Assembly: GCA_903881505.1 (NCBI GenBank)
Contig: CAIRTM010000091.1
Location: 1-64,000, forward strand
Direction of reading: 5' to 3'
Length of the DNA stretch: 64,000 nucleotides
From: an uncultured delta proteobacterium
GTDB lineage: Bacteria > Desulfobacterota > WTBG01 > CAIYCZ01 > CAIRTM01
Shown here one piece after another: positions 1 through 64,000 of the stretch. The notes beneath the pieces were generated by a model that was not told where the DNA came from, ran no database searches, and saw nothing but the letters and a program-made list of their open reading frames with translations. A program made the translations under genes and the position numbers. Numbering within the stretch: the stretch's first letter is position 1; each line of letters begins with the position of its first letter.

Positions 1-911
1 AGGCCCGTGAACTGGCGCAGGCGCGCGGCTGCCGGGTGGCCGCGGTGCTGGCCGGCAGCGGCATAAGCACGAGCGTACAGGCCCTGATACAGGCCGGGGC
101 AGATGCAGTCTATGTGGCGGATGCGCCTTTTTTATACCCCTACCGCACCCGGCCGCATGAGCGCGTTATCGCCGCCCTGATTGAACAGCACAAGCCTGAG
201 ACCGTGCTGATCGGCGCGACCTGCATGGGCCGCGACCTGGCGCCCCGGCTGGCAAACCGCTTCAAGACCGGACTGACCGCCGACTGCACCGGCCTTGTGA
301 TCGATTCGCAGGACGGCTGCCTGCTGCAGACCCGTCCGGCGTTCGGCGGCAATATCATGGCGACCATTGTCACCAGCCATCACCGCCCGCAGATGGCGAC
401 CGTGCGGCCCGGTGTGATGCAGGCTGTCCATGATGCAGGGCGCACCGGAAAAATTGTGCCGGTCGAAGCTGCCGCGGATGCGACCGACGACTGCGTGCAG
501 GTCCTGCAGGCGGTCGCAAAGCCCTGCAGCGGCGTACAGCTTGAAAAGGCCCCGGTTATCGTTTCCGGCGGCCGCGGCCTGCAGGGCCCGGAAAATTTTA
601 AAATGCTCGGCGAACTGGCCGAACTTCTCAGCGGGCAGGTCGGCGCATCCCGGGCGGCCGTTGAACTGGGATGGATCGAGCACGCCCATCAGGTGGGCCA
701 GACCGGCAAGACGGTCAAGCCGCGCCTCTACATCGCCTGCGGCATATCCGGCGCAATCCAGCACCTGGCGGGCATGCAACAGGCCGACGTGATCGTGGCG
801 ATCAACCGCGACCCCTATGCGCCTATCCTGAAAATAGCGCATTTCGCCCTCATAGGCGACGTGCATAAAATCGTGCCGGAGCTGATCGCGCAGCTCAGGG
901 CGCAGCGCTGA
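1..911 (+). CDS. etfA: Electron transfer flavoprotein subunit alpha (5' truncated by window edge)
   Basis: Frame is open from base 3 (ARELAQARGCRVAAVLAGSG...). C-terminal FAD-binding signature VIVSGGRGLQGPENF...AAVELGWIEHAHQVGQTGKTVKPRLYIACGISGAIQHLAGM...INRDPYAPI is typical of EtfA. Confidence 0.95.
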   Translation, partial: ARELAQARGCRVAAVLAGSGISTSVQALIQAGADAVYVADAPFLYPYRTRPHERVIAALIEQHKPETVLIGATCMGRDLAPRLANRFKTGLTADCTGLVIDSQDGCLLQTRPAFGGNIMATIVTSHHRPQMATVRPGVMQAVHDAGRTGKIVPVEAAADATDDCVQVLQAVAKPCSGVQLEKAPVIVSGGRGLQGPENFKMLGELAELLSGQVGASRAAVELGWIEHAHQVGQTGKTVKPRLYIACGISGAIQHLAGMQQADVIVAINRDPYAPILKIAHFALIGDVHKIVPELIAQLRAQR

Positions 912-1047
912 GAACGGCCGGGCGCCGCTGCTGGCTGGAGCCTGCGAAGGCGCTCCGGCATGGCTATGTGTGCAGACCGCGGCTCTGTATGCGCAGCTGG
1001 CGCGGGTAGCATAATCTCTTAATCATCCCTGTGCGCGGGCAATACTC

Positions 1048-3303
1048 TTGACCAGGCAGACCCGTCTTCCTTTCAAGTTCATCAGGCGCTCCGGCCTTTG
1101 CGCGGCAGCGCTCGTTGCCGTTTTTTTTGTGCAGGGCGCGCGCGCCGAGAGCCCGCAGTGGCTCACCCGGCCGCTGCCCGCGCAGGCAGCCCGGGGCCGT
1201 GTGGTCTGGCTGGCGGTCGATCCGGGCGGATATGTGTGGTTCGGCCTTGCAGCGGCTGCAGATGCCGGCGGTGTCACGCTGGGCGTGCTTGACACCATGG
1301 GTGAGTACATATTCCCGCTCGCGGGGACCCGTCCGGGATCAGGCACGGCACTTGCGTTTGAGACGGTAAGCGATCCGGCCCCTGAGGCCGGATCGCTGTG
1401 GATCGGCACCGCCAGCGGCCTGCTGGTCGTTGAACGCAGCGGCCGCACAACCGAACTGACATCCGGCAACAGCTCCCTGCCCGCGGGCAGCGTGCGGACG
1501 ATTTACTGCGGCCGCGATAACACGAAGTGGATTGCCGTCAGCGGCAGCGGCGTGGCCTGCGTTGACGCGGGCTTTAACTGGGCATTCTATGGCCGCGCGT
1601 CGGGCCTTGGCAGCGATGATATTGAAACCATCGCCGAAGACCGTCAGGGAAATCTCTGGTTCGGCTCAAGCAGCCAGGGCGCAAGCCGCCTTGACCGGCA
1701 GGGCGGCTGGCTGCAGTTCACCTCATCCAATTCAGGCCTGATCAGCAACCGGGTTATGCGCATTGTGGAGGAATCACCGGGCCGGCTCTGGTTTTTGACC
1801 CCGGACGGTGTCAGCGTTTTTGACGGCAGGAACTGGATGTCCTACACCGGCCGCAACAGCCCGCTGGGAGGCTTTGCGGCAACCTCCCTGGTTATAGACG
1901 GTAGCGGCAGCAAATGGATCGGCACGAACGGGGCCGGCCTGCTGAAACTCGACAGCTTCGGCCGCTGGACCGACTACACGACTGCCGCCGGGCTGCCTGA
2001 TAACCGCATCGACGCCCTGACAGTTGATGACCGCGGAGTTCTGTGGATTGCAACGCCCGCGGGCATAACAGGGATGGGACCGGGAACCGGCGCTGCCGCA
2101 ATGACTGCCGGGCCGGGAGAACGTGTTGAGGGCGTGGGGCGTGCCAGTCCGTTCGAACAGGCCCTGCTGTGGCAGGCCGAAGGCACGCCTGAGCGCAGCG
2201 TGGAGCTCGGCTGGGCGCTGCCGTCGCTGCCGTTCGGGGGCAGGGCCTGGTATTACGGCGCACTGTGGGCCGGCGCTGATTTTAATTTTGATGCGATTGA
2301 TTATGCGCTGCGAGTCGAGCGCACGGGCGCGCAGCGCCTGCTGCTCAACGGGACTTTTGCGCAGGCGCTGCTGTTCGTTCAGGGAGCTGTGGCGGCGCCT
2401 GACGGTTCCCCGGCGCAGAGCGGGCGCATGAGCCCTTTCCCGGAGCGGCTGCCGGGCGATGTTGCCGGCTGCACGGGGCCGGGCGCACAAATTCCTGCCG
2501 ATGATCCTGTGGTTGCCGGGCTGGCAGCCGGACTGGTGCGGCCGGAATCCAAAAGCGACATGTACGCCGTTCTGCGCGATATCGTGTATTCCGCTCCTGT
2601 GCAGAGCCTGCAGATCGAAACAGCTGCCGGCAGCGGCGCTGCCGGAGCTCTTGATGCGCTGCGCTCGGGGAAAGGCGACCGGCAGGCCAGGGCGCGGCTG
2701 CTGTGTGCTCTCCTGCGAGCCGCGGGCCTGCCCGCGCGGCTGGTGTTGGACATAAACGAAGGGGTGTGGTGCCAGGCCTGGGTTGCGAACCGCGGCTGGA
2801 TTTCAATCGAAAGCACCTTCCCGGTGTTCGATTATATCAGGCCGGTCCGGACAGGCCTGCCCAAAAAACTGTCCCCGTCCGAACATGCTGTCGCCTGCCT
2901 GTCGGGCAGGGATGACACGCCGGGCGCGCTTTCCTGGGACACGGGCCTGAGCGCTTCGAAACGCGCCGTGCCGGCCGATGAGCTGAAGCAGCCCGGCCGC
3001 CTGCGCGACGCGCGCATGCTGATCGCCCCGGTCTATGAAGACGCGGCAACGCCCGCAGCTGGAAAAATTCCGCTTGCCGACGGCATCGTTTTGCATGCCC
3101 GTCAGCGCGGCGCCGCAGTCCAGATGGTGTTCGAGGACGTGCAGGGCCGCGAGCTGCACGCGTTCACGCCCGCCCTTGACGGTCTGTCAAGCGCGCTCAA
3201 CGTGAACGACCGGCTTTTGTGGCGCTTTATCGCCCGCAGGCTCGGCTCCCTGCTGGTTATTGAAAACATAGAATGTAAAGAATACCGGGCCGGTCAGCAG
3301 TAG
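1048..3303 (+). CDS. Two-component-regulator-type beta-propeller protein with C-terminal transglutaminase-like domain
   Basis: Repeated propeller motifs (GSLWIGTASGLLVVE, NTKWIAVSGSGVACVD, GNLWFGSSSQGASRLD, SKWIGTNGAGLLKLD, GVLWIATPAGI) followed by RARLLCALLRAAGLPARLVLDINEGVWCQAWVANRGWISIEST. TTG start at 1048 is uncertain. Confidence 0.75.
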   Translation: MTRQTRLPFKFIRRSGLCAAALVAVFFVQGARAESPQWLTRPLPAQAARGRVVWLAVDPGGYVWFGLAAAADAGGVTLGVLDTMGEYIFPLAGTRPGSGTALAFETVSDPAPEAGSLWIGTASGLLVVERSGRTTELTSGNSSLPAGSVRTIYCGRDNTKWIAVSGSGVACVDAGFNWAFYGRASGLGSDDIETIAEDRQGNLWFGSSSQGASRLDRQGGWLQFTSSNSGLISNRVMRIVEESPGRLWFLTPDGVSVFDGRNWMSYTGRNSPLGGFAATSLVIDGSGSKWIGTNGAGLLKLDSFGRWTDYTTAAGLPDNRIDALTVDDRGVLWIATPAGITGMGPGTGAAAMTAGPGERVEGVGRASPFEQALLWQAEGTPERSVELGWALPSLPFGGRAWYYGALWAGADFNFDAIDYALRVERTGAQRLLLNGTFAQALLFVQGAVAAPDGSPAQSGRMSPFPERLPGDVAGCTGPGAQIPADDPVVAGLAAGLVRPESKSDMYAVLRDIVYSAPVQSLQIETAAGSGAAGALDALRSGKGDRQARARLLCALLRAAGLPARLVLDINEGVWCQAWVANRGWISIESTFPVFDYIRPVRTGLPKKLSPSEHAVACLSGRDDTPGALSWDTGLSASKRAVPADELKQPGRLRDARMLIAPVYEDAATPAAGKIPLADGIVLHARQRGAAVQMVFEDVQGRELHAFTPALDGLSSALNVNDRLLWRFIARRLGSLLVIENIECKEYRAGQQ

Positions 3304-3320
3304 GGGCAGGCCCCTGTGCC
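3302..3320. repeat. Dispersed short repeat copy A (aggggcaggcccctgtgcc)
   Basis: 19-nt exact match to 9340-9358; abuts the stop codon of the propeller gene. Confidence 0.75.
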
Positions 3321-3439
3321 GTGCACGCCGGTGCAGAGTCAAAAAAATAAGGCGTTCAAGGTTCAAAAAATCGCTATCGGGATCGGTATAGAACTCGGTT
3401 TCCGAACGGTAGCGAAAAATTTTTACCCCTGTGCTGAAG

Positions 3440-3550
3440 GGGTTGTAAAAAGTCGTCACACCGGCGGAGGCCGGTGTCCAGTGTCGTTACGGTCATCCAA
3501 AACTCCGGCTTCCGCCGGAATGACGAAAACTAAACACAGGTGTTTCTCAA
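3440..3550. repeat. Dispersed palindromic repeat (CCGGCGGAGGCCGG / CCGGCTTCCGCCGGAATGA type)
   Basis: gtcacaccggcggaggccggtgtccag ... ctccggcttccgccggaatgacgaaa: inverted pair. Its translation (RHTGGGRCPV...TPASAGMTK) is a typical spurious peptide from this kind of intergenic repeat. Confidence 0.75.
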
Positions 3551-3576
3551 CACCCTGTCATGCGGGGAGGGGCGCA

Positions 3577-6033
3577 ATGCTGCGACGGCCGTCTGCCGTG
3601 CTCGCGCTTGCTTACGGCGCGGGCATTTTCATTGAACGCTATTACCCCGTATCCAGCCGGGCTCTCCTTGGAGCAGGCGCAGGCGCGCTTGTTCTGGCGC
3701 TTGCCTGCGTGTGCCTGCGCCGCGCAACCACAGGCGCGGCTGCGGTTGTACTGCTCGCCGCTGTCCTGGGCGGCCTTGCCTACGCGCCCTTCCACGATCT
3801 GCCCGCATCCGTCAAACAGCTTGAGGCCTGGCTGCACAGGCCCGTTTTCGTCGAAGCCGGGGTCAGGCGCGTTGAACCGCTTGCCTCAGGCGCGCTCAGG
3901 CTGACGCTCGACTATGACAGCATTGAAACCGCTGATGAACAGCTTGCGTGCAGCGGCCGCATGCAGGCAACCCTGCAAAAAGCTTCCCGTGAGTACCGCT
4001 ACGGACAGCGCCTGCGCTTGAGCTGCCGTTTGCGGCGCCCGCGCAATTTCAACAACCCGGGCGGCTTCGATTATGAGCGCTTTCTGGCGCATCGCGCCAT
4101 ATACGTCACCGCCTTCCTGGCCGATGACCGCGGCGTCATCGTACTGCGCGAAAAAGCAGGGCGGCATTTGCTGCGCGGCCTTGAGCGCTATCGCTCCGCG
4201 CTGCGCCGCCTGATCTGCGAACATCTTGATGCGCCTGAGCGCGACCTTGTGCTGGCGCTTCTGCTGGGTGAAAAACAAACTCTGGATGCGCAGATTAAAG
4301 ACCGGTTTGCCCGTTTGGGCGTCGCGCATCTGCTGGCGATTTCAGGGCTGCACATCGGCATCGTGTACGGCCTGGCGTTCGCGCTGGCCTGCTTTCTGCT
4401 GCGGCGGCTCCCGCGTCTGTTTCTCTATGTCGTTCTCTGGAAGGCGGCTGCCGTGCTTGCGCTCGTGCCGGTTGCCGTATACTGTTGCATCGCCGGCCTT
4501 CAGATTCCCACCCTGCGCTCCGGTATCATGATAGCGGCCTGTATCGCCTGCCTGCTGATGAACCGGCGCCAGGACGCCCTCAACGCACTCGGCCTGGCCT
4601 GTGCTGCCATCCTCGTATGGATGCCGGTCTCGCTGTTTGAAATTTCATTTCAGCTCTCGTTCGGGGCGGTTCTGTTCCTCATTCTGTACGCAGCACCCGC
4701 GCAGAAGCTGATTTCGCTCATCGAGGGGGCTGATGCCGGGCGCAGCCGGCCTGCGGCGCTGCGGATGTTCCGGTTCCTGGCCGGAACCCTGGCTGCGTCG
4801 GTGATTGCCTCCGCTGCCACCGCGCCGCTCACTGCCCTGTATTTCCAGCAGCTTTCCCTTGCAGGCATACTTTCCAACTGTATTCTGATTCCCGCGATCG
4901 GGTTCGGTGCCGTGCCCTGCGCGCTTGGGGCGGCCGTGCTGCTTCCGCTGAGCGAAACCGCCTCAGCCGGGCTTTTGCACACAGCTGCGCTCATCCTGGA
5001 TCAGTCCCTGGTGTGGATCGGCTGCTGGTCTGAGATTCCCATGGTATGCGCACGGGTCGCGCCGCCTTCGGCTGGGGCAATGGCCGCCTGTTACGCAGCG
5101 CTGACGCTTGTGCCGCTGTGCCTGCGCAAGCGCCGCATTGCGTGCGCCTGCCTTCTGTGCGCTGCGGCTGTCGCGCTGTGGCTGTGGCCGCAGGACAGCC
5201 GGCATGAAGGCTGCCTGCGCGTAACATTTCTGGATGTGGGCCACGGCGATGCGGCCGTCATTGAGTTTCCGCAGGGCCGCGTCATGCTGATCGACAGCGG
5301 GGGGGTGCGCTCGGACCGGTTTGACACGGGCGAGTCGATTGTCGTGCCGGCCCTGCACGCGATGGGTGTCCTGGATATTGCGTGGCTGGTGATCAGCCAT
5401 GCGCATCATGATCACATGGCAGGAATGCCGGCGGTTATGGCGGCTTTTAAGGCCGCGGAATTGTGGGTGCCTTCAGACGACTGTCGAGACCCCTTTTTCA
5501 CATCGATTATCCATGATGCCCGCAGGAAGGGTGTCGCCGTCCGGGCCCTCAACAGCGCATCGCAACCGGTCATTATTGACGGCGCACGGGTTGAGTTTTT
5601 GAGCCCTGATCCTTCCCGGGCGGGCGGTGCCCGGGCGTACAATGACGTAAATGACAGCTCCCTTGTCATCAAAATCAGCTACGGCGCTCATGCGTTTCTG
5701 TTTGCCGGCGATATCGGGGCGCGGCAGGAGCAGGCATTGCTGGGAAAACCCGCCGATCTGAGGGCGCAGGTGCTCAAGGTTGCGCATCACGGCAAGCGCG
5801 GATCGAGCACGCCCGTGTTTCTGGATGCGGTGGAGCCTGAATGTGCGGTCTTCAGCTGCCGCCCCTCTGCCGGTCACGACCTGCCCGGCGATGTTGTGGC
5901 CCGCTACCGGGAGCGCTCTGTCCTGCAGCTGCGCACCGATGCGCACGGCGCCATCCGTTTCATCAGCGACGGCGGCCGCCTTGAAATACATACGTTTCTG
6001 CCGCACGGAAAATTTACCGCGGTCCGGCATTAA
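3577..6033 (+). CDS. comEC: DNA internalization-related competence protein ComEC/Rec2
   Basis: Competence domain (HLLAISGLHIGIVYGLAFA), multiple TMs and C-terminal metallo-beta-lactamase domain (FLDVGHGDAAVIEFP...LVISHAHHDHMAGMPA...KVAHHGKRGSS). ATG at 3577 preceded by ggggagg; ORF upstream of it is repeat-derived. Confidence 0.93.
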   Translation: MLRRPSAVLALAYGAGIFIERYYPVSSRALLGAGAGALVLALACVCLRRATTGAAAVVLLAAVLGGLAYAPFHDLPASVKQLEAWLHRPVFVEAGVRRVEPLASGALRLTLDYDSIETADEQLACSGRMQATLQKASREYRYGQRLRLSCRLRRPRNFNNPGGFDYERFLAHRAIYVTAFLADDRGVIVLREKAGRHLLRGLERYRSALRRLICEHLDAPERDLVLALLLGEKQTLDAQIKDRFARLGVAHLLAISGLHIGIVYGLAFALACFLLRRLPRLFLYVVLWKAAAVLALVPVAVYCCIAGLQIPTLRSGIMIAACIACLLMNRRQDALNALGLACAAILVWMPVSLFEISFQLSFGAVLFLILYAAPAQKLISLIEGADAGRSRPAALRMFRFLAGTLAASVIASAATAPLTALYFQQLSLAGILSNCILIPAIGFGAVPCALGAAVLLPLSETASAGLLHTAALILDQSLVWIGCWSEIPMVCARVAPPSAGAMAACYAALTLVPLCLRKRRIACACLLCAAAVALWLWPQDSRHEGCLRVTFLDVGHGDAAVIEFPQGRVMLIDSGGVRSDRFDTGESIVVPALHAMGVLDIAWLVISHAHHDHMAGMPAVMAAFKAAELWVPSDDCRDPFFTSIIHDARRKGVAVRALNSASQPVIIDGARVEFLSPDPSRAGGARAYNDVNDSSLVIKISYGAHAFLFAGDIGARQEQALLGKPADLRAQVLKVAHHGKRGSSTPVFLDAVEPECAVFSCRPSAGHDLPGDVVARYRERSVLQLRTDAHGAIRFISDGGRLEIHTFLPHGKFTAVRH

Positions 6034-6038
6034 TCCAT

Positions 6039-6068
6039 TTGACATTCCTTCAGTATTGTATTTACAAT
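6039..6068 (+). promoter_or_regulatory. Candidate sigma70 promoter TTGACA-N18-TACAAT
   Basis: ttgaca at 6039-6044 and tacaat at 6063-6068, about 40 nt upstream of the LysM gene start. Confidence 0.6.
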
Positions 6069-6109
6069 GAAACCATGGCTGAGAAAATGTTTTCGAAAGA
6101 AGCCCTTGT

Positions 6110-7195
6110 ATGAAAAAACATGGACGGCACGCCCTGCGCGTTGTTGTTGGCACTGTGCTGGCCTGCGGCCTGCTGAGCTGCCGCAGCATCCCGCTGCGCG
6201 AGCTTGCAATCAACGATATCGACAACGCGGAACAGGCCCTGCAGCAGGCGCAAACCGCTGAAGCGCCTGTATATCTTCCGGAACAGTATCTGGAGGCCGG
6301 CATGCTTGTGCGCCGGGCCCGCAGCAGCCTGCAGGCCGAAGAGTACAGCCAGTCGCGCGATTTTTCACGGCGTTCCCGGGAGGCTGTCCAGCGGACCATG
6401 GAGGAGCTGGACAAGGAACGGCAGCGCGTAAAAGAGCTGGCCATGCGATTGCTGTTCAGCGCCAACCAGGCCTGGGACAGCTATGCCCAGAGCCCTGACA
6501 AGGAATACGCCAGCGATGAACTCATCGAGATCAGGCAGCTTCTGGACAGCGCGCAGGCAGATCTCAACACGCAAAAATATATGGACGGCCTGAAAAAAGT
6601 CCAGAAGGCGCACGGGAAAATAACCGGGCTGCCGGAGGCGATTGCACGGGGCCGGATCGTAAGGATGGAGCAGGAGAAAAAACGCCAGAAGGCCCAGAAA
6701 ACCGGCGAGGAAATCATCGCCGAGGCCAACCGTACGGCCGAAGAAATTATCAAGGCCGCCCGCGCCCAGCGCGACCAGCTGCTGGCTGAAACCGCGGAGC
6801 TTGCCGCGTATGCGCGCCGCGTTGAATTCGAGCGCATGTTTCCATCGACCTACAAGGTCGCCAGCGGCGAAACCCTGCTCGATATCGCCAAGCGGCATGA
6901 GATATTTAACGACAAATTCATGTGGCCGCTGCTGTACAAGGCCAACCGCGACCAGATCCGCGATCCCAAGGTCGTGTTCCCGGGCCAGATGCTCACGGTC
7001 CCGCGAGATATCACCTATGAGGAAGTTATAGAGGCCCGCAAAATGGCGGAAGCTCCGCCGCCGTATGATCCCCCCGAAACCGCCTATACCCCCGCGGTGT
7101 ATCAGCGCTACATGCAGATCCTGCCCCCCGAGCAGGCTGTGTCTGAAGTGCCCGGGCTGCCCGAACCCGTGCCCGCGCCCCTTCCCCTGAACTGA
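6110..7195 (+). CDS. LysM-domain lipoprotein with coiled-coil region
   Basis: Lipobox-like leader VLACGLLSC; long charged helical region; C-terminal LysM (YKVASGETLLDIAKRHEIFNDKFMWPLLYKANRDQIRDPKVVFPGQMLTVP). Confidence 0.85.
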   Translation: MKKHGRHALRVVVGTVLACGLLSCRSIPLRELAINDIDNAEQALQQAQTAEAPVYLPEQYLEAGMLVRRARSSLQAEEYSQSRDFSRRSREAVQRTMEELDKERQRVKELAMRLLFSANQAWDSYAQSPDKEYASDELIEIRQLLDSAQADLNTQKYMDGLKKVQKAHGKITGLPEAIARGRIVRMEQEKKRQKAQKTGEEIIAEANRTAEEIIKAARAQRDQLLAETAELAAYARRVEFERMFPSTYKVASGETLLDIAKRHEIFNDKFMWPLLYKANRDQIRDPKVVFPGQMLTVPRDITYEEVIEARKMAEAPPPYDPPETAYTPAVYQRYMQILPPEQAVSEVPGLPEPVPAPLPLN

Positions 7196-7213
7196 ATCCT
7201 GACATCACCGGCG

Positions 7214-7233
7214 CGGCCGTCCCCGGCCGTTTT
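7214..7233 (+). terminator. Candidate intrinsic terminator
   Basis: Short GC stem cggcc...ggccg followed by tttt, directly after the LysM gene. Confidence 0.4.
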
Positions 7234-7238
7234 CCATT

Positions 7239-8297
7239 CTATCGGGGCGCGTCCCCGCCGGCGCTGCGGCCGAGCTGGCCGCAGGCGGCCGCTATATCTG
7301 CGCCCTTGCTGCGCCTGATAGGGGCCGTGTAGTTGTTCGCAACGAGAATGCTTTGAAAGCCGGCAAGCCGCCGCTCCGCGGGAGCGCGCACATCGCTTCC
7401 CGAATGCTCGTTGAAGGGGATGAGGTTGATCTTGCAGCGCAGGCCCTTGAGCAGCCCTGCCAGGGCGCGTGCATGGCGGTCGCTGTCATTGACATCGCGC
7501 ATCAGGATATATTCAAAGGTAATGCGCTTGCGGGGCGGCAGCGGGTAGCCGCGCAGGGCCTCCAGCAGGATCGCAAGCGGATAGGTTCTATTGATCGGCA
7601 TCAGGGTGCTGCGAAGTTCATCATCAGGCGCGTTCAGCGAAACAGCCAGGTTCACGTCCGTGTCGCGGCCCAGCGCTGCGATTCCGGGCACAAGGCCGCA
7701 GGTTGAAACGGTTATCTTGCGATGCGAGTAGTTCAGGCCGTGTTCATCCTGCAGAATGCGTATGCTGGTGATCAGGTTGTCGTAATTGGCAAGCGGCTCC
7801 CCCATGCCCATGTAGACGATATTGGGCAGGCGCTCCGCCAGACCGTGCTCCCGGACGATCGCGAGGACCTGGCCCACTATCTCGCCGGGGCGCAGGTTGC
7901 GCACCAGGCCGAGCTGCCCGGTACAGCAGAAGCTGCACCCCATGGCGCAGCCGATCTGCGTCGAGATGCACAGGGTCAGGTGCCGGCGCTCGGGGATAAG
8001 CACGCTTTCTATGCCGTGCCCGTCGGCGGTCTTGAAAACATATTTGCGCGACCCGTCCTTTGAACTTTCAGTGCGGAAGGGTTCAAAGGCTCTGATGGCA
8101 AATGTTTCCTGCAGCTGTGCGCGCACGCTTTGAGGCAGGCTGGTCATCTGGTCAGAATTCGCGGCCTGTTTTTGATGCAGCCAGCTGAAAAGCTGGCGGG
8201 CGCGGAACGGCGGCAAACCCATCTGCTGCAGGGCTTCGCTCAGTTCCGGCAGGCTGTAGTCTCTTGGATCGTGCATGCAGCCGGGATCTTTCTTCAT
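7239..8297 (-). CDS. rlmN: 23S rRNA (adenine2503-C2)/tRNA methyltransferase RlmN
   Basis: CAMGCSFCCTGQLGLVRNLRPGEIVGQV, YMGMGEPLANYDN, ITVSTCGLVPGI, NLAVSLNAPDDELRSTLMPIN, NLIPFNEHSG. Confidence 0.96.
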   Translation of the reverse strand: MKKDPGCMHDPRDYSLPELSEALQQMGLPPFRARQLFSWLHQKQAANSDQMTSLPQSVRAQLQETFAIRAFEPFRTESSKDGSRKYVFKTADGHGIESVLIPERRHLTLCISTQIGCAMGCSFCCTGQLGLVRNLRPGEIVGQVLAIVREHGLAERLPNIVYMGMGEPLANYDNLITSIRILQDEHGLNYSHRKITVSTCGLVPGIAALGRDTDVNLAVSLNAPDDELRSTLMPINRTYPLAILLEALRGYPLPPRKRITFEYILMRDVNDSDRHARALAGLLKGLRCKINLIPFNEHSGSDVRAPAERRLAGFQSILVANNYTAPIRRSKGADIAAACGQLGRSAGGDAPR

Positions 8298-9316
8298 GGT
8301 TGACCGGGTGTGCGCTCGCGCAGCAGTTCTTCGTAGAGCCCGATATAGCCTCCGGTCATGCGCTGCAGGCTGAAGCGCTCCACAATGCGCTGCCGCGCGG
8401 CCGCTCCCATGGCGGCCCGTTGGCCGGGGCGTGCGCGCAGCTGCTGAATCGCGCGAGCAAACTCAGCGACGCTGTCCGGCGCGCACAAAAACCCGTGCTC
8501 TCCGCTGGAAACAAGCTCCGGCAGGGCCGAGCAGCGGGTGGATACAACCGGTTTCGCGCAGGCCATTGCCTCGGCCGCGCTCAGGCCGAAGCCCTCAAGG
8601 CGCGTGGGAAAAAGCAGCATGTCGCACAGATTGTAGATTTCCGGCAGCTGCGCCGGCGGAACCGACCCGAGGTTCAGGCAGTTTTCAACCGGCAGGGGCC
8701 TTGTCCCGCGCATGCCGCAGGTCAATATCAGCAGATGTCCGGGCCCCAGCGCGCGCATGATTTCCGGCAGCAGGTCGGCGCCCTTGCGCCTGATCGGGTT
8801 GCCGGTGAACAAAAGCACGGTCGTATCGGGCGCGATAGCGTATTTTTCGCGCGCCGCCGGGCCTGGCCTGAAAACATCCGTGTCAACGCCGTTATAGATC
8901 AGGCGCGCGTTATTGAATCCGAACACGCGGCCGAGTTCGCCCCGGGTATATTCGCTCGGGCATACAACGGCTGCGGCATGCCGCAGGGCGCGCCGCTCCC
9001 AGCGCCTGAGCAGCAGGTGGTAGATGCGCTGCGCGGGCGTGCGGTAGCCAAGCCCGTGATCATGCACCACGTGATGAAACGTGAACACAAAGGGCGTGCG
9101 CGAGGGATAATATCCGGTGAACGCATCGCCGTGCACGATGTCGGCGCCATTCGGACGGTCGGGGAACAGCATGCCCGCCTGCGGCAGCATGTCGACCCAG
9201 CGCGGCAGATAATCAACGCGCGCGCTGTGTCCCGCCCGGCCGAGCGCATCGGCAATGCCTGAGACAAGCACGTTGGCGCCGCCGCCCGAATCGGTGAGCC
9301 TGAAGTAAACGTTCAT
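8294..9316 (-). CDS. Glycosyltransferase family 4 (GT-B)
   Basis: VVCPSEYTRGELGRVFGF, LIYNGVDTDVFRPG, LLFTGNPIRRKGADLL, LEGFGLSAAEAMACAKPVVSTRCSALPELV. ATGA overlaps with both neighbours. Confidence 0.9.
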   Translation of the reverse strand: MNVYFRLTDSGGGANVLVSGIADALGRAGHSARVDYLPRWVDMLPQAGMLFPDRPNGADIVHGDAFTGYYPSRTPFVFTFHHVVHDHGLGYRTPAQRIYHLLLRRWERRALRHAAAVVCPSEYTRGELGRVFGFNNARLIYNGVDTDVFRPGPAAREKYAIAPDTTVLLFTGNPIRRKGADLLPEIMRALGPGHLLILTCGMRGTRPLPVENCLNLGSVPPAQLPEIYNLCDMLLFPTRLEGFGLSAAEAMACAKPVVSTRCSALPELVSSGEHGFLCAPDSVAEFARAIQQLRARPGQRAAMGAAARQRIVERFSLQRMTGGYIGLYEELLRERTPGQP

Positions 9317-10464
9317 GTGCAAGGCTGGCTCGTGACCGCAGGGGCAGGCCCCTGTGCCTGCCCGCTGGTGTTTGCCCTGTCCGCGTCCCGCAGAACCGGC
9401 AGGGCCTTTTCAAGGATATCATCGGCCGTTATGTCGCGCATGCAGGCGTAGCCGCGTTCGCATATGATTTTCGGGCGGCGCGACTTCCAGGGATAGCTGG
9501 TGCAGGCGCGGCACGTGGCGGTGTGCGCCTGCACGACAAGATGCCGGTAGCCGAACGGGCACATGCGCTCAGGATCGGCCGGCCCGAAGAGCGCAACCGG
9601 CGGCGTGCCGACCGCCGCGGCCAGGTGCGCCAGTCCGGAATCCGAGCCGATATACAGGGCAGCGCGCTGCAGCAGGGCCGCGCTCGTGCCGAGGCTGCCG
9701 CGCAGCCGGATGCCGGACACGCCGGCAACGGGCTCAACGCGCAGCACCTCATCGGCAAGGCCGGGTTCATCCGGTCCTTCAATTACAATAAAGGGCCTGT
9801 CGGTTCGTTTGCGCAGCTCGCGCAAAAGCAGGCTGCAGTTCCCGGGCGGCCAGCGCTTCGCCGCGGCAAGGGCGGTGGCCCCGCTGCCGGCATGCACGAT
9901 GACCGGCCTGCGCGGCATTTTTGTTAATCCGGCCTGCCGCAGCAGGACGGCGGCCGCGGCATGATCGGTTTCGTTCAGGGGGAACACGGGCGCCTCATCA
10001 GCGACAGGCACGGGTGCGCCGCCGGGATCAAGGCTTTTCAGGAGCAGAAGGTTCTGGTGGACATCGTGCAGGCCCGGCTGCGCCGCAACCGTTTCAAACC
10101 CGAGCGCGCGCCGGAAGAGGGACGGCTTCTCCGTGTAGGCATGCATGATCGTGCGCCGGGCATTGACGCAGGCGGCCATCAGCAGGTACTGCCAGCGGCG
10201 CGACGGGGCCGGGATCAGGAACATATCGCATCGCCGCAGGCGCAGCGCGATGCCCGCCCTGACAAGACCTGCTGTTCCGGCCGTGCACGCTATAACCTCT
10301 CCCACCTCGCTGAGGCGGCTGAACACCTCGGCGATCGCGGGAGACCCGGCCAGGGCCGTGATGCTGCATTCCGGGCGGCCTTGTTTGAGATGCCGAACCA
10401 GCGGCACGGCCAGCAGCGCGTTGCCGATGCCGGCAAACATGGGAACAACTATTTCGGGCGTCAT
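9313..10464 (-). CDS. Glycosyltransferase family 9 (heptosyltransferase-like)
   Basis: IGNALLAVPLVRHLKQGRPECSITALAG...VIVHAGSG...KRWPPGNCSLLLREL...YIGSDSGLAHLAAAVGTPPVALFGPADPERMCP. Start MTPEIVVPMF at 10464. Confidence 0.9.
   Translation of the reverse strand: MTPEIVVPMFAGIGNALLAVPLVRHLKQGRPECSITALAGSPAIAEVFSRLSEVGEVIACTAGTAGLVRAGIALRLRRCDMFLIPAPSRRWQYLLMAACVNARRTIMHAYTEKPSLFRRALGFETVAAQPGLHDVHQNLLLLKSLDPGGAPVPVADEAPVFPLNETDHAAAAVLLRQAGLTKMPRRPVIVHAGSGATALAAAKRWPPGNCSLLLRELRKRTDRPFIVIEGPDEPGLADEVLRVEPVAGVSGIRLRGSLGTSAALLQRAALYIGSDSGLAHLAAAVGTPPVALFGPADPERMCPFGYRHLVVQAHTATCRACTSYPWKSRRPKIICERGYACMRDITADDILEKALPVLRDADRANTSGQAQGPAPAVTSQPCT
9340..9358. repeat. Dispersed short repeat copy B (aggggcaggcccctgtgcc), inside the 3' end of the GT9 ORF
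   Basis: 19-nt exact match with 3302-3320. Confidence 0.75.
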
Positions 10465-10583
10465 GTGCCTAAAAAATCGATTCGTGCCGGATTGAAATGA
10501 GGGCAGGTGCGGCACTGCCGCTTCCTGCCGGGGTGTGTGCAGAATAGCAAAGCGCGCCCAATCAATCAAGCATGCAATCGGCC

Positions 10584-10612
10584 TTGCGCGCACGCGGGTT
10601 TTGCCCTAGACT
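10584..10612 (+). promoter_or_regulatory. Candidate sigma70 promoter TTGCGC-N17-TAGACT
   Basis: Located 44 nt upstream of the ATG at 10656. Confidence 0.45.
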
Positions 10613-10655
10613 GGGGCCTGTCAGGCAGGACATGCCTGCGCAGGGGGCTGCACGG

Positions 10656-11330
10656 ATGGCGGTATCGCTGAAAAAATACCTTATATGCGCGGTGATGCTG
10701 TGCCTGGCCGGCGCTGCCCGGGCCGGGACCTGGCAGGGAACCTGCGTGAGCGTTCTGGACGGGGACTCGCTGATGATCACGGGCGCAGCCGGCAAAAAGG
10801 AAGTCAGGCTCTACGGCATTGACACGCCCGAGTTCGACCAGGCCTTCGGCAGGCAGGCCCGCAGCTGCACGCGCGGCCTTGTCCTCGACAAAAAGGTAAC
10901 GGTAGAACCCTTTGAAATCGACAAGTACGGCCGCACGGTCGCAAAGGTGCGCACAGCTGAGGGGTGCGTAAATGAGCTCCTGGTCGCGCGGGGCTGTGCC
11001 TGGGTGTACCGGCGGTATTGCAGGCCCGGGGACATCACGGCATGGGCTGCCCTTGAGGAAAAAGCCCGGCAGCAGGGCCTGGGCCTGTGGTCGCAGCCAG
11101 GCCCGGTGCCCCCGTGGGATTTCCGGAGCACAAAGCGCGCGCAGGAAAACAAACAGGTTAAAAAAACCGGCGCCGCAGCGGGCTTCTATCACGGCAATAC
11201 CGGTTCGCGCGTGTTCCACGCGCCCGGCTGCACGGCCTATGATTGTAAGAACTGCACTGCGGCTTTCAACAGCCTCGGCGAGGCCCTGCGCGCGGGCTAC
11301 AGCCCCTGTAAAAAGTGCATCGATAATTAA
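10656..11330 (+). CDS. Secreted thermonuclease (SNase) family protein with C-terminal Ada-like Zn-binding motif
   Basis: Signal peptide, VSVLDGDSLMI...VRLYGIDTPEFDQAFGRQAR, then VFHAPGCTAYDCKNCTAAFNSLGEALRAGYSPCKKC. Confidence 0.88.
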   Translation: MAVSLKKYLICAVMLCLAGAARAGTWQGTCVSVLDGDSLMITGAAGKKEVRLYGIDTPEFDQAFGRQARSCTRGLVLDKKVTVEPFEIDKYGRTVAKVRTAEGCVNELLVARGCAWVYRRYCRPGDITAWAALEEKARQQGLGLWSQPGPVPPWDFRSTKRAQENKQVKKTGAAAGFYHGNTGSRVFHAPGCTAYDCKNCTAAFNSLGEALRAGYSPCKKCIDN

Positions 11331-11360
11331 ACAGCCCTGATGTATGAGCGGACCCGTCAT

Positions 11361-12089
11361 ATGATCACATCCGCGGCCAACGCCAAAATCAAGCACCTCC
11401 ACAAGCTGATCAGCGACAGGAAATACCGCTATCAGGAGAAACAGTTCGTCGTCGAAGGCTATCGCCAGCTTGAAGGCGCCCGGGCCGTGCTCGGTGTATA
11501 CGTGTCAAGCGCGGCGAAGGCGCCGGACCTCGGCGTGCCGCCCGAAAACATGCATATCGTCGAGGAGAAAATTTTTAACCGGCTGGCTGATACCGAAAAC
11601 ACGCAGGGCGTGCTGGCCGTGTGCGCGCTTGCCTTCGAGACTGCACTCAGCGCAGGCAAAAACTATGTGCTGCTGGACGGCCTGCAGGACCCCGGCAATG
11701 CCGGCACCATTATCCGCACGGCCGCGGCCTTCGGCTACGGCGGCGTCATTTTCACCCCCGGCTGCGTTGACCCGTTTTCCCCCAAGGTGGTGCGCGCAAC
11801 CATGGGCGCCATATTCGCGTGCGCCATTGTCCTGCTGGATGATTTTCAGCAGCTGCAGGGCTGCCATGTCGTTTCGGCCGATATCGGCGGGCCCGACATC
11901 GCAGCCGTGAAGGTTGAGCGCCCTCACATACTTGCCATCGGCAGCGAGGCCCGGGGCTTCTCGGCCGGGCTGCGGCCCTGGATCAGCCGGACCGTGACCA
12001 TTCCGTTTCAAACCGGCTCGGTTAATTCGCTCAACGCGGCCGTGGCCGCGGGCATTGCTATGTATGCGCTGACCAAGGGCACGCAGTGA
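11361..12089 (+). CDS. TrmH/SpoU family RNA methyltransferase
   Basis: ITSAANAKIKHLHKLISDRKYRYQEKQFVVEG...LLDGLQDPGNAGTIIRTAAAFG...VRATMGAIF...IGSEARGFS...IPFQTGSVNSLNAAVAAGI. Confidence 0.93.
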   Translation: MITSAANAKIKHLHKLISDRKYRYQEKQFVVEGYRQLEGARAVLGVYVSSAAKAPDLGVPPENMHIVEEKIFNRLADTENTQGVLAVCALAFETALSAGKNYVLLDGLQDPGNAGTIIRTAAAFGYGGVIFTPGCVDPFSPKVVRATMGAIFACAIVLLDDFQQLQGCHVVSADIGGPDIAAVKVERPHILAIGSEARGFSAGLRPWISRTVTIPFQTGSVNSLNAAVAAGIAMYALTKGTQ

Positions 12090-12239
12090 CGCCTAAAACC
12101 GGAGCCGCCTTGGCCCGCGGCCGGGCGTGCGCGGTTGTGCGGCAGGGGGTGAAGGGCGGAGCTGCGCCTGTCATGAGTGTGTAGGTCCAGGCCAGAAACC
12201 TCACTTTATCCTCAGCGCCGCTGCGCGAGCTATCGCCTT

Positions 12240-12421
12240 TCATCTAAAACCTTGCCTCCCGCTGAGGCGCAGGTGCGTTTTGCCGCCGAAGTAGTGGATA
12301 TAGTCCATTGACAACAGGTCTGCTCTGTGCGATAGGCATAGCGGTGGTAGCGCAGCACCTCGCGCACCTGATCCATTAATCTAAGATTCTGGTAGGGGCG
12401 GAACTTCGGCTTATTTTCCAT
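12240..12421 (-). pseudogene. intI: Integron integrase IntI remnant, N-terminus only, frameshifted and truncated
   Basis: MENKPKFRPYQNLRLMDQVREVLRYHRYAYRTEQTCCQW, then an approximately 7-nt deletion; the alternate frame continues YIHYFGGKTHLR. This resembles the N-terminal SAM-like region of IntI. Divergent from the cassette array, as in integrons. Confidence 0.85.
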
Positions 12422-12438
12422 CTTTGTGCCTTAATATC

Positions 12439-12541
12439 GTAATAAGTGGAATTTGAAGTCCTTTTTTGTAATACGTGGAATGTTCTTCCATCTATATGGG
12501 CTGATATGATGGAAGTTTCCCCGCCTATTACACGGTTAGTC
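12439..12541 (+). other. attI: Candidate attI region: two 14-bp direct repeats, an 8-bp inverted repeat and the crossover heptamer GTTAGTC
   Basis: gtaataagtggaat (12439-12452) and gtaatacgtggaat (12468-12481); CTTCCATC/GATGGAAG (12485-12492/12508-12515); GTTAGTC (12535-12541) is the exact reverse complement of GACTAAC at the 3' end of cassette 1. Confidence 0.65.
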
Positions 12542-12556
12542 CTAAAGGATTTAATA

Positions 12557-13084
12557 ATGAACAGAAATGAATGGACCGAACTAAGTCTAAAAATATTTGC
12601 ACTATTTCTTTTTTTTAAATTCCTTACCGCAGTTCCAAATTTCATCAACATGCCTGTAATTGCTGAAAAGTATGCTGGCTCGTGGGCTATGCCAGGGGCA
12701 ATTACAGGAGTCTTAGTTTCTTTGGTGTTAGCAATGGTCGTTTGGCGACTTGCCCCTGTACTGTCAAAAGCAATATGGAGAAAAACGGAGCCGCCACAAG
12801 CTATCTCAAATCCGAGTATGGATGAAATTCAAGCAGCTATTTTTTCCGCCATTGGTCTGTTCGTTTTAATAACCGCCTTGCCCGGCATCTCAGAATATCT
12901 GGTTTTAATCAACCAGACATCATCTCCGTTTCAATCAGAATCCGCCTTGGAATTTAAAGCAAAAATTGAGCTGGCAACTATGTTGGTGCAATCTGCAATA
13001 GGATTATTCCTGCTGTTCGGCTCAAGGGGGCTTGTTGCTGTGATAAAAATGGTTCGGAATCTAGGGTTAAAAAAGCAAGACTAA
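12557..13084 (+). CDS. Cassette 1: predicted 4-TM membrane protein of unknown function
   Basis: ATG at 12557 after aaaggat; four hydrophobic segments (LKIFALFLFFKFLTAVP, AITGVLVSLVLAMVVWRL, AIFSAIGLFVLITALPG, MLVQSAIGLFLLFGSRGL). Confidence 0.75.
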   Translation: MNRNEWTELSLKIFALFLFFKFLTAVPNFINMPVIAEKYAGSWAMPGAITGVLVSLVLAMVVWRLAPVLSKAIWRKTEPPQAISNPSMDEIQAAIFSAIGLFVLITALPGISEYLVLINQTSSPFQSESALEFKAKIELATMLVQSAIGLFLLFGSRGLVAVIKMVRNLGLKKQD

Positions 13085-13146
13085 CCATCGGCCTGAGAGG
13101 GACGCGGCAAAAAATCGCGCCGTGCCCCTCATCAGTAACGTTCGCA
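13079..13146 (+). other. attC: attC site 1
   Basis: R'' GACTAAC ... gagagggacgcggcaaaaaatcgcgccgtgcccctc ... R' GTTCGCA. Confidence 0.85.
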
Positions 13147-13158
13147 AAGGAGAACAAG

Positions 13159-13641
13159 ATGAAGAGCTATTTTAAGATAGGTCGTGATATCGTTGTCGGC
13201 AAAGGATTGAGTGCAAAGCATTGGGCTGGTCCGATTATTTTCGGGAAGGAGGCAATTTATCTCTTACCCAATGACGTATCTGTGAAATCACTCAGGGCTG
13301 GATACGACTCAGCATCGGCAGCCGCAGGGATGCTTGGAGGCATGATTGGTGGTGTTATAGCAGGAGCAATGCAAAGCAAAGCCGGATCAAAATCAACATG
13401 GCAAGAACACATCGTTCAGATCAATGAACTTCCACAAAATGTTCTATTGAATCCGGATTGGCCCATAAAAAAAGGTAAGCGACCGGTAATTCTGATCAAA
13501 AAAAGCGATATTGATAAGTTCGAACGTTCTGGTGGCAAGCTTTTGGTTGAAGCGTATGGTGACACCTTCAAACTGGGGCTTAAGCTATTCGGTCGTGGCA
13601 AAGCTATTGAAACTATAAGAAGCCTTGAATGGTCGGTATAG
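13159..13641 (+). CDS. Cassette 2: unknown protein with glycine-zipper-like hydrophobic segment
   Basis: MKSYFKIGRDIVVGKGLSAKHW...ASAAAGMLGGMIGGVIAGAMQSKAGS...; preceded by aaaggagaacaag. Confidence 0.75.
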   Translation: MKSYFKIGRDIVVGKGLSAKHWAGPIIFGKEAIYLLPNDVSVKSLRAGYDSASAAAGMLGGMIGGVIAGAMQSKAGSKSTWQEHIVQINELPQNVLLNPDWPIKKGKRPVILIKKSDIDKFERSGGKLLVEAYGDTFKLGLKLFGRGKAIETIRSLEWSV

Positions 13642-13687
13642 TTGCGATCCATTTTTGAAATCCGGGGGCACCATACTAATTAATTTT

Positions 13688-13755
13688 TGCCAACACCCGG
13701 CTTGAGAGTGACGCGGAAAAAAATCGCGCCGCGCCCCTCATCCTTAACGTTCGGT
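13688..13755 (+). other. attC: attC site 2
   Basis: R'' TGCCAAC ... gagagtgacgcggaaaaaaatcgcgccgcgcccctc ... R' GTTCGGT. Confidence 0.85.
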
Positions 13756-13762
13756 TAATAAA

Positions 13763-14188
13763 ATGAAATCCATAATGAACACATTGGTATGGTGTATGGC
13801 AGTTGCGGTGGGCGGGATGCTCTGCATTATTCTTCCACCGTATCTGATACCCGGAGGAATTCAGACCATATACACAGAGTCATTATTTCCTGTCTTCAGA
13901 ACTGCATGGGAGAATCTTAAAATTCTACCAACCCTGGGGTGCTTTTTAGGCCTTGGTTTTCTTCTCGGCCTTGCACAACCCACAAGATGGTTGCTTCTTG
14001 GGTGCACGACGATAGCAGCGCCACCTATTCTTGCGATTTGCGAAATGATTGTGTCTCCGACTTCTCACAATCTCTGGCCGCTGGAGTTCCTTCTTTACGG
14101 CGTTGTAAACTCCCCCTCTCTTCTTGGGGCATTTCTCGGGTCCAGAATAAGGAAGATACAAAAAAATGAAACCGAACCATCCGCTTGA
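13763..14188 (+). CDS. Cassette 3: predicted membrane protein of unknown function
   Basis: Single ORF in the cassette; hydrophobic segments LVWCMAVAVGGMLCIILPPYLIP, LGCFLGLGFLLGLAQP, WLLLGCTTIAAPPILAICEMI. Confidence 0.7.
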   Translation: MKSIMNTLVWCMAVAVGGMLCIILPPYLIPGGIQTIYTESLFPVFRTAWENLKILPTLGCFLGLGFLLGLAQPTRWLLLGCTTIAAPPILAICEMIVSPTSHNLWPLEFLLYGVVNSPSLLGAFLGSRIRKIQKNETEPSA

Positions 14189-14235
14189 GAGGAACGCGGC
14201 AAAAACCAGCCGCGCCCCTCGGCCTTAGCGTTAAA
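14170..14235 (+). other. attC: attC site 3
   Basis: R'' ACCGAAC (exact reverse complement of GTTCGGT at the cassette 3 start) ... gagaggaacgcggcaaaaaccagccgcgcccctc ... R' GTTAAAC. Confidence 0.88.
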
Positions 14236-14248
14236 CGCAGAAAATAAT

Positions 14249-14587
14249 ATGGCACTTGACTACAAATATTTCCGACCGATAAAAGCCGCTGGTATATGCT
14301 TCATCATTTGCGGTGCAATATCTGCATTAATGTATATGTCCCTCCTTAAAAATCCTGATTTTGACACTGTTTTCCGCATCTTCGTTTTAGTTAATACGTT
14401 TTGGTATCTCGTTATGGGTATAGGAATAGTATTACAAAATAAATGGGGGTATTATTTGCTTAAAGGATTCCTCTACTTTATGGTTTTAGGTTTTCCAATT
14501 GGTACATATTTTGGAGTTAAATCATTACGATATCTACGGGAGCACGACATAAAAAGCTATTTTGCAAAACAGGCAATAGATATCTAG
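14249..14587 (+). CDS. Cassette 4: predicted 3-TM membrane protein of unknown function
   Basis: Three hydrophobic segments (AAGICFIICGAISALMYMSLL, IFVLVNTFWYLVMGIGIVL, LLKGFLYFMVLGFPIGTYFGV). Confidence 0.7.
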   Translation: MALDYKYFRPIKAAGICFIICGAISALMYMSLLKNPDFDTVFRIFVLVNTFWYLVMGIGIVLQNKWGYYLLKGFLYFMVLGFPIGTYFGVKSLRYLREHDIKSYFAKQAIDI

Positions 14588-14613
14588 TGAATTATTAAAT
14601 TGAGCTGAAAAGC

Positions 14614-14679
14614 GTTTAACAATCGGCTTGAGAGGGACGCGGCAAAGAGCCGCCGCGCCTCTTAACTTTCGCGTTGTAC
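14614..14679 (+). other. attC: attC site 4
   Basis: R'' GTTTAAC (exact reverse complement of GTTAAAC) ... gagagggacgcggcaaagagccgccgcgcctct ... R' GTTGTAC. Confidence 0.88.
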
Positions 14680-14712
14680 GAGTATAGTAATTAACGTAGC
14701 AGGAACGTTCAT

Positions 14713-15069
14713 GTGAAATACAAGGACTTGAACCCGCAAGATAGCTATTTCCACCCGTGGACCACATACAGAAAGCGAAATAGGCTCGTCGCAATACTGT
14801 CTATAGCTTTTGTGCCAGCCATGTTACTGATCGGCATTCCATTAGGCTCCGTGGTTGGTGAAAACAAGGGCATGTTCATAGTCTTCTTCGTATGGGCTGC
14901 GCTGATTATGATATTCATCGATTATTCAGTTTTTTGGCATTGCCCGCGTTGCGGGAAGTCCTTTCATATGGACTTTGGGCGGTACGTGAATCCAATGGCC
15001 AAAAACTGCGTTCATTGTAAACTGCCGAAATGGAGTCCTAATGGTTCCGATCGGCAGCATGAGAAATGA
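14713..15069 (+). CDS. Cassette 5: predicted 2-TM protein with C-terminal zinc-ribbon (CPRC...CVHC)
   Basis: GTG start; two TM segments then WHCPRCGKSFHMDFGRYVNPMAKNCVHCKLPKW. Confidence 0.75.
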   Translation: MKYKDLNPQDSYFHPWTTYRKRNRLVAILSIAFVPAMLLIGIPLGSVVGENKGMFIVFFVWAALIMIFIDYSVFWHCPRCGKSFHMDFGRYVNPMAKNCVHCKLPKWSPNGSDRQHEK

Positions 15070-15074
15070 AAATC

Positions 15075-15142
15075 GTACAACAATCGTCTAGAGAGGAGCG
15101 CGGCAAAAAAACGCGCCGCGCTCCTCATCTTTGACATTCGGC
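15075..15142 (+). other. attC: attC site 5
   Basis: R'' GTACAAC (exact reverse complement of GTTGTAC) ... gagaggagcgcggcaaaaaaacgcgccgcgctcctc ... R' ATTCGGC (GTT changed to ATT). Confidence 0.83.
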
Positions 15143-15166
15143 AATGCATAGCACGAGGATGAAAGC

Positions 15167-15505
15167 ATGATTAAGAAATATAACAATATCAGCCTGGCAT
15201 TCGGGATTCCGGGATTGATTGTTCAGACGTTCGGCGTAATCAGCCAGATTACGATAATCAGCCTGGTGGGCGCGGTTCTTCTGATAGTCGGACTTGGCTA
15301 TTATGCAAAATCAAAAGGCAGGCACCCTGCATGGTGCCTATTAGGGCTGCTGTCAATCCTGGGAATAATTATTCTTGCGCTGCTCCAGGATAAGTCCTCC
15401 GAGACAGGCACGCAGGACATACGCCCATTCACAAAAATACTGCTAGTGCTTTTTATCCTCATAATTCTGGCTTTGATAGGTATCGCCATGATGGCCGGCA
15501 ATTGA
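15167..15505 (+). CDS. Cassette 6: small predicted membrane protein of unknown function
   Basis: FGIPGLIVQTFGVISQITIISLVGAVLLIVGLGYYAKSKGRHPAWCLLGLLSILGIIILALLQDKS...; ATG at 15167. Confidence 0.75.
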   Translation: MIKKYNNISLAFGIPGLIVQTFGVISQITIISLVGAVLLIVGLGYYAKSKGRHPAWCLLGLLSILGIIILALLQDKSSETGTQDIRPFTKILLVLFILIILALIGIAMMAGN

Positions 15506-15550
15506 AAAAACTGCCGCCGAAAAGCTTGTTGTTGTACGAATATGAACAAT

Positions 15551-15640
15551 GAGCAACAAACCGCTTGAGAGCGCCCCCGGGGAACCGCAACCAAAGCCGG
15601 GCTCCTGCCCAGACCGGCTCTTTCGGGCATTGAAGCTGAA
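15551..15640 (+). other. Eroded attC remnant at the array end
   Basis: gagcaacaaaccgcttgagagcgcc matches the left half of attC3/attC4 (ccgcttgagag), then diverges; no clean right half. Confidence 0.45.
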
Positions 15641-15652
15641 AACGCACAGGGA

Positions 15653-16435
15653 CTATGGCTGCAGAAAATGTTTTTTAATAAGCGTATCTTTTTCCGCTTT
15701 GCCCGGATAGCTTATTAAAACCGCCCGATATTTACCCTTAAAGACAAAAAGGCTTCCGGCGGCGGCGCCGATGATGCCATGCCTGTGAATGACGGCGCCG
15801 ATATCCTCAAGGCTTCCGGCGCCCCCGAGCACTGTCATGGGAATACTTACGGAATCGCGCACCTTCTGCAGCAAGTGCAGGTCATAGCCCTTCATCACGC
15901 CGTCATTATCAATGGAGTTGACAACAATTTCGCCTGCGCCACATCTTTCCATCTCGGCAGCAAAATCAGCCGGGTGCTTTCCGGTATTCCGAGAGCCGTT
16001 GTGCGTCCAAAGCTCATATTTGCCGCTCAGTGTCTTTTTCTTCACATCTATAACGACCACAATGCTCTGCCTGCCGACTCTTTCGGCCATACTGGTCACG
16101 ATTGCAGGATTTTCAAGTGCGCTGGAGCTTATGGCGATTTTTTCAACACCCAGGCTGAAGATGCGGTGCGCCTGATCAACTGTTTTTATCCCGCCTCCGT
16201 AGCAAAAGGGCATCCGGCATTCAACCGCGAGGTTTTCTATCATTTTATAGTCCGGCTCCCTGCCCTCCATTGTCGCGTCAATGTCCAGGACAATCAGCTC
16301 GTCAACCTCCTTTTCATTGAAAATCTTCACGGCGTTAATCGGATCACCCACATATTTGTGGTCCTTGAACTTTGTGGTTTTAACAAGCCCTTTGTTATGC
16401 ACCAGCAGGCAGGGAATGATTCTGGGGTGTAACAT
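15653..16435 (-). CDS. wbuZ: HisF-like glycosyl amidation-associated protein (WbuZ/HisF2 type)
   Basis: MLHPRIIPCLLVHNKGLVKTTKFKDHKYVGDPINAVKIFNEKEVDELIVLDIDATMEGREPDY...CYGGGIKTVDQAHRIFSLGVEKIAISS; HisF-fold divergent paralog, no histidine genes nearby. Confidence 0.82.
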   Translation of the reverse strand: MLHPRIIPCLLVHNKGLVKTTKFKDHKYVGDPINAVKIFNEKEVDELIVLDIDATMEGREPDYKMIENLAVECRMPFCYGGGIKTVDQAHRIFSLGVEKIAISSSALENPAIVTSMAERVGRQSIVVVIDVKKKTLSGKYELWTHNGSRNTGKHPADFAAEMERCGAGEIVVNSIDNDGVMKGYDLHLLQKVRDSVSIPMTVLGGAGSLEDIGAVIHRHGIIGAAAGSLFVFKGKYRAVLISYPGKAEKDTLIKKHFLQP

Positions 16436-16726
16436 AGTCACATAAAAGGTAAGAAGGTTAGAGGTTTAGCGGCAAACCTTTTCAGGGTTCATTCCGACGG
16501 AATTCAATAGCTCTTTACTTTTTCAAGCCTGTCCGGGGCAGCCCGTTGCGGGAACGATGGCAGCGCCCGCCGAAACATTCGCCCGCAACCGGCAGGACCG
16601 CCATAATGGTAAGACATGCACGCCTGTTTAGTCAACTTATTGCTGCGGTAGAATCGGCAGCATTTTTATCGTCTGGCGACGGGGCATACAGCGGAACGGC
16701 ATGCACAAGGGTTCAATTGCCTGTCC

Positions 16727-18580
16727 CTATCCATGTTCCTGGCGGCCGGGCCAGATGAGCCGCATTTCGCAGGCTGTGCAGTCAAACTCAAGCCGGCAGG
16801 CGGCGCCTTCGGGGCCGGTGAGGAAAAGCGGCTCCTCAAAACCCTCGCGTTCAAGAGCTTTGCCGCACAGGCCCAGTTCACGCCGCAGGCAGTAGCGCGA
16901 ACGCATAACGATTGTTCCCGGCCGCACCGGCCCGGTCTCGGCGGCCCGGGCAATGTCCTTAACGCCGTGGCGGAGGTAGAACGCACGGGCTTTCTCATTG
17001 AGAACATTGGTCTCGAAGCTGAGGCATGTTTGATAGTACGGAACGCTGTTTTTGAGAGCACCGCCTGTGATGCGCGGCCGAAGGCGCGCCCGTTCGCTGC
17101 GCAGGCTATCGATAAAATCGCGCCGCAGGCTGTTGAGCGCGGCAACCGGAATAAACCATGGCCGGGCCAGCTGTATTTCAAGGTTCTTACACCTGAACTC
17201 GGTGCCCCCGAATTTGGCCAGCTGGCCCGCGCATGTGCTCAGGGCGCGCTCGGCCTGCCGGGCAGGCTTTTTCGGGCTTTCGATGCAGGCCTGGGCGCAT
17301 ACCCCGTCCTGATCGCGCCCGTTCAATATAAAGCCATCCGGTGTTTCCGTGAATGAGCAGGCAACTGCGATGGTTCTCGCGGGCCGTGCCTGCCGAAGCG
17401 CCTTTTGAAAGGCGCGGTCAAGGTTGCGGTAGATGCGCGTGCCCGCACGTATTCCGGTCATGCGCTCCGGGAATACGCGCCCCTTCCCGGCAGTTCTGAT
17501 ACGGGTTCCCTGCAGCCGTCCGTCCGCGTCGAAAAAACAGATGCCGTCTCCGGGAGAAAGCCCCGCGGCACCGTCAAGGGCAAACGAGTCGTTGCGACAG
17601 GCCGTGACCTTCCCGATCATCTCGCCCCGTGACTTGGGCGAATCAAGCGAGGCGATACGCGAATCCGGGGTGATGAAAAAATCGGTAAATCCGCGGTTGA
17701 ATGATTTTGCCGGGTCGGGGGTGAATCCCGGATCGGATGTCCCGGATGAAGAGCGCGCAAACGCGCATCCGTCAAGAACACGGTCAAGCTCTCTGCGGTA
17801 ATACGCGACAACATTCATGACATAGCCGGTGTTTTTCAGGCGGCCTTCGATTTTAAGGGACGTGATCCCGGCCTGCAGCAGATCGCCAAGACAGCGTGAA
17901 CGGTTGAGGTCCTTAAGTGAGAGCAGGTAGCGGTCATGCCCGACAGCCCGGCCGGTTTTGTCCTGCAGATGGTAGCGCAGGCGGCAGGGCTGGGCGCAGC
18001 AGCCGCGATTGCCGCTGCGGCCGCCGGCGGCATAGCTCAGGTAACAGCGTCCGCTGCGGCCCACGCACAGGGCGCCGTGCACAAAGCATTCAAGCTCAAC
18101 GCTGGTTTCCCGGCGGATGGCGCGAATTTCTTCAAGGCCGAGTTCGCGCGCCAGAATCACGCGCTGAAAGCCGACCTGCTCCAGGAAGCGGACCTGCTCA
18201 ACGCTGGAATTATCCATCTGTGTGCTGGCGATAAGGGCCAGCGGCGGAAGATCGCACTCCAACAGGCCCGCGTCCTGTATGATCAGGCCGTCAATGCCCG
18301 CCTGATAAAGCCGATTGATCAGCGTGACGGCTCCGGGGAGCTCATCGTCGCGCAGGATTGTATTGAGCGCAACATAGACGCGTGACCAGTAGCGGTGTGC
18401 GTATGCGGCAAGCGCCTCGATGTCGGAGACGCTGTTGCCGGCCTCTTGCCGCGCGCTGAATGCTTCAGCGCCGATATAGACGGCGTCGGCTCCGCAATTA
18501 ATGGCTGCAATGCCGGCGGCTCGGTCACGCGCCGGCGCAAGCAGTTCTATTTTTTGAGGCTGTGATGCTGCAGTGTTCAT
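16727..18580 (-). CDS. Peptidase U32 family protein
   Basis: KIELLAPARDRAAGIAAINCGADAVYIGAEAFSARQEAGNS...ECFVHGALCVGRSGRCYLS...RGCCAQPCRLRY...SLKIEGRLKNTGYVMNVVAYYRREL. Confidence 0.92.
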   Translation of the reverse strand: MNTAASQPQKIELLAPARDRAAGIAAINCGADAVYIGAEAFSARQEAGNSVSDIEALAAYAHRYWSRVYVALNTILRDDELPGAVTLINRLYQAGIDGLIIQDAGLLECDLPPLALIASTQMDNSSVEQVRFLEQVGFQRVILARELGLEEIRAIRRETSVELECFVHGALCVGRSGRCYLSYAAGGRSGNRGCCAQPCRLRYHLQDKTGRAVGHDRYLLSLKDLNRSRCLGDLLQAGITSLKIEGRLKNTGYVMNVVAYYRRELDRVLDGCAFARSSSGTSDPGFTPDPAKSFNRGFTDFFITPDSRIASLDSPKSRGEMIGKVTACRNDSFALDGAAGLSPGDGICFFDADGRLQGTRIRTAGKGRVFPERMTGIRAGTRIYRNLDRAFQKALRQARPARTIAVACSFTETPDGFILNGRDQDGVCAQACIESPKKPARQAERALSTCAGQLAKFGGTEFRCKNLEIQLARPWFIPVAALNSLRRDFIDSLRSERARLRPRITGGALKNSVPYYQTCLSFETNVLNEKARAFYLRHGVKDIARAAETGPVRPGTIVMRSRYCLRRELGLCGKALEREGFEEPLFLTGPEGAACRLEFDCTACEMRLIWPGRQEHG

Positions 18581-18613
18581 AACCGGGATCAGGGAAAAAT
18601 GTGCGCGGCCGTT

Positions 18614-19957
18614 TCAGTACAGGCGCTCTAACCGCGCGCCCTGAAAGTAATGCGCAAGGATGCTGCGGTAATCATGGCCCGCATGCGCCATTGCCGCCGC
18701 GCCGATCTGGCACAGGCCAACGCCGTGGCCCCAGCCTGCGCCGCGCAGAATAAACGAGTTCGGAACAGGGCCTGCGCCGGGCGTATCCACAACAAATGCC
18801 GAGCTGTACAGATGGCTGGCGGAAAGCATGCGGCGCACGGCAAGCTCCTTGGAAACGGTTTCCGTTCGTTTTGATCCCACTATCCGCAACGCGCGTATGC
18901 GGCCGGAAGCGCCGCGGGCAAGGGGCTCAAGGCGCAGGATGTCGCCGAAATCGCAGCCGCTTTTGCGCGCGATTATGCCCCGCAGTTCATCCTGGGCGAT
19001 TGTCACCTGCCACCGGAAAAAATCGCTGGTCTCGAAATCAAACCCGGGCAAAACGGTTTCAAGGATATGACGGTCGCCTACATTACAGAATACGGCCGGC
19101 CGGGCCGCGATAAAACGACGCGCGCCGGCCTCTGCGCTGAGAGGAGGGATAAATTCGGCCGTGCCGGGTGCGCAGTCGGGCCGGGGCTGCAGATAGGAAT
19201 AGTCGACATCCTGCCAGCAGGTTGAAAATCGTTCGGTTATGCCGCCGCAGCATTTTGAAAAACGCGCATCACACACGCCGCCATCGCCTACGAGCACTTC
19301 GCCGCGCGTTGCGGCAAGGGCTGAGCGCGCTGCGGCGTTTACCGCGCCGATGCCGTGATAGCGCTGGCAGTGGTCGTCGTTGCACACATCAAAGTGAACG
19401 TGGCTGGCAGCGTCGGTCCAGGCAGCATCGGGCGCAGCCCGGGGGTGCGACCGATGCTGCAGCTGGGCCAGGACCCAGCTGCGCGAAATCACGCAATGGG
19501 CTTTTAAAAATTCAGCTGAGGAGCGCGGGCTCATTTCCGAGCAGATAACCGCTTCCAGGTAGGCCTCGCATCCGATGTGATTGATAAGTGTCAGGACACC
19601 GGGTTCGAAACAGCAGGCCGTCAGGGCGCCGCGGAAGGTCTGGCTGGCCGTGCGCTGCCAGTGAAAATTCCTTCCGATACTGTTTTCGGGCAGGGTAAAG
19701 GCGCATCCGGCTGCATCGGCGGGCTCCAGGAGCAGGCGCTGCGCGCGGGCGCACACTGCCGCCCGCGCATCGAGCAGCACAACGCTGCCGCCTTCGGCCC
19801 GGAGCTGATATGCGCCGGGATTGAGCGCGGCGGAACCGCACAGGTAGCGCCCTGCCAGGATGATGCGCGCGCCTGCCAGGCCTTCTGACAGGCCGACGCG
19901 CAGGCCGGGCTCATCTATCATGCCATTCTCGGGAACATCTATTGGCGGGCGCGGCAT
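18614..19957 (-). CDS. SpoIID/LytB domain-containing protein
   Basis: YLEAVICSEMSPRSSAEFLKAHCVISRSWVLAQ...DDHCQRYHGI...FSKCCGGITERFSTCW...LRGAGWGHGVGLCQIGAAAMA. Confidence 0.9.
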   Translation of the reverse strand: MPRPPIDVPENGMIDEPGLRVGLSEGLAGARIILAGRYLCGSAALNPGAYQLRAEGGSVVLLDARAAVCARAQRLLLEPADAAGCAFTLPENSIGRNFHWQRTASQTFRGALTACCFEPGVLTLINHIGCEAYLEAVICSEMSPRSSAEFLKAHCVISRSWVLAQLQHRSHPRAAPDAAWTDAASHVHFDVCNDDHCQRYHGIGAVNAAARSALAATRGEVLVGDGGVCDARFSKCCGGITERFSTCWQDVDYSYLQPRPDCAPGTAEFIPPLSAEAGARRFIAARPAVFCNVGDRHILETVLPGFDFETSDFFRWQVTIAQDELRGIIARKSGCDFGDILRLEPLARGASGRIRALRIVGSKRTETVSKELAVRRMLSASHLYSSAFVVDTPGAGPVPNSFILRGAGWGHGVGLCQIGAAAMAHAGHDYRSILAHYFQGARLERLY

Positions 19958-19967
19958 GGCATGGCCC

Positions 19968-21335
19968 CTACTGAAGGGCCCCGACGCGAATACAGTTGCG
20001 TCCGGCCTGCTTGGCCTGATACAGCAGATCATCAAGGCGCTTGATCAGATTGTCGAACGACACATGCTCGTCCCCGGTCATGTCGTTAAAACCTGTCACG
20101 CCAAAACTTGCCGTCAGGCTGATGGTCGCGCTTCCGGCACGGATGGCCGCGGAGGAAACCCCCGCCCTCAGGCGCTCGGCAAGAATGGCTGCGCCTTCGC
20201 AGCCTGTTTCCGGCAGCACGATGATAAATTCTTCGCCCCCGTAGCGCGCAACCCAGTCAACCCGTTCGCGGACCAGGCCCATGATTGTGGCGGCGACAGC
20301 GTGCAGGGCTTCATCGCCGGCCTGATGCCCCCAGGTATCGTTAATAGGCTTGAAATGATCGATATCGCACATGATAAGTGACAGCTCGCGGCCGTAGCGC
20401 CGGGCCTTGCGGATCTCACTCTCAAGACTGTCATTGAGATAGGCCCGGTTATAGCAGCGCGTCAGTATGTCAATGGTCGACATGCGCCGTATTTCTTCGT
20501 TGGCCTGCTGCAGGGCGTCAATCGCGCTGCGCAGCTCGCGGGTCAGACGGCGGTGTTCAAGATGAACGCCCACGCGCGCCAGCAGTTCCTCCTTGACATA
20601 GGGCTTCGCCAGATAATCGGTTGCGCCGGCATCAAACAGGCTGATCAGAAGCGGCTGGTCATCAACAGCTGTCAGGAAAATAACCGGCAGGTCGGCAAGG
20701 CCGAACTCGCCGCGTACTTTCCGGCACAGGCGGCGCCCGTCCATAACCGGCATGACCAGATCGGTAACCAGCAGGTCGATTTTCTTATCAGGGTCGGACA
20801 GCACCGCGCAGGCCTCCGCGCCGTTTTCACAGGCAATTACAGCAAGGCCGGCCCGGCCCAGCAGGTCAGCCGTGATCGTGCGCGCCACGGTATTGTCATC
20901 CACAACAAGCGCGGCAAATCCGTCCAGGTTTTTTTTAGGTATGAAAATCTGGTCAACCGCCCTGCGTATATCGCCTTCCACAAAAGGCTTGGAAACAAAA
21001 TCGACCGCCCCAAGCTCAAAGCCTTTCTGGCGGCCTTCGAGCGTATCATTGGCGGTTATGAAAATAATCGGAATGCGGTTGTTGGGGGCATGGGTAAAGC
21101 GCTTGGTGTAATTGTCGCCGGCCAGTTTTTGCGATGCGGTGAAGCCGTCGAGCCGGGGCATGTCAACGTCCAGTGTGATCAGGTCCGGCAGCAGTTCAAC
21201 CGCGCGCGCAAGCGCGGCAATTCCGTCTTCAGCTTCGAAAACCTCATACCCGCCGGTCTCGAGTTCGCGCCGGATCATGCGGCGCATCAACGCGCTGTCA
21301 TCAACGACGAGTATTTTTTTACGCGGTTCGCTCAT
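19968..21335 (-). CDS. Response regulator diguanylate cyclase (two REC domains + GGDEF; PleD-like)
   Basis: ILVVDDSALMRRMI...TLDVDMPRLDG; second REC ALVVDDNTVARTI...VTDLVMPVMDG; C-terminal CDIDHFKPINDTWGHQAGDEAL...ARYGGEEFIIVLPET. Confidence 0.95.
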   Translation of the reverse strand: MSEPRKKILVVDDSALMRRMIRRELETGGYEVFEAEDGIAALARAVELLPDLITLDVDMPRLDGFTASQKLAGDNYTKRFTHAPNNRIPIIFITANDTLEGRQKGFELGAVDFVSKPFVEGDIRRAVDQIFIPKKNLDGFAALVVDDNTVARTITADLLGRAGLAVIACENGAEACAVLSDPDKKIDLLVTDLVMPVMDGRRLCRKVRGEFGLADLPVIFLTAVDDQPLLISLFDAGATDYLAKPYVKEELLARVGVHLEHRRLTRELRSAIDALQQANEEIRRMSTIDILTRCYNRAYLNDSLESEIRKARRYGRELSLIMCDIDHFKPINDTWGHQAGDEALHAVAATIMGLVRERVDWVARYGGEEFIIVLPETGCEGAAILAERLRAGVSSAAIRAGSATISLTASFGVTGFNDMTGDEHVSFDNLIKRLDDLLYQAKQAGRNCIRVGALQ

Positions 21336-21443
21336 ATGCGGATTCCGGAGATTGCCGACAGCCCGGGACAGCACCTGCCCGTGCCTCGCCGTTTCAAATC
21401 AATACTGCATAGCCGCTGTTTATGCAAGGGCTTTCGCCGCGCG

Positions 21444-22055
21444 TCAGCCGTGAACCTGCACGGAAAACCCCATGCCTGACGGCCGATGAAAATCAGGGCG
21501 GCCGCAGGGATGTGCGCCGGCCCAGTGCGAAAACCGGCCGTCGGCATGCTTAAGAATAACAGCCGGGTCGATATGAACCCGGCCGGGGGCCAGCACAAGG
21601 GCTGCCTGCATCACCATGCACGTCTCGTCGAGCCGGGCCCGCAACCGCACTGGCCGCAAACCGCCGGGCTGCTGTCCGGCAGCCTTCCGATACCCGTCAA
21701 ACGCACAGGCCCACCAGTTGCCTGAGGGGGAAAAATTCCACTCCGTATACCGGTCGCCGTTTCCTCCGCGCACGAAGCATTCCAGGCAGGTTGTGCGCCA
21801 CAGCCCGGCAGTATGGCCGGGCATCCGTGCGGCCGCGGGAATAATGAGCTGCCGCAGCGGACCCTTGACAGCGTACTGCAGCAGCAGCCCGGGGGGTACG
21901 CAGCGCACGCGCACGGAGCAGGAAAATCCGCTCAGCTCCGGCCGGGTTTCAAACGGCGCGAGCCGTATCAGGTTGCCGGCCTGCGCGGCGCTGCCGGTTT
22001 GCCGTGCCGATACCATCTGCCTCTCCCAGGCCATGGCCCCGCCTGCCGTTGTCAC
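21444..22055 (-). CDS. DOMON-like domain-containing protein
   Basis: GLWRTTCLECFVRGGNGDRYTEWNFSPSGNWWACAFDGYRK resembles the DOMON-like family. Confidence 0.7.
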   Translation of the reverse strand: MTTAGGAMAWERQMVSARQTGSAAQAGNLIRLAPFETRPELSGFSCSVRVRCVPPGLLLQYAVKGPLRQLIIPAAARMPGHTAGLWRTTCLECFVRGGNGDRYTEWNFSPSGNWWACAFDGYRKAAGQQPGGLRPVRLRARLDETCMVMQAALVLAPGRVHIDPAVILKHADGRFSHWAGAHPCGRPDFHRPSGMGFSVQVHG

Positions 22056-22867
22056 GGAGTGTTTGAACGGCAGATGGGCTCGAGTCTTTTTTTCAGATAC
22101 TCGAAGGCCTCCTGCGGGCTGTCGCAGAACGCGAACAGCCTGAGGTCTTCCGGATTGATAACGCCGCAGTCAGCCAGGGCGTCGAAGTTGATGATCTGTT
22201 TCCAGAAGCTGCTGCCGTAGAGGACGATGGGAACTTCTTTTGTCATTTTCCCGGTTTGCACCAGGGTTAAAATTTCCAGCAGCTCATCCAGGGTGCCGAA
22301 GCCGCCGGGAAAAACAATAAGCGCCTTTGCCAGATAGGCGAACCAGAATTTGCGTATGAAAAAGTAATGGAATTCAAACATCAGTTCGCGGGAAATGTAG
22401 GCATTGGGCTCCTGCTCATAGGGCAGGCTGATGTTGAGCCCGATGGAGTAGCCGCCGGCCTCGGAAGCGCCGCGGTTGGCAGCCTCCATAATGCCGGGCC
22501 CGCCGCCCGAGCACACGATGAAGCGCCGGCCATGGCATTGGTTGCAGGCGTACAGCTCCTTGGACCATGCGGTAATCATGCGCGCAAGGTCGACCGCGTC
22601 CTGATAGTAGTGAGAAATTGACAGACGGGCCTCGGCCGCGCGCAGTTCGCGCTCAGGCGCGTTTTTCACCCGCAGCTCGTCGCGGTGCCGCAGGGCTTCC
22701 TGCGTGGGCCGTATGCGGGCGGAACCGAAGAACACGACCGTGTCCTGTATGTTGAATTTTTCAAAGCGGCTTTCAGGCTCGAGGTACTCGGCCAGGATAC
22801 GGATGGTGCGCGCCTGCGGACTGTTGAGAAACTCCGAATTTTTATAGGCCTTGGGGGCTGATTTCAT
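22052..22867 (-). CDS. LOG family / TIGR00730 Rossmann-fold protein
   Basis: VVFFGSARIRPT...FIVCSGGGPGIMEAANRGASEAGGYSIGLNISLPYEQEPN...LIVFPGGFGTLDELLEILTLVQTGK. Confidence 0.93.
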   Translation of the reverse strand: MKSAPKAYKNSEFLNSPQARTIRILAEYLEPESRFEKFNIQDTVVFFGSARIRPTQEALRHRDELRVKNAPERELRAAEARLSISHYYQDAVDLARMITAWSKELYACNQCHGRRFIVCSGGGPGIMEAANRGASEAGGYSIGLNISLPYEQEPNAYISRELMFEFHYFFIRKFWFAYLAKALIVFPGGFGTLDELLEILTLVQTGKMTKEVPIVLYGSSFWKQIINFDALADCGVINPEDLRLFAFCDSPQEAFEYLKKRLEPICRSNTP

Positions 22868-24012
22868 GGGGTCTCCTTGTCGTTGATATGGTTTCCGGTG
22901 TGCGCCCTGCGGACCCCGGCTTCCGGCAGGCCGCGAAAGGTTTCTGCATCCTGCGGGCAGATATCATAGCCATACAGGTCACCCCTGAAATTTTTGATCA
23001 GCAGCCGGTTTCCGTCAACGGCTTGAATATAGTCGGGCGTGAGCGGCACCTTGCCGCCGCCGCCGGGCAGATCGATCACGTAGTGCGGTACGCTCATGCC
23101 CGAGACATGCGAGCGCAGCGCGCCGACGATGGCAAGCCCCGTGGTAAGCGATGTGCGGAAATGGGCGGTTCCGCGGGTGCAGTCCATGTGGTGCAGGTAA
23201 TAGGGCCGCACGCGCATGCCCAGCAGGGCCTGCATAAGCTCGCGCATAATCTCCCCGGAGTCGTTCACCCCTTTCAGCAACACGGTCTGGCAGCCGAGCG
23301 GGATGCCTGCTTCGGCCAGCAGCGCGCAGGCCCGGCGCGCCTGCGGCGTAATCTCCGCCGGGTGGTTAAAATGCGTATTGACATAGAGCGGATGTGCCCG
23401 CGCAAGCGTGCGGGCAAGGCGGGCCGTGATCCGGTCGGGCAGCACGCCGGGCACGCGCGTGCCGATGCGTATGATGTCGACATGCGGGATCGCGCGCAGG
23501 CGGCCCAGGATATCGGCAAGCTGCGCGGTCGGCAGCAGCAGCGGGTCGCCGCCCGAGAGCAGCACGTCGCGGACCTGCCGGCTGCGGCTGATATAGTCAA
23601 TGCCCTGGCCGATCGTGTCCGGCGTCACGTCGAACGAGCGGCCGATTTTGCGTTTGCGCGTGCAGAAACGGCAGTGTACCGCGCAGCGGTTTGAAACCAG
23701 GAACAGAACGCGGTTCGGGTAGCGGTGCGTGATGTTGGGCGCCGGCGCATGGCTGTCTTCAGCCAGTGGGTCGATCATGCCGGTCGTGTCTTCAAGCTCG
23801 GCGCTGTCGGGAACAAACTGGCGCCAGAGCGGATCGCCGGGACCCTTGAGCATGCCGGCGATATAGCTGTTGATGCAAACGGGATAGGCCCCGGTCACCT
23901 CCTCAAGCATCGCGCGCCGGGGGGCCAGTTCTGAGAAAGCATCGCAGAGCGCCGCGGCCGAATGTATGCCGCTGCGAAGCTGCCCGTTCCAGGAAGCCGG
24001 TTTCATGTACAT
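22864..24012 (-). CDS. kamA: KamA family radical SAM protein (lysine 2,3-aminomutase-like)
   Basis: LFLVSNRCAVHCRFCTRKRKIG (CxxxCxxC), DVLLSGGDPLLL, RIGTRVPGVLPDRIT, YYLHHMDCTRGTAHFRTSLTTGLAI, YVIDLPGGGGKVPLTPDY. Confidence 0.9.
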   Translation of the reverse strand: MYMKPASWNGQLRSGIHSAAALCDAFSELAPRRAMLEEVTGAYPVCINSYIAGMLKGPGDPLWRQFVPDSAELEDTTGMIDPLAEDSHAPAPNITHRYPNRVLFLVSNRCAVHCRFCTRKRKIGRSFDVTPDTIGQGIDYISRSRQVRDVLLSGGDPLLLPTAQLADILGRLRAIPHVDIIRIGTRVPGVLPDRITARLARTLARAHPLYVNTHFNHPAEITPQARRACALLAEAGIPLGCQTVLLKGVNDSGEIMRELMQALLGMRVRPYYLHHMDCTRGTAHFRTSLTTGLAIVGALRSHVSGMSVPHYVIDLPGGGGKVPLTPDYIQAVDGNRLLIKNFRGDLYGYDICPQDAETFRGLPEAGVRRAHTGNHINDKETP

Positions 24013-24025
24013 GTCTGCTTTCAGC

Positions 24026-24054
24026 TTGAACCTTGTGGCGGTTTATACTATATC
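24026..24054 (+). promoter_or_regulatory. Candidate sigma70 promoter TTGAAC-N17-TATATC
   Basis: 43 nt upstream of the ATG at 24097, with an aaggag ribosome-binding site between. Confidence 0.45.
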
Positions 24055-24096
24055 AAAATACATCGTACCGCAAACCTTCCCTACAAGGAGCACAGC

Positions 24097-24645
24097 ATGG
24101 CGAAAATATCCCAGGTCCCGGTCCCGGCCCCGTTTGCCCAGGCCTTTAAAGTTTCGGGCATTAAAATTAAACGCTTTACAACCCCGGAAGCATTTGAGCG
24201 TGTTTTGAAAAAATTTTTGAAACGCAACCATGTGCTGCATCTGAGCACCTGCGACGGGGTCTCCCCGCGCTCAACACCGCTTGAATACCGCCTGCATGAT
24301 CTGACTTTTTATATTCTTTCCGAGGGGGGCGGCAAATTCGCTAATCTGGAAAAAAACAAAAAGATCAGCTTTTCAATCGCCGAGCCGTATGATTCCGAGG
24401 CGGACTACTGGAACTACAAGGGCCTGCAGGCCTGGGCGACCGCGCGGGTGCTCAACCAGAAAAAGCACCCCGGGCTGTTTCAGGAGGCATTGAAAAAAAT
24501 GAACATAATGAAATCGCTGAAAAAGCTCGGCATGAAACAGCTGCCCCCCCAGATTGTCTATCGCATCATCGAAATAAAGCCCGACCGCATAAAGTACGGC
24601 AATCCGCGGGAAGGCGTGTTTCGGGTCACCTGGTCGCGCACCTGA
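24097..24645 (+). CDS. Pyridoxamine 5'-phosphate oxidase family (FMN-binding split barrel) protein
   Basis: FLKRNHVLHLSTCDGVSPRSTPLEYRLHDLTFYILSEGGGKFANLEKNKKISFSIAEP...WNYKGLQAWATARVL; ATG after aaggagcacagc. Confidence 0.82.
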   Translation: MAKISQVPVPAPFAQAFKVSGIKIKRFTTPEAFERVLKKFLKRNHVLHLSTCDGVSPRSTPLEYRLHDLTFYILSEGGGKFANLEKNKKISFSIAEPYDSEADYWNYKGLQAWATARVLNQKKHPGLFQEALKKMNIMKSLKKLGMKQLPPQIVYRIIEIKPDRIKYGNPREGVFRVTWSRT

Positions 24646-24676
24646 CCGGCGCCTGGTGCGTGCAGCACCGCGAACC

Positions 24677-24720
24677 AAAAAAAACAGGATTTCCGGCCTG
24701 TTGCGGAAATCCTGTTTTTT
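24677..24720. terminator. Bidirectional intrinsic terminator between convergent genes
   Basis: aaaaaacaggatttccg gcctgttg cggaaatcctgtttttt: perfect 17-bp stem with A/T tracts both sides. Confidence 0.95.
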
Positions 24721-24742
24721 GTACAGCCGATTGAGCCGGAGT

Positions 24743-24919
24743 TCAGTCTTCCATTGAAATAGCTTCTACCGGGCACTCATCAACACAGGTGCCGCAGTCA
24801 ACGCAGGTATCGCCGTCCACTGCTGCCTTATCGTTTTCAATCGCGATTGCTTCAACGGGACAAATGTCCACGCAGGTTGCACAGCCGGTGCAGATTTCAG
24901 GATTGATTTTTGCTGCCAT
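24743..24919 (-). CDS. 2[4Fe-4S] ferredoxin
   Basis: MAAKINPEICTGCATCVDICPVEAIAIENDKAAVDGDTCVDCGTCVDECPVEAISMED: two CxxCxxCxxxCP motifs. Confidence 0.97.
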   Translation of the reverse strand: MAAKINPEICTGCATCVDICPVEAIAIENDKAAVDGDTCVDCGTCVDECPVEAISMED

Positions 24920-25009
24920 TGTTTCCTCCATTCCTGTTATTGATAACGTTTGTACTGCCGCTGCTGCCGCTTATACTGTGTTGTGCGGGCAGTCTTTTGC
25001 ATGGATAGC

Positions 25010-25038
25010 TTTATAAATGATAAGCATGGCCCTGTCAA
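25010..25038 (-). promoter_or_regulatory. Strong consensus sigma70 promoter for the ferredoxin: TTGACA-N17-TATAAA
   Basis: Minus strand: -35 at 25033-25038, -10 at 25010-25015, 17-bp spacer. Confidence 0.75.
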
Positions 25039-25105
25039 GGGTTCATTGCGTCCCGGCCCGGCCCGCCCGATGACTGGTTTTATCGGATGTGCGCCAAAGA
25101 AACGC

Positions 25106-25134
25106 TTGACGCCCGCGCGCGCTTATTTTACTCT
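25106..25134 (+). promoter_or_regulatory. Candidate sigma70 promoter TTGACG-N17-TACTCT for the DegT gene
   Basis: -35 at 25106-25111, -10 at 25129-25134. Confidence 0.55.
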
Positions 25135-25230
25135 TGCGCGGTTGCCGCGCACGCAGGCACGGTCGATAATCGGTTAACCGCTATACCGGGCGCTGTCCGC
25201 GATACGCCCGCCGGGAAAGGAAGAACCTTC

Positions 25231-26367
25231 ATGAAGGTACCATTGCTTGACTTGAAAGCGCAGCTGGTGATGCTTGAATCTGAAATGAAGTCGGCGCTCA
25301 ATGCGGTTGTGGATTCAACCGCCTACATCAACGGTCCGGCCGTGGCTGAGCTGGAGAAGGCAATCGCCGCCTACAGCGGCGCGGCCTGCGGCGTGGGGGT
25401 GAGCTCCGGCACTGACGCGCTGCTGGTGAGCCTGATGGCCCTTGCCGTCGGCCCGGGCGATATCGTCGTGACCACGCCGTATTCGTTTTTCGCCACGGCC
25501 GGCACGGTCGCCCGGCTGGGCGCTGAAATCGCCCTGGTTGATATCGATCCGGTGTCCTATAACATCGATCCGCAGGCGCTGCAGGCATGGTTTGAGCGCG
25601 AGCCGGGAAAAGCCGGCCGCGTCAAGGCGATCATTCCGGTGCACCTGTACGGCCAGTGCGCCGACATGGATGCAATCCTGCAGATCGCGCGCAGCCGGGG
25701 CATTGCCGTTATCGAGGACGCGGCCCAGGCAATCGGTTCGGGCTATCCGTCGGCCGCGGGGCTTAAAAAAGCCGGCTCCATGGGAACCTTCGGCTGTTTT
25801 TCTTTTTTCCCCAGCAAGAACCTGGGCGGCATCGGCGACGGCGGCATGGTGGTGACCGATGACGAGGCCCTGGCCGAGAAGGTGCGCCTGCTGCGCAATC
25901 ACGGGGCGCACCCCAAGTATTATCACGCCCTGATCGGCGGAAATTTCCGGCTCGATACGGTGCAGGCCGCGGTCCTGCTGGTCAAGCTGCCGCATCTTGA
26001 GGACTGGCATGCCATGCGCCGCGCGAATGCCGCCTATTATGATGAACTGCTGGCCGGCTCCGGCATTGCCGTACCGAAGGCGGTCTATGGCCGCCAGCAC
26101 CATATTTATAATCAGTATGTGATTTCAGTGCCTGAAAAGCGCGATGAGCTGCGCGCGTGGCTCACGCAAAACGATATCGGCAATGAAGTGTACTACCCCG
26201 TGGCGTTTCACGAGCAGGAATGCTTCCGCAGCCTCGGCTATCAAAAGGGAGCTTTCCCGAACAGCGAATACGCGGCCGCTCACACCCTGGCCCTGCCGGT
26301 CTACCCCGAGCTGACGCGGCCGATGCAGGAGCGGGTGGCGGAAACGATCGTAAGTTTTTACGGATAA
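25231..26367 (+). CDS. DegT/DnrJ/EryC1/StrS family aminotransferase
   Basis: VPLLDLKAQ...GVSSGTDALLVSLMAL...IPVHLYGQCADMDAI...VIEDAAQAIGS...FSFFPSKNLGGIGDGGMVVT...RNHGAHPKYYH..GGNFRLDTVQAAVL. Confidence 0.95.
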   Translation: MKVPLLDLKAQLVMLESEMKSALNAVVDSTAYINGPAVAELEKAIAAYSGAACGVGVSSGTDALLVSLMALAVGPGDIVVTTPYSFFATAGTVARLGAEIALVDIDPVSYNIDPQALQAWFEREPGKAGRVKAIIPVHLYGQCADMDAILQIARSRGIAVIEDAAQAIGSGYPSAAGLKKAGSMGTFGCFSFFPSKNLGGIGDGGMVVTDDEALAEKVRLLRNHGAHPKYYHALIGGNFRLDTVQAAVLLVKLPHLEDWHAMRRANAAYYDELLAGSGIAVPKAVYGRQHHIYNQYVISVPEKRDELRAWLTQNDIGNEVYYPVAFHEQECFRSLGYQKGAFPNSEYAAAHTLALPVYPELTRPMQERVAETIVSFYG

Positions 26368-26369
26368 TT

Positions 26370-26954
26370 TCAGCCCCGGCTGCTGCCGCCCTCGCGGGCG
26401 GCAATCCACCTGGCGGCCTCGTAGAGGTCGTCGCACACCATGTGCGGGGGCGAGCAATCGCCCGGGTAGTTTTCCAGGTGCTTGCGCCCCTCTCCGGTCA
26501 GAACCAGTATCCCGGTCGCGCCCGTGTTATGGGCAAGCTGCACGTCGCTGGGCTTGTCGCCCACGACATAGGAGTGCTGCACGTCGAGATCAAGCTCGCG
26601 CGCGGCCTGCAGCACAAGGCCGGGAGCGGGCTTGCGGCAGTCGCATGCGCGCCGGTATCCGGGCAGGATGCCCTCCGGATGATGCGGACAGGAGTAGTAG
26701 CCGGCAAACGATATGCCGTTAGAGCGCATCAGGCGCAAAAAAGCCCGCTGAATGACCGGCAGCTGCTCCGGGGGTATCAGGCCCCGGGCAACGCCTGCCT
26801 GATTGGTGATGATGACCAGCTCGAGGGCGCAGTCGCGCAGCAGGCGCAGGCCTTCGATCGCGCGCGACAGCAGCGTGATCTGGTCGGGGTGGCACAGATA
26901 GCCCACGTCAACGTTGACGGTTCCGTCGCGATCAAGAAACACCGCCGGTTTCAT
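26370..26954 (-). CDS. gmhB: D-glycero-D-manno-heptose-1,7-bisphosphate 7-phosphatase (HAD family)
   Basis: AVFLDRDGTVNVDVGYL...VIITNQAGVARGLI...YYSCPHHPEG...CDCRKPAPGLVLQAARELDLD...YVVGDKPSDVQLAHNTGATGILVLTGEG. Confidence 0.93.
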   Translation of the reverse strand: MKPAVFLDRDGTVNVDVGYLCHPDQITLLSRAIEGLRLLRDCALELVIITNQAGVARGLIPPEQLPVIQRAFLRLMRSNGISFAGYYSCPHHPEGILPGYRRACDCRKPAPGLVLQAARELDLDVQHSYVVGDKPSDVQLAHNTGATGILVLTGEGRKHLENYPGDCSPPHMVCDDLYEAARWIAAREGGSSRG

Positions 26955-28246
26955 GCACCAAACACCCGGGTGAAAATATCGTCAACGTGCGCGGTAAAGA
27001 ATGCGCTGGAGCAGAAGGCCTCTATCTCCTGAGGAGTAATGACCGAGGTAATGTCGCTGTCGGCCAGCACCATCTGCTTGAAGTCCTTTTTCTGATCCCA
27101 GGCCGCAAGCGCATTGCGCTGCACGATCCGGTAGGCGTCCTCGCGCGATACGCCGCGCAGGGTCAGCTCAAGCAGAATTTTCTGTGAATAGTACAGGCCC
27201 CGGGACAGTTCGAGGTTCTTCTGCATCGATTCGGGGTACACGATCAGTTTGCGCATCAGATTGGTGAAGCGCACCAGCATGAAATCGAGCAGCGTTGTGC
27301 TGTCCGGGCCGATCACGCGCTCGACCGAGGAGTGGCTGATGTCGCGCTCGTGCCACAGGGCCACGTTTTCGATGGCGGCAAGGGCGTTGCCGCGCAGCAG
27401 GCGGGCAAGCCCCGAGATGTTTTCCGACAGGATCGGATTTTTCTTGTGCGGCATGGCTGATGAGCCCTTCTGGCCGGCTGAAAAGTATTCCGAGACTTCA
27501 GAGACCTCGGTGCGCTGCAGATGGCGGATTTCAACCGCGAATTTTTCGATGGATGCTCCGATAACGGCCAGGGTCGTGAAAAATTCGGCATACACGTCGC
27601 GCTGAATGACCTGGGTCGACACCGGCGCGGGCCGCAGCCCGAGCTCGCGGCATACGTACTCCTCGACAAAGGGCGGATTGTGCGCGAAGGTGCCCACGGC
27701 GCCGGAGAGCTTGCCCACGCTGATGGTTTCCATGGCGCGCTGCATGCGCTCGCGCTGGCGCCGCATTTCATCATACCACAGGGCCATCTTCAGCCCGAAC
27801 GTGACCGGCTCGGCATGAATGCCGTGGCTGCGCCCGATCATGACGGTCAGGCGGTGTTCAAAGGCCCGGTCTTTGAGCACGGTCAGCAGCTCGTCGATGT
27901 CTTTAAGAATAATGGCCGAGGCCTCCTTGAGGAGCATGCTGAAGCTGGTGTCCAGAATATCAGACGAGGTCAGGCCCCAGTGGATGTAGCGCGCATCTTC
28001 GCCCACGTACTCGGCAACGCAGGTCGTGAAGGCGATGACATCGTGGCGGGTGATCTCCTCGATTTCCTCGATGCGACGCACATCGAAGGAGGCTTTTGCC
28101 TTTATGTTCGCCAGCGCCGCCGCCGGCACCGTTCCCAGCTCGCAGAGCGCTTCACAGGCCTTGATTTCGATATCGAGCCAGGTTTTGTACTTGTTTTCCT
28201 GTGACCAGATGGCGCGCAGGCATTCGCGTGAATAGCGGTCAATCAT
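26951..28246 (-). CDS. purB: Adenylosuccinate lyase
   Basis: IDRYSRECLRAIWSQENKYKTWLDIEIKACEA...RYIHWGLTSSDILDT...MIGRSHGIHAEPVTFGLK...GSSAMPHKKNPILSENISGLARLLR...ERDISHSSVERVIGPD. Confidence 0.97.
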   Translation of the reverse strand: MIDRYSRECLRAIWSQENKYKTWLDIEIKACEALCELGTVPAAALANIKAKASFDVRRIEEIEEITRHDVIAFTTCVAEYVGEDARYIHWGLTSSDILDTSFSMLLKEASAIILKDIDELLTVLKDRAFEHRLTVMIGRSHGIHAEPVTFGLKMALWYDEMRRQRERMQRAMETISVGKLSGAVGTFAHNPPFVEEYVCRELGLRPAPVSTQVIQRDVYAEFFTTLAVIGASIEKFAVEIRHLQRTEVSEVSEYFSAGQKGSSAMPHKKNPILSENISGLARLLRGNALAAIENVALWHERDISHSSVERVIGPDSTTLLDFMLVRFTNLMRKLIVYPESMQKNLELSRGLYYSQKILLELTLRGVSREDAYRIVQRNALAAWDQKKDFKQMVLADSDITSVITPQEIEAFCSSAFFTAHVDDIFTRVFGA

Positions 28247-28379
28247 GGCGTGTTCCTTTCCTGAATACACAAACGGCAGTCCCTGCGGCTACAGGGGGCC
28301 GCATTGTTCGTGCGGGAAACTATAGCAAAAACAGGGGTTTTTTTAAAGTGCTATTGCACGGGCGGCAGCGTGCGCGGCC

Positions 28380-30278
28380 CTACGTCATCCAGCGGTAATA
28401 CCACATTTGAAACATGAGCGTTTTCCAGACAAACAGGCCGAGATCATCATTGCCATTGAGAAATTCGCGCATGCGCGCGGCGACAAAACGGCGCTCCAGC
28501 AGGCCGCTTGAAGCGATCATATGGTCATTCAGGTACGCCAGCATCAGCTCGCGAAGGTCTTTGCGCAGCCAGGCATATATCGGAAGTGAAAAGCCGTGCT
28601 TGGGCCGCTGCAGAAGCGCCGGCGGCAGGCAGTCATGCGCGATGTCTTTCAAAATTTTTTTCAGCCTGTTTCCATCAACCTTGAACGCTGACGGCAGCCG
28701 GGCGGCGAATTCATAGATCCGGTGGTCAAGCAGGGGCTCGCGGGCCTCCAGAGAAGCGGACATGGAAGCCCGGTCGACTTTCGTAAGTATGTCCGCCGGC
28801 AGGTACGTCCGATACTCAAGACACAGCATTGCATCAAGCGTATCGTCCGGGCAGTCAAGCTGCCGGGCGTCGAAATGCGTCGGCGGAAGTTCCCGCAGGC
28901 CGGGAAGCAGCGCGGCAATGTCCTCGTCGAATTCATTGTAAATGCAGATTTCAAGGTTTTTGCTGCGGCTCAATGCGCCGGCCGCAAGCAGGCGCGCATA
29001 CTTTCGCTTGAATTCGAGCATGGAGCCGGGCTTCAGAAAAGGGCGCATCGCGGACAGTGCCGCCAGGGGAGCGCGCCAGAAAAAACGAGGAACCCCTTCA
29101 GCCGCGCGCACGTTCCTCAGGGCGCGATGGATGCGCGTATAGCCCCCGAAGACCTCGTCGCCTCCGTCGGCGGAAAGCGCGACCGTTACCGAGCGGCGCG
29201 CAAGCCGGCTGACAAGACAGGTCGGAATGGCCGAGGCGTCGGCGAAGGGTTCATCATAGATCAGGGGCAGCTGCGGCAGGATGTCGATGGCATCCCGGTG
29301 CGTGCAGATATACTCGCTATGATCGGTTGCCAGATGGGCGGCAACGTTGCGGGCGTGGCGGGCCTCGTTATGCGCGTCTTCGCGAAATCCGATGGTGAAG
29401 GTTTTCAGCCTGTGGGACATGCCGCGCTGCAGCACGGCCGCAACCAGTGAGCTGTCATAGCCTCCGCTCAAAAACAGGCCGACCGGAACATCGCTGACCA
29501 TGCGGTAGCTGAATGCTGATGATAACATCGTTTTGAGCTCCCGGCATGCCTGCGCATAGTCGATGTCCAGCTTGGGCATGCGGCTAAAACTGGCCGGGTC
29601 CCAGTACACGTGTTCGCTCGTCGTATGGCTGCGCAGGTCATATGCAAGCCAGGTGCCGGGCCGCAGTTTGGCCGTATGCTTGAAAACCGCGTGTGGCTCC
29701 GGGATGCAGCCGTATTTGAAATACAGGGCCAGGCTGCCGGGGTCCGGCTCCTTGGCAAAGCCGGGATGCTCGTGAAAGCTTTTCAATTCGGAGGCGAACA
29801 AAAAAAGCCCGTTGGCGTGATAGTAGTACAGGGGCTTGATGCCGGTGCGGTCGCGCAGCAGGAACAGTTTCTGCTGTGCGCGGTCGAAGATGGCGCAGGC
29901 GAACATGCCGATAAAGCGGTGCACGGCCTGCATGCCCCAGCGCATGTAGGCGCGCAGGGCAACTTCCGTGTCGCTGTTGCTGCAGAAGCGCGCGCCTTCG
30001 TGTTCAAGCTCGACGCGCAGTTCCGCAAAGTTGTATATCTCGCCGTTTAAAACAATGCCGACCGTGCCGCAGTCGCTGAACATGGGCTGATGCGCGGCCG
30101 GGGACAGATCGATGATGGCAAGCCGACGATGTGCCAGTCCCACGGCGCAGCTGCTTTCCTGGAACAACGCCTCGCCGGCGTCATCAGGGCCGCGATGCGC
30201 CAGCACAGCGGACATGCTTTTGAGAAGCGCTCTGTCCGAGGCGCAGGTTTTGTCGATAAATCCGGTAATGCCGCACAT
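28380..30278 (-). CDS. asnB: Asparagine synthase (glutamine-hydrolysing) family protein
   Basis: MCGITGFIDKT (N-terminal Cys2 glutaminase), LAHRGPDDAGEALF, VGLFLSGGYDSSLVAAVL, YDEPFADASAIPTCLVSRLARRSVTVALSADGGDEVFGGY. Confidence 0.95.
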   Translation of the reverse strand: MCGITGFIDKTCASDRALLKSMSAVLAHRGPDDAGEALFQESSCAVGLAHRRLAIIDLSPAAHQPMFSDCGTVGIVLNGEIYNFAELRVELEHEGARFCSNSDTEVALRAYMRWGMQAVHRFIGMFACAIFDRAQQKLFLLRDRTGIKPLYYYHANGLFLFASELKSFHEHPGFAKEPDPGSLALYFKYGCIPEPHAVFKHTAKLRPGTWLAYDLRSHTTSEHVYWDPASFSRMPKLDIDYAQACRELKTMLSSAFSYRMVSDVPVGLFLSGGYDSSLVAAVLQRGMSHRLKTFTIGFREDAHNEARHARNVAAHLATDHSEYICTHRDAIDILPQLPLIYDEPFADASAIPTCLVSRLARRSVTVALSADGGDEVFGGYTRIHRALRNVRAAEGVPRFFWRAPLAALSAMRPFLKPGSMLEFKRKYARLLAAGALSRSKNLEICIYNEFDEDIAALLPGLRELPPTHFDARQLDCPDDTLDAMLCLEYRTYLPADILTKVDRASMSASLEAREPLLDHRIYEFAARLPSAFKVDGNRLKKILKDIAHDCLPPALLQRPKHGFSLPIYAWLRKDLRELMLAYLNDHMIASSGLLERRFVAARMREFLNGNDDLGLFVWKTLMFQMWYYRWMT

Positions 30279-30316
30279 ACAGGCTCTTTTTACAGGGGCG
30301 TGCCCGCAGCCGCGCG

Positions 30317-31933
30317 TCAGCGGCGCAGGCGCGCAAGGTTAGCGCCGGCCGGTTCAAAACCGGGGTCAATCTCAAGGGCTTTCATAAAAAATGCCTCGGC
30401 TGATGCCGGGTCACCGCGCATCGCGGCGCAGACGCCCAGCAGATTATACACTTTTTGGGGCTGCGCAGCGCCCGGCAGCGCTGCTTCGAGCTGCGCGCGA
30501 GCCTCGGCCAGGCGCTTTTGTTTCACATACAGCTCACCGAGCGCCTGGCGGCATTCTGCGGCATAGGCCGGGTCGAAATAGCGGGCAGTATAGCCCAGCG
30601 CCCGCAAAAACCAGTATTCGGCACGTTCAGGCTCACCGCGCTCTTCAAACAGATAGCCCAGGTTGCGGCAGGCGGTGAACCAGTTTTTTGCCCCCTCGAA
30701 GTAGGGGGTCGTATCGAGCTCATCCGGCGGTACGGCCCGCATGGCGCGCACCGCGCTCAGCAAGTAGGCGGCCGGATCGCGATAGTCAAGCGTGCGCAGA
30801 TACAGCTGCATGCCGTACAGCAGCGCTATGGCGGCACAGACAGCTGCTGCAACAGTCGTGCTCAGGCGCCGGCGCAGAAAATCAAGCGCCATAGCAGCCA
30901 GAAGGCAGAAGCCGACGGAAGGCAGATACAGGTAATTTTCCTTGGCAAGCACGGGCAGCGGAATAATGTTTAAAACCGGCAGGAGCGTAATGCCGATCCA
31001 TGCAAGCGCCATTCCGGCCATGCCCCTGCGCACAAAAACCAGCATAAGCGCCGCGCAGACAGCGCCCGCAGCGATCAGCACGATATCAAAAGCGCCCATG
31101 CCTGCATGCGGAACCACCAGGTTGGAGTAGTAGCACAGGTTCAGCGGCAGCAGCAGTTTTGCGCAGTAGAAGCCGAGCGTCATGAACACCAGCAGCGAAC
31201 GCTGCCAGAGTGCGCAGGTAATTGTTGTCTCCGGGGAGCCTCCGAGACCTATGGCTGCAATGCGCAGCGCCAGATAGGCTGCCAGGCCCGCGCCGAGAAA
31301 CACGGCTGTCCGCAGAAACTGTGCCCGGGAGGGCCTGGGCGCGGCAGCGAGGCAGTACAGGCCGTAGAGCAGCGGCATGGTCACGGCGATTTCCTTGCAC
31401 AGCAGCGCGGCCAGGTAGCACAGCGCGGCCAGCGCACGCTGCGTGTCCGTGCAGTGCTGCCTGCACAGCATCAGCAGGCAGGGCAGGCAGAACAGCGCGG
31501 CCAGGACGTCGGTTCTGCCCATCACGTAGACGACCGAATGGGTATGGATCGGATGCAGGGCAAACAGCAGGGCCCCTGCAAAGCACACCACGCTGCGGCC
31601 CGGGAGCAGGCGCAGAAACAGCGCAAACACCAGAAGGCTGACAAGCAGGTGAAAAACGACGTTGGTTGCATGGTGGCCCGCAGGGCTGCGGCCCCAGAGA
31701 TTGGTGTCAAGGCAGTGGGTCAGAACGGTAAGCGGGCGGTAGTACACAAAGGATTCGCCGCCCAGCGTGCTCCAGTAATCGGCGATGAATGAATGCAGGG
31801 CTGTGCCGGGATCGCCCGCCAGTTCATTCTTCAGGATAAACTGGCGGTCGCCCGCGACGAAATCGGCCTGCAGCGCGGGGCCGTAGCACGCCAGGGTTAT
31901 GAGCGCCAGTATGACTGCGAGCCTGAAGGTCAT
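30317..31933 (-). CDS. Multi-TM protein with C-terminal TPR repeats (TMTC/glycosyltransferase-like)
   Basis: FVYYRPLTVLTHCLDTNLWGRSPAGHHATNVVFHLLVSLLVFALFLRLLPG...LFALHPIHTHSVVYVMGRTDVLAALF; C-terminal TPR-like repeats (FMKALEIDPGFEPAGANLARL). Confidence 0.8.
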   Translation of the reverse strand: MTFRLAVILALITLACYGPALQADFVAGDRQFILKNELAGDPGTALHSFIADYWSTLGGESFVYYRPLTVLTHCLDTNLWGRSPAGHHATNVVFHLLVSLLVFALFLRLLPGRSVVCFAGALLFALHPIHTHSVVYVMGRTDVLAALFCLPCLLMLCRQHCTDTQRALAALCYLAALLCKEIAVTMPLLYGLYCLAAAPRPSRAQFLRTAVFLGAGLAAYLALRIAAIGLGGSPETTITCALWQRSLLVFMTLGFYCAKLLLPLNLCYYSNLVVPHAGMGAFDIVLIAAGAVCAALMLVFVRRGMAGMALAWIGITLLPVLNIIPLPVLAKENYLYLPSVGFCLLAAMALDFLRRRLSTTVAAAVCAAIALLYGMQLYLRTLDYRDPAAYLLSAVRAMRAVPPDELDTTPYFEGAKNWFTACRNLGYLFEERGEPERAEYWFLRALGYTARYFDPAYAAECRQALGELYVKQKRLAEARAQLEAALPGAAQPQKVYNLLGVCAAMRGDPASAEAFFMKALEIDPGFEPAGANLARLRR

Positions 31934-32043
31934 GGTCTGTCCGCGTGTGCAGGTGAAGCGGCTGTATGTGGCCTGTATATAGGGTACTGCCGCCGTGTTG
32001 TCAAGCGCGGGGCACGGGCGCAACGATGTGCAGGCGCGATGTC

Positions 32044-33513
32044 TCAGGGCTGCCCGTCTGCGGGGATGTACCAGTATTTGATCAGCGGCCAGCACTCAGG
32101 CGCAGCGGCATACTGCGGGCGCAGGACATAGTGCGCTTCGATGTCGCGCTGGAATACGCCGAAGGGCCGGTCAAGCAGGATCGCCGCAAACCGCTGTCCG
32201 CGGATGGCGCTTTCGATTTCCATAATCAGGCGGTCACGCACCGGGCCCGGGCGGCCCCACAGTATGTCATTGATAAACCCGATATGGGCCGAATGCTTTT
32301 TGCCTGCCATCACGGCAAGGTATCCGTTTGCCGGCGCAAAGACGTCTCCATCGACTGCGCGGACAGCGGCAACGCTTCGGCGGACCACATCCGCGCTGCC
32401 CGGCACGGGAACCCGCGCAAGCGGGTTATACCACAGCAGGCTGAACTGCACGAGCGCCGCGCCGAGCACCAGCAGGCGGAGACGGCTTTTTCCGGCAGCT
32501 CCCAGCGCGAGCCCGGCGCCGATTGCAAGGGCGGCGTGAGCCGGGATAATAACATTTTTAAACCCTCCGAGTTTCATCCAGTGCATGCAGGAAGCTGCAA
32601 GCATTGCCATGACAGTCAGAGCGTACAGCAGCACGGGGCCGCGATTTGTTTTGAAAGGGGCCAGAAAAAAATATGCGGCTGTCATGCAGACTGCAAGTCC
32701 GAGCGGCGGCAGAATCTGTTGCAGCCAGAACGAGCCGGCCCTGTTCCAAAGCACCGCATGCTGGCTGGGGAGTTCAAATACATAATAAAAATACCATCCA
32801 TTGCAGGCTGCGTTCAGCAGCAGACTTGTCAGTCCTGCTAATGCTGCCGTCGTGCCGGTAAAACAGAGCGCCTGAATGCGCGGCCTGAATATCCACGCCC
32901 ACAGGCACAGGGGCACAAACAGGACAAGTGCGGTCTGCTTTGTCAGTGCTGAGGCGGCAAGCAGGGTACCGGCAAGCAGGCAGCCCCGTATGCCGGGCGT
33001 GAATCGCAGGGTGTACAGGCTGCCCAGAAACAGAACAAGAAACAAAGGATCGATCCTGCCGATGTCAAAATAGGTCGCGCTCGCGTGATATGTTGCGGCG
33101 AAAAAGCCCGCGGCCCACAGGCCGGCAGAGCGGCTGCGGGTTTCGCGGCAAACGATAGCGCAGATAAGCGCCATCGAGCCCAGGGTGGACAGGATTGACA
33201 CCATCCGGAGCGTGAAAAATCCAGGCCCGGTAATGCGGGCCAGCGCGGCAGATACATATATATATAAAGGCGGATAAATTGTCGGCACATATTCGATGGA
33301 CGGACTTCCGTAAAGCGCCTGCCCGCCAAGCACCCGCAGCATCATGTAATACATCCCGCTTTCATACCATTCCACCGCGCCAGGAAACGGCAGGCGCATC
33401 GCGGCGATGACGCAGAAAACAGCCAGGTACCAGCAGGCGCAGGCCGTGAGGGCAGCGCGCAGAAATTTTTCTGCGCTCTGCGGGCTCCACAGGGCTGTAG
33501 GCGTTTTTGTCAT
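32044..33513 (-). CDS. Glycosyltransferase family 39-like integral membrane protein
   Basis: IEYVPTIYPPLYIYVSAALARITGPGFFTLRMVSILSTLGSMALICAIV...SATYFDIGRIDPLFLVLFLGSLYTLR...GTLLAASALTKQTALVLFVPL. Confidence 0.8.
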   Translation of the reverse strand: MTKTPTALWSPQSAEKFLRAALTACACWYLAVFCVIAAMRLPFPGAVEWYESGMYYMMLRVLGGQALYGSPSIEYVPTIYPPLYIYVSAALARITGPGFFTLRMVSILSTLGSMALICAIVCRETRSRSAGLWAAGFFAATYHASATYFDIGRIDPLFLVLFLGSLYTLRFTPGIRGCLLAGTLLAASALTKQTALVLFVPLCLWAWIFRPRIQALCFTGTTAALAGLTSLLLNAACNGWYFYYVFELPSQHAVLWNRAGSFWLQQILPPLGLAVCMTAAYFFLAPFKTNRGPVLLYALTVMAMLAASCMHWMKLGGFKNVIIPAHAALAIGAGLALGAAGKSRLRLLVLGAALVQFSLLWYNPLARVPVPGSADVVRRSVAAVRAVDGDVFAPANGYLAVMAGKKHSAHIGFINDILWGRPGPVRDRLIMEIESAIRGQRFAAILLDRPFGVFQRDIEAHYVLRPQYAAAPECWPLIKYWYIPADGQP

Positions 33514-35930
33514 GAATGCCCCTGTGCGGATGTGCGCCGCCGGCGCGAGACGTATCCGGCAGCGCAGAGCGTGACCAGTATGGACGCGGTTGCAGCCGAT
33601 ACTGCCATGCCGGCAAAAAATGAGCGCGGCCGGTACACGAATGCAACCCGCGAGTCGCCCGGTTCGAGCATGACACCGCGCAGGGTGTGATTGACGCGCA
33701 AAACAGGCTGTTCGCGTCCGTTGACCAGCGCGCGCCAGCCCGGAAACCACGTATCCGAGAGCACCAGCAGGGCGTTTTGTTCCGTGGCAACACGCACATC
33801 CACCCGGTTGGCCCCGTAGCCTGTGATGGCTGCCGATGCTGCAGCGCCGCCGATGCGGCCCGCGCCAAGCATTGCCTGCAGATTTTCAGGCAAACGCGCA
33901 ACTTCGGACTGCGGTATAAAGGCTGCAAGGCGTTCAAAATCACCGGCATGTATTCTCTTCAGCACGCCGGCGTCGTCCGGGCACACAGTCACGGACGCGG
34001 CCGGAAAAGCGCGCGGCCACACATCCGGGTTGCGGTACAGGCTGACCGGGCCGCGGCTTAAGCGCTCAAGCCGCAGACCCGGCATCGGCCGCGGGCTGAT
34101 GATGTATTTTACGTTCAGCATGGAAAAAACCCTGCGGCAGTAGCGGTCTTCGTCCGGATCGCTGCCGCCGCCGGCAAGGTACAGCAGCACCGGGCCGAAG
34201 ACCTCGTAGTAGCGCACATTTAACAGTTCGCTGTATTCATCAACCGAAGCAAGCCCGTGGTACAGGTGCATGTTGGGAGGCAGTGCCTGACTGAGCATGC
34301 GGTAGACACGGTCAAATCCCAGATGCGGGGTATGCGCATAGGACCTGTTGCTGGCGATACGCGACAGCGAATATATCCGGTACACGGAATCATCCTGCTG
34401 CAAAGCGGTAACAATGGAGCCGGGCCGCCGTATTTCGCTGCGGTCAAGCCACGGATCTCCAGGCGCGCCGAGGAAATACAGGTCGGCGCCTGCGGCGGCG
34501 GCGATGCACACCGCTATCAGGCCGGCTCGGCGTTTGAAGCGGATGGCGCACCAGGCCAGCACGGCAAGGGTTCCGAAAAGCAGCGCGGCGATGAACGTGC
34601 CCCGGTAGAGTTCAAAAAAAAGGGACTCGCGCAGAGGTTCGAAGTAGTCGCCTTCCGGGCAGACGGCAATAAACCAGTTCCAGAAAAAGTTCCGCCCGGC
34701 CGCCCCGGCAAGCAGCAAAGCCAGCAGCACGCAGACGGGCAGCAGCAGCGGCTTCAGAATGCCGCGGATGCTGGCGCGCGCGCGCAGGCTGTTCAAAAAC
34801 ACATCCGCGCCCAGGCCGCTCATGGCAGCCAGCGCAAAGGCGCTGATCAGCAGAAATTTTACCGGGTACTGCATCAGGCGCAGGGCCGGCACGGCCTCCA
34901 TGATGAATGATAACAGGGGATTGTATGCGCCCAGCGCCATAAACAGCCCCAGCAGCGCGGCGGTGAGCAGGATTTTTTTCCGGGCGCAGCGGCCGCGCAG
35001 CAGGTACAGGGCCGTAAAACACAGCGGAAAAATGCCGATGTAGGCGGTGTCGAGCCAGTGCTGGCCGAACCAGCGCGTATGCGGCACCAGCCTGCCGAAC
35101 GGGTAGGGGTGCACAAGCTGCAGCAGTTCAAGCGGGTGCAGCGACCAGCGCAGGGCCTGGGCAGCCTCAAGCCCGCCGGCGCGGTGCGAATGCGAGACAA
35201 ATTCGATAAACGGCAGCAGCACGATTGCAGCAAGCAGCAGCCCGCCGGTCCACACGAGCGCGCATATCCCCGCGCACGCAGCCTTTGTGCGCGGCGCGTA
35301 CAGGGCGCACAGGCCCGTGCACAGCATGGTGGCGGCCACGCAAAACGACGCATCTCCCGAAAAAACCTGCAGGCCGGCCAGCGCGGTTGCAGCCAGCGCC
35401 CATATCAGGCTGCGCTCCTGCAGGGCCGTGCTGAAGCACAGCACAATGAGCGGCAGCCAGGTCGCGGCGGTCAGAAAGGCGAGGTTGTCGCATATAGACT
35501 GCATGTAGCCGCCAAAGGCAAATACGAGCCCGGCTATGACGGCGGCAAAACAACTGCCGTTCCAGTGCCGCATCAGGGCGTACATGAACAGGGCGGCCAG
35601 GACATAGTGGACGATGACAAAGGCGCTGTAGCCGGCGGGAAACGGCAGCAGATACATGAGCGCGCTGAGCGGATAAAACACCGAGCTTTGCACGTTTGCC
35701 ACAAACGGCACGCCGCAGGCATTCAGCGGGTTCCACAGCGGCAGCGAGCCTCCAAGCAGCGTATCCAGGGCGAAAAACCGGCGCGGCATGAAAAACAGGT
35801 AGTGGTCGCGCGCCGAGAACGTCTTACCAAGAAACACCGCCTCATGAAAAAAACAGGCGGCGGCCAGGAGAAAAACCGCAAGAGGAATCAGGCGCGCGCA
35901 AAAACTGCGCATGTCGAAAGGCTGCTTCAT
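33510..35930 (-). CDS. YfhO-like large membrane protein
   Basis: LGGSLPLWNPLNACGVPFVANVQSSVFYPLSALMYLLPF...FGGYMQSICDNLAFLTAATWLPLIVLC...VLSDTWFPGWRALVNGREQPVLRVNHTLRGVMLEPGDSRVAFVYRP. Confidence 0.82.
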   Translation of the reverse strand: MKQPFDMRSFCARLIPLAVFLLAAACFFHEAVFLGKTFSARDHYLFFMPRRFFALDTLLGGSLPLWNPLNACGVPFVANVQSSVFYPLSALMYLLPFPAGYSAFVIVHYVLAALFMYALMRHWNGSCFAAVIAGLVFAFGGYMQSICDNLAFLTAATWLPLIVLCFSTALQERSLIWALAATALAGLQVFSGDASFCVAATMLCTGLCALYAPRTKAACAGICALVWTGGLLLAAIVLLPFIEFVSHSHRAGGLEAAQALRWSLHPLELLQLVHPYPFGRLVPHTRWFGQHWLDTAYIGIFPLCFTALYLLRGRCARKKILLTAALLGLFMALGAYNPLLSFIMEAVPALRLMQYPVKFLLISAFALAAMSGLGADVFLNSLRARASIRGILKPLLLPVCVLLALLLAGAAGRNFFWNWFIAVCPEGDYFEPLRESLFFELYRGTFIAALLFGTLAVLAWCAIRFKRRAGLIAVCIAAAAGADLYFLGAPGDPWLDRSEIRRPGSIVTALQQDDSVYRIYSLSRIASNRSYAHTPHLGFDRVYRMLSQALPPNMHLYHGLASVDEYSELLNVRYYEVFGPVLLYLAGGGSDPDEDRYCRRVFSMLNVKYIISPRPMPGLRLERLSRGPVSLYRNPDVWPRAFPAASVTVCPDDAGVLKRIHAGDFERLAAFIPQSEVARLPENLQAMLGAGRIGGAAASAAITGYGANRVDVRVATEQNALLVLSDTWFPGWRALVNGREQPVLRVNHTLRGVMLEPGDSRVAFVYRPRSFFAGMAVSAATASILVTLCAAGYVSRRRRTSAQGHS

Positions 35931-35935
35931 AACGG

Positions 35936-37147
35936 TCAGTATCGCAGAAGGCTTGCAAGTTTATGATATTTCGGCCGCGAGCCGAACAGCATGCAGCATC
36001 GCGCGCATGCGGGCCAGGCGCCCGTGCGCCGTATCGTGCGGCGCAGCTGCCGGGCAGGCCGCGCATTCCAGACGCTGCGAAAGCTGCTGTTTTTGACGCT
36101 GCCGAGCGCCGGCAGAAAGCACAGAGGGCTTAAAATAATTGACCCCGACGGGGTAACCGTCACGTTTCGCCAGGCAGCGGTGCATTTGTTGTAGCAGACG
36201 AACCGCTCGGGGCGGCTGTAATACAGGCCGAGCTCGGGCTCGCTGAGCTCGGGCTCAAAAAAGACCGGAAACCGGGAGCGCGCGGCGGTATTTTTTACCG
36301 CAGCGACGGTTGCGAGCAGTCTGTCCGCATGCATGGCGGCGATGTCGACGCCCTGAATATTTTCTTCGGCAGCCGGCATTGTTGCGGCAAACGTTTTGTT
36401 GTGGCATGCGGCAATGGTGCTGTCGCGAAACCACAGGTGGTTGATGGTCAGGCTTGCAACCGGCAGGCCGTATTCAGTGAGCGCTGCAACAAAGGCGGGC
36501 ACGTGATCGAGATTGTGGTTTGACAGGGTACAGGTAATATGCAGCGGCGCCCGGCCCCAGCCCCTTCGCCGCCAGGCCGCCTCGAACGCCCGCATGCCGC
36601 CGAGGGCCAGCGCAAACGTGCCCTCAACACCGCGGACACGGTCATGGACGCTTTCGAGCCCGTCAAGCGAGACCGTTATATCCAGAGCGTCCGGGTGCGG
36701 GCACAGGGCGGTCAGCTGCCCGGCGCTGCGCTCAAGCAGGGTTGCATTCGTGGTGATATGAAGGCGCAAGCCCCTTTGCAGTATGCGCTCGGCGATTGCG
36801 CTCCAGTGCGGGGCCATGAAGGGTTCAGCGCCGGTCAGCAGCACAAGCGGCCTGGGAACAAAGGACGCGAGCTGGTCGACCAGGCCGAGCCATTCTTCGC
36901 GGCTCAGCGGGTCGGGGCCGCTGCGCACGGCCTGCACCAGGGGAGAAATGCCGGCGCGGGTGTCCCGGGCATTTGCGCGGCCGATATCGCACATTGTGCA
37001 CCGCAGGTTGCAGGCATGCGACAAAACAAGGCATACTGACCGGGGCGGCAGGCTCCAGCCCCTGCACAGCGCATAGTCGGCGTTGAAAAAATTGAACCCG
37101 TGCAGCAGCCGGGCAAGTATTCTCTTGCTTTTCATACACGCGTACAA
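35936..37147 (-). CDS. Radical SAM protein with C-terminal Cys-rich (SPASM-like) region
   Basis: LVLSHACNLRCTMCDIGRAN (CxxxCxxC), LVLLTGAEPFMAPHW, ITVSLDGLESVHDRVRG, C-terminal CYNKC...SPLCFLPALGS...CARCC. Confidence 0.87.
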   Translation of the reverse strand: MYACMKSKRILARLLHGFNFFNADYALCRGWSLPPRSVCLVLSHACNLRCTMCDIGRANARDTRAGISPLVQAVRSGPDPLSREEWLGLVDQLASFVPRPLVLLTGAEPFMAPHWSAIAERILQRGLRLHITTNATLLERSAGQLTALCPHPDALDITVSLDGLESVHDRVRGVEGTFALALGGMRAFEAAWRRRGWGRAPLHITCTLSNHNLDHVPAFVAALTEYGLPVASLTINHLWFRDSTIAACHNKTFAATMPAAEENIQGVDIAAMHADRLLATVAAVKNTAARSRFPVFFEPELSEPELGLYYSRPERFVCYNKCTAAWRNVTVTPSGSIILSPLCFLPALGSVKNSSFRSVWNARPARQLRRTIRRTGAWPACARCCMLFGSRPKYHKLASLLRY

Positions 37148-37173
37148 ACCCAGGGCTGTTTGCCGTCAGTCGG

Positions 37174-38352
37174 TTAGATATCCCTTCGCCGGTAAAGCGC
37201 GCAAAAGCGATCGATCATCGTATCAAAGCGGTACTTCGTTTCAGCGATATGGCGCCCGTACGCGCCCAGTTCCCGGGCCTTGCCCGGGTCACTCAGCAGG
37301 CTCTCAAGCGCGGCTGCAAGCGCCGCGGCGTCATCGGGCGGCACCAGCAGTCCGCTGCGGCCATGGGTAACAAGATCGCTGTTGCCGCTGACCGCAGTGG
37401 CAACCACCGGCAGGCCGCAGGCCATGGCCTCAAGCACGGAGTTGGACATGCCCTCATGGAACGAGGCCATGACAAAGATATCGGCACATTGATACCAAGG
37501 CACTATATCCGTTTGCGCCTGCCGGAGCATGACGCGCCCGGCGGTGCCGAGCTCTGCCGCCAGACGCTCAAGCCGCGCATGTTCAGGACCGCTGCCGATA
37601 ATAGCGAGTACGGGCGCGCTGGTGCTTAGCTGCGCGTGCGCCTTCAGCAAAACGGCCAGGCCCTTTTCCGGTGAAAGGCGGCCGGTATACAGAATAAGCG
37701 GCGCAGGCGGAAGATTCAGCGCATGGCGCAGCTGCTCCCGGCCCTGCGCCGGACGGTACGTATCCGTATCGACTCCGTTGGGGATGCACACGGTGCGGCC
37801 GGCCGGATACGCGATCCGGGAAACCTCGTGCTGCATCCCGGGGGTCAGCACGACTATGGCTGAAGCACATCGGCTCAGCCTGAGAAAAAGCCGGCCCCAG
37901 GGGCTTTGCCTGTGCCGGCCGACATCACCGCCCCTGCCGCCGCCGGACAGATGCAGAAACGCGCGCTTGCCCAGCAGCCGTCCGATGATAATGGCCGCGG
38001 CGGAGCTGTGACCGACCTGAAAGGCATGCACAGCCTGGTAGCGGGTTCGCTGCAGGATCAAAAAAAGCACGGCCCGGGAGATAAAAACGCAGGCCCCGAG
38101 GCCTTTTATGCGCGGGCAGGCAAAGCGATAGATGACCACCCCGGAGCGTTCCTGCCGGTGGGCGTATCCGGCGCACAGGCGGCTGGTAAGAATGGTCACG
38201 GCCATGCCGCGCTCTGCCAGCGCGTCGGCCAGGGCGGCCACCCGCTTTTCGAGACCGCCGGTAAAGGGGTAAAAATAGCGGGAGACGAAAACGACCTCGG
38301 GCCTGTGCGGCTGTGCTGCGGCAGTCTCAGGAGCCATGCCCGTTGATTTCAT
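37174..38352 (-). CDS. Glycosyltransferase family 4
   Basis: VVFVSRYFYPFTGGLEKRVAALADALAERGMAVTILTS...CIPNGVDTDTYRPA...LILYTGRLSPEKGLAVLLKAHAQL...FHEGMSNSVLEAMACGLPVVATAVSGNSDLV. Confidence 0.93.
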   Translation of the reverse strand: MKSTGMAPETAAAQPHRPEVVFVSRYFYPFTGGLEKRVAALADALAERGMAVTILTSRLCAGYAHRQERSGVVIYRFACPRIKGLGACVFISRAVLFLILQRTRYQAVHAFQVGHSSAAAIIIGRLLGKRAFLHLSGGGRGGDVGRHRQSPWGRLFLRLSRCASAIVVLTPGMQHEVSRIAYPAGRTVCIPNGVDTDTYRPAQGREQLRHALNLPPAPLILYTGRLSPEKGLAVLLKAHAQLSTSAPVLAIIGSGPEHARLERLAAELGTAGRVMLRQAQTDIVPWYQCADIFVMASFHEGMSNSVLEAMACGLPVVATAVSGNSDLVTHGRSGLLVPPDDAAALAAALESLLSDPGKARELGAYGRHIAETKYRFDTMIDRFCALYRRRDI

Positions 38353-39673
38353 GTGTTGTGAGCCGTTGAAGGGCGCATCCGATTCCGATCAAAGACCAGA
38401 ACGTCATTGAAACACTTACCGTGCTGAATGTAAAGATATCGTTGACCAGGCAGCCGGCAAACCCGCTGAACAGTCCGCACAGAAGCATGCGCGCCTCAGG
38501 ATGCGTGCCGGACGCCCGGATGGCTGCGTACATTCCGCGCATGAATATAATCAGCAGGGCCACATAGGCGCCCAGCCCGACCAGGCCCTGGGTGAGGGCG
38601 ATATCGAGATAATTGTTGTGGATGCGGTCAAGAATTTCAAGGATATTGAAGCGTGCGGCCTTTTCAAAGTTGACCTGCACAAGGGCGTCAAAGCCCGTAT
38701 CGGGGCCGTGACCGAACCACGGGCGCTCCAGGATGACCGGAATCGAGTGGCGCCAGGTAAACAGGCGCGTGCCAAGGCCGTCGCTCTGGCGCACGTCAAG
38801 GGTCGCGACCGCGCGGCTGGAAATGGTGGTAAAAAAAGCCCTCGGGCCCGAGCCTCTCAGGGCAGTTGAGAGCACTCCGATTGCAACAATCAGCACGCAC
38901 CCGGCGCCAAGCAGCAGGCCAAGCCTCCGGCGTACGGCCGGGCCGGCAGCGCGCGCGAGCGCAGCGAACACAGCCAGCCCGACGCCGCAGCCGGCCATGC
39001 TCGCCCGGCTGTAGGTCAGCACCAGGGTCGTGCAGGCGAGCACGCCTCCTGCGGCCCACAGCAGTGCCTGGCGCGCCCCGGCGGCCGCTGCCGCCCCGGC
39101 GGCGAACAGGGGCAGCACCAGCACTAGGAAACGGCCCAGAAAATTGGCATTGCCCATGGTGGCTGAAATGTAGGGCTGGTGCAGCTCCGGCGGCCGCAAA
39201 TGCTGCAGGGGCGATATGCCGAAGGCCTGCAGGCACAGAAATTCGATGATGCCGTAGAGCGCGATCAGTGCCGTGCTGATGCACAGGGCCCGGATCAGGC
39301 CGCGGGCCTGATCGAAGGTCTGAATGAAAAACGCAAAAACAGGGCACAGCAGCACGTAGGTTATGATGGTGAAAAAAGATTCGCCGCGGGCGAAATCGCC
39401 GCGCAGGCTGAATGCCGGGTTGATTGAAAACGCGGTTGCAATGCAGGCTGACAGCGCGAAGGCAAACAGCGGAAGAGCGATGGGCAGCGCCTGCAGGCGC
39501 ACACGGTTTTTACCGGGGGCCTGCGCGAGCGCGCACACGGCCAGCAGGCACACCAGCACATAGGCCGACTCGCGCTTTATGAGTTCAACCGAATTGACCG
39601 CAAAAGGATTGACCAGCAGCGGCAGGCCGGCAATCAGAAAAAAAAGAATTATTTTTATCGTGCTTGCGGTCAT
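38327..39673 (-). CDS. O-antigen ligase family protein
   Basis: Multi-TM; SATMGNANFLGRFLVLVLPLFAAG...LVLTYSRASMAGCGVGLAVF...TRLFTWRHSIPVILERPWFGHGPDTGF...RIHNNYLDIALTQGLVGLGAYVALL. Confidence 0.9.
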   Translation of the reverse strand: MTASTIKIILFFLIAGLPLLVNPFAVNSVELIKRESAYVLVCLLAVCALAQAPGKNRVRLQALPIALPLFAFALSACIATAFSINPAFSLRGDFARGESFFTIITYVLLCPVFAFFIQTFDQARGLIRALCISTALIALYGIIEFLCLQAFGISPLQHLRPPELHQPYISATMGNANFLGRFLVLVLPLFAAGAAAAAGARQALLWAAGGVLACTTLVLTYSRASMAGCGVGLAVFAALARAAGPAVRRRLGLLLGAGCVLIVAIGVLSTALRGSGPRAFFTTISSRAVATLDVRQSDGLGTRLFTWRHSIPVILERPWFGHGPDTGFDALVQVNFEKAARFNILEILDRIHNNYLDIALTQGLVGLGAYVALLIIFMRGMYAAIRASGTHPEARMLLCGLFSGFAGCLVNDIFTFSTVSVSMTFWSLIGIGCALQRLTTHEINGHGS

Positions 39674-39693
39674 GGCCCGGTCATGGCATGCAA

Positions 39694-39729
39694 AAAGGGC
39701 AGCGGCCATCTTCCCGGCCGCTGCCCTTG
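39694..39729 (-). terminator. Intrinsic terminator downstream of the pilin gene
   Basis: Minus strand: aagggcagcggccgggaagatggccgctgcccttttt; 13-bp stem plus T-tract. Confidence 0.85.
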
Positions 39730-39753
39730 CAGAGCAGGTGTTCTTTTTTGGCG

Positions 39754-40230
39754 TTATGTCCTGGTGAAGCGCTGAATCCCGCTGGAGCGAACCTCAATGA
39801 GTGCGCCGGTCAGGCCGTCCGGTACGCCCAGGGTCGAGAACTGGAAATAATAGTCGTCACCGTCGGTGCCGTCGCCATCCAGGTCCCAGGTGTCGTATGC
39901 CGTCATCTCCATGCCCTGTGCGGCAGAAGAGTCTTTCAGGGCTGCGCCGTTTGAGTTCAGCGCGGCGGTCAGGGTGGTCCAGTCCGTGGGATCAATATCA
40001 ACCCAGTCGGCGCCGCCGTCGTTCGGGAACAGGTTGCTGACCGAGTCGGCCGCATAGGCTGCCATGGCGCCGCGGATTGATTCGCAGGTGCCGACAGCTG
40101 CTGCAACGCGGGACCGGTTGCGGTACTGCACGAAGTTAGGCACGGCAATGGCTGCCAGAATACCGATGATTGCCACGACAATCATCAACTCAATCAGTGT
40201 AAAACCTTTTTCATTCCTGTTGATCATCAT
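39754..40230 (-). CDS. pilA: Type IV pilin / type II pseudopilin-like protein
   Basis: NEKGFTLIELMIVVAIIGILAAIAVPNFVQYRNRSRVAAA (prepilin peptidase site G^FTLIE). Confidence 0.92.
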   Translation of the reverse strand: MMINRNEKGFTLIELMIVVAIIGILAAIAVPNFVQYRNRSRVAAAVGTCESIRGAMAAYAADSVSNLFPNDGGADWVDIDPTDWTTLTAALNSNGAALKDSSAAQGMEMTAYDTWDLDGDGTDGDDYYFQFSTLGVPDGLTGALIEVRSSGIQRFTRT

Positions 40231-40306
40231 TGCTTGTTCCTCCTGTTTGTTTTGGTGCGTTGTTTAAAGCGTTTTTCCACGACAATTTTTTCTATGCCAG
40301 AAAGAA

Positions 40307-40324
40307 GTGCAAGGCCTGTGCCAA
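40307..40324 (-). promoter_or_regulatory. sigma-54 (-24/-12) promoter for the pilin gene
   Basis: Minus strand TTGGCACAGGCCTTGCAC: GG-N10-GC with TGGCAC...TTGCA consensus; about 77 nt upstream of the pilin start. Confidence 0.82.
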
Positions 40325-40409
40325 CATCGAGGAGAAATTAAAACAAAAGCCAATTCGGTATGTTATGATTTTATAGGCGTTTAAGCTGCGCTTTTGCTCG
40401 GCCCCGGAG

Positions 40410-40424
40410 TGACAATTTTTGTCA
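40410..40424. promoter_or_regulatory. TGACAATTTTTGTCA palindrome, candidate PilR upstream activator site
   Basis: Perfect inverted repeat TGACAA/TTGTCA about 90 bp upstream of the -24/-12 element; contains TGTC half-sites. Confidence 0.5.
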
Positions 40425-40443
40425 GCAAAACACTCAAAAAACG

Positions 40444-42225
40444 TCACTGCACCTGTTCCGGCGCGTCTGCGCGGATGAAATAGCAGTAAAACGCGGTGCC
40501 TGCCCCGGGGGTGCTTTCGGCCATGATCAGGCCCTTATGCTCCCGGATGATATTCTGCACAATGGAAAGCCCGAGTCCGAAGCCGCGTTCCTTGGTGGTG
40601 TAAAACGGGTCGAAAATGCGGTCAAGGTCGGCGCGCGCAATACCGTCGCCCGTGTCGCGCACCTGCAGCTCAACCCAGTCGGCGTCGCTGGTGCCGTAGA
40701 GCCGCTCGATGTTTGCCGGGCAGGCAAAACCGGTTTCGCGGGTGCGGCATGCGATGTCGATGCGGCCGCCGTCAGGGGTTGCCTGCGCTGCGTTCAGGAG
40801 CAGGTTCCACAGCAGCTGCCGGAACTGCTGCTCATTGGCCTCAATGCAGGCCCGCGGGTCCAGATCATTGTTCAGCGTGACGGCGCTCTTGTATTCCGGG
40901 CTGTTTCTAAACACCTCCAGGACCTCATCGACCACCGGCTGTATCGCGAGCCGCTGGCGCTCTTTGCCGCCGGGCCGCGCAAAGCACGAAAAGTCGGCAA
41001 TCAGCCGGCTGAGATTGCTGCTTTCGCGCACGACAATGTCCATCAGGTGTCCGTCCTCCTCTCCCAGCTGAAGGCTCTGGCGCAGCACCTGCACCGAGCC
41101 GCTGATTGAAGCAAGCGGATTGCGGACTTCGTGGGCAAAGTCCGCGGCCAGGCGCCCCAGGTCGGCCAGGCGGTTCATGCGCTGCAAAGAGGCCTGCAGT
41201 TCCTTCATACCGGTCAAATCCTGAAACGATATAATGATGCCGATTGCCGTCTCGCGGGAGTCGCGCAGGATTGAGATTGAAAAGCCCAGGAAGCGCTCGG
41301 CGCCGCTTGCAATCCTGCAGGTGCGCTCGATGCGCAGCGGGGCCGTGCGGGATTTTTCGTAGAACTGGCTCAGCCCGATGTCAAGGCCCGGGAACACGAG
41401 ATCAAAGGGCCTTCCGCGAACCTGCTGCGCAGAAAGCCCGGTTATGTCCGTGGCGGCGCGGTTAAAACCGGCGATGCAGCGCTGCCGGTCAAGCGTTATC
41501 AGCCCGCCGGTAATGCTTTGAATGATATTTTCATTAAGCGCTTCAAGGTTGCTGATATCGACCAGCTGCTGGGCGAGCTTCTGGCGGGAGCGGCGGTTCT
41601 GGTCGGCCAGAAAGCTGGCAAGCAGCCCGACAAGAAAAAACGATGACGTGTTGACGATAATGGGGAAATACAGCGGAACGCCGGAATAGTTCAACAGCAG
41701 CATTTCCGGAGCTATGGGCGATACGACAATGCCGGTGCGCTGCAGCATGACCACGGAACTGTAGAGCATGCTGGCGACCGCTGCGGCGGCCAGCCCTCCG
41801 GTCCAGTACAGCAGGATGCTGGCGGCGATGATTTCGATGCTGAACATGAATGCGAACATGCTGTCGATGCCGCCCGTTGCCAGCAGCAGCACGGCAATGC
41901 ACAGCAGGTCAACAGCGATCTGCACGCAGATAAACGGTTTCAGGTCCCTGAGCGCCGGCAGCAGCAGCACGTAGATAAGGCTCAGCAGGTAGACGCATAC
42001 CGCAAGGCCGTATATCCAGACAAGTTCGGGCCGCAGCAGCGAATCCCCTCGCCGGAACTGCACAATGGCGACCGTGCCCAGAAAGAAGGAGGCGACCACC
42101 ACCCGGCAGAGCATGAACCACTGCAGCCGCCGCCGAAACCAGGGCTGGGCTATCACCCGGACTTTTTCCGGGGGCTGCTCAGGCTTCAGGGGCAGGGGCC
42201 CGGTGCTGTTATTTCTCGATGCCAT
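40444..42225 (-). CDS. pilS: PilS-type membrane sensor histidine kinase with PAS domain
   Basis: Six hydrophobic N-terminal segments, PAS (ITGGLITLDRQRCIAGFNRAATDITGLSAQQVRGR), FAHEVRNPLASISGSVQVLRQ H-box, NLLLNAAQATPDGG, DTGDGIARADLDRIFDPFYTTKERGFGLGLSIVQNII. Confidence 0.88.
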   Translation of the reverse strand: MASRNNSTGPLPLKPEQPPEKVRVIAQPWFRRRLQWFMLCRVVVASFFLGTVAIVQFRRGDSLLRPELVWIYGLAVCVYLLSLIYVLLLPALRDLKPFICVQIAVDLLCIAVLLLATGGIDSMFAFMFSIEIIAASILLYWTGGLAAAAVASMLYSSVVMLQRTGIVVSPIAPEMLLLNYSGVPLYFPIIVNTSSFFLVGLLASFLADQNRRSRQKLAQQLVDISNLEALNENIIQSITGGLITLDRQRCIAGFNRAATDITGLSAQQVRGRPFDLVFPGLDIGLSQFYEKSRTAPLRIERTCRIASGAERFLGFSISILRDSRETAIGIIISFQDLTGMKELQASLQRMNRLADLGRLAADFAHEVRNPLASISGSVQVLRQSLQLGEEDGHLMDIVVRESSNLSRLIADFSCFARPGGKERQRLAIQPVVDEVLEVFRNSPEYKSAVTLNNDLDPRACIEANEQQFRQLLWNLLLNAAQATPDGGRIDIACRTRETGFACPANIERLYGTSDADWVELQVRDTGDGIARADLDRIFDPFYTTKERGFGLGLSIVQNIIREHKGLIMAESTPGAGTAFYCYFIRADAPEQVQ

Positions 42226-43588
42226 GTTTTTGCAGGCGATAGCGCATGGAGCGGAACGTGATGCCCAGCATTTCAGCGGCTTTTTTAATCGCACCGCCGG
42301 ACTGTTTAAGGGCCGCGTCAATGTGGCGGCGCTCGATCCTGTCCAGTATTTCGTCCAGCTTGAGCCCCCCGGGCGGAATGCCCCCGGGCGCATCGTCCGT
42401 CTCAGCCTGGCCCGGCTCCTGGCCCTGCCCGGCAAAAACGTCCGGCAGCATAATGCTGGTTTTGGCCAGGGCCACGCTTTTTTCAATCAGGTTCTCAAGT
42501 TCGCGGACATTGCCGGGAAACGGGCAGTCGCACAGGCAGTCCATGATAAACGGCGATACGGGGCCGACATCCTTGCCCATCTCGCGCGCGAATTTGCGGG
42601 TGAAAAATTCAACCAGCACGGGAATGTCCTCCCTGCGCTCGCGCAGGGGCGGCAGGTGTATGTTGATAACATTCAGCCGGTAAAACAGGTCTTCGCGGAA
42701 GCGTCCGGCATGCACTTCGGCAGAGAGGTCCTTGTTGGTGGCGGCGATAAACCTGACATCAGTATGGTATTCTTCGGTCGCGCCGACCGGCGTAAAGGTG
42801 CGCTCCTGCACCACGCGCAACAGCTTGACCTGCAGGGTCGGCGGCAGATCCCCCACTTCGTCCAGAAACAGGGTGCCGGTATCGGCTGCGTGCAGAAAGC
42901 CCTTTTTGTCCTGCTGGGCGCCGGTAAAGGCGCCTTTTTTATAGCCGAACAGCTCGCTTTCAAGCAGGTTTTCAGGAATGCCGCCGCAGTTGATAACAAC
43001 GAATGCGTTCTCGCTGCGGCTGCTGTGGTAGTGAATGGCGCGGGCAACCAGCTCCTTGCCGGTACCGGACTCGCCGGTGATGAGCACGTTGCTTTTGGCC
43101 GCGGCAGCGCGCGGGATAAGGTCGAAAATCTTGCGCATGGCCGGGCTGGATCCGATCATGCCGAACGGTTCGCCGCCGGCCTGGCCCTGTGCGGCGGGGG
43201 AAGCGGCCGCATGTTCTTTTTTGCGGCTCAGGGCTTCATCGATTCTGCGCCGTATGTCCGCGACGTCGAACGGCTTGGTGATATAGTCCCAGGCATCCTG
43301 GCGCATCGAGTCGCGCGCTGATTCAAGCGATGCAAAGGCGGTAATCATGATGAAGATCGTCTGCGGCGCGAATTCACGCACACGGTTCAGCAGGCCGATA
43401 CCGTCAAGCCTGGGCATTTTGATGTCGGCGATGACGATATCAAACGGCTGCGCCTTGCAGCGCTCAAGGGCTGCAAGGCCGTCCGGGGCACAGCTTACGT
43501 CGAAGCCTTCTCGCTTGAGATAGATAGAGAGCATGTCGCGGATGCTGCGTTCATCATCCACGACGAGGATCGATGCCTTGGGTGCCAT
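42209..43588 (-). CDS. pilR: Sigma-54-dependent response regulator (PilR/NtrC family)
   Basis: REC domain (ILVVDDERSIRDML...DIVIADIKMPRLDG), AAA+ (ITGESGTGKELVARAIHYHSSRSENAFVVINCGGIPENLLESELFGYKKGAFTGA; GAFTGA loop), C-terminal HTH (DAALKQSGGAIKKAAEMLGITFRSMRYRLQKHGI). Confidence 0.95.
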   Translation of the reverse strand: MAPKASILVVDDERSIRDMLSIYLKREGFDVSCAPDGLAALERCKAQPFDIVIADIKMPRLDGIGLLNRVREFAPQTIFIMITAFASLESARDSMRQDAWDYITKPFDVADIRRRIDEALSRKKEHAAASPAAQGQAGGEPFGMIGSSPAMRKIFDLIPRAAAAKSNVLITGESGTGKELVARAIHYHSSRSENAFVVINCGGIPENLLESELFGYKKGAFTGAQQDKKGFLHAADTGTLFLDEVGDLPPTLQVKLLRVVQERTFTPVGATEEYHTDVRFIAATNKDLSAEVHAGRFREDLFYRLNVINIHLPPLRERREDIPVLVEFFTRKFAREMGKDVGPVSPFIMDCLCDCPFPGNVRELENLIEKSVALAKTSIMLPDVFAGQGQEPGQAETDDAPGGIPPGGLKLDEILDRIERRHIDAALKQSGGAIKKAAEMLGITFRSMRYRLQKHGIEK

Positions 43589-43683
43589 AGGGTTTCCCGG
43601 AGCTGTTTATCTCGATCAACAACTACCATGCGCGCGTTAAAAGGTCAACCGCTCCGGCCTGATTCCGAAGCGGCTGAATTTGT

Positions 43684-43712
43684 TTGGCAAATGTGCGGCC
43701 CTGCCGTATAAT
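43684..43712 (+). promoter_or_regulatory. Candidate sigma70 promoter TTGGCA-N17-TATAAT
   Basis: 40 nt upstream of the dgt ATG at 43753. Confidence 0.7.
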
Positions 43713-43752
43713 TCATGCACAAACCGCTCCCTTGCAACGGCCGGGCCAGCCT

Positions 43753-44790
43753 ATGACCATCCGAAAAGAACTCGAAGATCGCGAGCGCGGCATGCTGTCG
43801 CCGCGGGCAATGCTCAGCTCGGAAAGCCGGGGCCGGATCGTGCGGGAAAAAGAGTGCGACCTGCGCATGGCATTTCAGCGCGACCGGGACCGCATCATCC
43901 ACTCCAAGGCCTTCCGGCGGCTCAAGCATAAAACGCAGGTGTTTTTGATCCCCGGCGGCGATCATTACCGCACGCGCATGACCCATACCCTTGAGGTCGC
44001 GCAGATCGCGCGCACGATTGCCCGCGCGCTCGCGCTCAACGAAGACCTCTCGGAAGCCATTGCGCTGGGGCATGATCTCGGGCATACGCCGTTCGGCCAT
44101 GCCGGCGAGGAGGTGCTCAACGAGATCGTGCCCGGCGGGTTTCGCCACCCCGAGCAGAGCCTGCGGGTGGTTGATGAGATCGAGAAGCTGAATTTGACCT
44201 TTGAGGTGCGCGACGGCATTCTCAAGCACTCCAAGCGCGGCGGTCCGATTGTCCCCGGCGACCCTGCGCAAAGGGCGCTCACGCTCGAAGGCCAGATCGT
44301 GCGCGTGGCCGATTCAATCGCCTATCTCAACCATGACCTTGATGACGCCCTGCGCGCGCGGGTGATTAGCCGCAGCGAACTCAGGGCCGAAGTGGGCGAC
44401 AGTCTCGACATGCTCGGCGCCACGCATTCCCAGCGCATCGGGCGGATGGTTCTTGATGTCGTGGACACGACCCTGCAATCAGGAGTTGACCATATCAGCG
44501 CGGGGCCCGGTATGCTGCAGGCCGCCATGTGCCTGCGCGGGTTTCTTGACCGCGAGGTCTATAACGGCGCCGAGGTGCATGACGATTTTGTCAAGGCATC
44601 CAAGGTCATTCGCGAACTCTATGCCCATTATATGTCATCTCCCGGGGCCTTTGCCCGCGAGGCAGGCAGGACTGCGGGCGATGCAGAGCTGCACCGCCTG
44701 GTGTGCGATTTTATTTCGGGCATGACCGACCGGTACGCTTTCAAGGCCTATGAAAAAATCTTCCTGCCGCAGCCCTGGCTGATTGTGTAG
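43753..44790 (+). CDS. dgt: Deoxyguanosinetriphosphate triphosphohydrolase-like protein (HD domain)
   Basis: FQRDRDRIIHSKAFRRLKHKTQVF...YRTRMTHTLEVAQIARTIARALALNEDLSEAIALGHDLGHTPFGHAGEEVLNEI...ADSIAYLNHDLDDALRARVI. Confidence 0.95.
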   Translation: MTIRKELEDRERGMLSPRAMLSSESRGRIVREKECDLRMAFQRDRDRIIHSKAFRRLKHKTQVFLIPGGDHYRTRMTHTLEVAQIARTIARALALNEDLSEAIALGHDLGHTPFGHAGEEVLNEIVPGGFRHPEQSLRVVDEIEKLNLTFEVRDGILKHSKRGGPIVPGDPAQRALTLEGQIVRVADSIAYLNHDLDDALRARVISRSELRAEVGDSLDMLGATHSQRIGRMVLDVVDTTLQSGVDHISAGPGMLQAAMCLRGFLDREVYNGAEVHDDFVKASKVIRELYAHYMSSPGAFAREAGRTAGDAELHRLVCDFISGMTDRYAFKAYEKIFLPQPWLIV

Positions 44791-45136
44791 GCCTTAGCCG
44801 TCACCGTTTTGAAAGCCTGCTTTTTGCAGCCGGCCTGCCTGCGACTGCCCTGGCGGCCTTCAGCTTTTTCCCCGGGCGTGCTGCTTGCTTTCTGTTAGAG
44901 ATGATTTTGTTTTTAACCTGCCGTGAAGCTGACATGCGTTACCTTCTGTGCGGTGCATGACTGGCACACTCCTCCGGGCGCTGAAACCTTCGGCCCGGCA
45001 GATCAGAAGCTTATTTTGTATATATCCGGATCCAATCCGCTCGTGTGCAGGATAAAAACTTTTAGTGCGTGCGCTCACGCCCGGCAGCACAATATTTGCC
45101 TTGACTATAAAGGAACATGAACAGTATTATTGCAGC

Positions 45137-45442
45137 ATGCCGCGGATTATTGCGATTCTATTTGAAGATGACCCGGATGCCGCCTATATCGCCGTGGAGC
45201 TTGACAGTCCTGAGGAGCCCGAAATACTGTTCATGAAAGGCCCGGGCTTTGAGAAGCGGATGGGGCCGTTCCCCCTGCCGTATGCTGAAGCGACGTTCAG
45301 CAGATGGAACTACCGCCGGGTCAAAAATCCCCCACATGTTGCCCTCAATGACGCCCGGGCGCTGCTCAGCGCCATGCGCAGGTTGAAACCCGATCGCAAC
45401 GGCGGGGCCGTAAGTGTTTCCGGCCGGGAAGAACGGGCATGA
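45137..45442 (+). CDS. Conserved hypothetical protein
   Basis: MPRIIAILFEDDPDAAYIAVELDSPEEPEILFMKGPGFEKRMGPFPLPYAEATF...; no recognised family. Confidence 0.55.
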   Translation: MPRIIAILFEDDPDAAYIAVELDSPEEPEILFMKGPGFEKRMGPFPLPYAEATFSRWNYRRVKNPPHVALNDARALLSAMRRLKPDRNGGAVSVSGREERA

Positions 45443-45563
45443 GGCCGGCATCGTATCCATTACACTCCCCGGCACCGCGCACGAGGTGTGCTGCCGTGCA
45501 TCTGCAGACGGTGCGGCGCGCCCTGAGCCGGCGCTGTCAGGGAACAGATCAAGAGGTTTGTCG

Positions 45564-47111
45564 ATGAATTTATTCAGTGCGCTTTCCCGCTCGCGCGCAA
45601 AAGAAAACGAGCAGAAAAAAATGATTATCAATGTGGTGCACCAGGACGAAAGCCGGGTCGCCATCATTGAAAACGGAAAGCTGCAGGACCTTTCCATAGA
45701 AACCACCAGCCGCGAAAAACTGCGCGGCAACATTTATAAGGGGAAAGTGCAGCGGGTCGAGCCGAGCCTGTATGCGGCCTTTGTCGAGTACGGCGGCAAA
45801 CGCCCCGGCTTTCTGCCGCTCGACGATGTCATGCCGCAGTACCGGCATGAGTCCGAGCGCGCAAGCAAGGGCAAGATACCTCCGGGGAAGGTGCTGCATA
45901 AAAATCAGGAAATTCTCGTGCAGGTCACCAAGGACGAGAAGGCCAACAAGGGCGCTGCGCTGACGACCTATATCTCCCTGCCCGGCCGCTACCTGGTCCT
46001 GATGCCCGGCTACAACCGCACGGGCATTTCACGCAAAATCGAGGATACCGATGAGCGCAAAAAGCTGAAGGACATCGGGCGCGAACTGAGCGTGCCCGAA
46101 GACATGGGATTTATCATCAGGACGGCCGGGCTCAACAAGGGCAAAAAAGAGCTGCAGGCCGACGCGAACTACCTGGTGCGCCTGTGGGGCGCCGTGCAGG
46201 CCCGGGCCGCCGAGCTGCCGCCGGCCAGCCTTGTGTATCAGGAAAGCAGCATGGTGATTCAGGCTATCCGCGATTATTACACCACGGATATTTCCGAAGT
46301 GCTGATTGACAATGCGGACGTCTTCCGCAAGGTGCGCGAATTTTTCAAGCAGGTCATTCCCAAGCATCAGAAAAGCGTCCGGCTCTACGAAGGCCGCGAG
46401 CCCGTGTTTCAGAAATACGGCATTGAGGAACAGATCGAGCCCCTGTATGAGCGGGTGGTGCAGCTTAAATCGGGAGGGCGGCTGTGCATTGACCCGACCG
46501 AGGCGCTCGTGTCAATCGATGTCAACAGCGGGCGCTTCACCCGTGTGAAGGATCCGGAGGAATCGGCGCTGATCACCAACATGGAGGCTGCCGATGAAAT
46601 CGCGCGGCAGCTGCGCCTGCGCGACCTGGGCGGGCTGATCGTGATTGACTTCATCGACATGCGCCAGGGCAAAAACCGCCAGCAGGTCGAACGCCAGCTC
46701 CGGGCCGCGTTTAAATCCGACAAGGCCAATATCGAAATCGCCGCGATTTCAAAATTCGGCCTGTTGGAGATGAGCCGCGAGCATCTGCGCTCGCCCCTGT
46801 CCGACTCAAGCCACCGCGAATGCTCGCACTGCAACGGAACGGGGCGGGTGCGCTCGCGCGAAAATATCGCCCGGGCGGCTCTGCGCGACATCACCGCGCG
46901 CGCCAGCGGAGGCGGGCTTGCAACGCTCAGCCTGCGCCTTGCCCCCGAGGCGGCCGAGTATATGCACAACAGCCTGCGCCGCGAAATCTGCGAAATTGAA
47001 AAGCGCTTTTCCGTGCGCGTCAGCATAAGCGGTGACAGCGCGGTTTCAATGAATACCTACACGCTTGAGCAGACGGAAGCACAGCCAACCGGCCCGCAGA
47101 ATCCGGCCTGA
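45564..47111 (+). CDS. rng: Ribonuclease G/E family
   Basis: KMIINVVHQDESRVAIIENGKLQDLSIETTSREKLRGNIYKGKVQRVEPSLYAAFVEYGGKRPGFLPLDDV...VSIDVNSGRFTRV...GGLIVIDFIDM...LLEMSREHLRSPL...CSHCNGTGRVRS. Confidence 0.95.
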   Translation: MNLFSALSRSRAKENEQKKMIINVVHQDESRVAIIENGKLQDLSIETTSREKLRGNIYKGKVQRVEPSLYAAFVEYGGKRPGFLPLDDVMPQYRHESERASKGKIPPGKVLHKNQEILVQVTKDEKANKGAALTTYISLPGRYLVLMPGYNRTGISRKIEDTDERKKLKDIGRELSVPEDMGFIIRTAGLNKGKKELQADANYLVRLWGAVQARAAELPPASLVYQESSMVIQAIRDYYTTDISEVLIDNADVFRKVREFFKQVIPKHQKSVRLYEGREPVFQKYGIEEQIEPLYERVVQLKSGGRLCIDPTEALVSIDVNSGRFTRVKDPEESALITNMEAADEIARQLRLRDLGGLIVIDFIDMRQGKNRQQVERQLRAAFKSDKANIEIAAISKFGLLEMSREHLRSPLSDSSHRECSHCNGTGRVRSRENIARAALRDITARASGGGLATLSLRLAPEAAEYMHNSLRREICEIEKRFSVRVSISGDSAVSMNTYTLEQTEAQPTGPQNPA

Positions 47112-47144
47112 GACAGGCGCCCTTCGCTGTACAACACTGCTGCC

Positions 47145-49319
47145 ATGAGCAATCCCGCCGACAGGGAAACCGTCCACATCACCTCGTGCCCGCATGACTG
47201 CGGCGGCCGCTGCGTACTGAAAGTGCATGTGCGGGGAGGCCGCGTCCGCCGCATTGAAACCGACGAAGGAGAAGAGCCGCAGCTGAGAGCCTGCGCGCGC
47301 GGACGGGCGTACCGGCAGCGCCTCTACGCTCCGGACCGCGTGCAAACCCCGCTGCGGCGCACGGGCAAACGCGGCCAGGGCGCCTTTGAACCGGTCTCCT
47401 GGGATGCGGCCCTGGATGAGGTGGCCGGCCGCATGCTCGACATCCGCCGGCGCCGCGGCAACGAGGCGATCATGTACATCGCCTACTCGGGCAACACGGG
47501 CACGTTTCTGCACAGCCAGCTCGGCGTGTTCCGGCTGCTGACCCTGTTCGGCGGGTTTACCCCCTGCTGGGGCTCTGCCTCGTTCTGGGGCAGCCTTTTT
47601 TCATCGGAAGCGACCTACGGCACGCTTGTTGCCGGGCACACGCCCGATGACATTCTCAAAGCGAAATTGATCCTGATGTGGGGCTGGAACCCGGCCGAGA
47701 CCGTTCAAAAGACGAATACGGCCTGGTATCTCGCCCGGGCCCGCGAGCAGGGAACCCATATCGTGGCGATCGATCCGCGCTTCACGGATTCGGCAGCCGC
47801 GTTCGCCCGGCAGTGGGTTCCGATCCGGCCCGGCACGGACACGGCCATGCTTATCGCCATGGCGCATGTCATGATCACCGGAGATCTCTACGACCGGGCG
47901 TTTATAGAAAAATATACAAGCGGGTTCGGGCAGTTTAAGGACTATGTGCTGGGCGCTGCGGACGGCATCCCGAAAACACCCGCATGGGCCGCGGCTATTA
48001 CCGGGGTTGCCGAAGAAAAGATCGCCGCTCTCGCCCGGCTCTATGCAACGATGAAGCCGGCCAAGCTGCTGACCCTGGGCGCGCCGGGACGCAGCGCCTT
48101 CGGCGAGCAGTTTCACCGGGCCGCCGCGACGCTGGCCGCCATGACCGGCAACATCGGCATCTACGGCGGCGAGCCGGCCGGGTTCGGGCTGGCGCCGGCC
48201 GGACTCAAGCCCGAGGCCGGAACAGGCCTGATCGCGCGGCGCATGCCGGGCAACCTGCCCGAGGGCGCGCGCCAGCGCAGGGCGATTCATATTACAAAAC
48301 TCTGGGACGCGATCCTTGCCGGCTCTCAGGGCGGCTACGGCGCTGATTACAAAATGGCCTATATCACCAACGCCAATCCCGTCAACCAGTTCATGAACAG
48401 CAACCGCGCGGCAGAGGCGCTTTCAAGCCTCGAGTTCGTGGTGGTGCACGAACAGGTGCTCACGGCAACGGCCCGCTATGCCGACATCGTGCTGCCGGTC
48501 AACACGCATTTAGAGCGCAACGACATCATCCGCCCCTGGCAGGGCGGGCCCTACTGTATCTATATGAAACAGCTGGTCGAATCCCTGCACGAATCAAAGT
48601 CCGACCTTGACATCTGCCGCCTGCTCGCGCCCCGGCTCGGCATCGACTCCTACGGCGACATGAGCGATGAAGACTGGCTGCGTGAATTCTGGCAGGAGGC
48701 GCGCGGCATGACGCACGGCGAGGAATTGCCCGACTATGACCGGTTCAGGGAAATGGGCCTGCACCGCATGCAGCGCGAAAAACCCGCAATCGCATTCGAA
48801 CAACTTGCTGCTGAAAAACCATTCAATACCCCCTCTGGAAGGATTGAAATTTATTCAACCACAATCGCGGACCGTCATGACCCGCAGCTTCCGCCGATTC
48901 CGACCTGGATCGAGCCGTGGGAAGGGCCGCAGGCGGCACGCGAAGGCGCCTACCCCCTGCAGCTCATCAGCACGCACTCCAAGCGCCGCATCCACTCCAA
49001 CATGCATACGGTCTCATGGCTGCGCGATCTTGAGCCGCATACGGTCTGGATCAACCCTGTTGACGCGCGCGCGCGCGGCATTTGCAACGGCGGCCGCGTG
49101 CGGGTGTTCAATGACCGCGGCGCCGTTGCGATAGAAGCACGCGTAACCGGCCGCATCATGCCCGGCGTGGTCAGTATGGGCCAGGGCGCCTGGTATCAGC
49201 CGGATGAAAACGGCATTGACCGGGGCGGCTGCGTGAACGTGCTGCTTAACGACACACATTCGCCGGCCGGCGCATTCTGCAGCAACAGCTGCCTGGTGGA
49301 AATAACAAGGGAGCCGTAG
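47145..49319 (+). CDS. DMSO reductase-family molybdopterin oxidoreductase (DmsA-like), no evident Tat signal
   Basis: TSCPHDCGGRCVLKVHVRGGRVRRIETD...RACARGRAYRQRLYAPDRVQTPLRRTGKRG; WGWNPAETVQ; C-terminal molydopterin-binding NPVDARARGICNGGRVRVFNDRGAV. Confidence 0.92.
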   Translation: MSNPADRETVHITSCPHDCGGRCVLKVHVRGGRVRRIETDEGEEPQLRACARGRAYRQRLYAPDRVQTPLRRTGKRGQGAFEPVSWDAALDEVAGRMLDIRRRRGNEAIMYIAYSGNTGTFLHSQLGVFRLLTLFGGFTPCWGSASFWGSLFSSEATYGTLVAGHTPDDILKAKLILMWGWNPAETVQKTNTAWYLARAREQGTHIVAIDPRFTDSAAAFARQWVPIRPGTDTAMLIAMAHVMITGDLYDRAFIEKYTSGFGQFKDYVLGAADGIPKTPAWAAAITGVAEEKIAALARLYATMKPAKLLTLGAPGRSAFGEQFHRAAATLAAMTGNIGIYGGEPAGFGLAPAGLKPEAGTGLIARRMPGNLPEGARQRRAIHITKLWDAILAGSQGGYGADYKMAYITNANPVNQFMNSNRAAEALSSLEFVVVHEQVLTATARYADIVLPVNTHLERNDIIRPWQGGPYCIYMKQLVESLHESKSDLDICRLLAPRLGIDSYGDMSDEDWLREFWQEARGMTHGEELPDYDRFREMGLHRMQREKPAIAFEQLAAEKPFNTPSGRIEIYSTTIADRHDPQLPPIPTWIEPWEGPQAAREGAYPLQLISTHSKRRIHSNMHTVSWLRDLEPHTVWINPVDARARGICNGGRVRVFNDRGAVAIEARVTGRIMPGVVSMGQGAWYQPDENGIDRGGCVNVLLNDTHSPAGAFCSNSCLVEITREP

Positions 49320-49332
49320 GCGGATACTACAC

Positions 49333-49887
49333 ATGCAACGCGGATTTTATTTTGACCAGTCACGCTGCACCGGCTGCTATGCCTGCGAAATCGCATGCCG
49401 CGACTGGCACGACATCCAGGATACAAGCGTGAAATGGCGCAGGGTAACGGCAACCGAACAGGGCGCCTACCCGGATGTGCAGCTTTCCTATATATCGCTT
49501 TCCTGCCTGCACTGCGCCGATCCCGCCTGCCGCGGGGCCTGCCCGGCCGATGCCATTCACAAGCGCGAATCAGACGGCACCATGCTGGTTGATGCCGACA
49601 CCTGCCTCGGCGCCGATGCCTGCGGTGCCTGCCGCAGCGCCTGCCCGTACAACGCGCCGCAGTTCGGCCCCGGGCCAGAAGCGAAAATGCAGATGTGCAC
49701 CATGTGCCATGAGCGCCTTGAGCAGGGCAAGCAGCCGGTGTGCGTTGCCGCCTGCCCCATGCGCGCCCTTGACTGCGGCGAGATGGCGGAGCTTCAAAAA
49801 AAATACGGGGCATGCAGCGAGGCCCGCGGATTTGCATGCAGCGTCCGGACGCGGCCCTCTATTATTATAAAGCCGCGCTATGAATAA
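49333..49887 (+). CDS. DmsB-like four-cluster 4Fe-4S electron-transfer subunit
   Basis: YFDQSRCTGCYACEIACRDWHDI...CLHCADPACRGACPADAIHKRESDG...CGACRSACPYNAPQFGP...KMQMCTMCHERLEQGKQPVCVAACPMRALDCG. Confidence 0.93.
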   Translation: MQRGFYFDQSRCTGCYACEIACRDWHDIQDTSVKWRRVTATEQGAYPDVQLSYISLSCLHCADPACRGACPADAIHKRESDGTMLVDADTCLGADACGACRSACPYNAPQFGPGPEAKMQMCTMCHERLEQGKQPVCVAACPMRALDCGEMAELQKKYGACSEARGFACSVRTRPSIIIKPRYE

Positions 49888-49915
49888 AGGCTTTAACCCT
49901 TACGGAGGATAACGC

Positions 49916-50950
49916 ATGAAAGCACTGTGCTATACACGGCCTCTTGAAATCGGCGAGCTTGAGGCAAGCCTTGATATGCATGAGGTGGATGTGCCTGAGC
50001 CTGCACAAGGCCAGCTGCTTGTTCGCATGCGCGCCACCAGCATTAACATAGATGATATCCATATCGCCGAGGGCACGTTTTTCGGGGGGCTGGGCAAGTC
50101 GCGCGCATCTGCGGAGAAGCCGGTTACGCCCGGGGTTGATGTTGCCGGCATCGTTGAAAAAGTCGGAAGCGGGGCGACCGTGTTCCAGGTCGGCGACGCG
50201 GTCGTCGGCATACTCGGCCCGAAAGCGGGCCGCGGCGCCTGGGCCGAATACTGCTGCCTGTCAGCGGCCATGGCCGTCAAAAAGCCTGAAGGCTACAGCT
50301 TCGGGGAGGCTGCGGCCTGCGCGGTTGCCGGCAAAACCGCGGCAAACGCCGTGGGCAGCGCAGCTCTCCAGCCCGGCCAGACGGCTGTGGTCGTGGGAGC
50401 ATCAGGCGGCATCGGCTCGACCATCGTGCAGATTCTGGCCTGCGGGGGCGTGCGCGTGACCGGCGTGTGCAGCGGCCGCAACGCGGCCCTGGTCGGCTCG
50501 CTGGGCGCTGAAACCATTGTTGACTATACGCTCGGCCCGTTCGGCGAACAGCTCGCCGGCCAGAAATTCGATGTGGTGATTGACTGTGTGGGCGGCCGCG
50601 ACACAGAGCGGCAGGCCCTGCTCGTGCTCAAAAAAACCGGCCGGTTCGTTACCCTTGTCGGGCCGCACCGCTTTGTCGGGGAAACCCGCATCGGCATGCC
50701 GGGCATTCTCGGCATGATAGGCTACGTGGTCCGCAGGGTTATGCTCTCAAAGCTCTCGGGGCCGCGCTATATCCTGGCCGGCGTGGGCAACTCGCTCGAG
50801 CCCATGGAAAAACTGGTACTCAATAACAACATCAGGGCCTCAATCGACCGCGAGGTGCCGTTTGAGCGTGATGCCGTGCGCGAGGGAGTGGCGCACGTGC
50901 GCAGCCACCGCGCCAGCGGCAAAGTGGTGATCAAGATTGCCCGGGACTGA
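49916..50950 (+). CDS. NADPH:quinone oxidoreductase / zinc-independent MDR alcohol dehydrogenase family
   Basis: MKALCYTRPLEIGELEASLDMHEVDVPEPAQGQLLVRMRATSINIDDIHIAEG...TPGVDVAGIVEKVGSG...VVGASGGIGSTIVQILA. Confidence 0.9.
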   Translation: MKALCYTRPLEIGELEASLDMHEVDVPEPAQGQLLVRMRATSINIDDIHIAEGTFFGGLGKSRASAEKPVTPGVDVAGIVEKVGSGATVFQVGDAVVGILGPKAGRGAWAEYCCLSAAMAVKKPEGYSFGEAAACAVAGKTAANAVGSAALQPGQTAVVVGASGGIGSTIVQILACGGVRVTGVCSGRNAALVGSLGAETIVDYTLGPFGEQLAGQKFDVVIDCVGGRDTERQALLVLKKTGRFVTLVGPHRFVGETRIGMPGILGMIGYVVRRVMLSKLSGPRYILAGVGNSLEPMEKLVLNNNIRASIDREVPFERDAVREGVAHVRSHRASGKVVIKIARD

Positions 50951-50978
50951 TGACACACATCAGCGCAGTCGCGGCAAA

Positions 50979-52541
50979 TTATCTGCCTTTGGCTGAGAGG
51001 TCTTTTGGCAAAGCTTCAGCTTCCGGCTGCAGAAAAAAGTCATCATCGCCGGGATCGGCCCTGAATTCAAGGCGGCGCTCGCGAGCGGCATCGACATAGG
51101 AGCCGCTTGGAAGCCTGATTTCCCCCTGTGAAGATACAATGATCGCGGACTCACCTGCCACCGGGCACTGTTCTTCGCAGAACCCGCAGCCGTTGCATTT
51201 GTGTTCGATCACGAACGGCCGCCGGAAACCGTCCTTCCACTGAAATACAATCGCATTGTACGGGCACTGTTCATCGCAGATCAGGCACAACCGGTCGCGG
51301 GCCCAGACCAGGCAGCGGTCCTTATCAATAGAGGCTGTGCCGATTTTTGCGTGTTTCTTTTCATCGAGGCTCAGCTCTCGCAAAGCGTCCGTGGGGCAGA
51401 CGCTGCCGCACAAACAGCAGGTCTGGTCGCAACCCGCACGGCGCGGCACAAGGCGCGGCGTCCACAGGCCTTCAAGACCCTGCTCGAGCATGAGCGGCTG
51501 CAGGGTGTTTGTAGGGCACACGTTCATGCAGGCCCCGCAGCGCACGCATCTTTGCAGGAATTCGTTTTCAGGAAGAGCGCCCGGCGGCCGCAGAAGGCCC
51601 GAGGCCCGTAAGGCCCCGCGCGGGGAAAGGTTCTCAAGTGCTGCGGCAGCCAGCCCCGCGCCGGCTGCTGCGATAAATACGCGTTTTGACATACGGGTCT
51701 GTGCAGAGACATTCACATGTTTCTGCGGGCCGTAGCTGACCGCATTCTGTGGACACACGGCCGCGCAGGTGCCGCACAGGCTGCACTCGCTTGCGCGAGT
51801 TGCCTGAGGGTTGTCCGCCGGTATTGCCTGCAGCGGACAGGGGGTAACGCAGACGCCACAGGCAGTACACGCCCTTGAAACCCTTCGTTGTATAAAACTT
51901 CTGCGTGCAACAATGCCCAGCAGCGCGCCCAGCGGGCACAGCGAGCGGCACCAGAACCGGTGCGCGAAGCGGTTGACAATCAGCAGCGACAGTACAATGG
52001 CCGCGCTCAGCCACGCGCCGATAAAAACCGGCTGCTCCGCATGGGCATAGGCCAGAGACAGCCAGCGGTAGTGTTCGGCCGCCGGCCGCAGCCCGTCCAG
52101 CCCGAGATTTACCACCAGCATCACAAGAGGCCAGGCCAGAAAGGCGAATATGCGCGTCAGCAGGGCGACCGGGTCGAGCAGCCCGGTATAGTTGACCCCC
52201 GCCGCGGCTGCTGCCAGCAGGGCGCAGAGAATAAGGTATTTGGGTGCGCGGTTTCGGATACGTCCCGCGCTGGGCTTTCTGCGGCCGAACAGGTCGAACA
52301 GTGTGCCCAGCGGGCAGATCCATGCACAAAAGGCGCGTCCGGCAATCAATGCGGTCGCAAGTATAACGAGGGATGGAAGCAGCAGGATGGAAAACGTGCG
52401 GCCCGCGAGCGAACTGAAACCGGCAAGCAGAGGGCTTGCCTGCAGGAACAGCTCCGGCGGCAGAGGCAGGTACGGCCACGCGCTCAGGGCGAGCAGCGTT
52501 AAAAACAGCATGAGAAAAATAAGTTGCAGGATCCGTCTCAT
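50979..52541 (-). CDS. NapH-like membrane 4Fe-4S protein fused to NapG-like polyferredoxin
   Basis: CAWICPLGTLFDLFGRR, CRSLCPLGALLGIVARR, CTACGVCVTPCPLQAI, CSLCGTCAAVCPQNAVSYG, CVRCGACMNVCPTNTLQPL, CLCGSVCPTDAL, CLICDEQCPYNAI, CNGCGFCEEQCP. Confidence 0.88.
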   Translation of the reverse strand: MRRILQLIFLMLFLTLLALSAWPYLPLPPELFLQASPLLAGFSSLAGRTFSILLLPSLVILATALIAGRAFCAWICPLGTLFDLFGRRKPSAGRIRNRAPKYLILCALLAAAAAGVNYTGLLDPVALLTRIFAFLAWPLVMLVVNLGLDGLRPAAEHYRWLSLAYAHAEQPVFIGAWLSAAIVLSLLIVNRFAHRFWCRSLCPLGALLGIVARRSFIQRRVSRACTACGVCVTPCPLQAIPADNPQATRASECSLCGTCAAVCPQNAVSYGPQKHVNVSAQTRMSKRVFIAAAGAGLAAAALENLSPRGALRASGLLRPPGALPENEFLQRCVRCGACMNVCPTNTLQPLMLEQGLEGLWTPRLVPRRAGCDQTCCLCGSVCPTDALRELSLDEKKHAKIGTASIDKDRCLVWARDRLCLICDEQCPYNAIVFQWKDGFRRPFVIEHKCNGCGFCEEQCPVAGESAIIVSSQGEIRLPSGSYVDAARERRLEFRADPGDDDFFLQPEAEALPKDLSAKGR

Positions 52542-52689
52542 GAGGGTGCCTGTGGCGCAGTGGCGTGCATTGCCTCGAGCGATACATCGACTATAGGGAA
52601 ATCTTTTTCCAGAGTCAATATCGCCATGTTAAAAGCTTTTTGCGGCTTGACCTGTTTTGACGAGATTCTGTGACGGTCGTGACGCGGCG

Positions 52690-52805
52690 TGAGGCGATTT
52701 CCCCCTTTTAAAAAGCATGTGCTGAGCGCAGCCGAAGCAGGGGATACAGGGGGATTTCCTTCTTCCGGCAAATCCCCCAACCCCCTTTGCCAAAGGGGGC
52801 TTGAA
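52690..52805. repeat. Dispersed intergenic repeat (GGGGGATTT...AAATCCCCCAACCCCCTTTGCCAAAGGGGGC)
   Basis: Inverted GGGGGATTT/AAATCCCCC (52749-52757/52770-52778) plus palindrome CCCCCTTTGCCAAAGGGGG (52781-52799). Translated SPLWQRGLGDLPEEG is a typical spurious peptide of this kind of repeat. Confidence 0.75.
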
Positions 52806-52921
52806 AACACCTGTCCTACAGGCGATGATCCGGCAAAGCTCCGCAGGGCCTGCTCTGTACTTTAAAAGGCAAAGGAGTCTTTTCCCGTCCCAACAAACCA
52901 GGAAGATCCCAAAATAAAACA

Positions 52922-52958
52922 GCCGGACACATCCGCCAGGGCGCGGATTTAGTCCGGC
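52922..52958. terminator. Long nested hairpin with T-tract on the minus strand
   Basis: GCCGGAC ac ATCCGC cagggc GCGGAT tta GTCCGGC; minus-strand continuation is tGTTTTATTTTGGG. Confidence 0.55.
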
Positions 52959-52995
52959 ATAGAGGTCGTGCCATCACAACGGCAATGCATTATAT

Positions 52996-53024
52996 TTGAC
53001 ACACAGACGCTCTTACCCTATAAA
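52996..53024 (+). promoter_or_regulatory. Strong consensus sigma70 promoter TTGACA-N17-TATAAA for gpmI
   Basis: -35 at 52996-53001, -10 at 53019-53024. Confidence 0.8.
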
Positions 53025-53084
53025 GGAGCACAGTACAGACAACCCGCCTGCTGTTAAAACGCTTACTGCTGCAAGGACCGCACT

Positions 53085-54779
53085 ATGGACTTCACTCTAA
53101 AAAAAATTAACAGCTATACCCCTTCCAAAGGGCCGCTGCTGCTCGTCATCGCCGACGGCGTCGGCCTGTACCGCGGGGAGGCCGACGGCTATCCCGGCAA
53201 TGCCTTTGAGCTGGCCAAACCCGCCAACCTGCTGCGCCTGATAGAGCAGGAACGCCTGTCAACGCGCATCAAGGCGCACGGCACCGCGGTCGGCATGCCC
53301 TCGGATGAGGATCAGGGCAACAGCGAAGTCGGCCATAATGCCATCGGCGCGGGCCGGGTGTTCGCGCAGGGGGCGCGCCTTGTCGAGCAGGCACTTGCAA
53401 CGGGGCGGCTGTTTGAGGACGCGGGCTGGCAAAAAATCATCGACAATGCCCTGAGCAATAAAGCCCCGGTGCATTTCATCGGCCTGCTCTCCGACGGCAA
53501 TGTGCACAGCAACATCGCGCACCTGTGTGCGCTGATCGGAGCCTGCGACAAGGCCGGCATCGAGCAGGTCTACGTCCACTGCCTGCTTGACGGCCGCGAC
53601 GTGCCGCCCCTGTCCGCGCTGCGCTACGTGGGCGAACTGGAAGACTTTCTGTGGACCCTGCGTGTATCAGCGCTCAAAAACAATCAACAGCGCCGCTATT
53701 ATATCGCCTCGGGCGGCGGGCGCATGGTCACAACCATGGACCGCTACGAGGCCGACTGGTCGATAGTGGAGCGCGGCTATCACGCCCACGTTCTGGGTGA
53801 CGGGCCGCTGTTTGCCGATGCTGTCAGCGCCATCAAGGCCCTTCGGCTTGAGAGCCGCGTGGATGACCAGTATCTGCCGCACTGGGTGGTGCATGACCCG
53901 CAGGATGCAAAGCAGCCGGTCGGCCCGATAAAAGACGGCCACAGCGTCGTGTTTTTCAATTTTCGCGGCGACCGGGCCATCGAGATCAGCCGCGCGTTTA
54001 CCGAGCCTGATTTCAAGGCATTCAAGCGCCGCTCCTTTCCGAAGGCCGTTTATGCCGGCATGATGGAATATGACGGCGACCTGCACATACCGCCGCTCTA
54101 CCTGGTGGAGCCTCCGGCCATCGACCGCACGGTGTCCGAGTATCTGGCCCGCAACGGCGTGTCGCAGTATGCCATCAGCGAAACCCAGAAATTCGGCCAT
54201 GTCACCTATTTCTGGAACGGCAACAATTCCGCTAAATTCGATCCTGCGCTTGAGGAGTGGGTGGAAATACCGTCGGATAAAATCGCCTTTGACCGAGCTC
54301 CTGAAATGAAGGCCCGCGAAATTGCCGATACCCTTGAGCAGGCGCTGCGCTCAGGGCGCTACCGGTTCCTTCGCGTTAATTTCGCCAATGGCGACATGGT
54401 GGGGCATACGGGATCGCTGCCTGCCGCGATCCGGGCCGTGCAGGCGGTTGATGCTGCCGTGGGCAGGCTGCTCAGTGTTATTGACGAACTGGGCGGCACG
54501 CTTGTACTGACAGCCGATCACGGCAACTGCGAACAGATGATCGCGGTAGAGAAAAGTACCGGCAAGCCGGTTGCCGGCCCCGGCGGAACCTATAAGCCGC
54601 TGACGAGCCACACCCTGAATCCGGTGGCGTTCGTAGTCCATGGCGCGCACAGCACAGCCTTTGAGTTGAACCGGGATATCCCGGAACCGGGCCTGGGCAA
54701 TATCGCCGCAACGCTGCTCTTGCTGCTGGGGTACGAAAAGCCGGGGGACTATCTTGATCCGCTTCTGAAGATGAAATAA
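53085..54779 (+). CDS. gpmI: 2,3-bisphosphoglycerate-independent phosphoglycerate mutase
   Basis: PLLLVIADGVGLYRGEADGYPGNAFELAKPANL...MPSDEDQGNSEVGHNAIGAGRVFAQGARLVEQAL...LLSDGNVHSNIAHL...HCLLDGRDVPP...ANGDMVGHTGSLPAAIRAVQAVDAAVG...LTADHGNCEQM. Confidence 0.96.
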   Translation: MDFTLKKINSYTPSKGPLLLVIADGVGLYRGEADGYPGNAFELAKPANLLRLIEQERLSTRIKAHGTAVGMPSDEDQGNSEVGHNAIGAGRVFAQGARLVEQALATGRLFEDAGWQKIIDNALSNKAPVHFIGLLSDGNVHSNIAHLCALIGACDKAGIEQVYVHCLLDGRDVPPLSALRYVGELEDFLWTLRVSALKNNQQRRYYIASGGGRMVTTMDRYEADWSIVERGYHAHVLGDGPLFADAVSAIKALRLESRVDDQYLPHWVVHDPQDAKQPVGPIKDGHSVVFFNFRGDRAIEISRAFTEPDFKAFKRRSFPKAVYAGMMEYDGDLHIPPLYLVEPPAIDRTVSEYLARNGVSQYAISETQKFGHVTYFWNGNNSAKFDPALEEWVEIPSDKIAFDRAPEMKAREIADTLEQALRSGRYRFLRVNFANGDMVGHTGSLPAAIRAVQAVDAAVGRLLSVIDELGGTLVLTADHGNCEQMIAVEKSTGKPVAGPGGTYKPLTSHTLNPVAFVVHGAHSTAFELNRDIPEPGLGNIAATLLLLLGYEKPGDYLDPLLKMK

Positions 54780-54853
54780 ACGGGCCGAGGCCGGCTGACT
54801 CTGCAGCCCGGCGTATATAATCTGCGTATCCGTTCCCTCATGATTTAGAGAAA

Positions 54854-54886
54854 AAAAGCAATTCCGGCGCAAGGCCGGAATTGCTT
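54854..54886 (-). terminator. Intrinsic terminator for the minus-strand hydrolase gene
   Basis: aagcaattccggc gcaag gccggaattgctt: 13-bp stem, with a T-tract on the minus strand. Confidence 0.85.
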
Positions 54887-54946
54887 GTGCGTGCATCGGC
54901 TTGCCGGCGCCCCTCCCTGCATCAGCAAAGGCCGCCGCGGCTGTAG

Positions 54947-55798
54947 TTACGGCTGGTCGCCGTCAACAAACAGAACAACCGGGGTTTGTACGCTGATGGC
55001 CAGATTGCTCTTGGACCAGGTTCCGTAAAAGGCGGCGTTTATGAACTTGTTAACACTCTTGGCCACATCCGAAAAAAAGTAGCTCGGCGTGTACATGCAG
55101 TTTGTGCAGGCCGGGCAGTGATTGTCGGCAAAACTGCAGTGAAACCACTTGGGCGAATAGCCGCAGGGATTGAATGAGTATACCTTTTTCACGCGGTAGA
55201 ATGCCCGCTGGCCCATGCTGCCGTAATAGGCTGCCCTGGCGGCGTCTTCCTTGGTAACAAAGCAGGTCGTGACATCAAAACCCCAGTACATGGCCGGCAC
55301 GACCACGTTGCCGGTATTGCTGCAGTTGTAGGGATCGATGCTGAAAATAGCATCGGAAAGCGACGGGTCGGCTGAAACAGCACTCTGGGCCGCCTGTCCG
55401 CCGGCGGAATGGCCGCCCATCAGCCAGTGCGAAATCGAGGTGCAGCCGGTTCCGGCCAGCCAGCCGACCAGGTTGGCCCGCACGGCAAGGGCCAGGTTGC
55501 GGAACTTGGTTGCATCGGTTTTTACCATGTTGCCGGGAACGTGGTCCATGATAACCACAATGTAGCCGTAAGCTGTAAGGGCGTTGGCCAGGCTGTCATA
55601 GCCTTCACGCGACATCGCTGTGCCGACGCCAAGCAGAATCGCCTCCCGGGCTCCCGGGGCCGGATTGGGATAAAAGACTTTTACCTGTCCCTGGGAAATA
55701 TCCTTGGTAAATGACGCTGCCTCTGCATTGCTGAATCCGAAAACTGCAAGCGCCGCAAGGGCGACTGTTATTGCAATACTCTTTGATGTTTTTTTCAT
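54947..55798 (-). CDS. Secreted alpha/beta hydrolase (GHSAGG serine hydrolase)
   Basis: Signal peptide KKTSKSIAITVALAALAVFGFSNAEA; MGGHSAGGQAAQSAV nucleophile elbow; DPYN and DNHCP candidates for the acid/His; many Cys. Confidence 0.75.
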   Translation of the reverse strand: MKKTSKSIAITVALAALAVFGFSNAEAASFTKDISQGQVKVFYPNPAPGAREAILLGVGTAMSREGYDSLANALTAYGYIVVIMDHVPGNMVKTDATKFRNLALAVRANLVGWLAGTGCTSISHWLMGGHSAGGQAAQSAVSADPSLSDAIFSIDPYNCSNTGNVVVPAMYWGFDVTTCFVTKEDAARAAYYGSMGQRAFYRVKKVYSFNPCGYSPKWFHCSFADNHCPACTNCMYTPSYFFSDVAKSVNKFINAAFYGTWSKSNLAISVQTPVVLFVDGDQP

Positions 55799-55858
55799 AA
55801 TAATCCTCACTTTCTATGAATTTTATATTTATTTTGACTGGTTTTTAATTCAAAATAA

Positions 55859-55871
55859 CAACATTTTGTTG
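55859..55871. promoter_or_regulatory. CAACATTTTGTTG palindrome in the AT-rich divergent promoter region
   Basis: Inverted repeat CAACA-TTT-TGTTG about 60 nt upstream of the hydrolase start. Confidence 0.35.
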
Positions 55872-56011
55872 GCTGAATAATTATGCATTTTCAAAATAAC
55901 GGCAAGCTATTTTTTTCTTTTTTTTACAATTAACGCTATTGTTTTCTCTATAGAAATAATACTTATAACAGATAAAACAATGTGAAATAATATTGGTTTT
56001 TAAATAGCGGC

Positions 56012-56040
56012 TTGACAAACAAATCAATTTTATTTATCGT
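56012..56040 (+). promoter_or_regulatory. Candidate sigma70 promoter TTGACA-N17-TATCGT
   Basis: -35 at 56012-56017, -10 at 56035-56040; implies an approximately 330-nt leader before the histidine kinase. Confidence 0.5.
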
Positions 56041-56379
56041 TTCAATTACCTGTATTGCACACATCGAAGGGGGCAAATACTCTCAATCTATAACAGTGTC
56101 TGAGCTTTACGCCGGCCTGCAGACGGCGACTGCGAATTTTGAACGGGGTGGCCGGGAGCGAATCCGCGCACATGGAGGCTGTGTCGCAATTCATTGTAGA
56201 CTGCCATTTCGGATCTGCCGCGGACGCTGATACATCTCAAGGCTTTGATTTTGCTTCAGGCAAAGATTTCTCCCGGAGCCTGCCCTGCGCTGGCCGAATG
56301 GGTCAAGATAATGCCTTTTTGCATTGCAGTCCTCCATGTCCCGAAATTACAGCTGCGGCAGTATGGCGCAGGAATCCGG

Positions 56380-59268
56380 ATGAAGGCTCATATGAAAAGC
56401 TTCTGCATTTTTTGCATGGCGGCGGCTGTGATTGGTATGGCCTGCCCTGCGGCATATGCCCTGTCGCCCGGAGACATGAATAAAGCGCCGGCCGCGCCGG
56501 ATGATCACGCGCTCGCTTCAAACCCGCTGTGGTGCATCGTGTGTGCGGCGCCCGGCGGTATCGGCACCATTAAAAACGGCACGCTCGGCATGGTCAACGA
56601 CTATATCACGGAGATGCTTGGCTACAGCCGGCAGGAGCTGCAGGGCCGCGGCGAGAGGATGCTGTATGCGGACGAAAACGACTACGCCCTGGTCCAGAGC
56701 AGGCTGCAGGATATGCGCGGCCGGCGCGAAGCCGCCCTTGACACCCGCTGGAAAACAAAGGCCGGCAGGATCGTGGATGTCCATCTGCTTGTATCGCCGC
56801 TTGAACCCGGCAGCCCCGCGGCCGGCTTCGTATTCGTGGTACATGACATTACCGAGCGCAAACAGGCCGAAAATGCCGTCAGGCGCAGGGCGAGCCGCAC
56901 CCATGCAGCGGCTGTTGCTGTCCTTTGCCTGCCTGTCATTCTGCTTGTTTTGCTGGCGCGGAAGCACGCACGGCTGCGGCAATCCGAGCAGGAGCTAAGG
57001 ACTTTCAAGGAGGCTTTTGAGAATTTAACGGATGCCGTCGGCATGGCAACACCCCAGGGCCGGCATTATTACCAGAACAGGGCTTTTGATAATCTGTTCG
57101 GAACCATAGGCGATAACCCGATCGACAGGTTTGTTGATCCGGCTGTCGGCAGGAATATTTTTGCAACGATCATGTCCGGAGAGCTTTGGACGGGCGAAGC
57201 CCGGATGTACGGCCGCGAGCGCAAAATTATCGATGTTTTTCTGAGGGCATACCCCAACAAAAACAAAAACGGCACCATCATATCACTTGTCGGCATTCTT
57301 TCTGACATCACCGCAAGCAAGCAGGCGACGGCTGCGCTGCGCGAAAGTGAAAAAAATGTCAGCAACATCCTGAACACGATTGACGATGTTGTCATGTCCT
57401 ATTCGCTCAGGGATGAGCGCACAGCCTACCTGAGCCCCTCGCTTGAAAAAATATTCGGCGTAAAGCTGGGTCGGCATATAGCAGACTGGCACCTGTGGAT
57501 GGAATCCGTGCACCCGGACGACATGCAAAAACTCAATGATTCCATAGCCCGGCTGGCTGAACACGGCCTTTCAGACGAAGAGTTCAGGATTCTACGGCCC
57601 GACGGCAGCATTGCCTGGGTGCGTTCACGCGCTAAGATTATTTGCGACGAAGCAGGCAGACCCGACAGACTTGACCGGATCATAAGCGATATTACCGAGC
57701 GCAAACAGGCCGAAATAGCCCTGCGCGAAAGCGAGGCCAAGCTGGCTGCGCTTTTTTCCTCCATGACCGAGATGGTCGTTCTGCATGACCTGGTGTTTGA
57801 TCAAGGCCGCCCCGTCAACTATCGCATTGTCGATTGCAACAGCGCCTTTACCGATGTAACGGGAATCGCCCGGGAAGCTGCAGTGGGCAGGCTCGCCACC
57901 GAGGTGTACGGCACCGATACGCCTCCGCACCTTGAGGAGTTCAGCCGGGTGGCCCTGACGGGCGAGTCGTGCAGCTTCGAGACCTTTTTCCCTCCCATGC
58001 GGAAACATTTTTCCGTTTCCGTGGTGTGCCCCGGTGAAAACAGGTTCGCCACCATCACAACCGACATCACCGGGCGCAGGCGGTCCGAGGAGGCGCACGA
58101 GCGATTGCAGGCCCAGCTCATCCAGGCCCAAAAGATCGAATCCATCGGCCGGCTTGCCGGCGGTGTGGCCCATGATTTCAATAATATCCTCAGCGTGATT
58201 CTGGGCTATACGGACATGGCGCTTCAAACTGCAGGCGAGAACCAGCCCCTGCGCGCCGATCTTCTCGAAATCCGTCAGGCGGTCGAGCGCTCATCAAAGC
58301 TGACCCGGCAGCTGCTGGCGTTTGCACGCAAGCAGACCATCGCGCCCCGGGTGCTTGACCTGAACGCAACCGTGGAGGAAATGCTCAAGATGCTGCGCCG
58401 GCTGATCGGTGAGGACATCGATCTGGCCTGGCTGCCGGGTAAAAGTCTGCGGCCGGTTAAAATCGACCCCTCGCAGCTTGATCAGGTCCTGGCCAATCTG
58501 TGCGTCAATGCGCGGGATGCGATCTCGGACGTGGGACGCGTTACCATTGAAACAGCCAATGCCACGCTCGATGAAGCCCACTGCGCCCGGCATCCGGACT
58601 GCGCACCGGGCGATTATGTCATGCTGGCGGTGAGCGATACCGGCTGCGGCATGGACCGGGAAACGCTGGCAAATATTTTCGACCCGTTTTTTACCACCAA
58701 GGATGTCGGCACAGGCACCGGGCTGGGGCTTTCAACCGTGTATGGGATCGTGAAGCAGAACAGCGGCTGCATCGACGTTTTCAGTGAACCGGGCCATGGA
58801 ACCCGGTTCATAATCTACCTGCCGCAGCACAGCGATGATACCGGGCTGTCAGGAGACCCTGATGCTCCGGACAGGCCGGTAGCGCGCGGAACTGAAACCG
58901 TTCTGCTCGCCGAGGATGAGCCTGCAAATCTTGAAATGTATCGCAGAATGCTCGACCGGCTCGGATATGCGGTGCTGCCGGCGTCCACGCCGGAAGAATG
59001 CCTGCGGCTGGCCCGTGAGTGCACAGGCCGCATAGATCTGCTCCTGACCGATGTCGTCATGCCCGGAATGAACGGGCCCGATCTGGCGAAAACCCTGCGT
59101 GCCGACAGCCCCGGCCTGAAATGCCTGTTTATGTCCGGCTATACGGACAAGGCCTTTAATCATCAGGGTGTGCTTGAGCCCGGCATACACTTTATTCAAA
59201 AGCCGTTCTCACTCGAGGAACTTGCGGATAAGGTCAGGGAAGTTCTGGACGGTCCGGCCCGGCATTAA
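56380..59268 (+). CDS. PAS-containing hybrid sensor histidine kinase with C-terminal receiver domain
   Basis: Signal-peptide-like N-terminus, several PAS/PAC motifs (VFVVHDITERKQAE, ILSDITASKQA, IISDITERKQAE), GGVAHDFNNILSVILGYTDMAL H-box, VSDTGCGMDRETLANIFDPFFTTKDVGTGTGLGLSTVYGIVKQ, REC VLLAEDEPANLEMY...LLTDVVMPGMNGPDL. Confidence 0.93.
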   Translation: MKAHMKSFCIFCMAAAVIGMACPAAYALSPGDMNKAPAAPDDHALASNPLWCIVCAAPGGIGTIKNGTLGMVNDYITEMLGYSRQELQGRGERMLYADENDYALVQSRLQDMRGRREAALDTRWKTKAGRIVDVHLLVSPLEPGSPAAGFVFVVHDITERKQAENAVRRRASRTHAAAVAVLCLPVILLVLLARKHARLRQSEQELRTFKEAFENLTDAVGMATPQGRHYYQNRAFDNLFGTIGDNPIDRFVDPAVGRNIFATIMSGELWTGEARMYGRERKIIDVFLRAYPNKNKNGTIISLVGILSDITASKQATAALRESEKNVSNILNTIDDVVMSYSLRDERTAYLSPSLEKIFGVKLGRHIADWHLWMESVHPDDMQKLNDSIARLAEHGLSDEEFRILRPDGSIAWVRSRAKIICDEAGRPDRLDRIISDITERKQAEIALRESEAKLAALFSSMTEMVVLHDLVFDQGRPVNYRIVDCNSAFTDVTGIAREAAVGRLATEVYGTDTPPHLEEFSRVALTGESCSFETFFPPMRKHFSVSVVCPGENRFATITTDITGRRRSEEAHERLQAQLIQAQKIESIGRLAGGVAHDFNNILSVILGYTDMALQTAGENQPLRADLLEIRQAVERSSKLTRQLLAFARKQTIAPRVLDLNATVEEMLKMLRRLIGEDIDLAWLPGKSLRPVKIDPSQLDQVLANLCVNARDAISDVGRVTIETANATLDEAHCARHPDCAPGDYVMLAVSDTGCGMDRETLANIFDPFFTTKDVGTGTGLGLSTVYGIVKQNSGCIDVFSEPGHGTRFIIYLPQHSDDTGLSGDPDAPDRPVARGTETVLLAEDEPANLEMYRRMLDRLGYAVLPASTPEECLRLARECTGRIDLLLTDVVMPGMNGPDLAKTLRADSPGLKCLFMSGYTDKAFNHQGVLEPGIHFIQKPFSLEELADKVREVLDGPARH

Positions 59269-59286
59269 CAGTCTGCAGGGGCGCTG

Positions 59287-60333
59287 CTATGCGCGCCGGC
59301 GGCCGCCTGGGCCCTGCCCGGCAGGCCGGCCGAGGGCTGCAAGGGTTTCAAGCATGCTGCGATGGGAGTCTTCGGGAGTGCCTTGGCTGCCGGCCTTGCC
59401 GGGATAGATTTCATACAGGCAGCGGTAACTCGGGGGGGTCAGGTTGGGCATGCACACATTGGCGCCGCGGGTAAGGCCGTGTGCGCGGCCGTGCGCGCTG
59501 TTGATGGTTGCAAGCGCCGTGGTGCTGGGAATGTTGGCCTCGGGGCACGCAAGGCGCGCAAGCGCCACGACAATGCAGGCCATCTGTTCGGTTGCCGGCG
59601 CCTGATCAGCACCGGCGGCCGGCGCACCTTCGCGGCCCAGCCGGGTTGCGGGGTGCGCGATATACGGCCCTATCCCGATCATATCAAGATCAAGCTCCCT
59701 GAAAAGCGCAAGATCGCGGGCAATGCTTGCACGGGTCTGGCCGGGAATGCCGACCATGATACCGCTGCCGGTTTCATAGCCCAGAGCTTTAATGGTGCGC
59801 AGCAGCGCAATCCGGTCGCAGACAGCCTGATCATTATGGGGGGGATGAATGCGTGCGAAGAGTCCCCGGTCCGAGGTCTCAAAACGCAGAAGATAGCGGT
59901 CGGCGCCGCGTGCGCGCCACAGCGCAAGCTCATCAGGCGCGCGCTCGCCCAGGCTGAGCGTTACGGCCAGACCGGTTGTGCCTTTGATATCGCCGACAAG
60001 GTCGGCAACCCATTGGGAGTCCAGCTCCGGGTCTTCGCCCGCCTGAAGTACTATCGTTCCGTAGCCGAACGCAAACGCCCGGCGGGCGCAGGCCATGATT
60101 TCATCGCGCGACAGGCGATAGCGTTTCAGCGCGGCGTGCGCGGCGCTGATGCCGCAATACGTGCACAACCTCGCGCAATGGTTTGAAATTTCCACCAGCC
60201 CGCGCAGATGCACGCAGTCGCCGACCCGGCGCGCCCGTTCCTGATCGGCCATCTCCCAGAGACGCTCGAGCCGTTTCGGATCATCGCAGCGCAGCCAGGC
60301 GAGAATTTCGCCGCGCGCAAGCTCAGGAGCCAC
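59287..60333 (-). CDS. hydE: [FeFe] hydrogenase maturase HydE (radical SAM)
   Basis: RGLVEISNHCARLCTYCGISAAHAALKRYRLSRDEI, LQAGEDPELDSQWVADLV, TLSLGERAPDELALWRARGADRYLLRFETSD. GTG start near 60333, overlapping the hydF end. Confidence 0.92.
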   Translation of the reverse strand: MAPELARGEILAWLRCDDPKRLERLWEMADQERARRVGDCVHLRGLVEISNHCARLCTYCGISAAHAALKRYRLSRDEIMACARRAFAFGYGTIVLQAGEDPELDSQWVADLVGDIKGTTGLAVTLSLGERAPDELALWRARGADRYLLRFETSDRGLFARIHPPHNDQAVCDRIALLRTIKALGYETGSGIMVGIPGQTRASIARDLALFRELDLDMIGIGPYIAHPATRLGREGAPAAGADQAPATEQMACIVVALARLACPEANIPSTTALATINSAHGRAHGLTRGANVCMPNLTPPSYRCLYEIYPGKAGSQGTPEDSHRSMLETLAALGRPAGQGPGGRRRA

Positions 60334-61543
60334 GGCACAGCTCCAGCACATCGGGAAACGGTTCCAGCGAGCGCTCAAGAACGCCCAGGCACTTGGCGAT
60401 TGCCAGTCCATAGTTGGTTACCGGCACGCCGGCCTGGCGGCATTTTTCAAGCCTGCGCAGCACGGCTTTGCGTGTGTGCATGCACGCTCCGCAGTGGATC
60501 ACCAGGCGGTAGTCAGCAAGGTCTTCAGGAAAATCATGCCCGGCAGCCGTTGTAAAGCGCAGAGGCGCCCCGGTGTAGCGCTCAAGCCAGCGCGGCAGTT
60601 TCACCCGGCCGATGTCGTCTTCAATCGGGTGATGCGTGCACGACTCGGCAATCAGCACCCGGTCGCCTTCGCGCAGCCGGTCGATGGCCCGTGTGCCCTG
60701 CACCAGCGTAGCGAGATCGGCTTTGTACCGGGCGAACAGTATCGAAAAGCCGGTCAGCATGCTCTGCGGCGGCGCCAGGGCTGCAACCTGCTCGAATGCC
60801 TGTGAATCGGTAATGATAAGGGGGGGCGGCTCTTTCAACCGGATAATCGCCTGTTCGAGTTCATGCTCGCGCACCACAAGGGCGCAGCGGCCGTTATCCA
60901 GAAGGTCGCGGATGGTCTGCACCTGCGGCAAAATCAGGCGTCCGCGCGGGGCTTCGCGGTCGATCGGCACCACCAGCACGGCAATGTCTCCGGGTGAGAT
61001 CAGGTCGGCGGCAATGCAGGCTGTTTCAAGACAGCCCTCGGGCGCGTGTTCAATCAGCGCGTCCTTCAGGGCGTCGGTGCCGTGCGCCTGAACCGTGCTC
61101 GTGAAAACAAGCGGTATATCATCCGGAAATTCCGCAGGAGGTTTGGGCTCGCCGCAGAGGTCCTGCTTGTTATGGGCCGCAATAACAGGCACGGCGCGCG
61201 CCTTCAGCTCGGCGGCGAGCTGCCGTTCAAAGGCGCCCCATATCCCGTCGCAGGTTATGATCACGCCCAGGTCGACCCGGTCGAGGCATGAGCGTGTTTT
61301 GCGGTTGCGCAGCTCTCCCAGCGCGCCGCTGTCATCGATGCCGGCCGTGTCGATAAACACAACCGGGCCCAGCGGCAGCAGCTCCATGGGCTTTTCAACC
61401 GGGTCCGTGGTCGTGCCGGCATGCGGCGATACGATGGAGATCTGCTGACCGCACAGGGCGTTCAGGACGCTTGATTTGCCCACATTGCGGCGGCCGAACA
61501 TGCCGATATGCAGGCGCATGCTTTTGGGTGCGGAAAGAGACAT
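60323..61543 (-). CDS. hydF: [FeFe] hydrogenase maturation GTPase HydF
   Basis: LHIGMFGRRNVGKSSVLNALCGQQISIVSPHAGTTTDPVEKPMELLPLGPVVFIDTAGIDDSGALGELR...ESCTHHPIEDDIGRVKLPRWL...VIHCGACMHTRKAV. Confidence 0.95.
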   Translation of the reverse strand: MSLSAPKSMRLHIGMFGRRNVGKSSVLNALCGQQISIVSPHAGTTTDPVEKPMELLPLGPVVFIDTAGIDDSGALGELRNRKTRSCLDRVDLGVIITCDGIWGAFERQLAAELKARAVPVIAAHNKQDLCGEPKPPAEFPDDIPLVFTSTVQAHGTDALKDALIEHAPEGCLETACIAADLISPGDIAVLVVPIDREAPRGRLILPQVQTIRDLLDNGRCALVVREHELEQAIIRLKEPPPLIITDSQAFEQVAALAPPQSMLTGFSILFARYKADLATLVQGTRAIDRLREGDRVLIAESCTHHPIEDDIGRVKLPRWLERYTGAPLRFTTAAGHDFPEDLADYRLVIHCGACMHTRKAVLRRLEKCRQAGVPVTNYGLAIAKCLGVLERSLEPFPDVLELCRGS

Positions 61544-61554
61544 AATAATTGTTC

Positions 61555-61660
61555 AGCGGTATAATCCGTATCGAAATCGCTATAGGGATCGTTTTTTCTA
61601 AAAACCACGGTCCCGATACCGAACCCGATCCCGATAACAAAGCTGTAGTTCCAATTTTAA
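61555..61660. repeat. Dispersed repeat of the 'cgctatcgggatcggtat' type between hydG and hydF
   Basis: gtatcgaaatcgctatagggatcg ... ggtcccgataccgaacccgatcccgata; related to aaaaatcgctatcgggatcggtat at 3364-3390. Confidence 0.6.
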
Positions 61661-61697
61661 CCTGCGCATCCCGGCTTTGGACAGGGATGCGTTCGTA

Positions 61698-63074
61698 TCA
61701 GCAATACACATCTGTTTCACCCGCGGCAATGCGCTCGAGCAGGCCGCGGGCTATTGAGCGCACAGAGCTGTCAAGCGCCAGCAGATGCTGCGCGATCAGC
61801 GCCCGGCCGGTCCGGCGGGTTTCTTCAGAGGCAAACCGGTCAAGGTATTCCTGAAACGTGGCGAGCGCATTTGGATCACAGTGTGATTTAATCGCTCCGG
61901 GCCTGGCCAGATCCATGAAATCGCGGCCCGTGCGGCCCAGGCGGTAGCAGGCCGTGCAAAACGAGGGGATGTAGCCCAGATGAGCAATGTCGCGGATGAC
62001 TTCATCAAGGCTGCGGTGATCGCCCAGGCTGAACTGGCCGCTGTTCTCGTCGTCGCCGTGCCCGTAGCCACCGGGCGTTGTGCGGCTGCCGGCAGAAATC
62101 TGGGATACACCCAGAGCAAAAGCGGCACGCCGGACCTCGGGTGTTTCGCGTGTTGACAGGATAATGCCGGTGTAGGGAACGGCCAGGCGCAGAATCGCGA
62201 TCAATTTTAAAAAATCATCATCAGATACCGCGGCCGGGGGATGCGTTGCCAGCGCGGAGCCGGAGGCGGGCTCAAGGCGCGGCACGCTGATGGTGTGCGG
62301 CCCGGCCCCGAATGTTTTCTCGAGCTCGCGAGCGTGCTGCAGCAGGGCCAGCAGCTCAAAGCGCCAGTCATGCAGGCCGAACAGGGCGCCGATGCCCACG
62401 TCATTGATGCCGGCCTGCATGGCGCGGTGCATGGTCATCAAACGGCGCAGGTAATCGGCTTTCGGGCCGGCCGGGTGCATGCGCGCGTATGTTTGCGGAT
62501 GATACGTCTCTTGAAACAGCTGATACGTGCCGATGCGGCTTGCGGCGAGCTGCCGGAATTCGTCCGTCTCAAGCGGAGCGATGTTGACGTTCACGCGCCG
62601 GATTTCGCGGTCCGCTTCACGGCATTCGTATATGGTAGCGATTGCATCAAGAATATAGCTCAGGGAGTCCGGGCCTGCATGCTCCCCGGCGACCAGCAGC
62701 AGCCGCTTATGGCCGGCTGCTGTCAGGCAGCGCACCTCATCGGCGATCTGCTCCTGCGACAGGCTCATCCGGTGCATGTCCGCATTTGCGCTGCGGAACC
62801 CGCAGTACAGGCATTCATTCTGACAGCGGTTGGAAATATACAGCGGAGCAAAAAGCACCAGCCGTTTTCCGTAAATGGTTTCCTTGACCGCGCGCGCGGC
62901 TGCAAAGAGTTCCCCGAGAAGCTGCGGATCGGTCACGCGGCTCAGCAGCGCGGCCTGCTCCGGCTCCAGTCCCTGCAGCGTTCGCGCCCGGGCAAGCGCG
63001 TCGCGCACCGGGCCGGGATCGGGAGACGGCTGAGCAAGGGCTGACTGGATCTGATGAATGTTAATGAAAGACAT
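61698..63074 (-). CDS. hydG: [FeFe] hydrogenase maturase HydG (radical SAM tyrosine lyase)
   Basis: LFAPLYISNRCQNECLYCGFRSANADMHRMSLSQEQIADEVRCLTAAGHKRLLLVAGEHAG...NVNIAPLETDEFRQL...FQETYHPQTYARMHPAGPKADY...FCTACYRLGRTGRDFMDLARPGAIKSHCDPNAL. Confidence 0.96.
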   Translation of the reverse strand: MSFINIHQIQSALAQPSPDPGPVRDALARARTLQGLEPEQAALLSRVTDPQLLGELFAAARAVKETIYGKRLVLFAPLYISNRCQNECLYCGFRSANADMHRMSLSQEQIADEVRCLTAAGHKRLLLVAGEHAGPDSLSYILDAIATIYECREADREIRRVNVNIAPLETDEFRQLAASRIGTYQLFQETYHPQTYARMHPAGPKADYLRRLMTMHRAMQAGINDVGIGALFGLHDWRFELLALLQHARELEKTFGAGPHTISVPRLEPASGSALATHPPAAVSDDDFLKLIAILRLAVPYTGIILSTRETPEVRRAAFALGVSQISAGSRTTPGGYGHGDDENSGQFSLGDHRSLDEVIRDIAHLGYIPSFCTACYRLGRTGRDFMDLARPGAIKSHCDPNALATFQEYLDRFASEETRRTGRALIAQHLLALDSSVRSIARGLLERIAAGETDVYC

Positions 63075-63344
63075 GCCTGTTCCGGATGAAAAAGCGGGGC
63101 GCGTTCGTTGTCATATGCCGTGGATTACAGCGCTCAGTGTAAGGCAGGCAGTTCGTTCGTCTGTATCTAATAATATGGGCGCTGAAAAACCTGTCAAGCG
63201 AATTCTGTTGCAGCGGGTTTTCCGTGACACGGCCGGATTTTCATTTTTGGCCTTGCTTTTCGATATAAAAAAAAACTAAGATTTAACCATGATACCAAAA
63301 AACGCACGGGGCAGTGATATCCTTATTTGCGAAGGAGTATTTCC

Positions 63345-64000
63345 ATGGCACAGCAGTTAACCGTTGAGCAGGTAACGCCGTTTCTGGCGCGGATGAAAAA
63401 ACGCGACCTCAAAGTCGCCGTACTGCATTCAGGCGGCCCTGCGCCCGGCGCCAACCGTGTGATTGCCGGGGCGGCCAAGCAGTTCATCGACCGGAAAATA
63501 CCGGTTATCGGCTTTATCAACGGCTATGAATTCATCCAGCTGCTGCCGCCGCAGGATCTGCGCCCCGGGCGGCATTTTATTGAAATCGATGAAGAGACCA
63601 TATCGCACGGCCTTGATTCAAACACGCTGATTATACGAACCGCGCGCGCCAATCCCGCAAAAGACATTGCCGCCCAGGGTGACCTGAATGACCCGAAGAA
63701 AACTGCCGCGATCAACCGGATTTTGGACATATTCGAATACATGCGCATCGGCGCCCTGATCTCGATCGGCGGCGATGATACCCTGAAAACCGCAAATTTT
63801 ATTTATGAAATCGCGCGCCGACGCTCGCAGGAGAATCCGGACGCGGTCTTTGACAGCGCGATCGTGCATGTGCCCAAAACGATTGACAACGATTATTACG
63901 GCATTCCCTGGACGTTCGGCTACTTTACCGCTGCCGAGGCTGCCGGCCGGATCGTGCGAGGCCTGTATGATGATGCCAGAGCGACTAACTGCTACCATGT
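63345..64000 (+). CDS. 6-phosphofructokinase (probably PPi-dependent type), truncated by window end
   Basis: Not in ORF track (no stop in window). Translation from ATG 63345 after gaaggag: MAQQLTVEQVTPFLARMKKRDLKVAVLHSGGPAPGANRVIAG...GYEFIQ...LISIGGDDTLKTA...IVHVPKTIDNDYYGIPWTFGYFTAA. Confidence 0.9.
   Translation, partial: MAQQLTVEQVTPFLARMKKRDLKVAVLHSGGPAPGANRVIAGAAKQFIDRKIPVIGFINGYEFIQLLPPQDLRPGRHFIEIDEETISHGLDSNTLIIRTARANPAKDIAAQGDLNDPKKTAAINRILDIFEYMRIGALISIGGDDTLKTANFIYEIARRRSQENPDAVFDSAIVHVPKTIDNDYYGIPWTFGYFTAAEAAGRIVRGLYDDARATNCYH

What the first reader, a model, noticed from the sequence alone, without database searches (positions are those of the whole stretch)
12240..15640. Relic chromosomal integron: decayed IntI plus six-cassette array with near-identical attC sites
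Seen: a minus-strand IntI-like N-terminus, a candidate attI, then six plus-strand ORFs separated by five 66-68 bp sites of the form RYYYAAC-like ... ttgagagg.acgcggcaaaa..cgcgccgcgcccctc ... GTTRRRY-like. Cassette boundaries are confirmed internally: the first heptamer of cassettes 1, 3, 4 and 5 (GTTAGTC, GTTCGGT, GTTAAAC, GTTGTAC) is the exact reverse complement of that cassette's own 3' heptamer (GACTAAC, ACCGAAC, GTTTAAC, GTACAAC); cassette 2 has one mismatch (GTTCGCA vs TGCCAAC). Knowledge: this is the expected relation for integron cassettes. Inference: a sedentary chromosomal integron of this lineage, now without functional integrase in cis.
Basis: partly seen in the sequence, partly recalled or inferred. 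Interest (0 to 1): 0.92.

Follow-up and report, generated by a model that had tools for sequence, protein, structure and literature searches.

The report
Integrase-less integron with dispersed docking sites
A bacterium carries a gene-capturing platform (an integron) that still has its docking site and five complete captured genes but has lost most of its integrase gene, and related bacteria turn out to hold several such integrase-free docking sites scattered along the chromosome, which may be filled by one enzyme made elsewhere.

Summary
Window 12256-15142 holds an intI remnant (minus strand, codons 1 to about 55, 90% DNA identity to the intact 339-aa IntI of a same-genus genome), an attI site, and five closed cassettes with 66-68 bp attC sites. 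A sixth cassette has a decayed 3' end. No intact intI was found in the held genome (96.8% complete). More attC sites lie on four other contigs.

Going further: the attI is a ~70-bp near-palindromic module conserved in many Desulfobacterota integrons and in Pontiella. A model built without the window finds it here (62 bits) and repeatedly elsewhere, beside truncated intI heads or quite alone. In several genomes that keep an intact intI elsewhere, such attI copies carry closed cassettes. At one conserved locus (glgX) three related genomes share a solo attI with entirely different cargo. The window therefore looks like one of several 'satellite' attI platforms, loaded before intI was lost or served in trans. 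By itself it is a known kind (CALIN / pseudo-integron). Dispersed satellite attI sites look like a new variant; I found no report of them in the literature searched. In-trans use and promoter function are inferred, not shown.

The parts
12256..12421 (-). intI remnant: codons 1 to about 55 of 339, with a 7-bp deletion (frameshift) after codon 39-40; homology to intact intI stops at about 12266
   Evidence: 88% aa / 90% DNA identity to intact IntI of G001:C80; NF011946 E 2.5e-4
12190..12275 (-). Stretch after the truncation, similar to short repeats that lie beyond intI in G001; probable deletion joint
   Evidence: 67-bp match at 73%, E 1e-5, to three repeat copies downstream of intI in L052
12469..12539 (-). 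attI module (near-palindrome), crossover G/TT at 12535-12537
   Evidence: model R2 62 bits, E 1.5e-16, window not in the model; homology to G001 ends at the crossover
12440..12451 (+). Further TAATAAGTGGAA repeat between attI module and intI (a second copy, TAATACGTGGAA, at 12469)
12308..12336 (+). Weak candidate cassette promoter inside the intI remnant (TTGACA, 17 nt, GATAGG); unproven
   Evidence: sequence; NOT supported by the strict scan nor by synonymous conservation in relatives
12535..13139 (+). Cassette 1, GTTAGTC..GACTAAC, ORF 12557-13084 (175 aa, about 4 predicted membrane segments)
13079..13146 (+). attC1
13140..13748 (+). Cassette 2, GTTCGCA..TGCCAAC (one mismatch), ORF 13159-13641 (160 aa)
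13688..13755 (+). attC2
13749..14229 (+). Cassette 3, GTTCGGT..ACCGAAC, ORF 13763-14188 (141 aa, membrane)
14171..14236 (+). attC3
14230..14672 (+). Cassette 4, GTTAAAC..GTTTAAC, ORF 14249-14587 (112 aa, membrane)
14614..14679 (+). attC4
14673..15135 (+). Cassette 5, GTTGTAC..GTACAAC, ORF 14713-15069 (118 aa, membrane plus CxxC pairs)
15075..15142 (+). attC5; its R' reads ATT in place of GTT
15136..15571 (+). Incomplete cassette 6: ORF 15167-15505 (112 aa, membrane), decayed end with GTTGTAC at 15531 and a half-attC (AACAAACCGCTTGAGAG) at 15555-15571

Best explanation
This is a chromosomal integron platform that has lost its integrase gene in cis. An IntI of the type still intact in a same-genus genome inserted cassettes at attI (G/TT at 12535) by attI x attC recombination. 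Most of intI was then deleted, between about codon 55 and a short repeat of the kind found beyond intI in the relative, and the remaining head also took a 7-bp frameshift. Shown: attI, five attC sites, four exactly closed cassettes and one with a single mismatch, the truncated intI, and no intact intI in the held genome. Inferred: capture by IntI, the order of events, expression of the small, mostly membrane-protein cassettes from a promoter at the head, and present-day immobility unless an IntI arrives in trans. The platform belongs to a family in which attI copies with truncated or absent intI are dispersed along the chromosome and hold cassettes while an intact intI sits elsewhere; the window is either such a satellite or a former main copy.
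For: attC sites and closure; intI remnant against intact relative; attI model excluding the window; no integrase in the genome above cut-off; cassettes 37-48% G+C in a 60% window; attC and closed cassettes elsewhere in the same genome; stub plus attI plus closed R-M cassette in G001 beside an intact intI elsewhere.
Against: The genome is a 149-contig draft, 96.8% complete, so an intact intI could be missing from it. G001 has no integron in the 320 bp after its trmH before the contig ends, so vertical descent of the platform at this place is not shown. No promoter was found by the strict scan.
Confidence: 0.9

Rival explanations
1. Satellite from the start: a copy of attI plus the intI head arose at the trmH locus and was loaded with cassettes in trans by an IntI made elsewhere, which the lineage later lost. 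The window never had a full intI.
For: Heads truncated at similar places recur: codons 36-41 and 53-64. Two are 98-99% identical to the intact copy of the same genome over only 177-288 bp. Solo and stub attI with closed cassettes exist in genomes with intact intI elsewhere. Shared solo attI with different cargo at glgX in three genomes.
Against: In the window the truncation point leads into sequence resembling what follows the intact intI in G001, which favours deletion from a full copy; that repeat is dispersed, so this is weak.
Confidence: 0.45
2. Plain decay: the window was the only main integron of this species, with full intI; it lost intI by deletion and the array is a fossil. The stubs elsewhere are old, unrelated decay.
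For: High identity (90%) of the window head to intact intI against 70-76% for the other heads of the same genome; deletion joint. Decayed intI is common in integrons (PMC2426708, PMC12444791).
Against: Does not explain short recent copies of the head in G066 and G070 or solo attI with closed cassettes.
Confidence: 0.45
3. Off-target CALIN: cassettes were inserted at an attG-type secondary site without attI.
For: The same genome has such a case: two closed cassettes on C136 at a site that the attI model does not call.
Against: In the window cassette 1 starts exactly at the crossover of a conserved attI module that abuts the intI head.
Confidence: 0.03
4. The heads are kept because the cassette promoter Pc lies inside intI codons 26-38, so selection preserves attI plus this part after intI is lost.
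For: TTGACA-17-GATAGG reads toward the cassettes at 12308-12336; TTGTCAA is present in all heads of this genus examined.
Against: No excess synonymous conservation there in 43 or 80 intact genes; TGTCAA in only 20 of 80; strict promoter scan negative.
Confidence: 0.12

Closest known systems
Sedentary chromosomal integron with intI pseudogene ('pseudo-integron'; PMC2426708, and Xanthomonas in PMC12444791)
   Same: attI, homogeneous attC sites, small cassettes of unknown function, inactivated intI; large intI deletions are known in Xanthomonas
   Different: Only about 55 of 339 codons remain; several attI plus head copies per genome, with recurring truncation places
CALIN (cluster of attC sites lacking an integron integrase)
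   Same: Five attC sites with no integrase in cis
   Different: It keeps a recognisable attI and an intI head; a CALIN is defined by attC sites alone. The other array of this genome (C136) fits the plain definition better
Delta-attI-type cassettes of class 1 and 2 integrons (PMC12901181)
   Same: Extra, partial copies of attI away from the main attI, functional with IntI1 in assays
   Different: Those lie downstream of a gene in place of attC, inside mobile arrays; here whole attI modules lie at separate chromosomal loci, upstream of cassettes
V. cholerae IntI4 integron integrase (PDB 2a3v)
   Same: Best solved relative of the intact same-genus IntI (E 1.1e-92)
   Different: The window keeps only the N-terminal head

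Membership tests
Functional integron | intact intI in cis | tested here: not met
   head of about 55 codons with frameshift; no hit over cut-off in the genome
Functional integron | attI next to the first cassette | tested here: met
   R2 62 bits, window not in the model; cassette 1 starts at the crossover
Functional integron | array of cassettes with attC sites, ends complementary | tested here: met
Functional integron | cassette promoter Pc | tested here: inconclusive
   strict scan negative; no conservation test in favour
CALIN | at least two attC sites, no integron integrase nearby | tested here: met
Pseudo-integron (decayed chromosomal integron) | intI recognisable but interrupted or deleted, attI and cassettes present | tested here: met
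Satellite attI platform (proposed here) | attI with closed cassettes and no intact intI in cis, while an intact intI exists elsewhere in the same genome | tested here: not met
   The window's own genome now has no intact intI; the condition is met in relatives such as G001:C86 and several solo sites
Satellite attI platform (proposed here) | recombination at the site by IntI supplied in trans | not testable with these tools
   needs a recombination assay

The most novel reading that the evidence does not exclude
In this family of chromosomal integrons (Desulfobacterota, also Pontiella) the docking site attI has been copied to several conserved chromosomal loci without a working integrase gene, and these satellite sites are loaded with different cassettes in trans by one IntI encoded elsewhere. 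The window is one such site whose genome later lost the enzyme.
Probability: 0.45. Interest if true: 0.72.

Novelty: new variant of a known kind. Interest (0 to 1): 0.55.

Why it matters
Integrase-less cassette clusters are common and their origin is debated (off-target insertion, loss of intI, rearrangement). If many of them hold a dedicated attI served in trans, one integrase governs several gene-capture hot spots per genome, an integron would no longer be a single locus, and attI searches could sort 'orphan' arrays into off-target insertions and true docking sites. The ~70-bp attI module described here gives a direct search model for that in a large environmental group.

Tried and rejected
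Rfam scan and tRNA scan of the window: nothing. Solved-structure search with the 63-aa remnant alone: nothing useful; the intact relative settled it. Promoter-inside-intI as the cause of the common stub end: synonymous-conservation test negative and the -35-like hexamer not conserved. Dispersed high-copy repeat: a more diverged stub as query found no further clear copies beyond the few per genome. IS21-like ends: suspected from the iterons; I did not search for IS21 genes, and two of the loci looked at carry IS91-type transposases on the cassette side instead. Stubs as strain alleles of the intact locus in G066 and G070: rejected, only the 177-288 bp head is shared. The attC model R1 on 80 related intI loci gave only four hits, one moderate and three weak, so this attC type is largely lineage-specific. 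The cassette proteins gave no confident family.

Full report
1. The observation. Five repeats of 66-68 bp separate six plus-strand ORFs exactly as described. A covariance model of them (R1) recovers all five at 76-86 bits and nothing else of full length in the window. This is circular for the five, but the same model finds independent sites in the rest of the genome (C136:28344 at 81.7 bits, C85:10572 at 52.7, weaker ones on C147, C136 and C88) and in the only same-genus genome held, G001 (four sites). The heptamer rule holds for cassettes 1, 3, 4 and 5 exactly and for cassette 2 with one mismatch. Cassette 6 starts with ATTCGGC and has no intact attC; a half-attC with the motif AACAAACCGCTTGAGAG remains at 15555. 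Cassettes are 37-48% G+C in a 60% window. They encode small proteins, five of six with predicted membrane segments by hydropathy, without confident families.

2. The integrase remnant. The minus-strand ORF at 12421 is weak on its own (NF011946 E 2.5e-4, Pfam below cut-off). G001 has an intact 339-aa integron integrase on contig C80 (L052:365-1384): TIGR02249 425 bits against a cut-off of 265, best solved relative IntI4. The first 164 bp of that gene and the sequence just before it are 90% identical to the window. The window has a 7-bp deletion after 'TGTCAATGG' and loses all homology at about codon 55. There it runs into sequence with 73% similarity to short repeats that lie beyond the stop codon of intI in G001. 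The simplest reading is a frameshift plus a deletion of roughly 0.9 kb. No integron integrase is found elsewhere in the held genome; the other TIGR02249 matches are far below cut-off, as in control genomes, and look Xer-like. G001 is the record VGSH01 'Deltaproteobacteria bacterium K_DeepCast_150m_m1_356'; its IntI is 80-85% identical to those of Syntrophaceae and Smithella MAGs and only 47% identical to those of two other genomes placed in the same family.

3. The attI. The 70 bp before cassette 1 are conserved upstream of many related intI genes. They form a near-palindrome, YAACAGTGTAATAAGTGGAAAA..TTCCATCATAT..ATAGATGGA..TTTTCCACTTATT, and its outer end reads YAAC, that is GTTR toward the cassettes, in nearly all (alignment A5). 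A sequence model from 27 modules next to intact intI, the window not among them (R2), finds the window at 62 bits (E 1.5e-16). It also finds two more modules in the same genome (C15, C57), three in G001, and modules in 32 of 39 genomes searched; all five same-family genomes searched (G002-G006) are negative.

4. Stubs and solo sites. Searching with the head DNA or its first 60 aa shows that truncated heads recur. In the window's genome: C91 (this one), C15, C57, C62. In G001: C86 and C130 besides the intact C80. In Smithella/Syntrophaceae genomes: G064, G066, G070. In Desulfocapsa-type genomes: G088, G090. In Pontiella sulfatireligans: a stub and internally deleted copies besides two intact ones. 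Breakpoints cluster at codons 36-41 and 53-64, but other relics are internal deletions. In G066 and G070 the stub is 98.3% and 99.4% identical to the intact copy of the same genome over 288 and 177 bp while the surroundings are unrelated, so heads are copied, not only decayed in place. How is unknown. Other attI modules stand with no detectable intI at all.

5. Do stub and solo attI hold cassettes? For each module I took the first GTTRRRY and asked whether its exact reverse complement occurs within 4 kb, followed by an attC-like hairpin and a GTT. Result: 15 of 23 for modules with full intI, 5 of 8 for stubs (the window included), 4 of 10 for solo sites, against 45 of 600 random GTTRRRY sites, some of which lie in real arrays. 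For one solo site (G076:C176) the script took a wrong heptamer; a manual check there also found no closure. Without the hairpin condition, swapping heptamers among loci gives 5.9 matches on average (maximum 13 in 200 trials) against 26 of 41 observed.

6. Same site, different cargo. Three genomes with intact intI elsewhere (G073, G074, G076) share a solo attI beside glgX, flanks 86-91% identical. The cargo is a tyrosine recombinase plus IS91-type transposase in G073, an Eco57I-type methylase in G074, and two unknown genes in G076. A second locus is shared by G073 and G074, again with different cargo. Closed cassettes were not demonstrated at these particular sites, so turnover by IntI there is inferred.

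7. How it works, and what is inferred. Shown by sequence: attI, attC, closed cassettes, truncated intI, no intact intI in the held genome, and dispersed attI in relatives. Established knowledge: IntI joins attI and attC, and CALINs can be mobilised in trans (PMC12444791, PMC8618304). Inferred: the array was built by IntI before its loss or in trans; the array is now frozen; cassettes are read from a promoter at the head. My own tests for a promoter inside intI were negative. The trmH orthologue of G001 has no integron for the 320 bp to its contig end, and the HisF2-type neighbour is absent there, so the platform is not shown to be at the same place in the two genomes.

8. Known or new. Decayed intI and CALINs are well known (PMC2426708: about a third of intI genes are pseudogenes, some from intragenomic duplication; PMC12444791 for Xanthomonas, where CALINs also sit at conserved loci). 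Delta-attI cassettes in class 1 and 2 integrons are the nearest published case of extra attI copies (PMC12901181). Searches of the open literature for orphan, additional or multiple attI returned nothing relevant, which does not exclude subscription papers. I call the window itself a new member of a known kind and the dispersed attI platforms a new variant; the rating given is for the whole.

Noticed in passing
L043 (G000:C136), 11105-13980, minus strand: Two closed cassettes (GTTATAC/GTATAAC and GTTATGC/GCATAAC) at a site the attI model does not call, followed by a 598-aa OLD/GajA-like ATPase gene: an off-target array in the window's own genome.
   Followed up: partly
L048:553-3222 (G001:C86): intI head, attI and a type II restriction-modification pair as first cassette in a genome with intact intI on another contig.
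   Followed up: partly
L190:180-2413 and L191:1312-2753 (G073): IS91-type transposases (Y2_Tnp, Zn_Tnp_IS91) sit on the cassette side of solo attI, directly after GTTGAAC; attI may be a target for them.
   Followed up: no
L279, L282, L288, L289, L290, L278: Several solo attI modules read CTGATAAGCTGACCG in place of CTGTTRRRY and run straight into a hairpin; what this hairpin element is remains unexplained.
   Followed up: no
L236, L237, L238 (Pontiella sulfatireligans), L240, L241: Independent intI breaks fall at codons 36-37 in different groups, as if this were a rearrangement hot spot inside intI.
   Followed up: partly
L183, L184, L188 just after the intI heads: Short 'GGGGACAG / GGGGTCAAAT'-type sequences, possibly REP-like repeats, follow the truncation points.
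   Followed up: no
L152:1-135 and L052:1-203 (G001 C130 and C80): Two contigs of G001 start with the same sequence on the cassette side of two different attI copies, so a shared first element (cassette or insertion) probably broke the assembly there.
   Followed up: no
window 15653-16441, minus strand: An AglZ/HisF2-family gene (NF038364, 392 bits) borders the decayed array end; it has no close counterpart in G001.
   Followed up: partly
L051:6249-7550 (G001:C109): A second, longer (433 aa) integron-integrase-like protein with an extra N-terminal part, TIGR02249 410 bits, with no matching attC site of this type on its contig.
   Followed up: no

What the first reader, a model, noticed from the sequence alone, without database searches (positions are those of the whole stretch)
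12240..12421. Integron integrase reduced to a frameshifted N-terminal stub
MENKPKFRPYQNLRLMDQVREVLRYHRYAYRTEQTCCQW is followed, one frame over, by YIHYFGGKTHLR, consistent with an approximately 7-nt deletion; all catalytic regions are missing. The array can no longer be shuffled by a local integrase, so the cassettes are either frozen or need an integrase in trans.
Basis: partly seen in the sequence, partly recalled or inferred. Interest (0 to 1): 0.7.

Follow-up and report, generated by a model that had tools for sequence, protein, structure and literature searches.

The report
Integron with its integrase gene gutted
This stretch is a chromosomal integron, a gene-collecting device, whose integrase gene has lost all but its first 53 codons while its docking site and about six stored gene cassettes remain; such wrecks are common, but related bacteria have repeatedly lost the same gene from almost the same codon, which is unexpected.

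Summary
Window 12265-12421 (minus strand) is the first ~53 codons of an integron integrase. It is 90% identical to an intact 339-codon intI in a genus-mate, with exactly 7 nt missing, and homology then stops. The remaining ~285 codons, including the catalytic domain, are gone. The stub runs into a dispersed repeat (12211-12264), of the family that also lies 3 nt after intI in the genus-mate. The attI docking site (core G at 12535), five attC sites and about six cassettes survive. Cassette starts still pair with their own attC ends (34/35 bases).

No intI was found in the 3.16-Mb assembly. However, that assembly lacks the rsmG-parA locus beside which the genus-mate keeps its intact intI, so an integrase in trans is not excluded.

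This is a decayed integron, a well-known kind. Unexpectedly, further attI-plus-stub copies occur in this genome, in the genus-mate and in several other genera of the phylum. Where sharp, their breakpoints fall at codons 53-56 ('GGKTHP'), although the stubs lie scattered among intact intI genes in the tree. Either truncation recurs at one spot or a fixed unit spreads. The mechanism is unknown.

The parts
12265..12421 (-). intI stub: codons 1 to ~53 of an integron integrase; pseudogene
   Evidence: blastn 201/223 to intact intI of G001; NCBIfam integron integrase PRK15417 hit, E 2.5e-4; tblastn to codons 1-41 and 41-57 in two frames
12303..12304 (-). site of the 7-nt deletion (between these two bases)
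   Evidence: gap of 7
12211..12264 (-). dispersed hairpin repeat (CTCAGCGGGAGG...CTCGCGCAGCGGCGCTGAGG) fused to the end of the stub
   Evidence: 77% over 61 nt to repeats downstream of intact intI in G001 (L023 1388-1721, 2630-3124)
12422..12541 (+). attI/leader region; crossover G at 12535 (G|TTAGTC)
   Evidence: homologous to the region upstream of intact intI genes, including the AACAGTG core
12440..12480 (-). two remaining TTCCACKTATTA leader repeats (12469-12480, 12440-12451); a third present in intact relatives is lost
12536..13140 (+). cassette 1 (ORF 12557-13084, 175 aa, 4 hydrophobic segments, no family)
13079..13146 (+). attC 1
   Evidence: alignment; R1 85.9 bits (model member)
13141..13749 (+). 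cassette 2 (ORF 13159-13641, 160 aa, no family)
13688..13755 (+). attC 2
   Evidence: R1 82.7 bits
13750..14230 (+). cassette 3 (ORF 13763-14188, 141 aa, membrane-like)
14171..14236 (+). attC 3
   Evidence: R1 76.2 bits
14231..14673 (+). cassette 4 (ORF 14249-14587, 112 aa, membrane-like)
14614..14679 (+). attC 4
   Evidence: R1 77.3 bits
14674..15136 (+). cassette 5 (ORF 14713-15069, 118 aa, membrane-like)
15075..15142 (+). attC 5; its R' crossover base reads A instead of G (ATTCGGC)
   Evidence: R1 85.0 bits
15137..15521 (+). cassette 6 (ORF 15167-15505, 112 aa, four hydrophobic segments) with an eroded attC
15515..15600 (+). eroded end of the array: R''-like GCCGAAA, a GTTGTAC core, then a half attC (ACAAACCGCTTGAGAG)
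   Evidence: read from the sequence; not found by the attC model

Best explanation
A chromosomal integron whose integrase has been destroyed, leaving attI and about six cassettes. Shown: the gene stops at codon ~53 and carries a 7-nt deletion, a leader deletion and missense changes, so no integrase can be made here. Shown: the array still has matching cassette starts and attC ends, so it was built by integrase-type recombination and has decayed little since. Inferred: after loss of the integrase the array is fixed unless an IntI acts in trans. Inferred: the large deletion joined intI to a repeat copy of the kind that lies downstream of the gene, at the best-matching spot. Also shown: related genomes carry attI-plus-stub copies that end within a few codons of the same place, so a shared cause for the breakpoint is likely but unidentified.
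For: Stub 90% identical to intact intI, with exactly 7 nt missing. Repeat family present just downstream of intact intI in G001 and at the stub end here. The repeat's first 14 nt match intact intI at 10/14 at only one of 1006 offsets, and that offset is the breakpoint. attI homology reaches the crossover core. Five attC sites 83% alike. Cassette start and own R'' match 34/35; no other of 120 pairings reaches it. No IntI in own genome. Stub copies at G000:C15, G001:C130 and G001:C86. Stubs in G143, G317, G046, G160, G033 and G369 end at about codons 50-60 in protein matches, at codons 53-56 where the DNA breakpoint is sharp. Stubs scattered among intact genes in the tree, for example 97.5% to the same genome's own intact copy in G143.
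Against: The repeat-mediated deletion does not explain stubs elsewhere that lack that repeat at the same breakpoint, such as G001:C130. The own assembly lacks the locus where the genus-mate keeps an intact intI. Expression and recombination were not tested.
Confidence: 0.93

Rival explanations
1. Plain neutral decay: intI was broken by unrelated deletions, and the shared breakpoint is coincidence or comes from how the hits were found.
For: Pseudogene intI are common: nearly a third in PMC2426708. Other truncated or broken intI in the phylum end at many positions (codons ~69 to 199). Two of the four stubs in G000/G001 (C15, C86) have blurred ends. Short stubs can be detected only in the close intI clade.
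Against: Within the close clade I count about nine events. At least five (window, G001:C130, G143, G317/G046, G160/G033) have sharp ends at codons 53-56 and one (G287) ends at 151. A rough binomial estimate is 5.5e-8 per 4-codon window, 4e-6 over all windows. The event count is mine and post hoc.
Confidence: 0.3
2. The retained piece is kept by selection because it holds attI plus a cassette promoter (Pc) reading outward from within the intI start, so arrays lose the integrase but keep expression.
For: A perfect TTGACA lies on the array strand at 12308-12313 inside the stub, and the same hexamer is in 7 of 10 intact relatives. The pair G317/G046 keeps attI, leader and stub at 75-93% identity per 60-nt block. 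In class 1 integrons Pc is known to lie inside intI (own knowledge).
Against: The promoter scan found no sigma-70 site in 12090-12620. The TTGACA overlaps the conserved codons Cys-Gln. Selection on Pc would set a minimum length, not a fixed end point.
Confidence: 0.25
3. The stub makes a functional small protein (N-terminal integrase domain).
For: Short open frames of 62-118 aa remain in several genomes.
Against: Between G317 and G046 the stub has 12 nonsynonymous to 10 synonymous codon changes, against 2 to 10 for intact genes. The window copy has a frameshift and changes at invariant residues. C15 and C130 carry stops or frameshifts.
Confidence: 0.03
4. Assembly or binning artefact.
For: Metagenome-style draft in 149 contigs; two versions of the rplS locus (C15 and C136) suggest mixed strains.
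Against: Four independent lesions over ~250 bp, embedded in a 67-kb contig with flanking genes conserved in the genus-mate, and stubs of the same kind in other assemblies.
Confidence: 0.03

Closest known systems
Integrons with intI pseudogenes in Xanthomonas (PMC12444791 and earlier work cited there)
   Same: Chromosomal integron, intI inactivated by frameshift, stop or large deletion, array left in place and thought to become stable; extra CALINs elsewhere.
   Different: Different phylum and intI clade. I found no report of a shared breakpoint near codon 54 or of several attI-plus-stub copies per genome.
[quoted passage not shown] IntegronFinder, PMC9024848)
   Different: Here attI and the first 53 codons of intI are still attached, so it is an integron caught in decay rather than a bare CALIN.
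Intact integron of G001 contig C80 (VGSH01000080, Deltaproteobacteria bacterium K_DeepCast_150m_m1_356)
   Same: intI and attI-leader ~90% identical; same repeat family just downstream.
   Different: intI intact there; it sits beside rsmG-parA, not beside the methyltransferase gene; its attI core is altered.
Laboratory-evolved class 1 integrons with intI1 frameshifts (PMC3510236)
   Same: Integrase lost, cassettes kept; loss restored fitness.
   Different: There the loss is small frameshifts; here most of the gene is deleted. The fitness cost is untested in this organism.

Membership tests
Integron (intI + attI + attC array) | functional integrase of the IntI family | tested here: not met
   only codons 1-53 remain, frameshifted; no IntI elsewhere in the assembly
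Integron (intI + attI + attC array) | attI site next to intI | tested here: met
   homology to attI/leader of intact relatives up to the crossover core at 12535; function untested
Integron (intI + attI + attC array) | array of cassettes ending in attC sites | tested here: met
   five attC sites, start/R'' complementarity 34/35
CALIN | at least two attC sites without an integrase | tested here: met
   IntegronFinder itself not run
IntI pseudogene | clear homology to intI with disabling lesions | tested here: met
Mobile integron (class 1-5 type, on transposon or plasmid) | located on a plasmid or transposon | tested here: not met
   no plasmid match to 12200-15660; chromosomal flanks conserved in the genus-mate

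The most novel reading that the evidence does not exclude
In a clade of desulfobacterial-type integrons, intI is repeatedly cut at the same place (codons 53-56, after 'GGKTHP'), leaving attI plus a stub at several loci per genome. This would point to a specific process that either removes the catalytic part of intI or copies attI-plus-stub units around the genome, producing integrase-free docking sites that an intact IntI could use in trans.
Probability: 0.35. Interest if true: 0.75.

Novelty: new member of a known kind. Interest (0 to 1): 0.42.

Why it matters
As a single locus it is one more inactivated integron. If the recurrent breakpoint holds up, it shows that the loss of integrases, which affects about a third of known intI genes, is not only random decay. 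It would give a concrete place to look for a mechanism, and would mean that some genomes hold several integrase-less docking sites served by one intact integrase.

Tried and rejected
(1) Whether the third tyrosine recombinase of the genome (C37) is an IntI: it reads as a phage-type integrase. (2) The breakpoint as a strong DNA hairpin: windows over codons 51-56 rank only 23rd to 93rd of 192 in folding energy in six intact genes. (3) An IntI secondary site G|TT at the breakpoint: it fits the sequence in G160/G033 only, not in G143, G317 or the window (read). (4) One ancient truncated copy that spread: stubs cluster with local intact genes in the tree, though gene conversion could mimic this. 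(5) Stub as a protein under selection: rejected on codon changes. (6) Plasmid origin: no match. (7) Named Pfam domains in cassette proteins: none above cut-off. (8) Rfam: nothing in the window at gathering score. (9) My first reading, that the breakpoint is explained by microhomology with the downstream repeat, holds for the window alone and was demoted once other stubs with the same end but without that repeat were found.

Full report
What is there. On the minus strand at 12421-12265 the sequence encodes the first ~53 residues of an integron integrase, with the frame broken after CQW. The closest intact gene is in the genus-mate G001 (contig C80; the same record appears as VGSH01000080, a Deltaproteobacteria MAG). 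It encodes a 339-codon IntI and scores far above the integron-integrase cut-off. Over the shared part the two are 201/223 identical with a gap of exactly 7 nt, and ten intact relatives all have those 7 nt. Homology stops around 12265-12269, at the CACC of 'KTHP'. The rest of the gene, including the catalytic domain, is absent.

What the stub runs into. From about 12264 down to 12211 the sequence is a copy of a dispersed hairpin repeat. In G001 tandem copies of this repeat begin 3 nt after the intI stop. The first 14 nt of the repeat match intact intI at 10 of 14 positions at only one of 1006 offsets, and that offset is the breakpoint. So a deletion between intI and a downstream repeat is a plausible route for this copy.

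Further decay. One of three leader repeats (TTCCACKTATTA) is lost, and two residues invariant in 14 relatives are changed, H27R and Y36C. The lesions are therefore several, not one sequencing slip.

The rest of the integron. Homology to the attI regions of intact relatives reaches the crossover core (G at 12535). Five attC sites follow. Each cassette's start is complementary to the R'' end of its own attC: 34 of 35 bases, and no other of the 120 pairings reaches that. This is the mark left by cassette insertion as circles, and it shows little decay since. The sixth cassette has an eroded attC. Five of the six cassette proteins have hydrophobic segments, and none belongs to a named family above cut-off.

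Is there an integrase elsewhere? Profile searches find only XerC, XerD and one phage-type integrase. But the assembly has no rsmG over cut-off, and contig C113 ends inside parB. In G001 that is exactly the neighbourhood of the intact intI. So 'no integrase in trans' is not proven. attC sites of the same type occur on other contigs: C136 (83.7 bits, not a model member), C85, and weaker ones on C147 and C88. Cassettes have therefore reached other places.

Origin. The flanking genes are 76-83% identical in DNA to G001, while the stub and attI are ~90%. The locus in G001 is different. This suggests that the integron platform was exchanged between lineages, but constraint could also contribute.

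The unexpected part. A search with the attI region found further copies: G000:C15:468-573, G001:C130 and G001:C86. Each is followed by an intI stub that ends at roughly codon 45-55, with stops or frameshifts in two of them. A search of 395 genomes of the phylum with the first 94 residues found more stubs inside contigs, whose protein matches end at residues 51-61: G143, G317, G046, G160, G033 and G369. At DNA level the sharp ends are codon 53 (window, G001:C130, G143) and 54-56 (G317/G046, G160/G033); G369 is blurred at about 50. In G143 the stub is 98.3% identical over 288 nt to an intact intI on another contig of the same genome. In G317 and G046 the DNA that follows the stub matches the DNA just after the intact intI of G143, so there the core of the gene was removed in place. 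In the tree the stubs fall among intact genes of their own lineages, which argues for repeated events. More distant intI fragments end at many positions, but short stubs of distant clades would have been missed. With about nine events, five of them in a 4-codon window, the rough probability is 4e-6 after allowing for all windows. The event count is my own and post hoc.

Mechanism. No strong hairpin and no consistent G|TT integrase site explains the shared end. A cassette promoter inside the stub is possible: TTGACA at 12308-12313. It is not supported by the promoter scan, and it would not fix the end point. The mechanism stays open.

Comparison with what is known. Nearly a third of intI genes in an early survey were pseudogenes (PMC2426708). 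Xanthomonas shows repeated intI inactivation with stabilised arrays and separate CALINs (PMC12444791). Integrase loss restored fitness in laboratory evolution (PMC3510236). The window locus is a member of this known kind. My limited paper searches showed no report of a fixed breakpoint.

Noticed in passing
G000:C15:468-720 (L141), G001:C130:136-405 (L142), G001:C86:389-717 (L143): Further attI-plus-intI-stub copies in this genome and the genus-mate, next to rplS, a malate/lactate dehydrogenase-like gene, and a short ORF of unassigned function respectively.
   Followed up: yes
G143:C111, G317:C53, G046:C20, G160:C56, G033:C1, G369:C64: intI stubs in other genera of the phylum whose homology ends close to the same codon as in the window (53-56 where sharp).
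   Followed up: partly
G000:C136 end (L131:9498-9868) and G000:C15:760-1183: Two different versions of the rplS 3' region in one assembly: one beside an attC array with no attI match, the other beside attI plus stub. Probably strain mixture in the bin.
   Followed up: partly
12422-12541 and homologous regions upstream of intact intI: The attI/leader of this intI clade has three TTCCACTTATTA repeats, an inverted copy beside the crossover, and a conserved TTCCATCATATCAGCCCATATAGATGGAA inverted repeat; likely integrase or regulator binding sites, not described to my knowledge.
   Followed up: no
L023:1-265 (G001:C80): In the genus-mate intI is intact but the attI crossover core is altered, the reverse of the window's state.
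   Followed up: no
L023:1388-1721 and 2630-3124: Tandem ~103-106 nt hairpin repeats (CTCGCGCAGAGACGC family) downstream of intI in G001, with further copies through that genome and few in G000.
   Followed up: partly
G000:C136 (L131:7916-7989, 8346-8413), G000:C85 (L132:1712-1781, 2572-2639): Pairs of attC-like sites away from any integrase, one with an AAA-ATPase-like gene, one with a methyltransferase-like gene between the two sites.
   Followed up: partly
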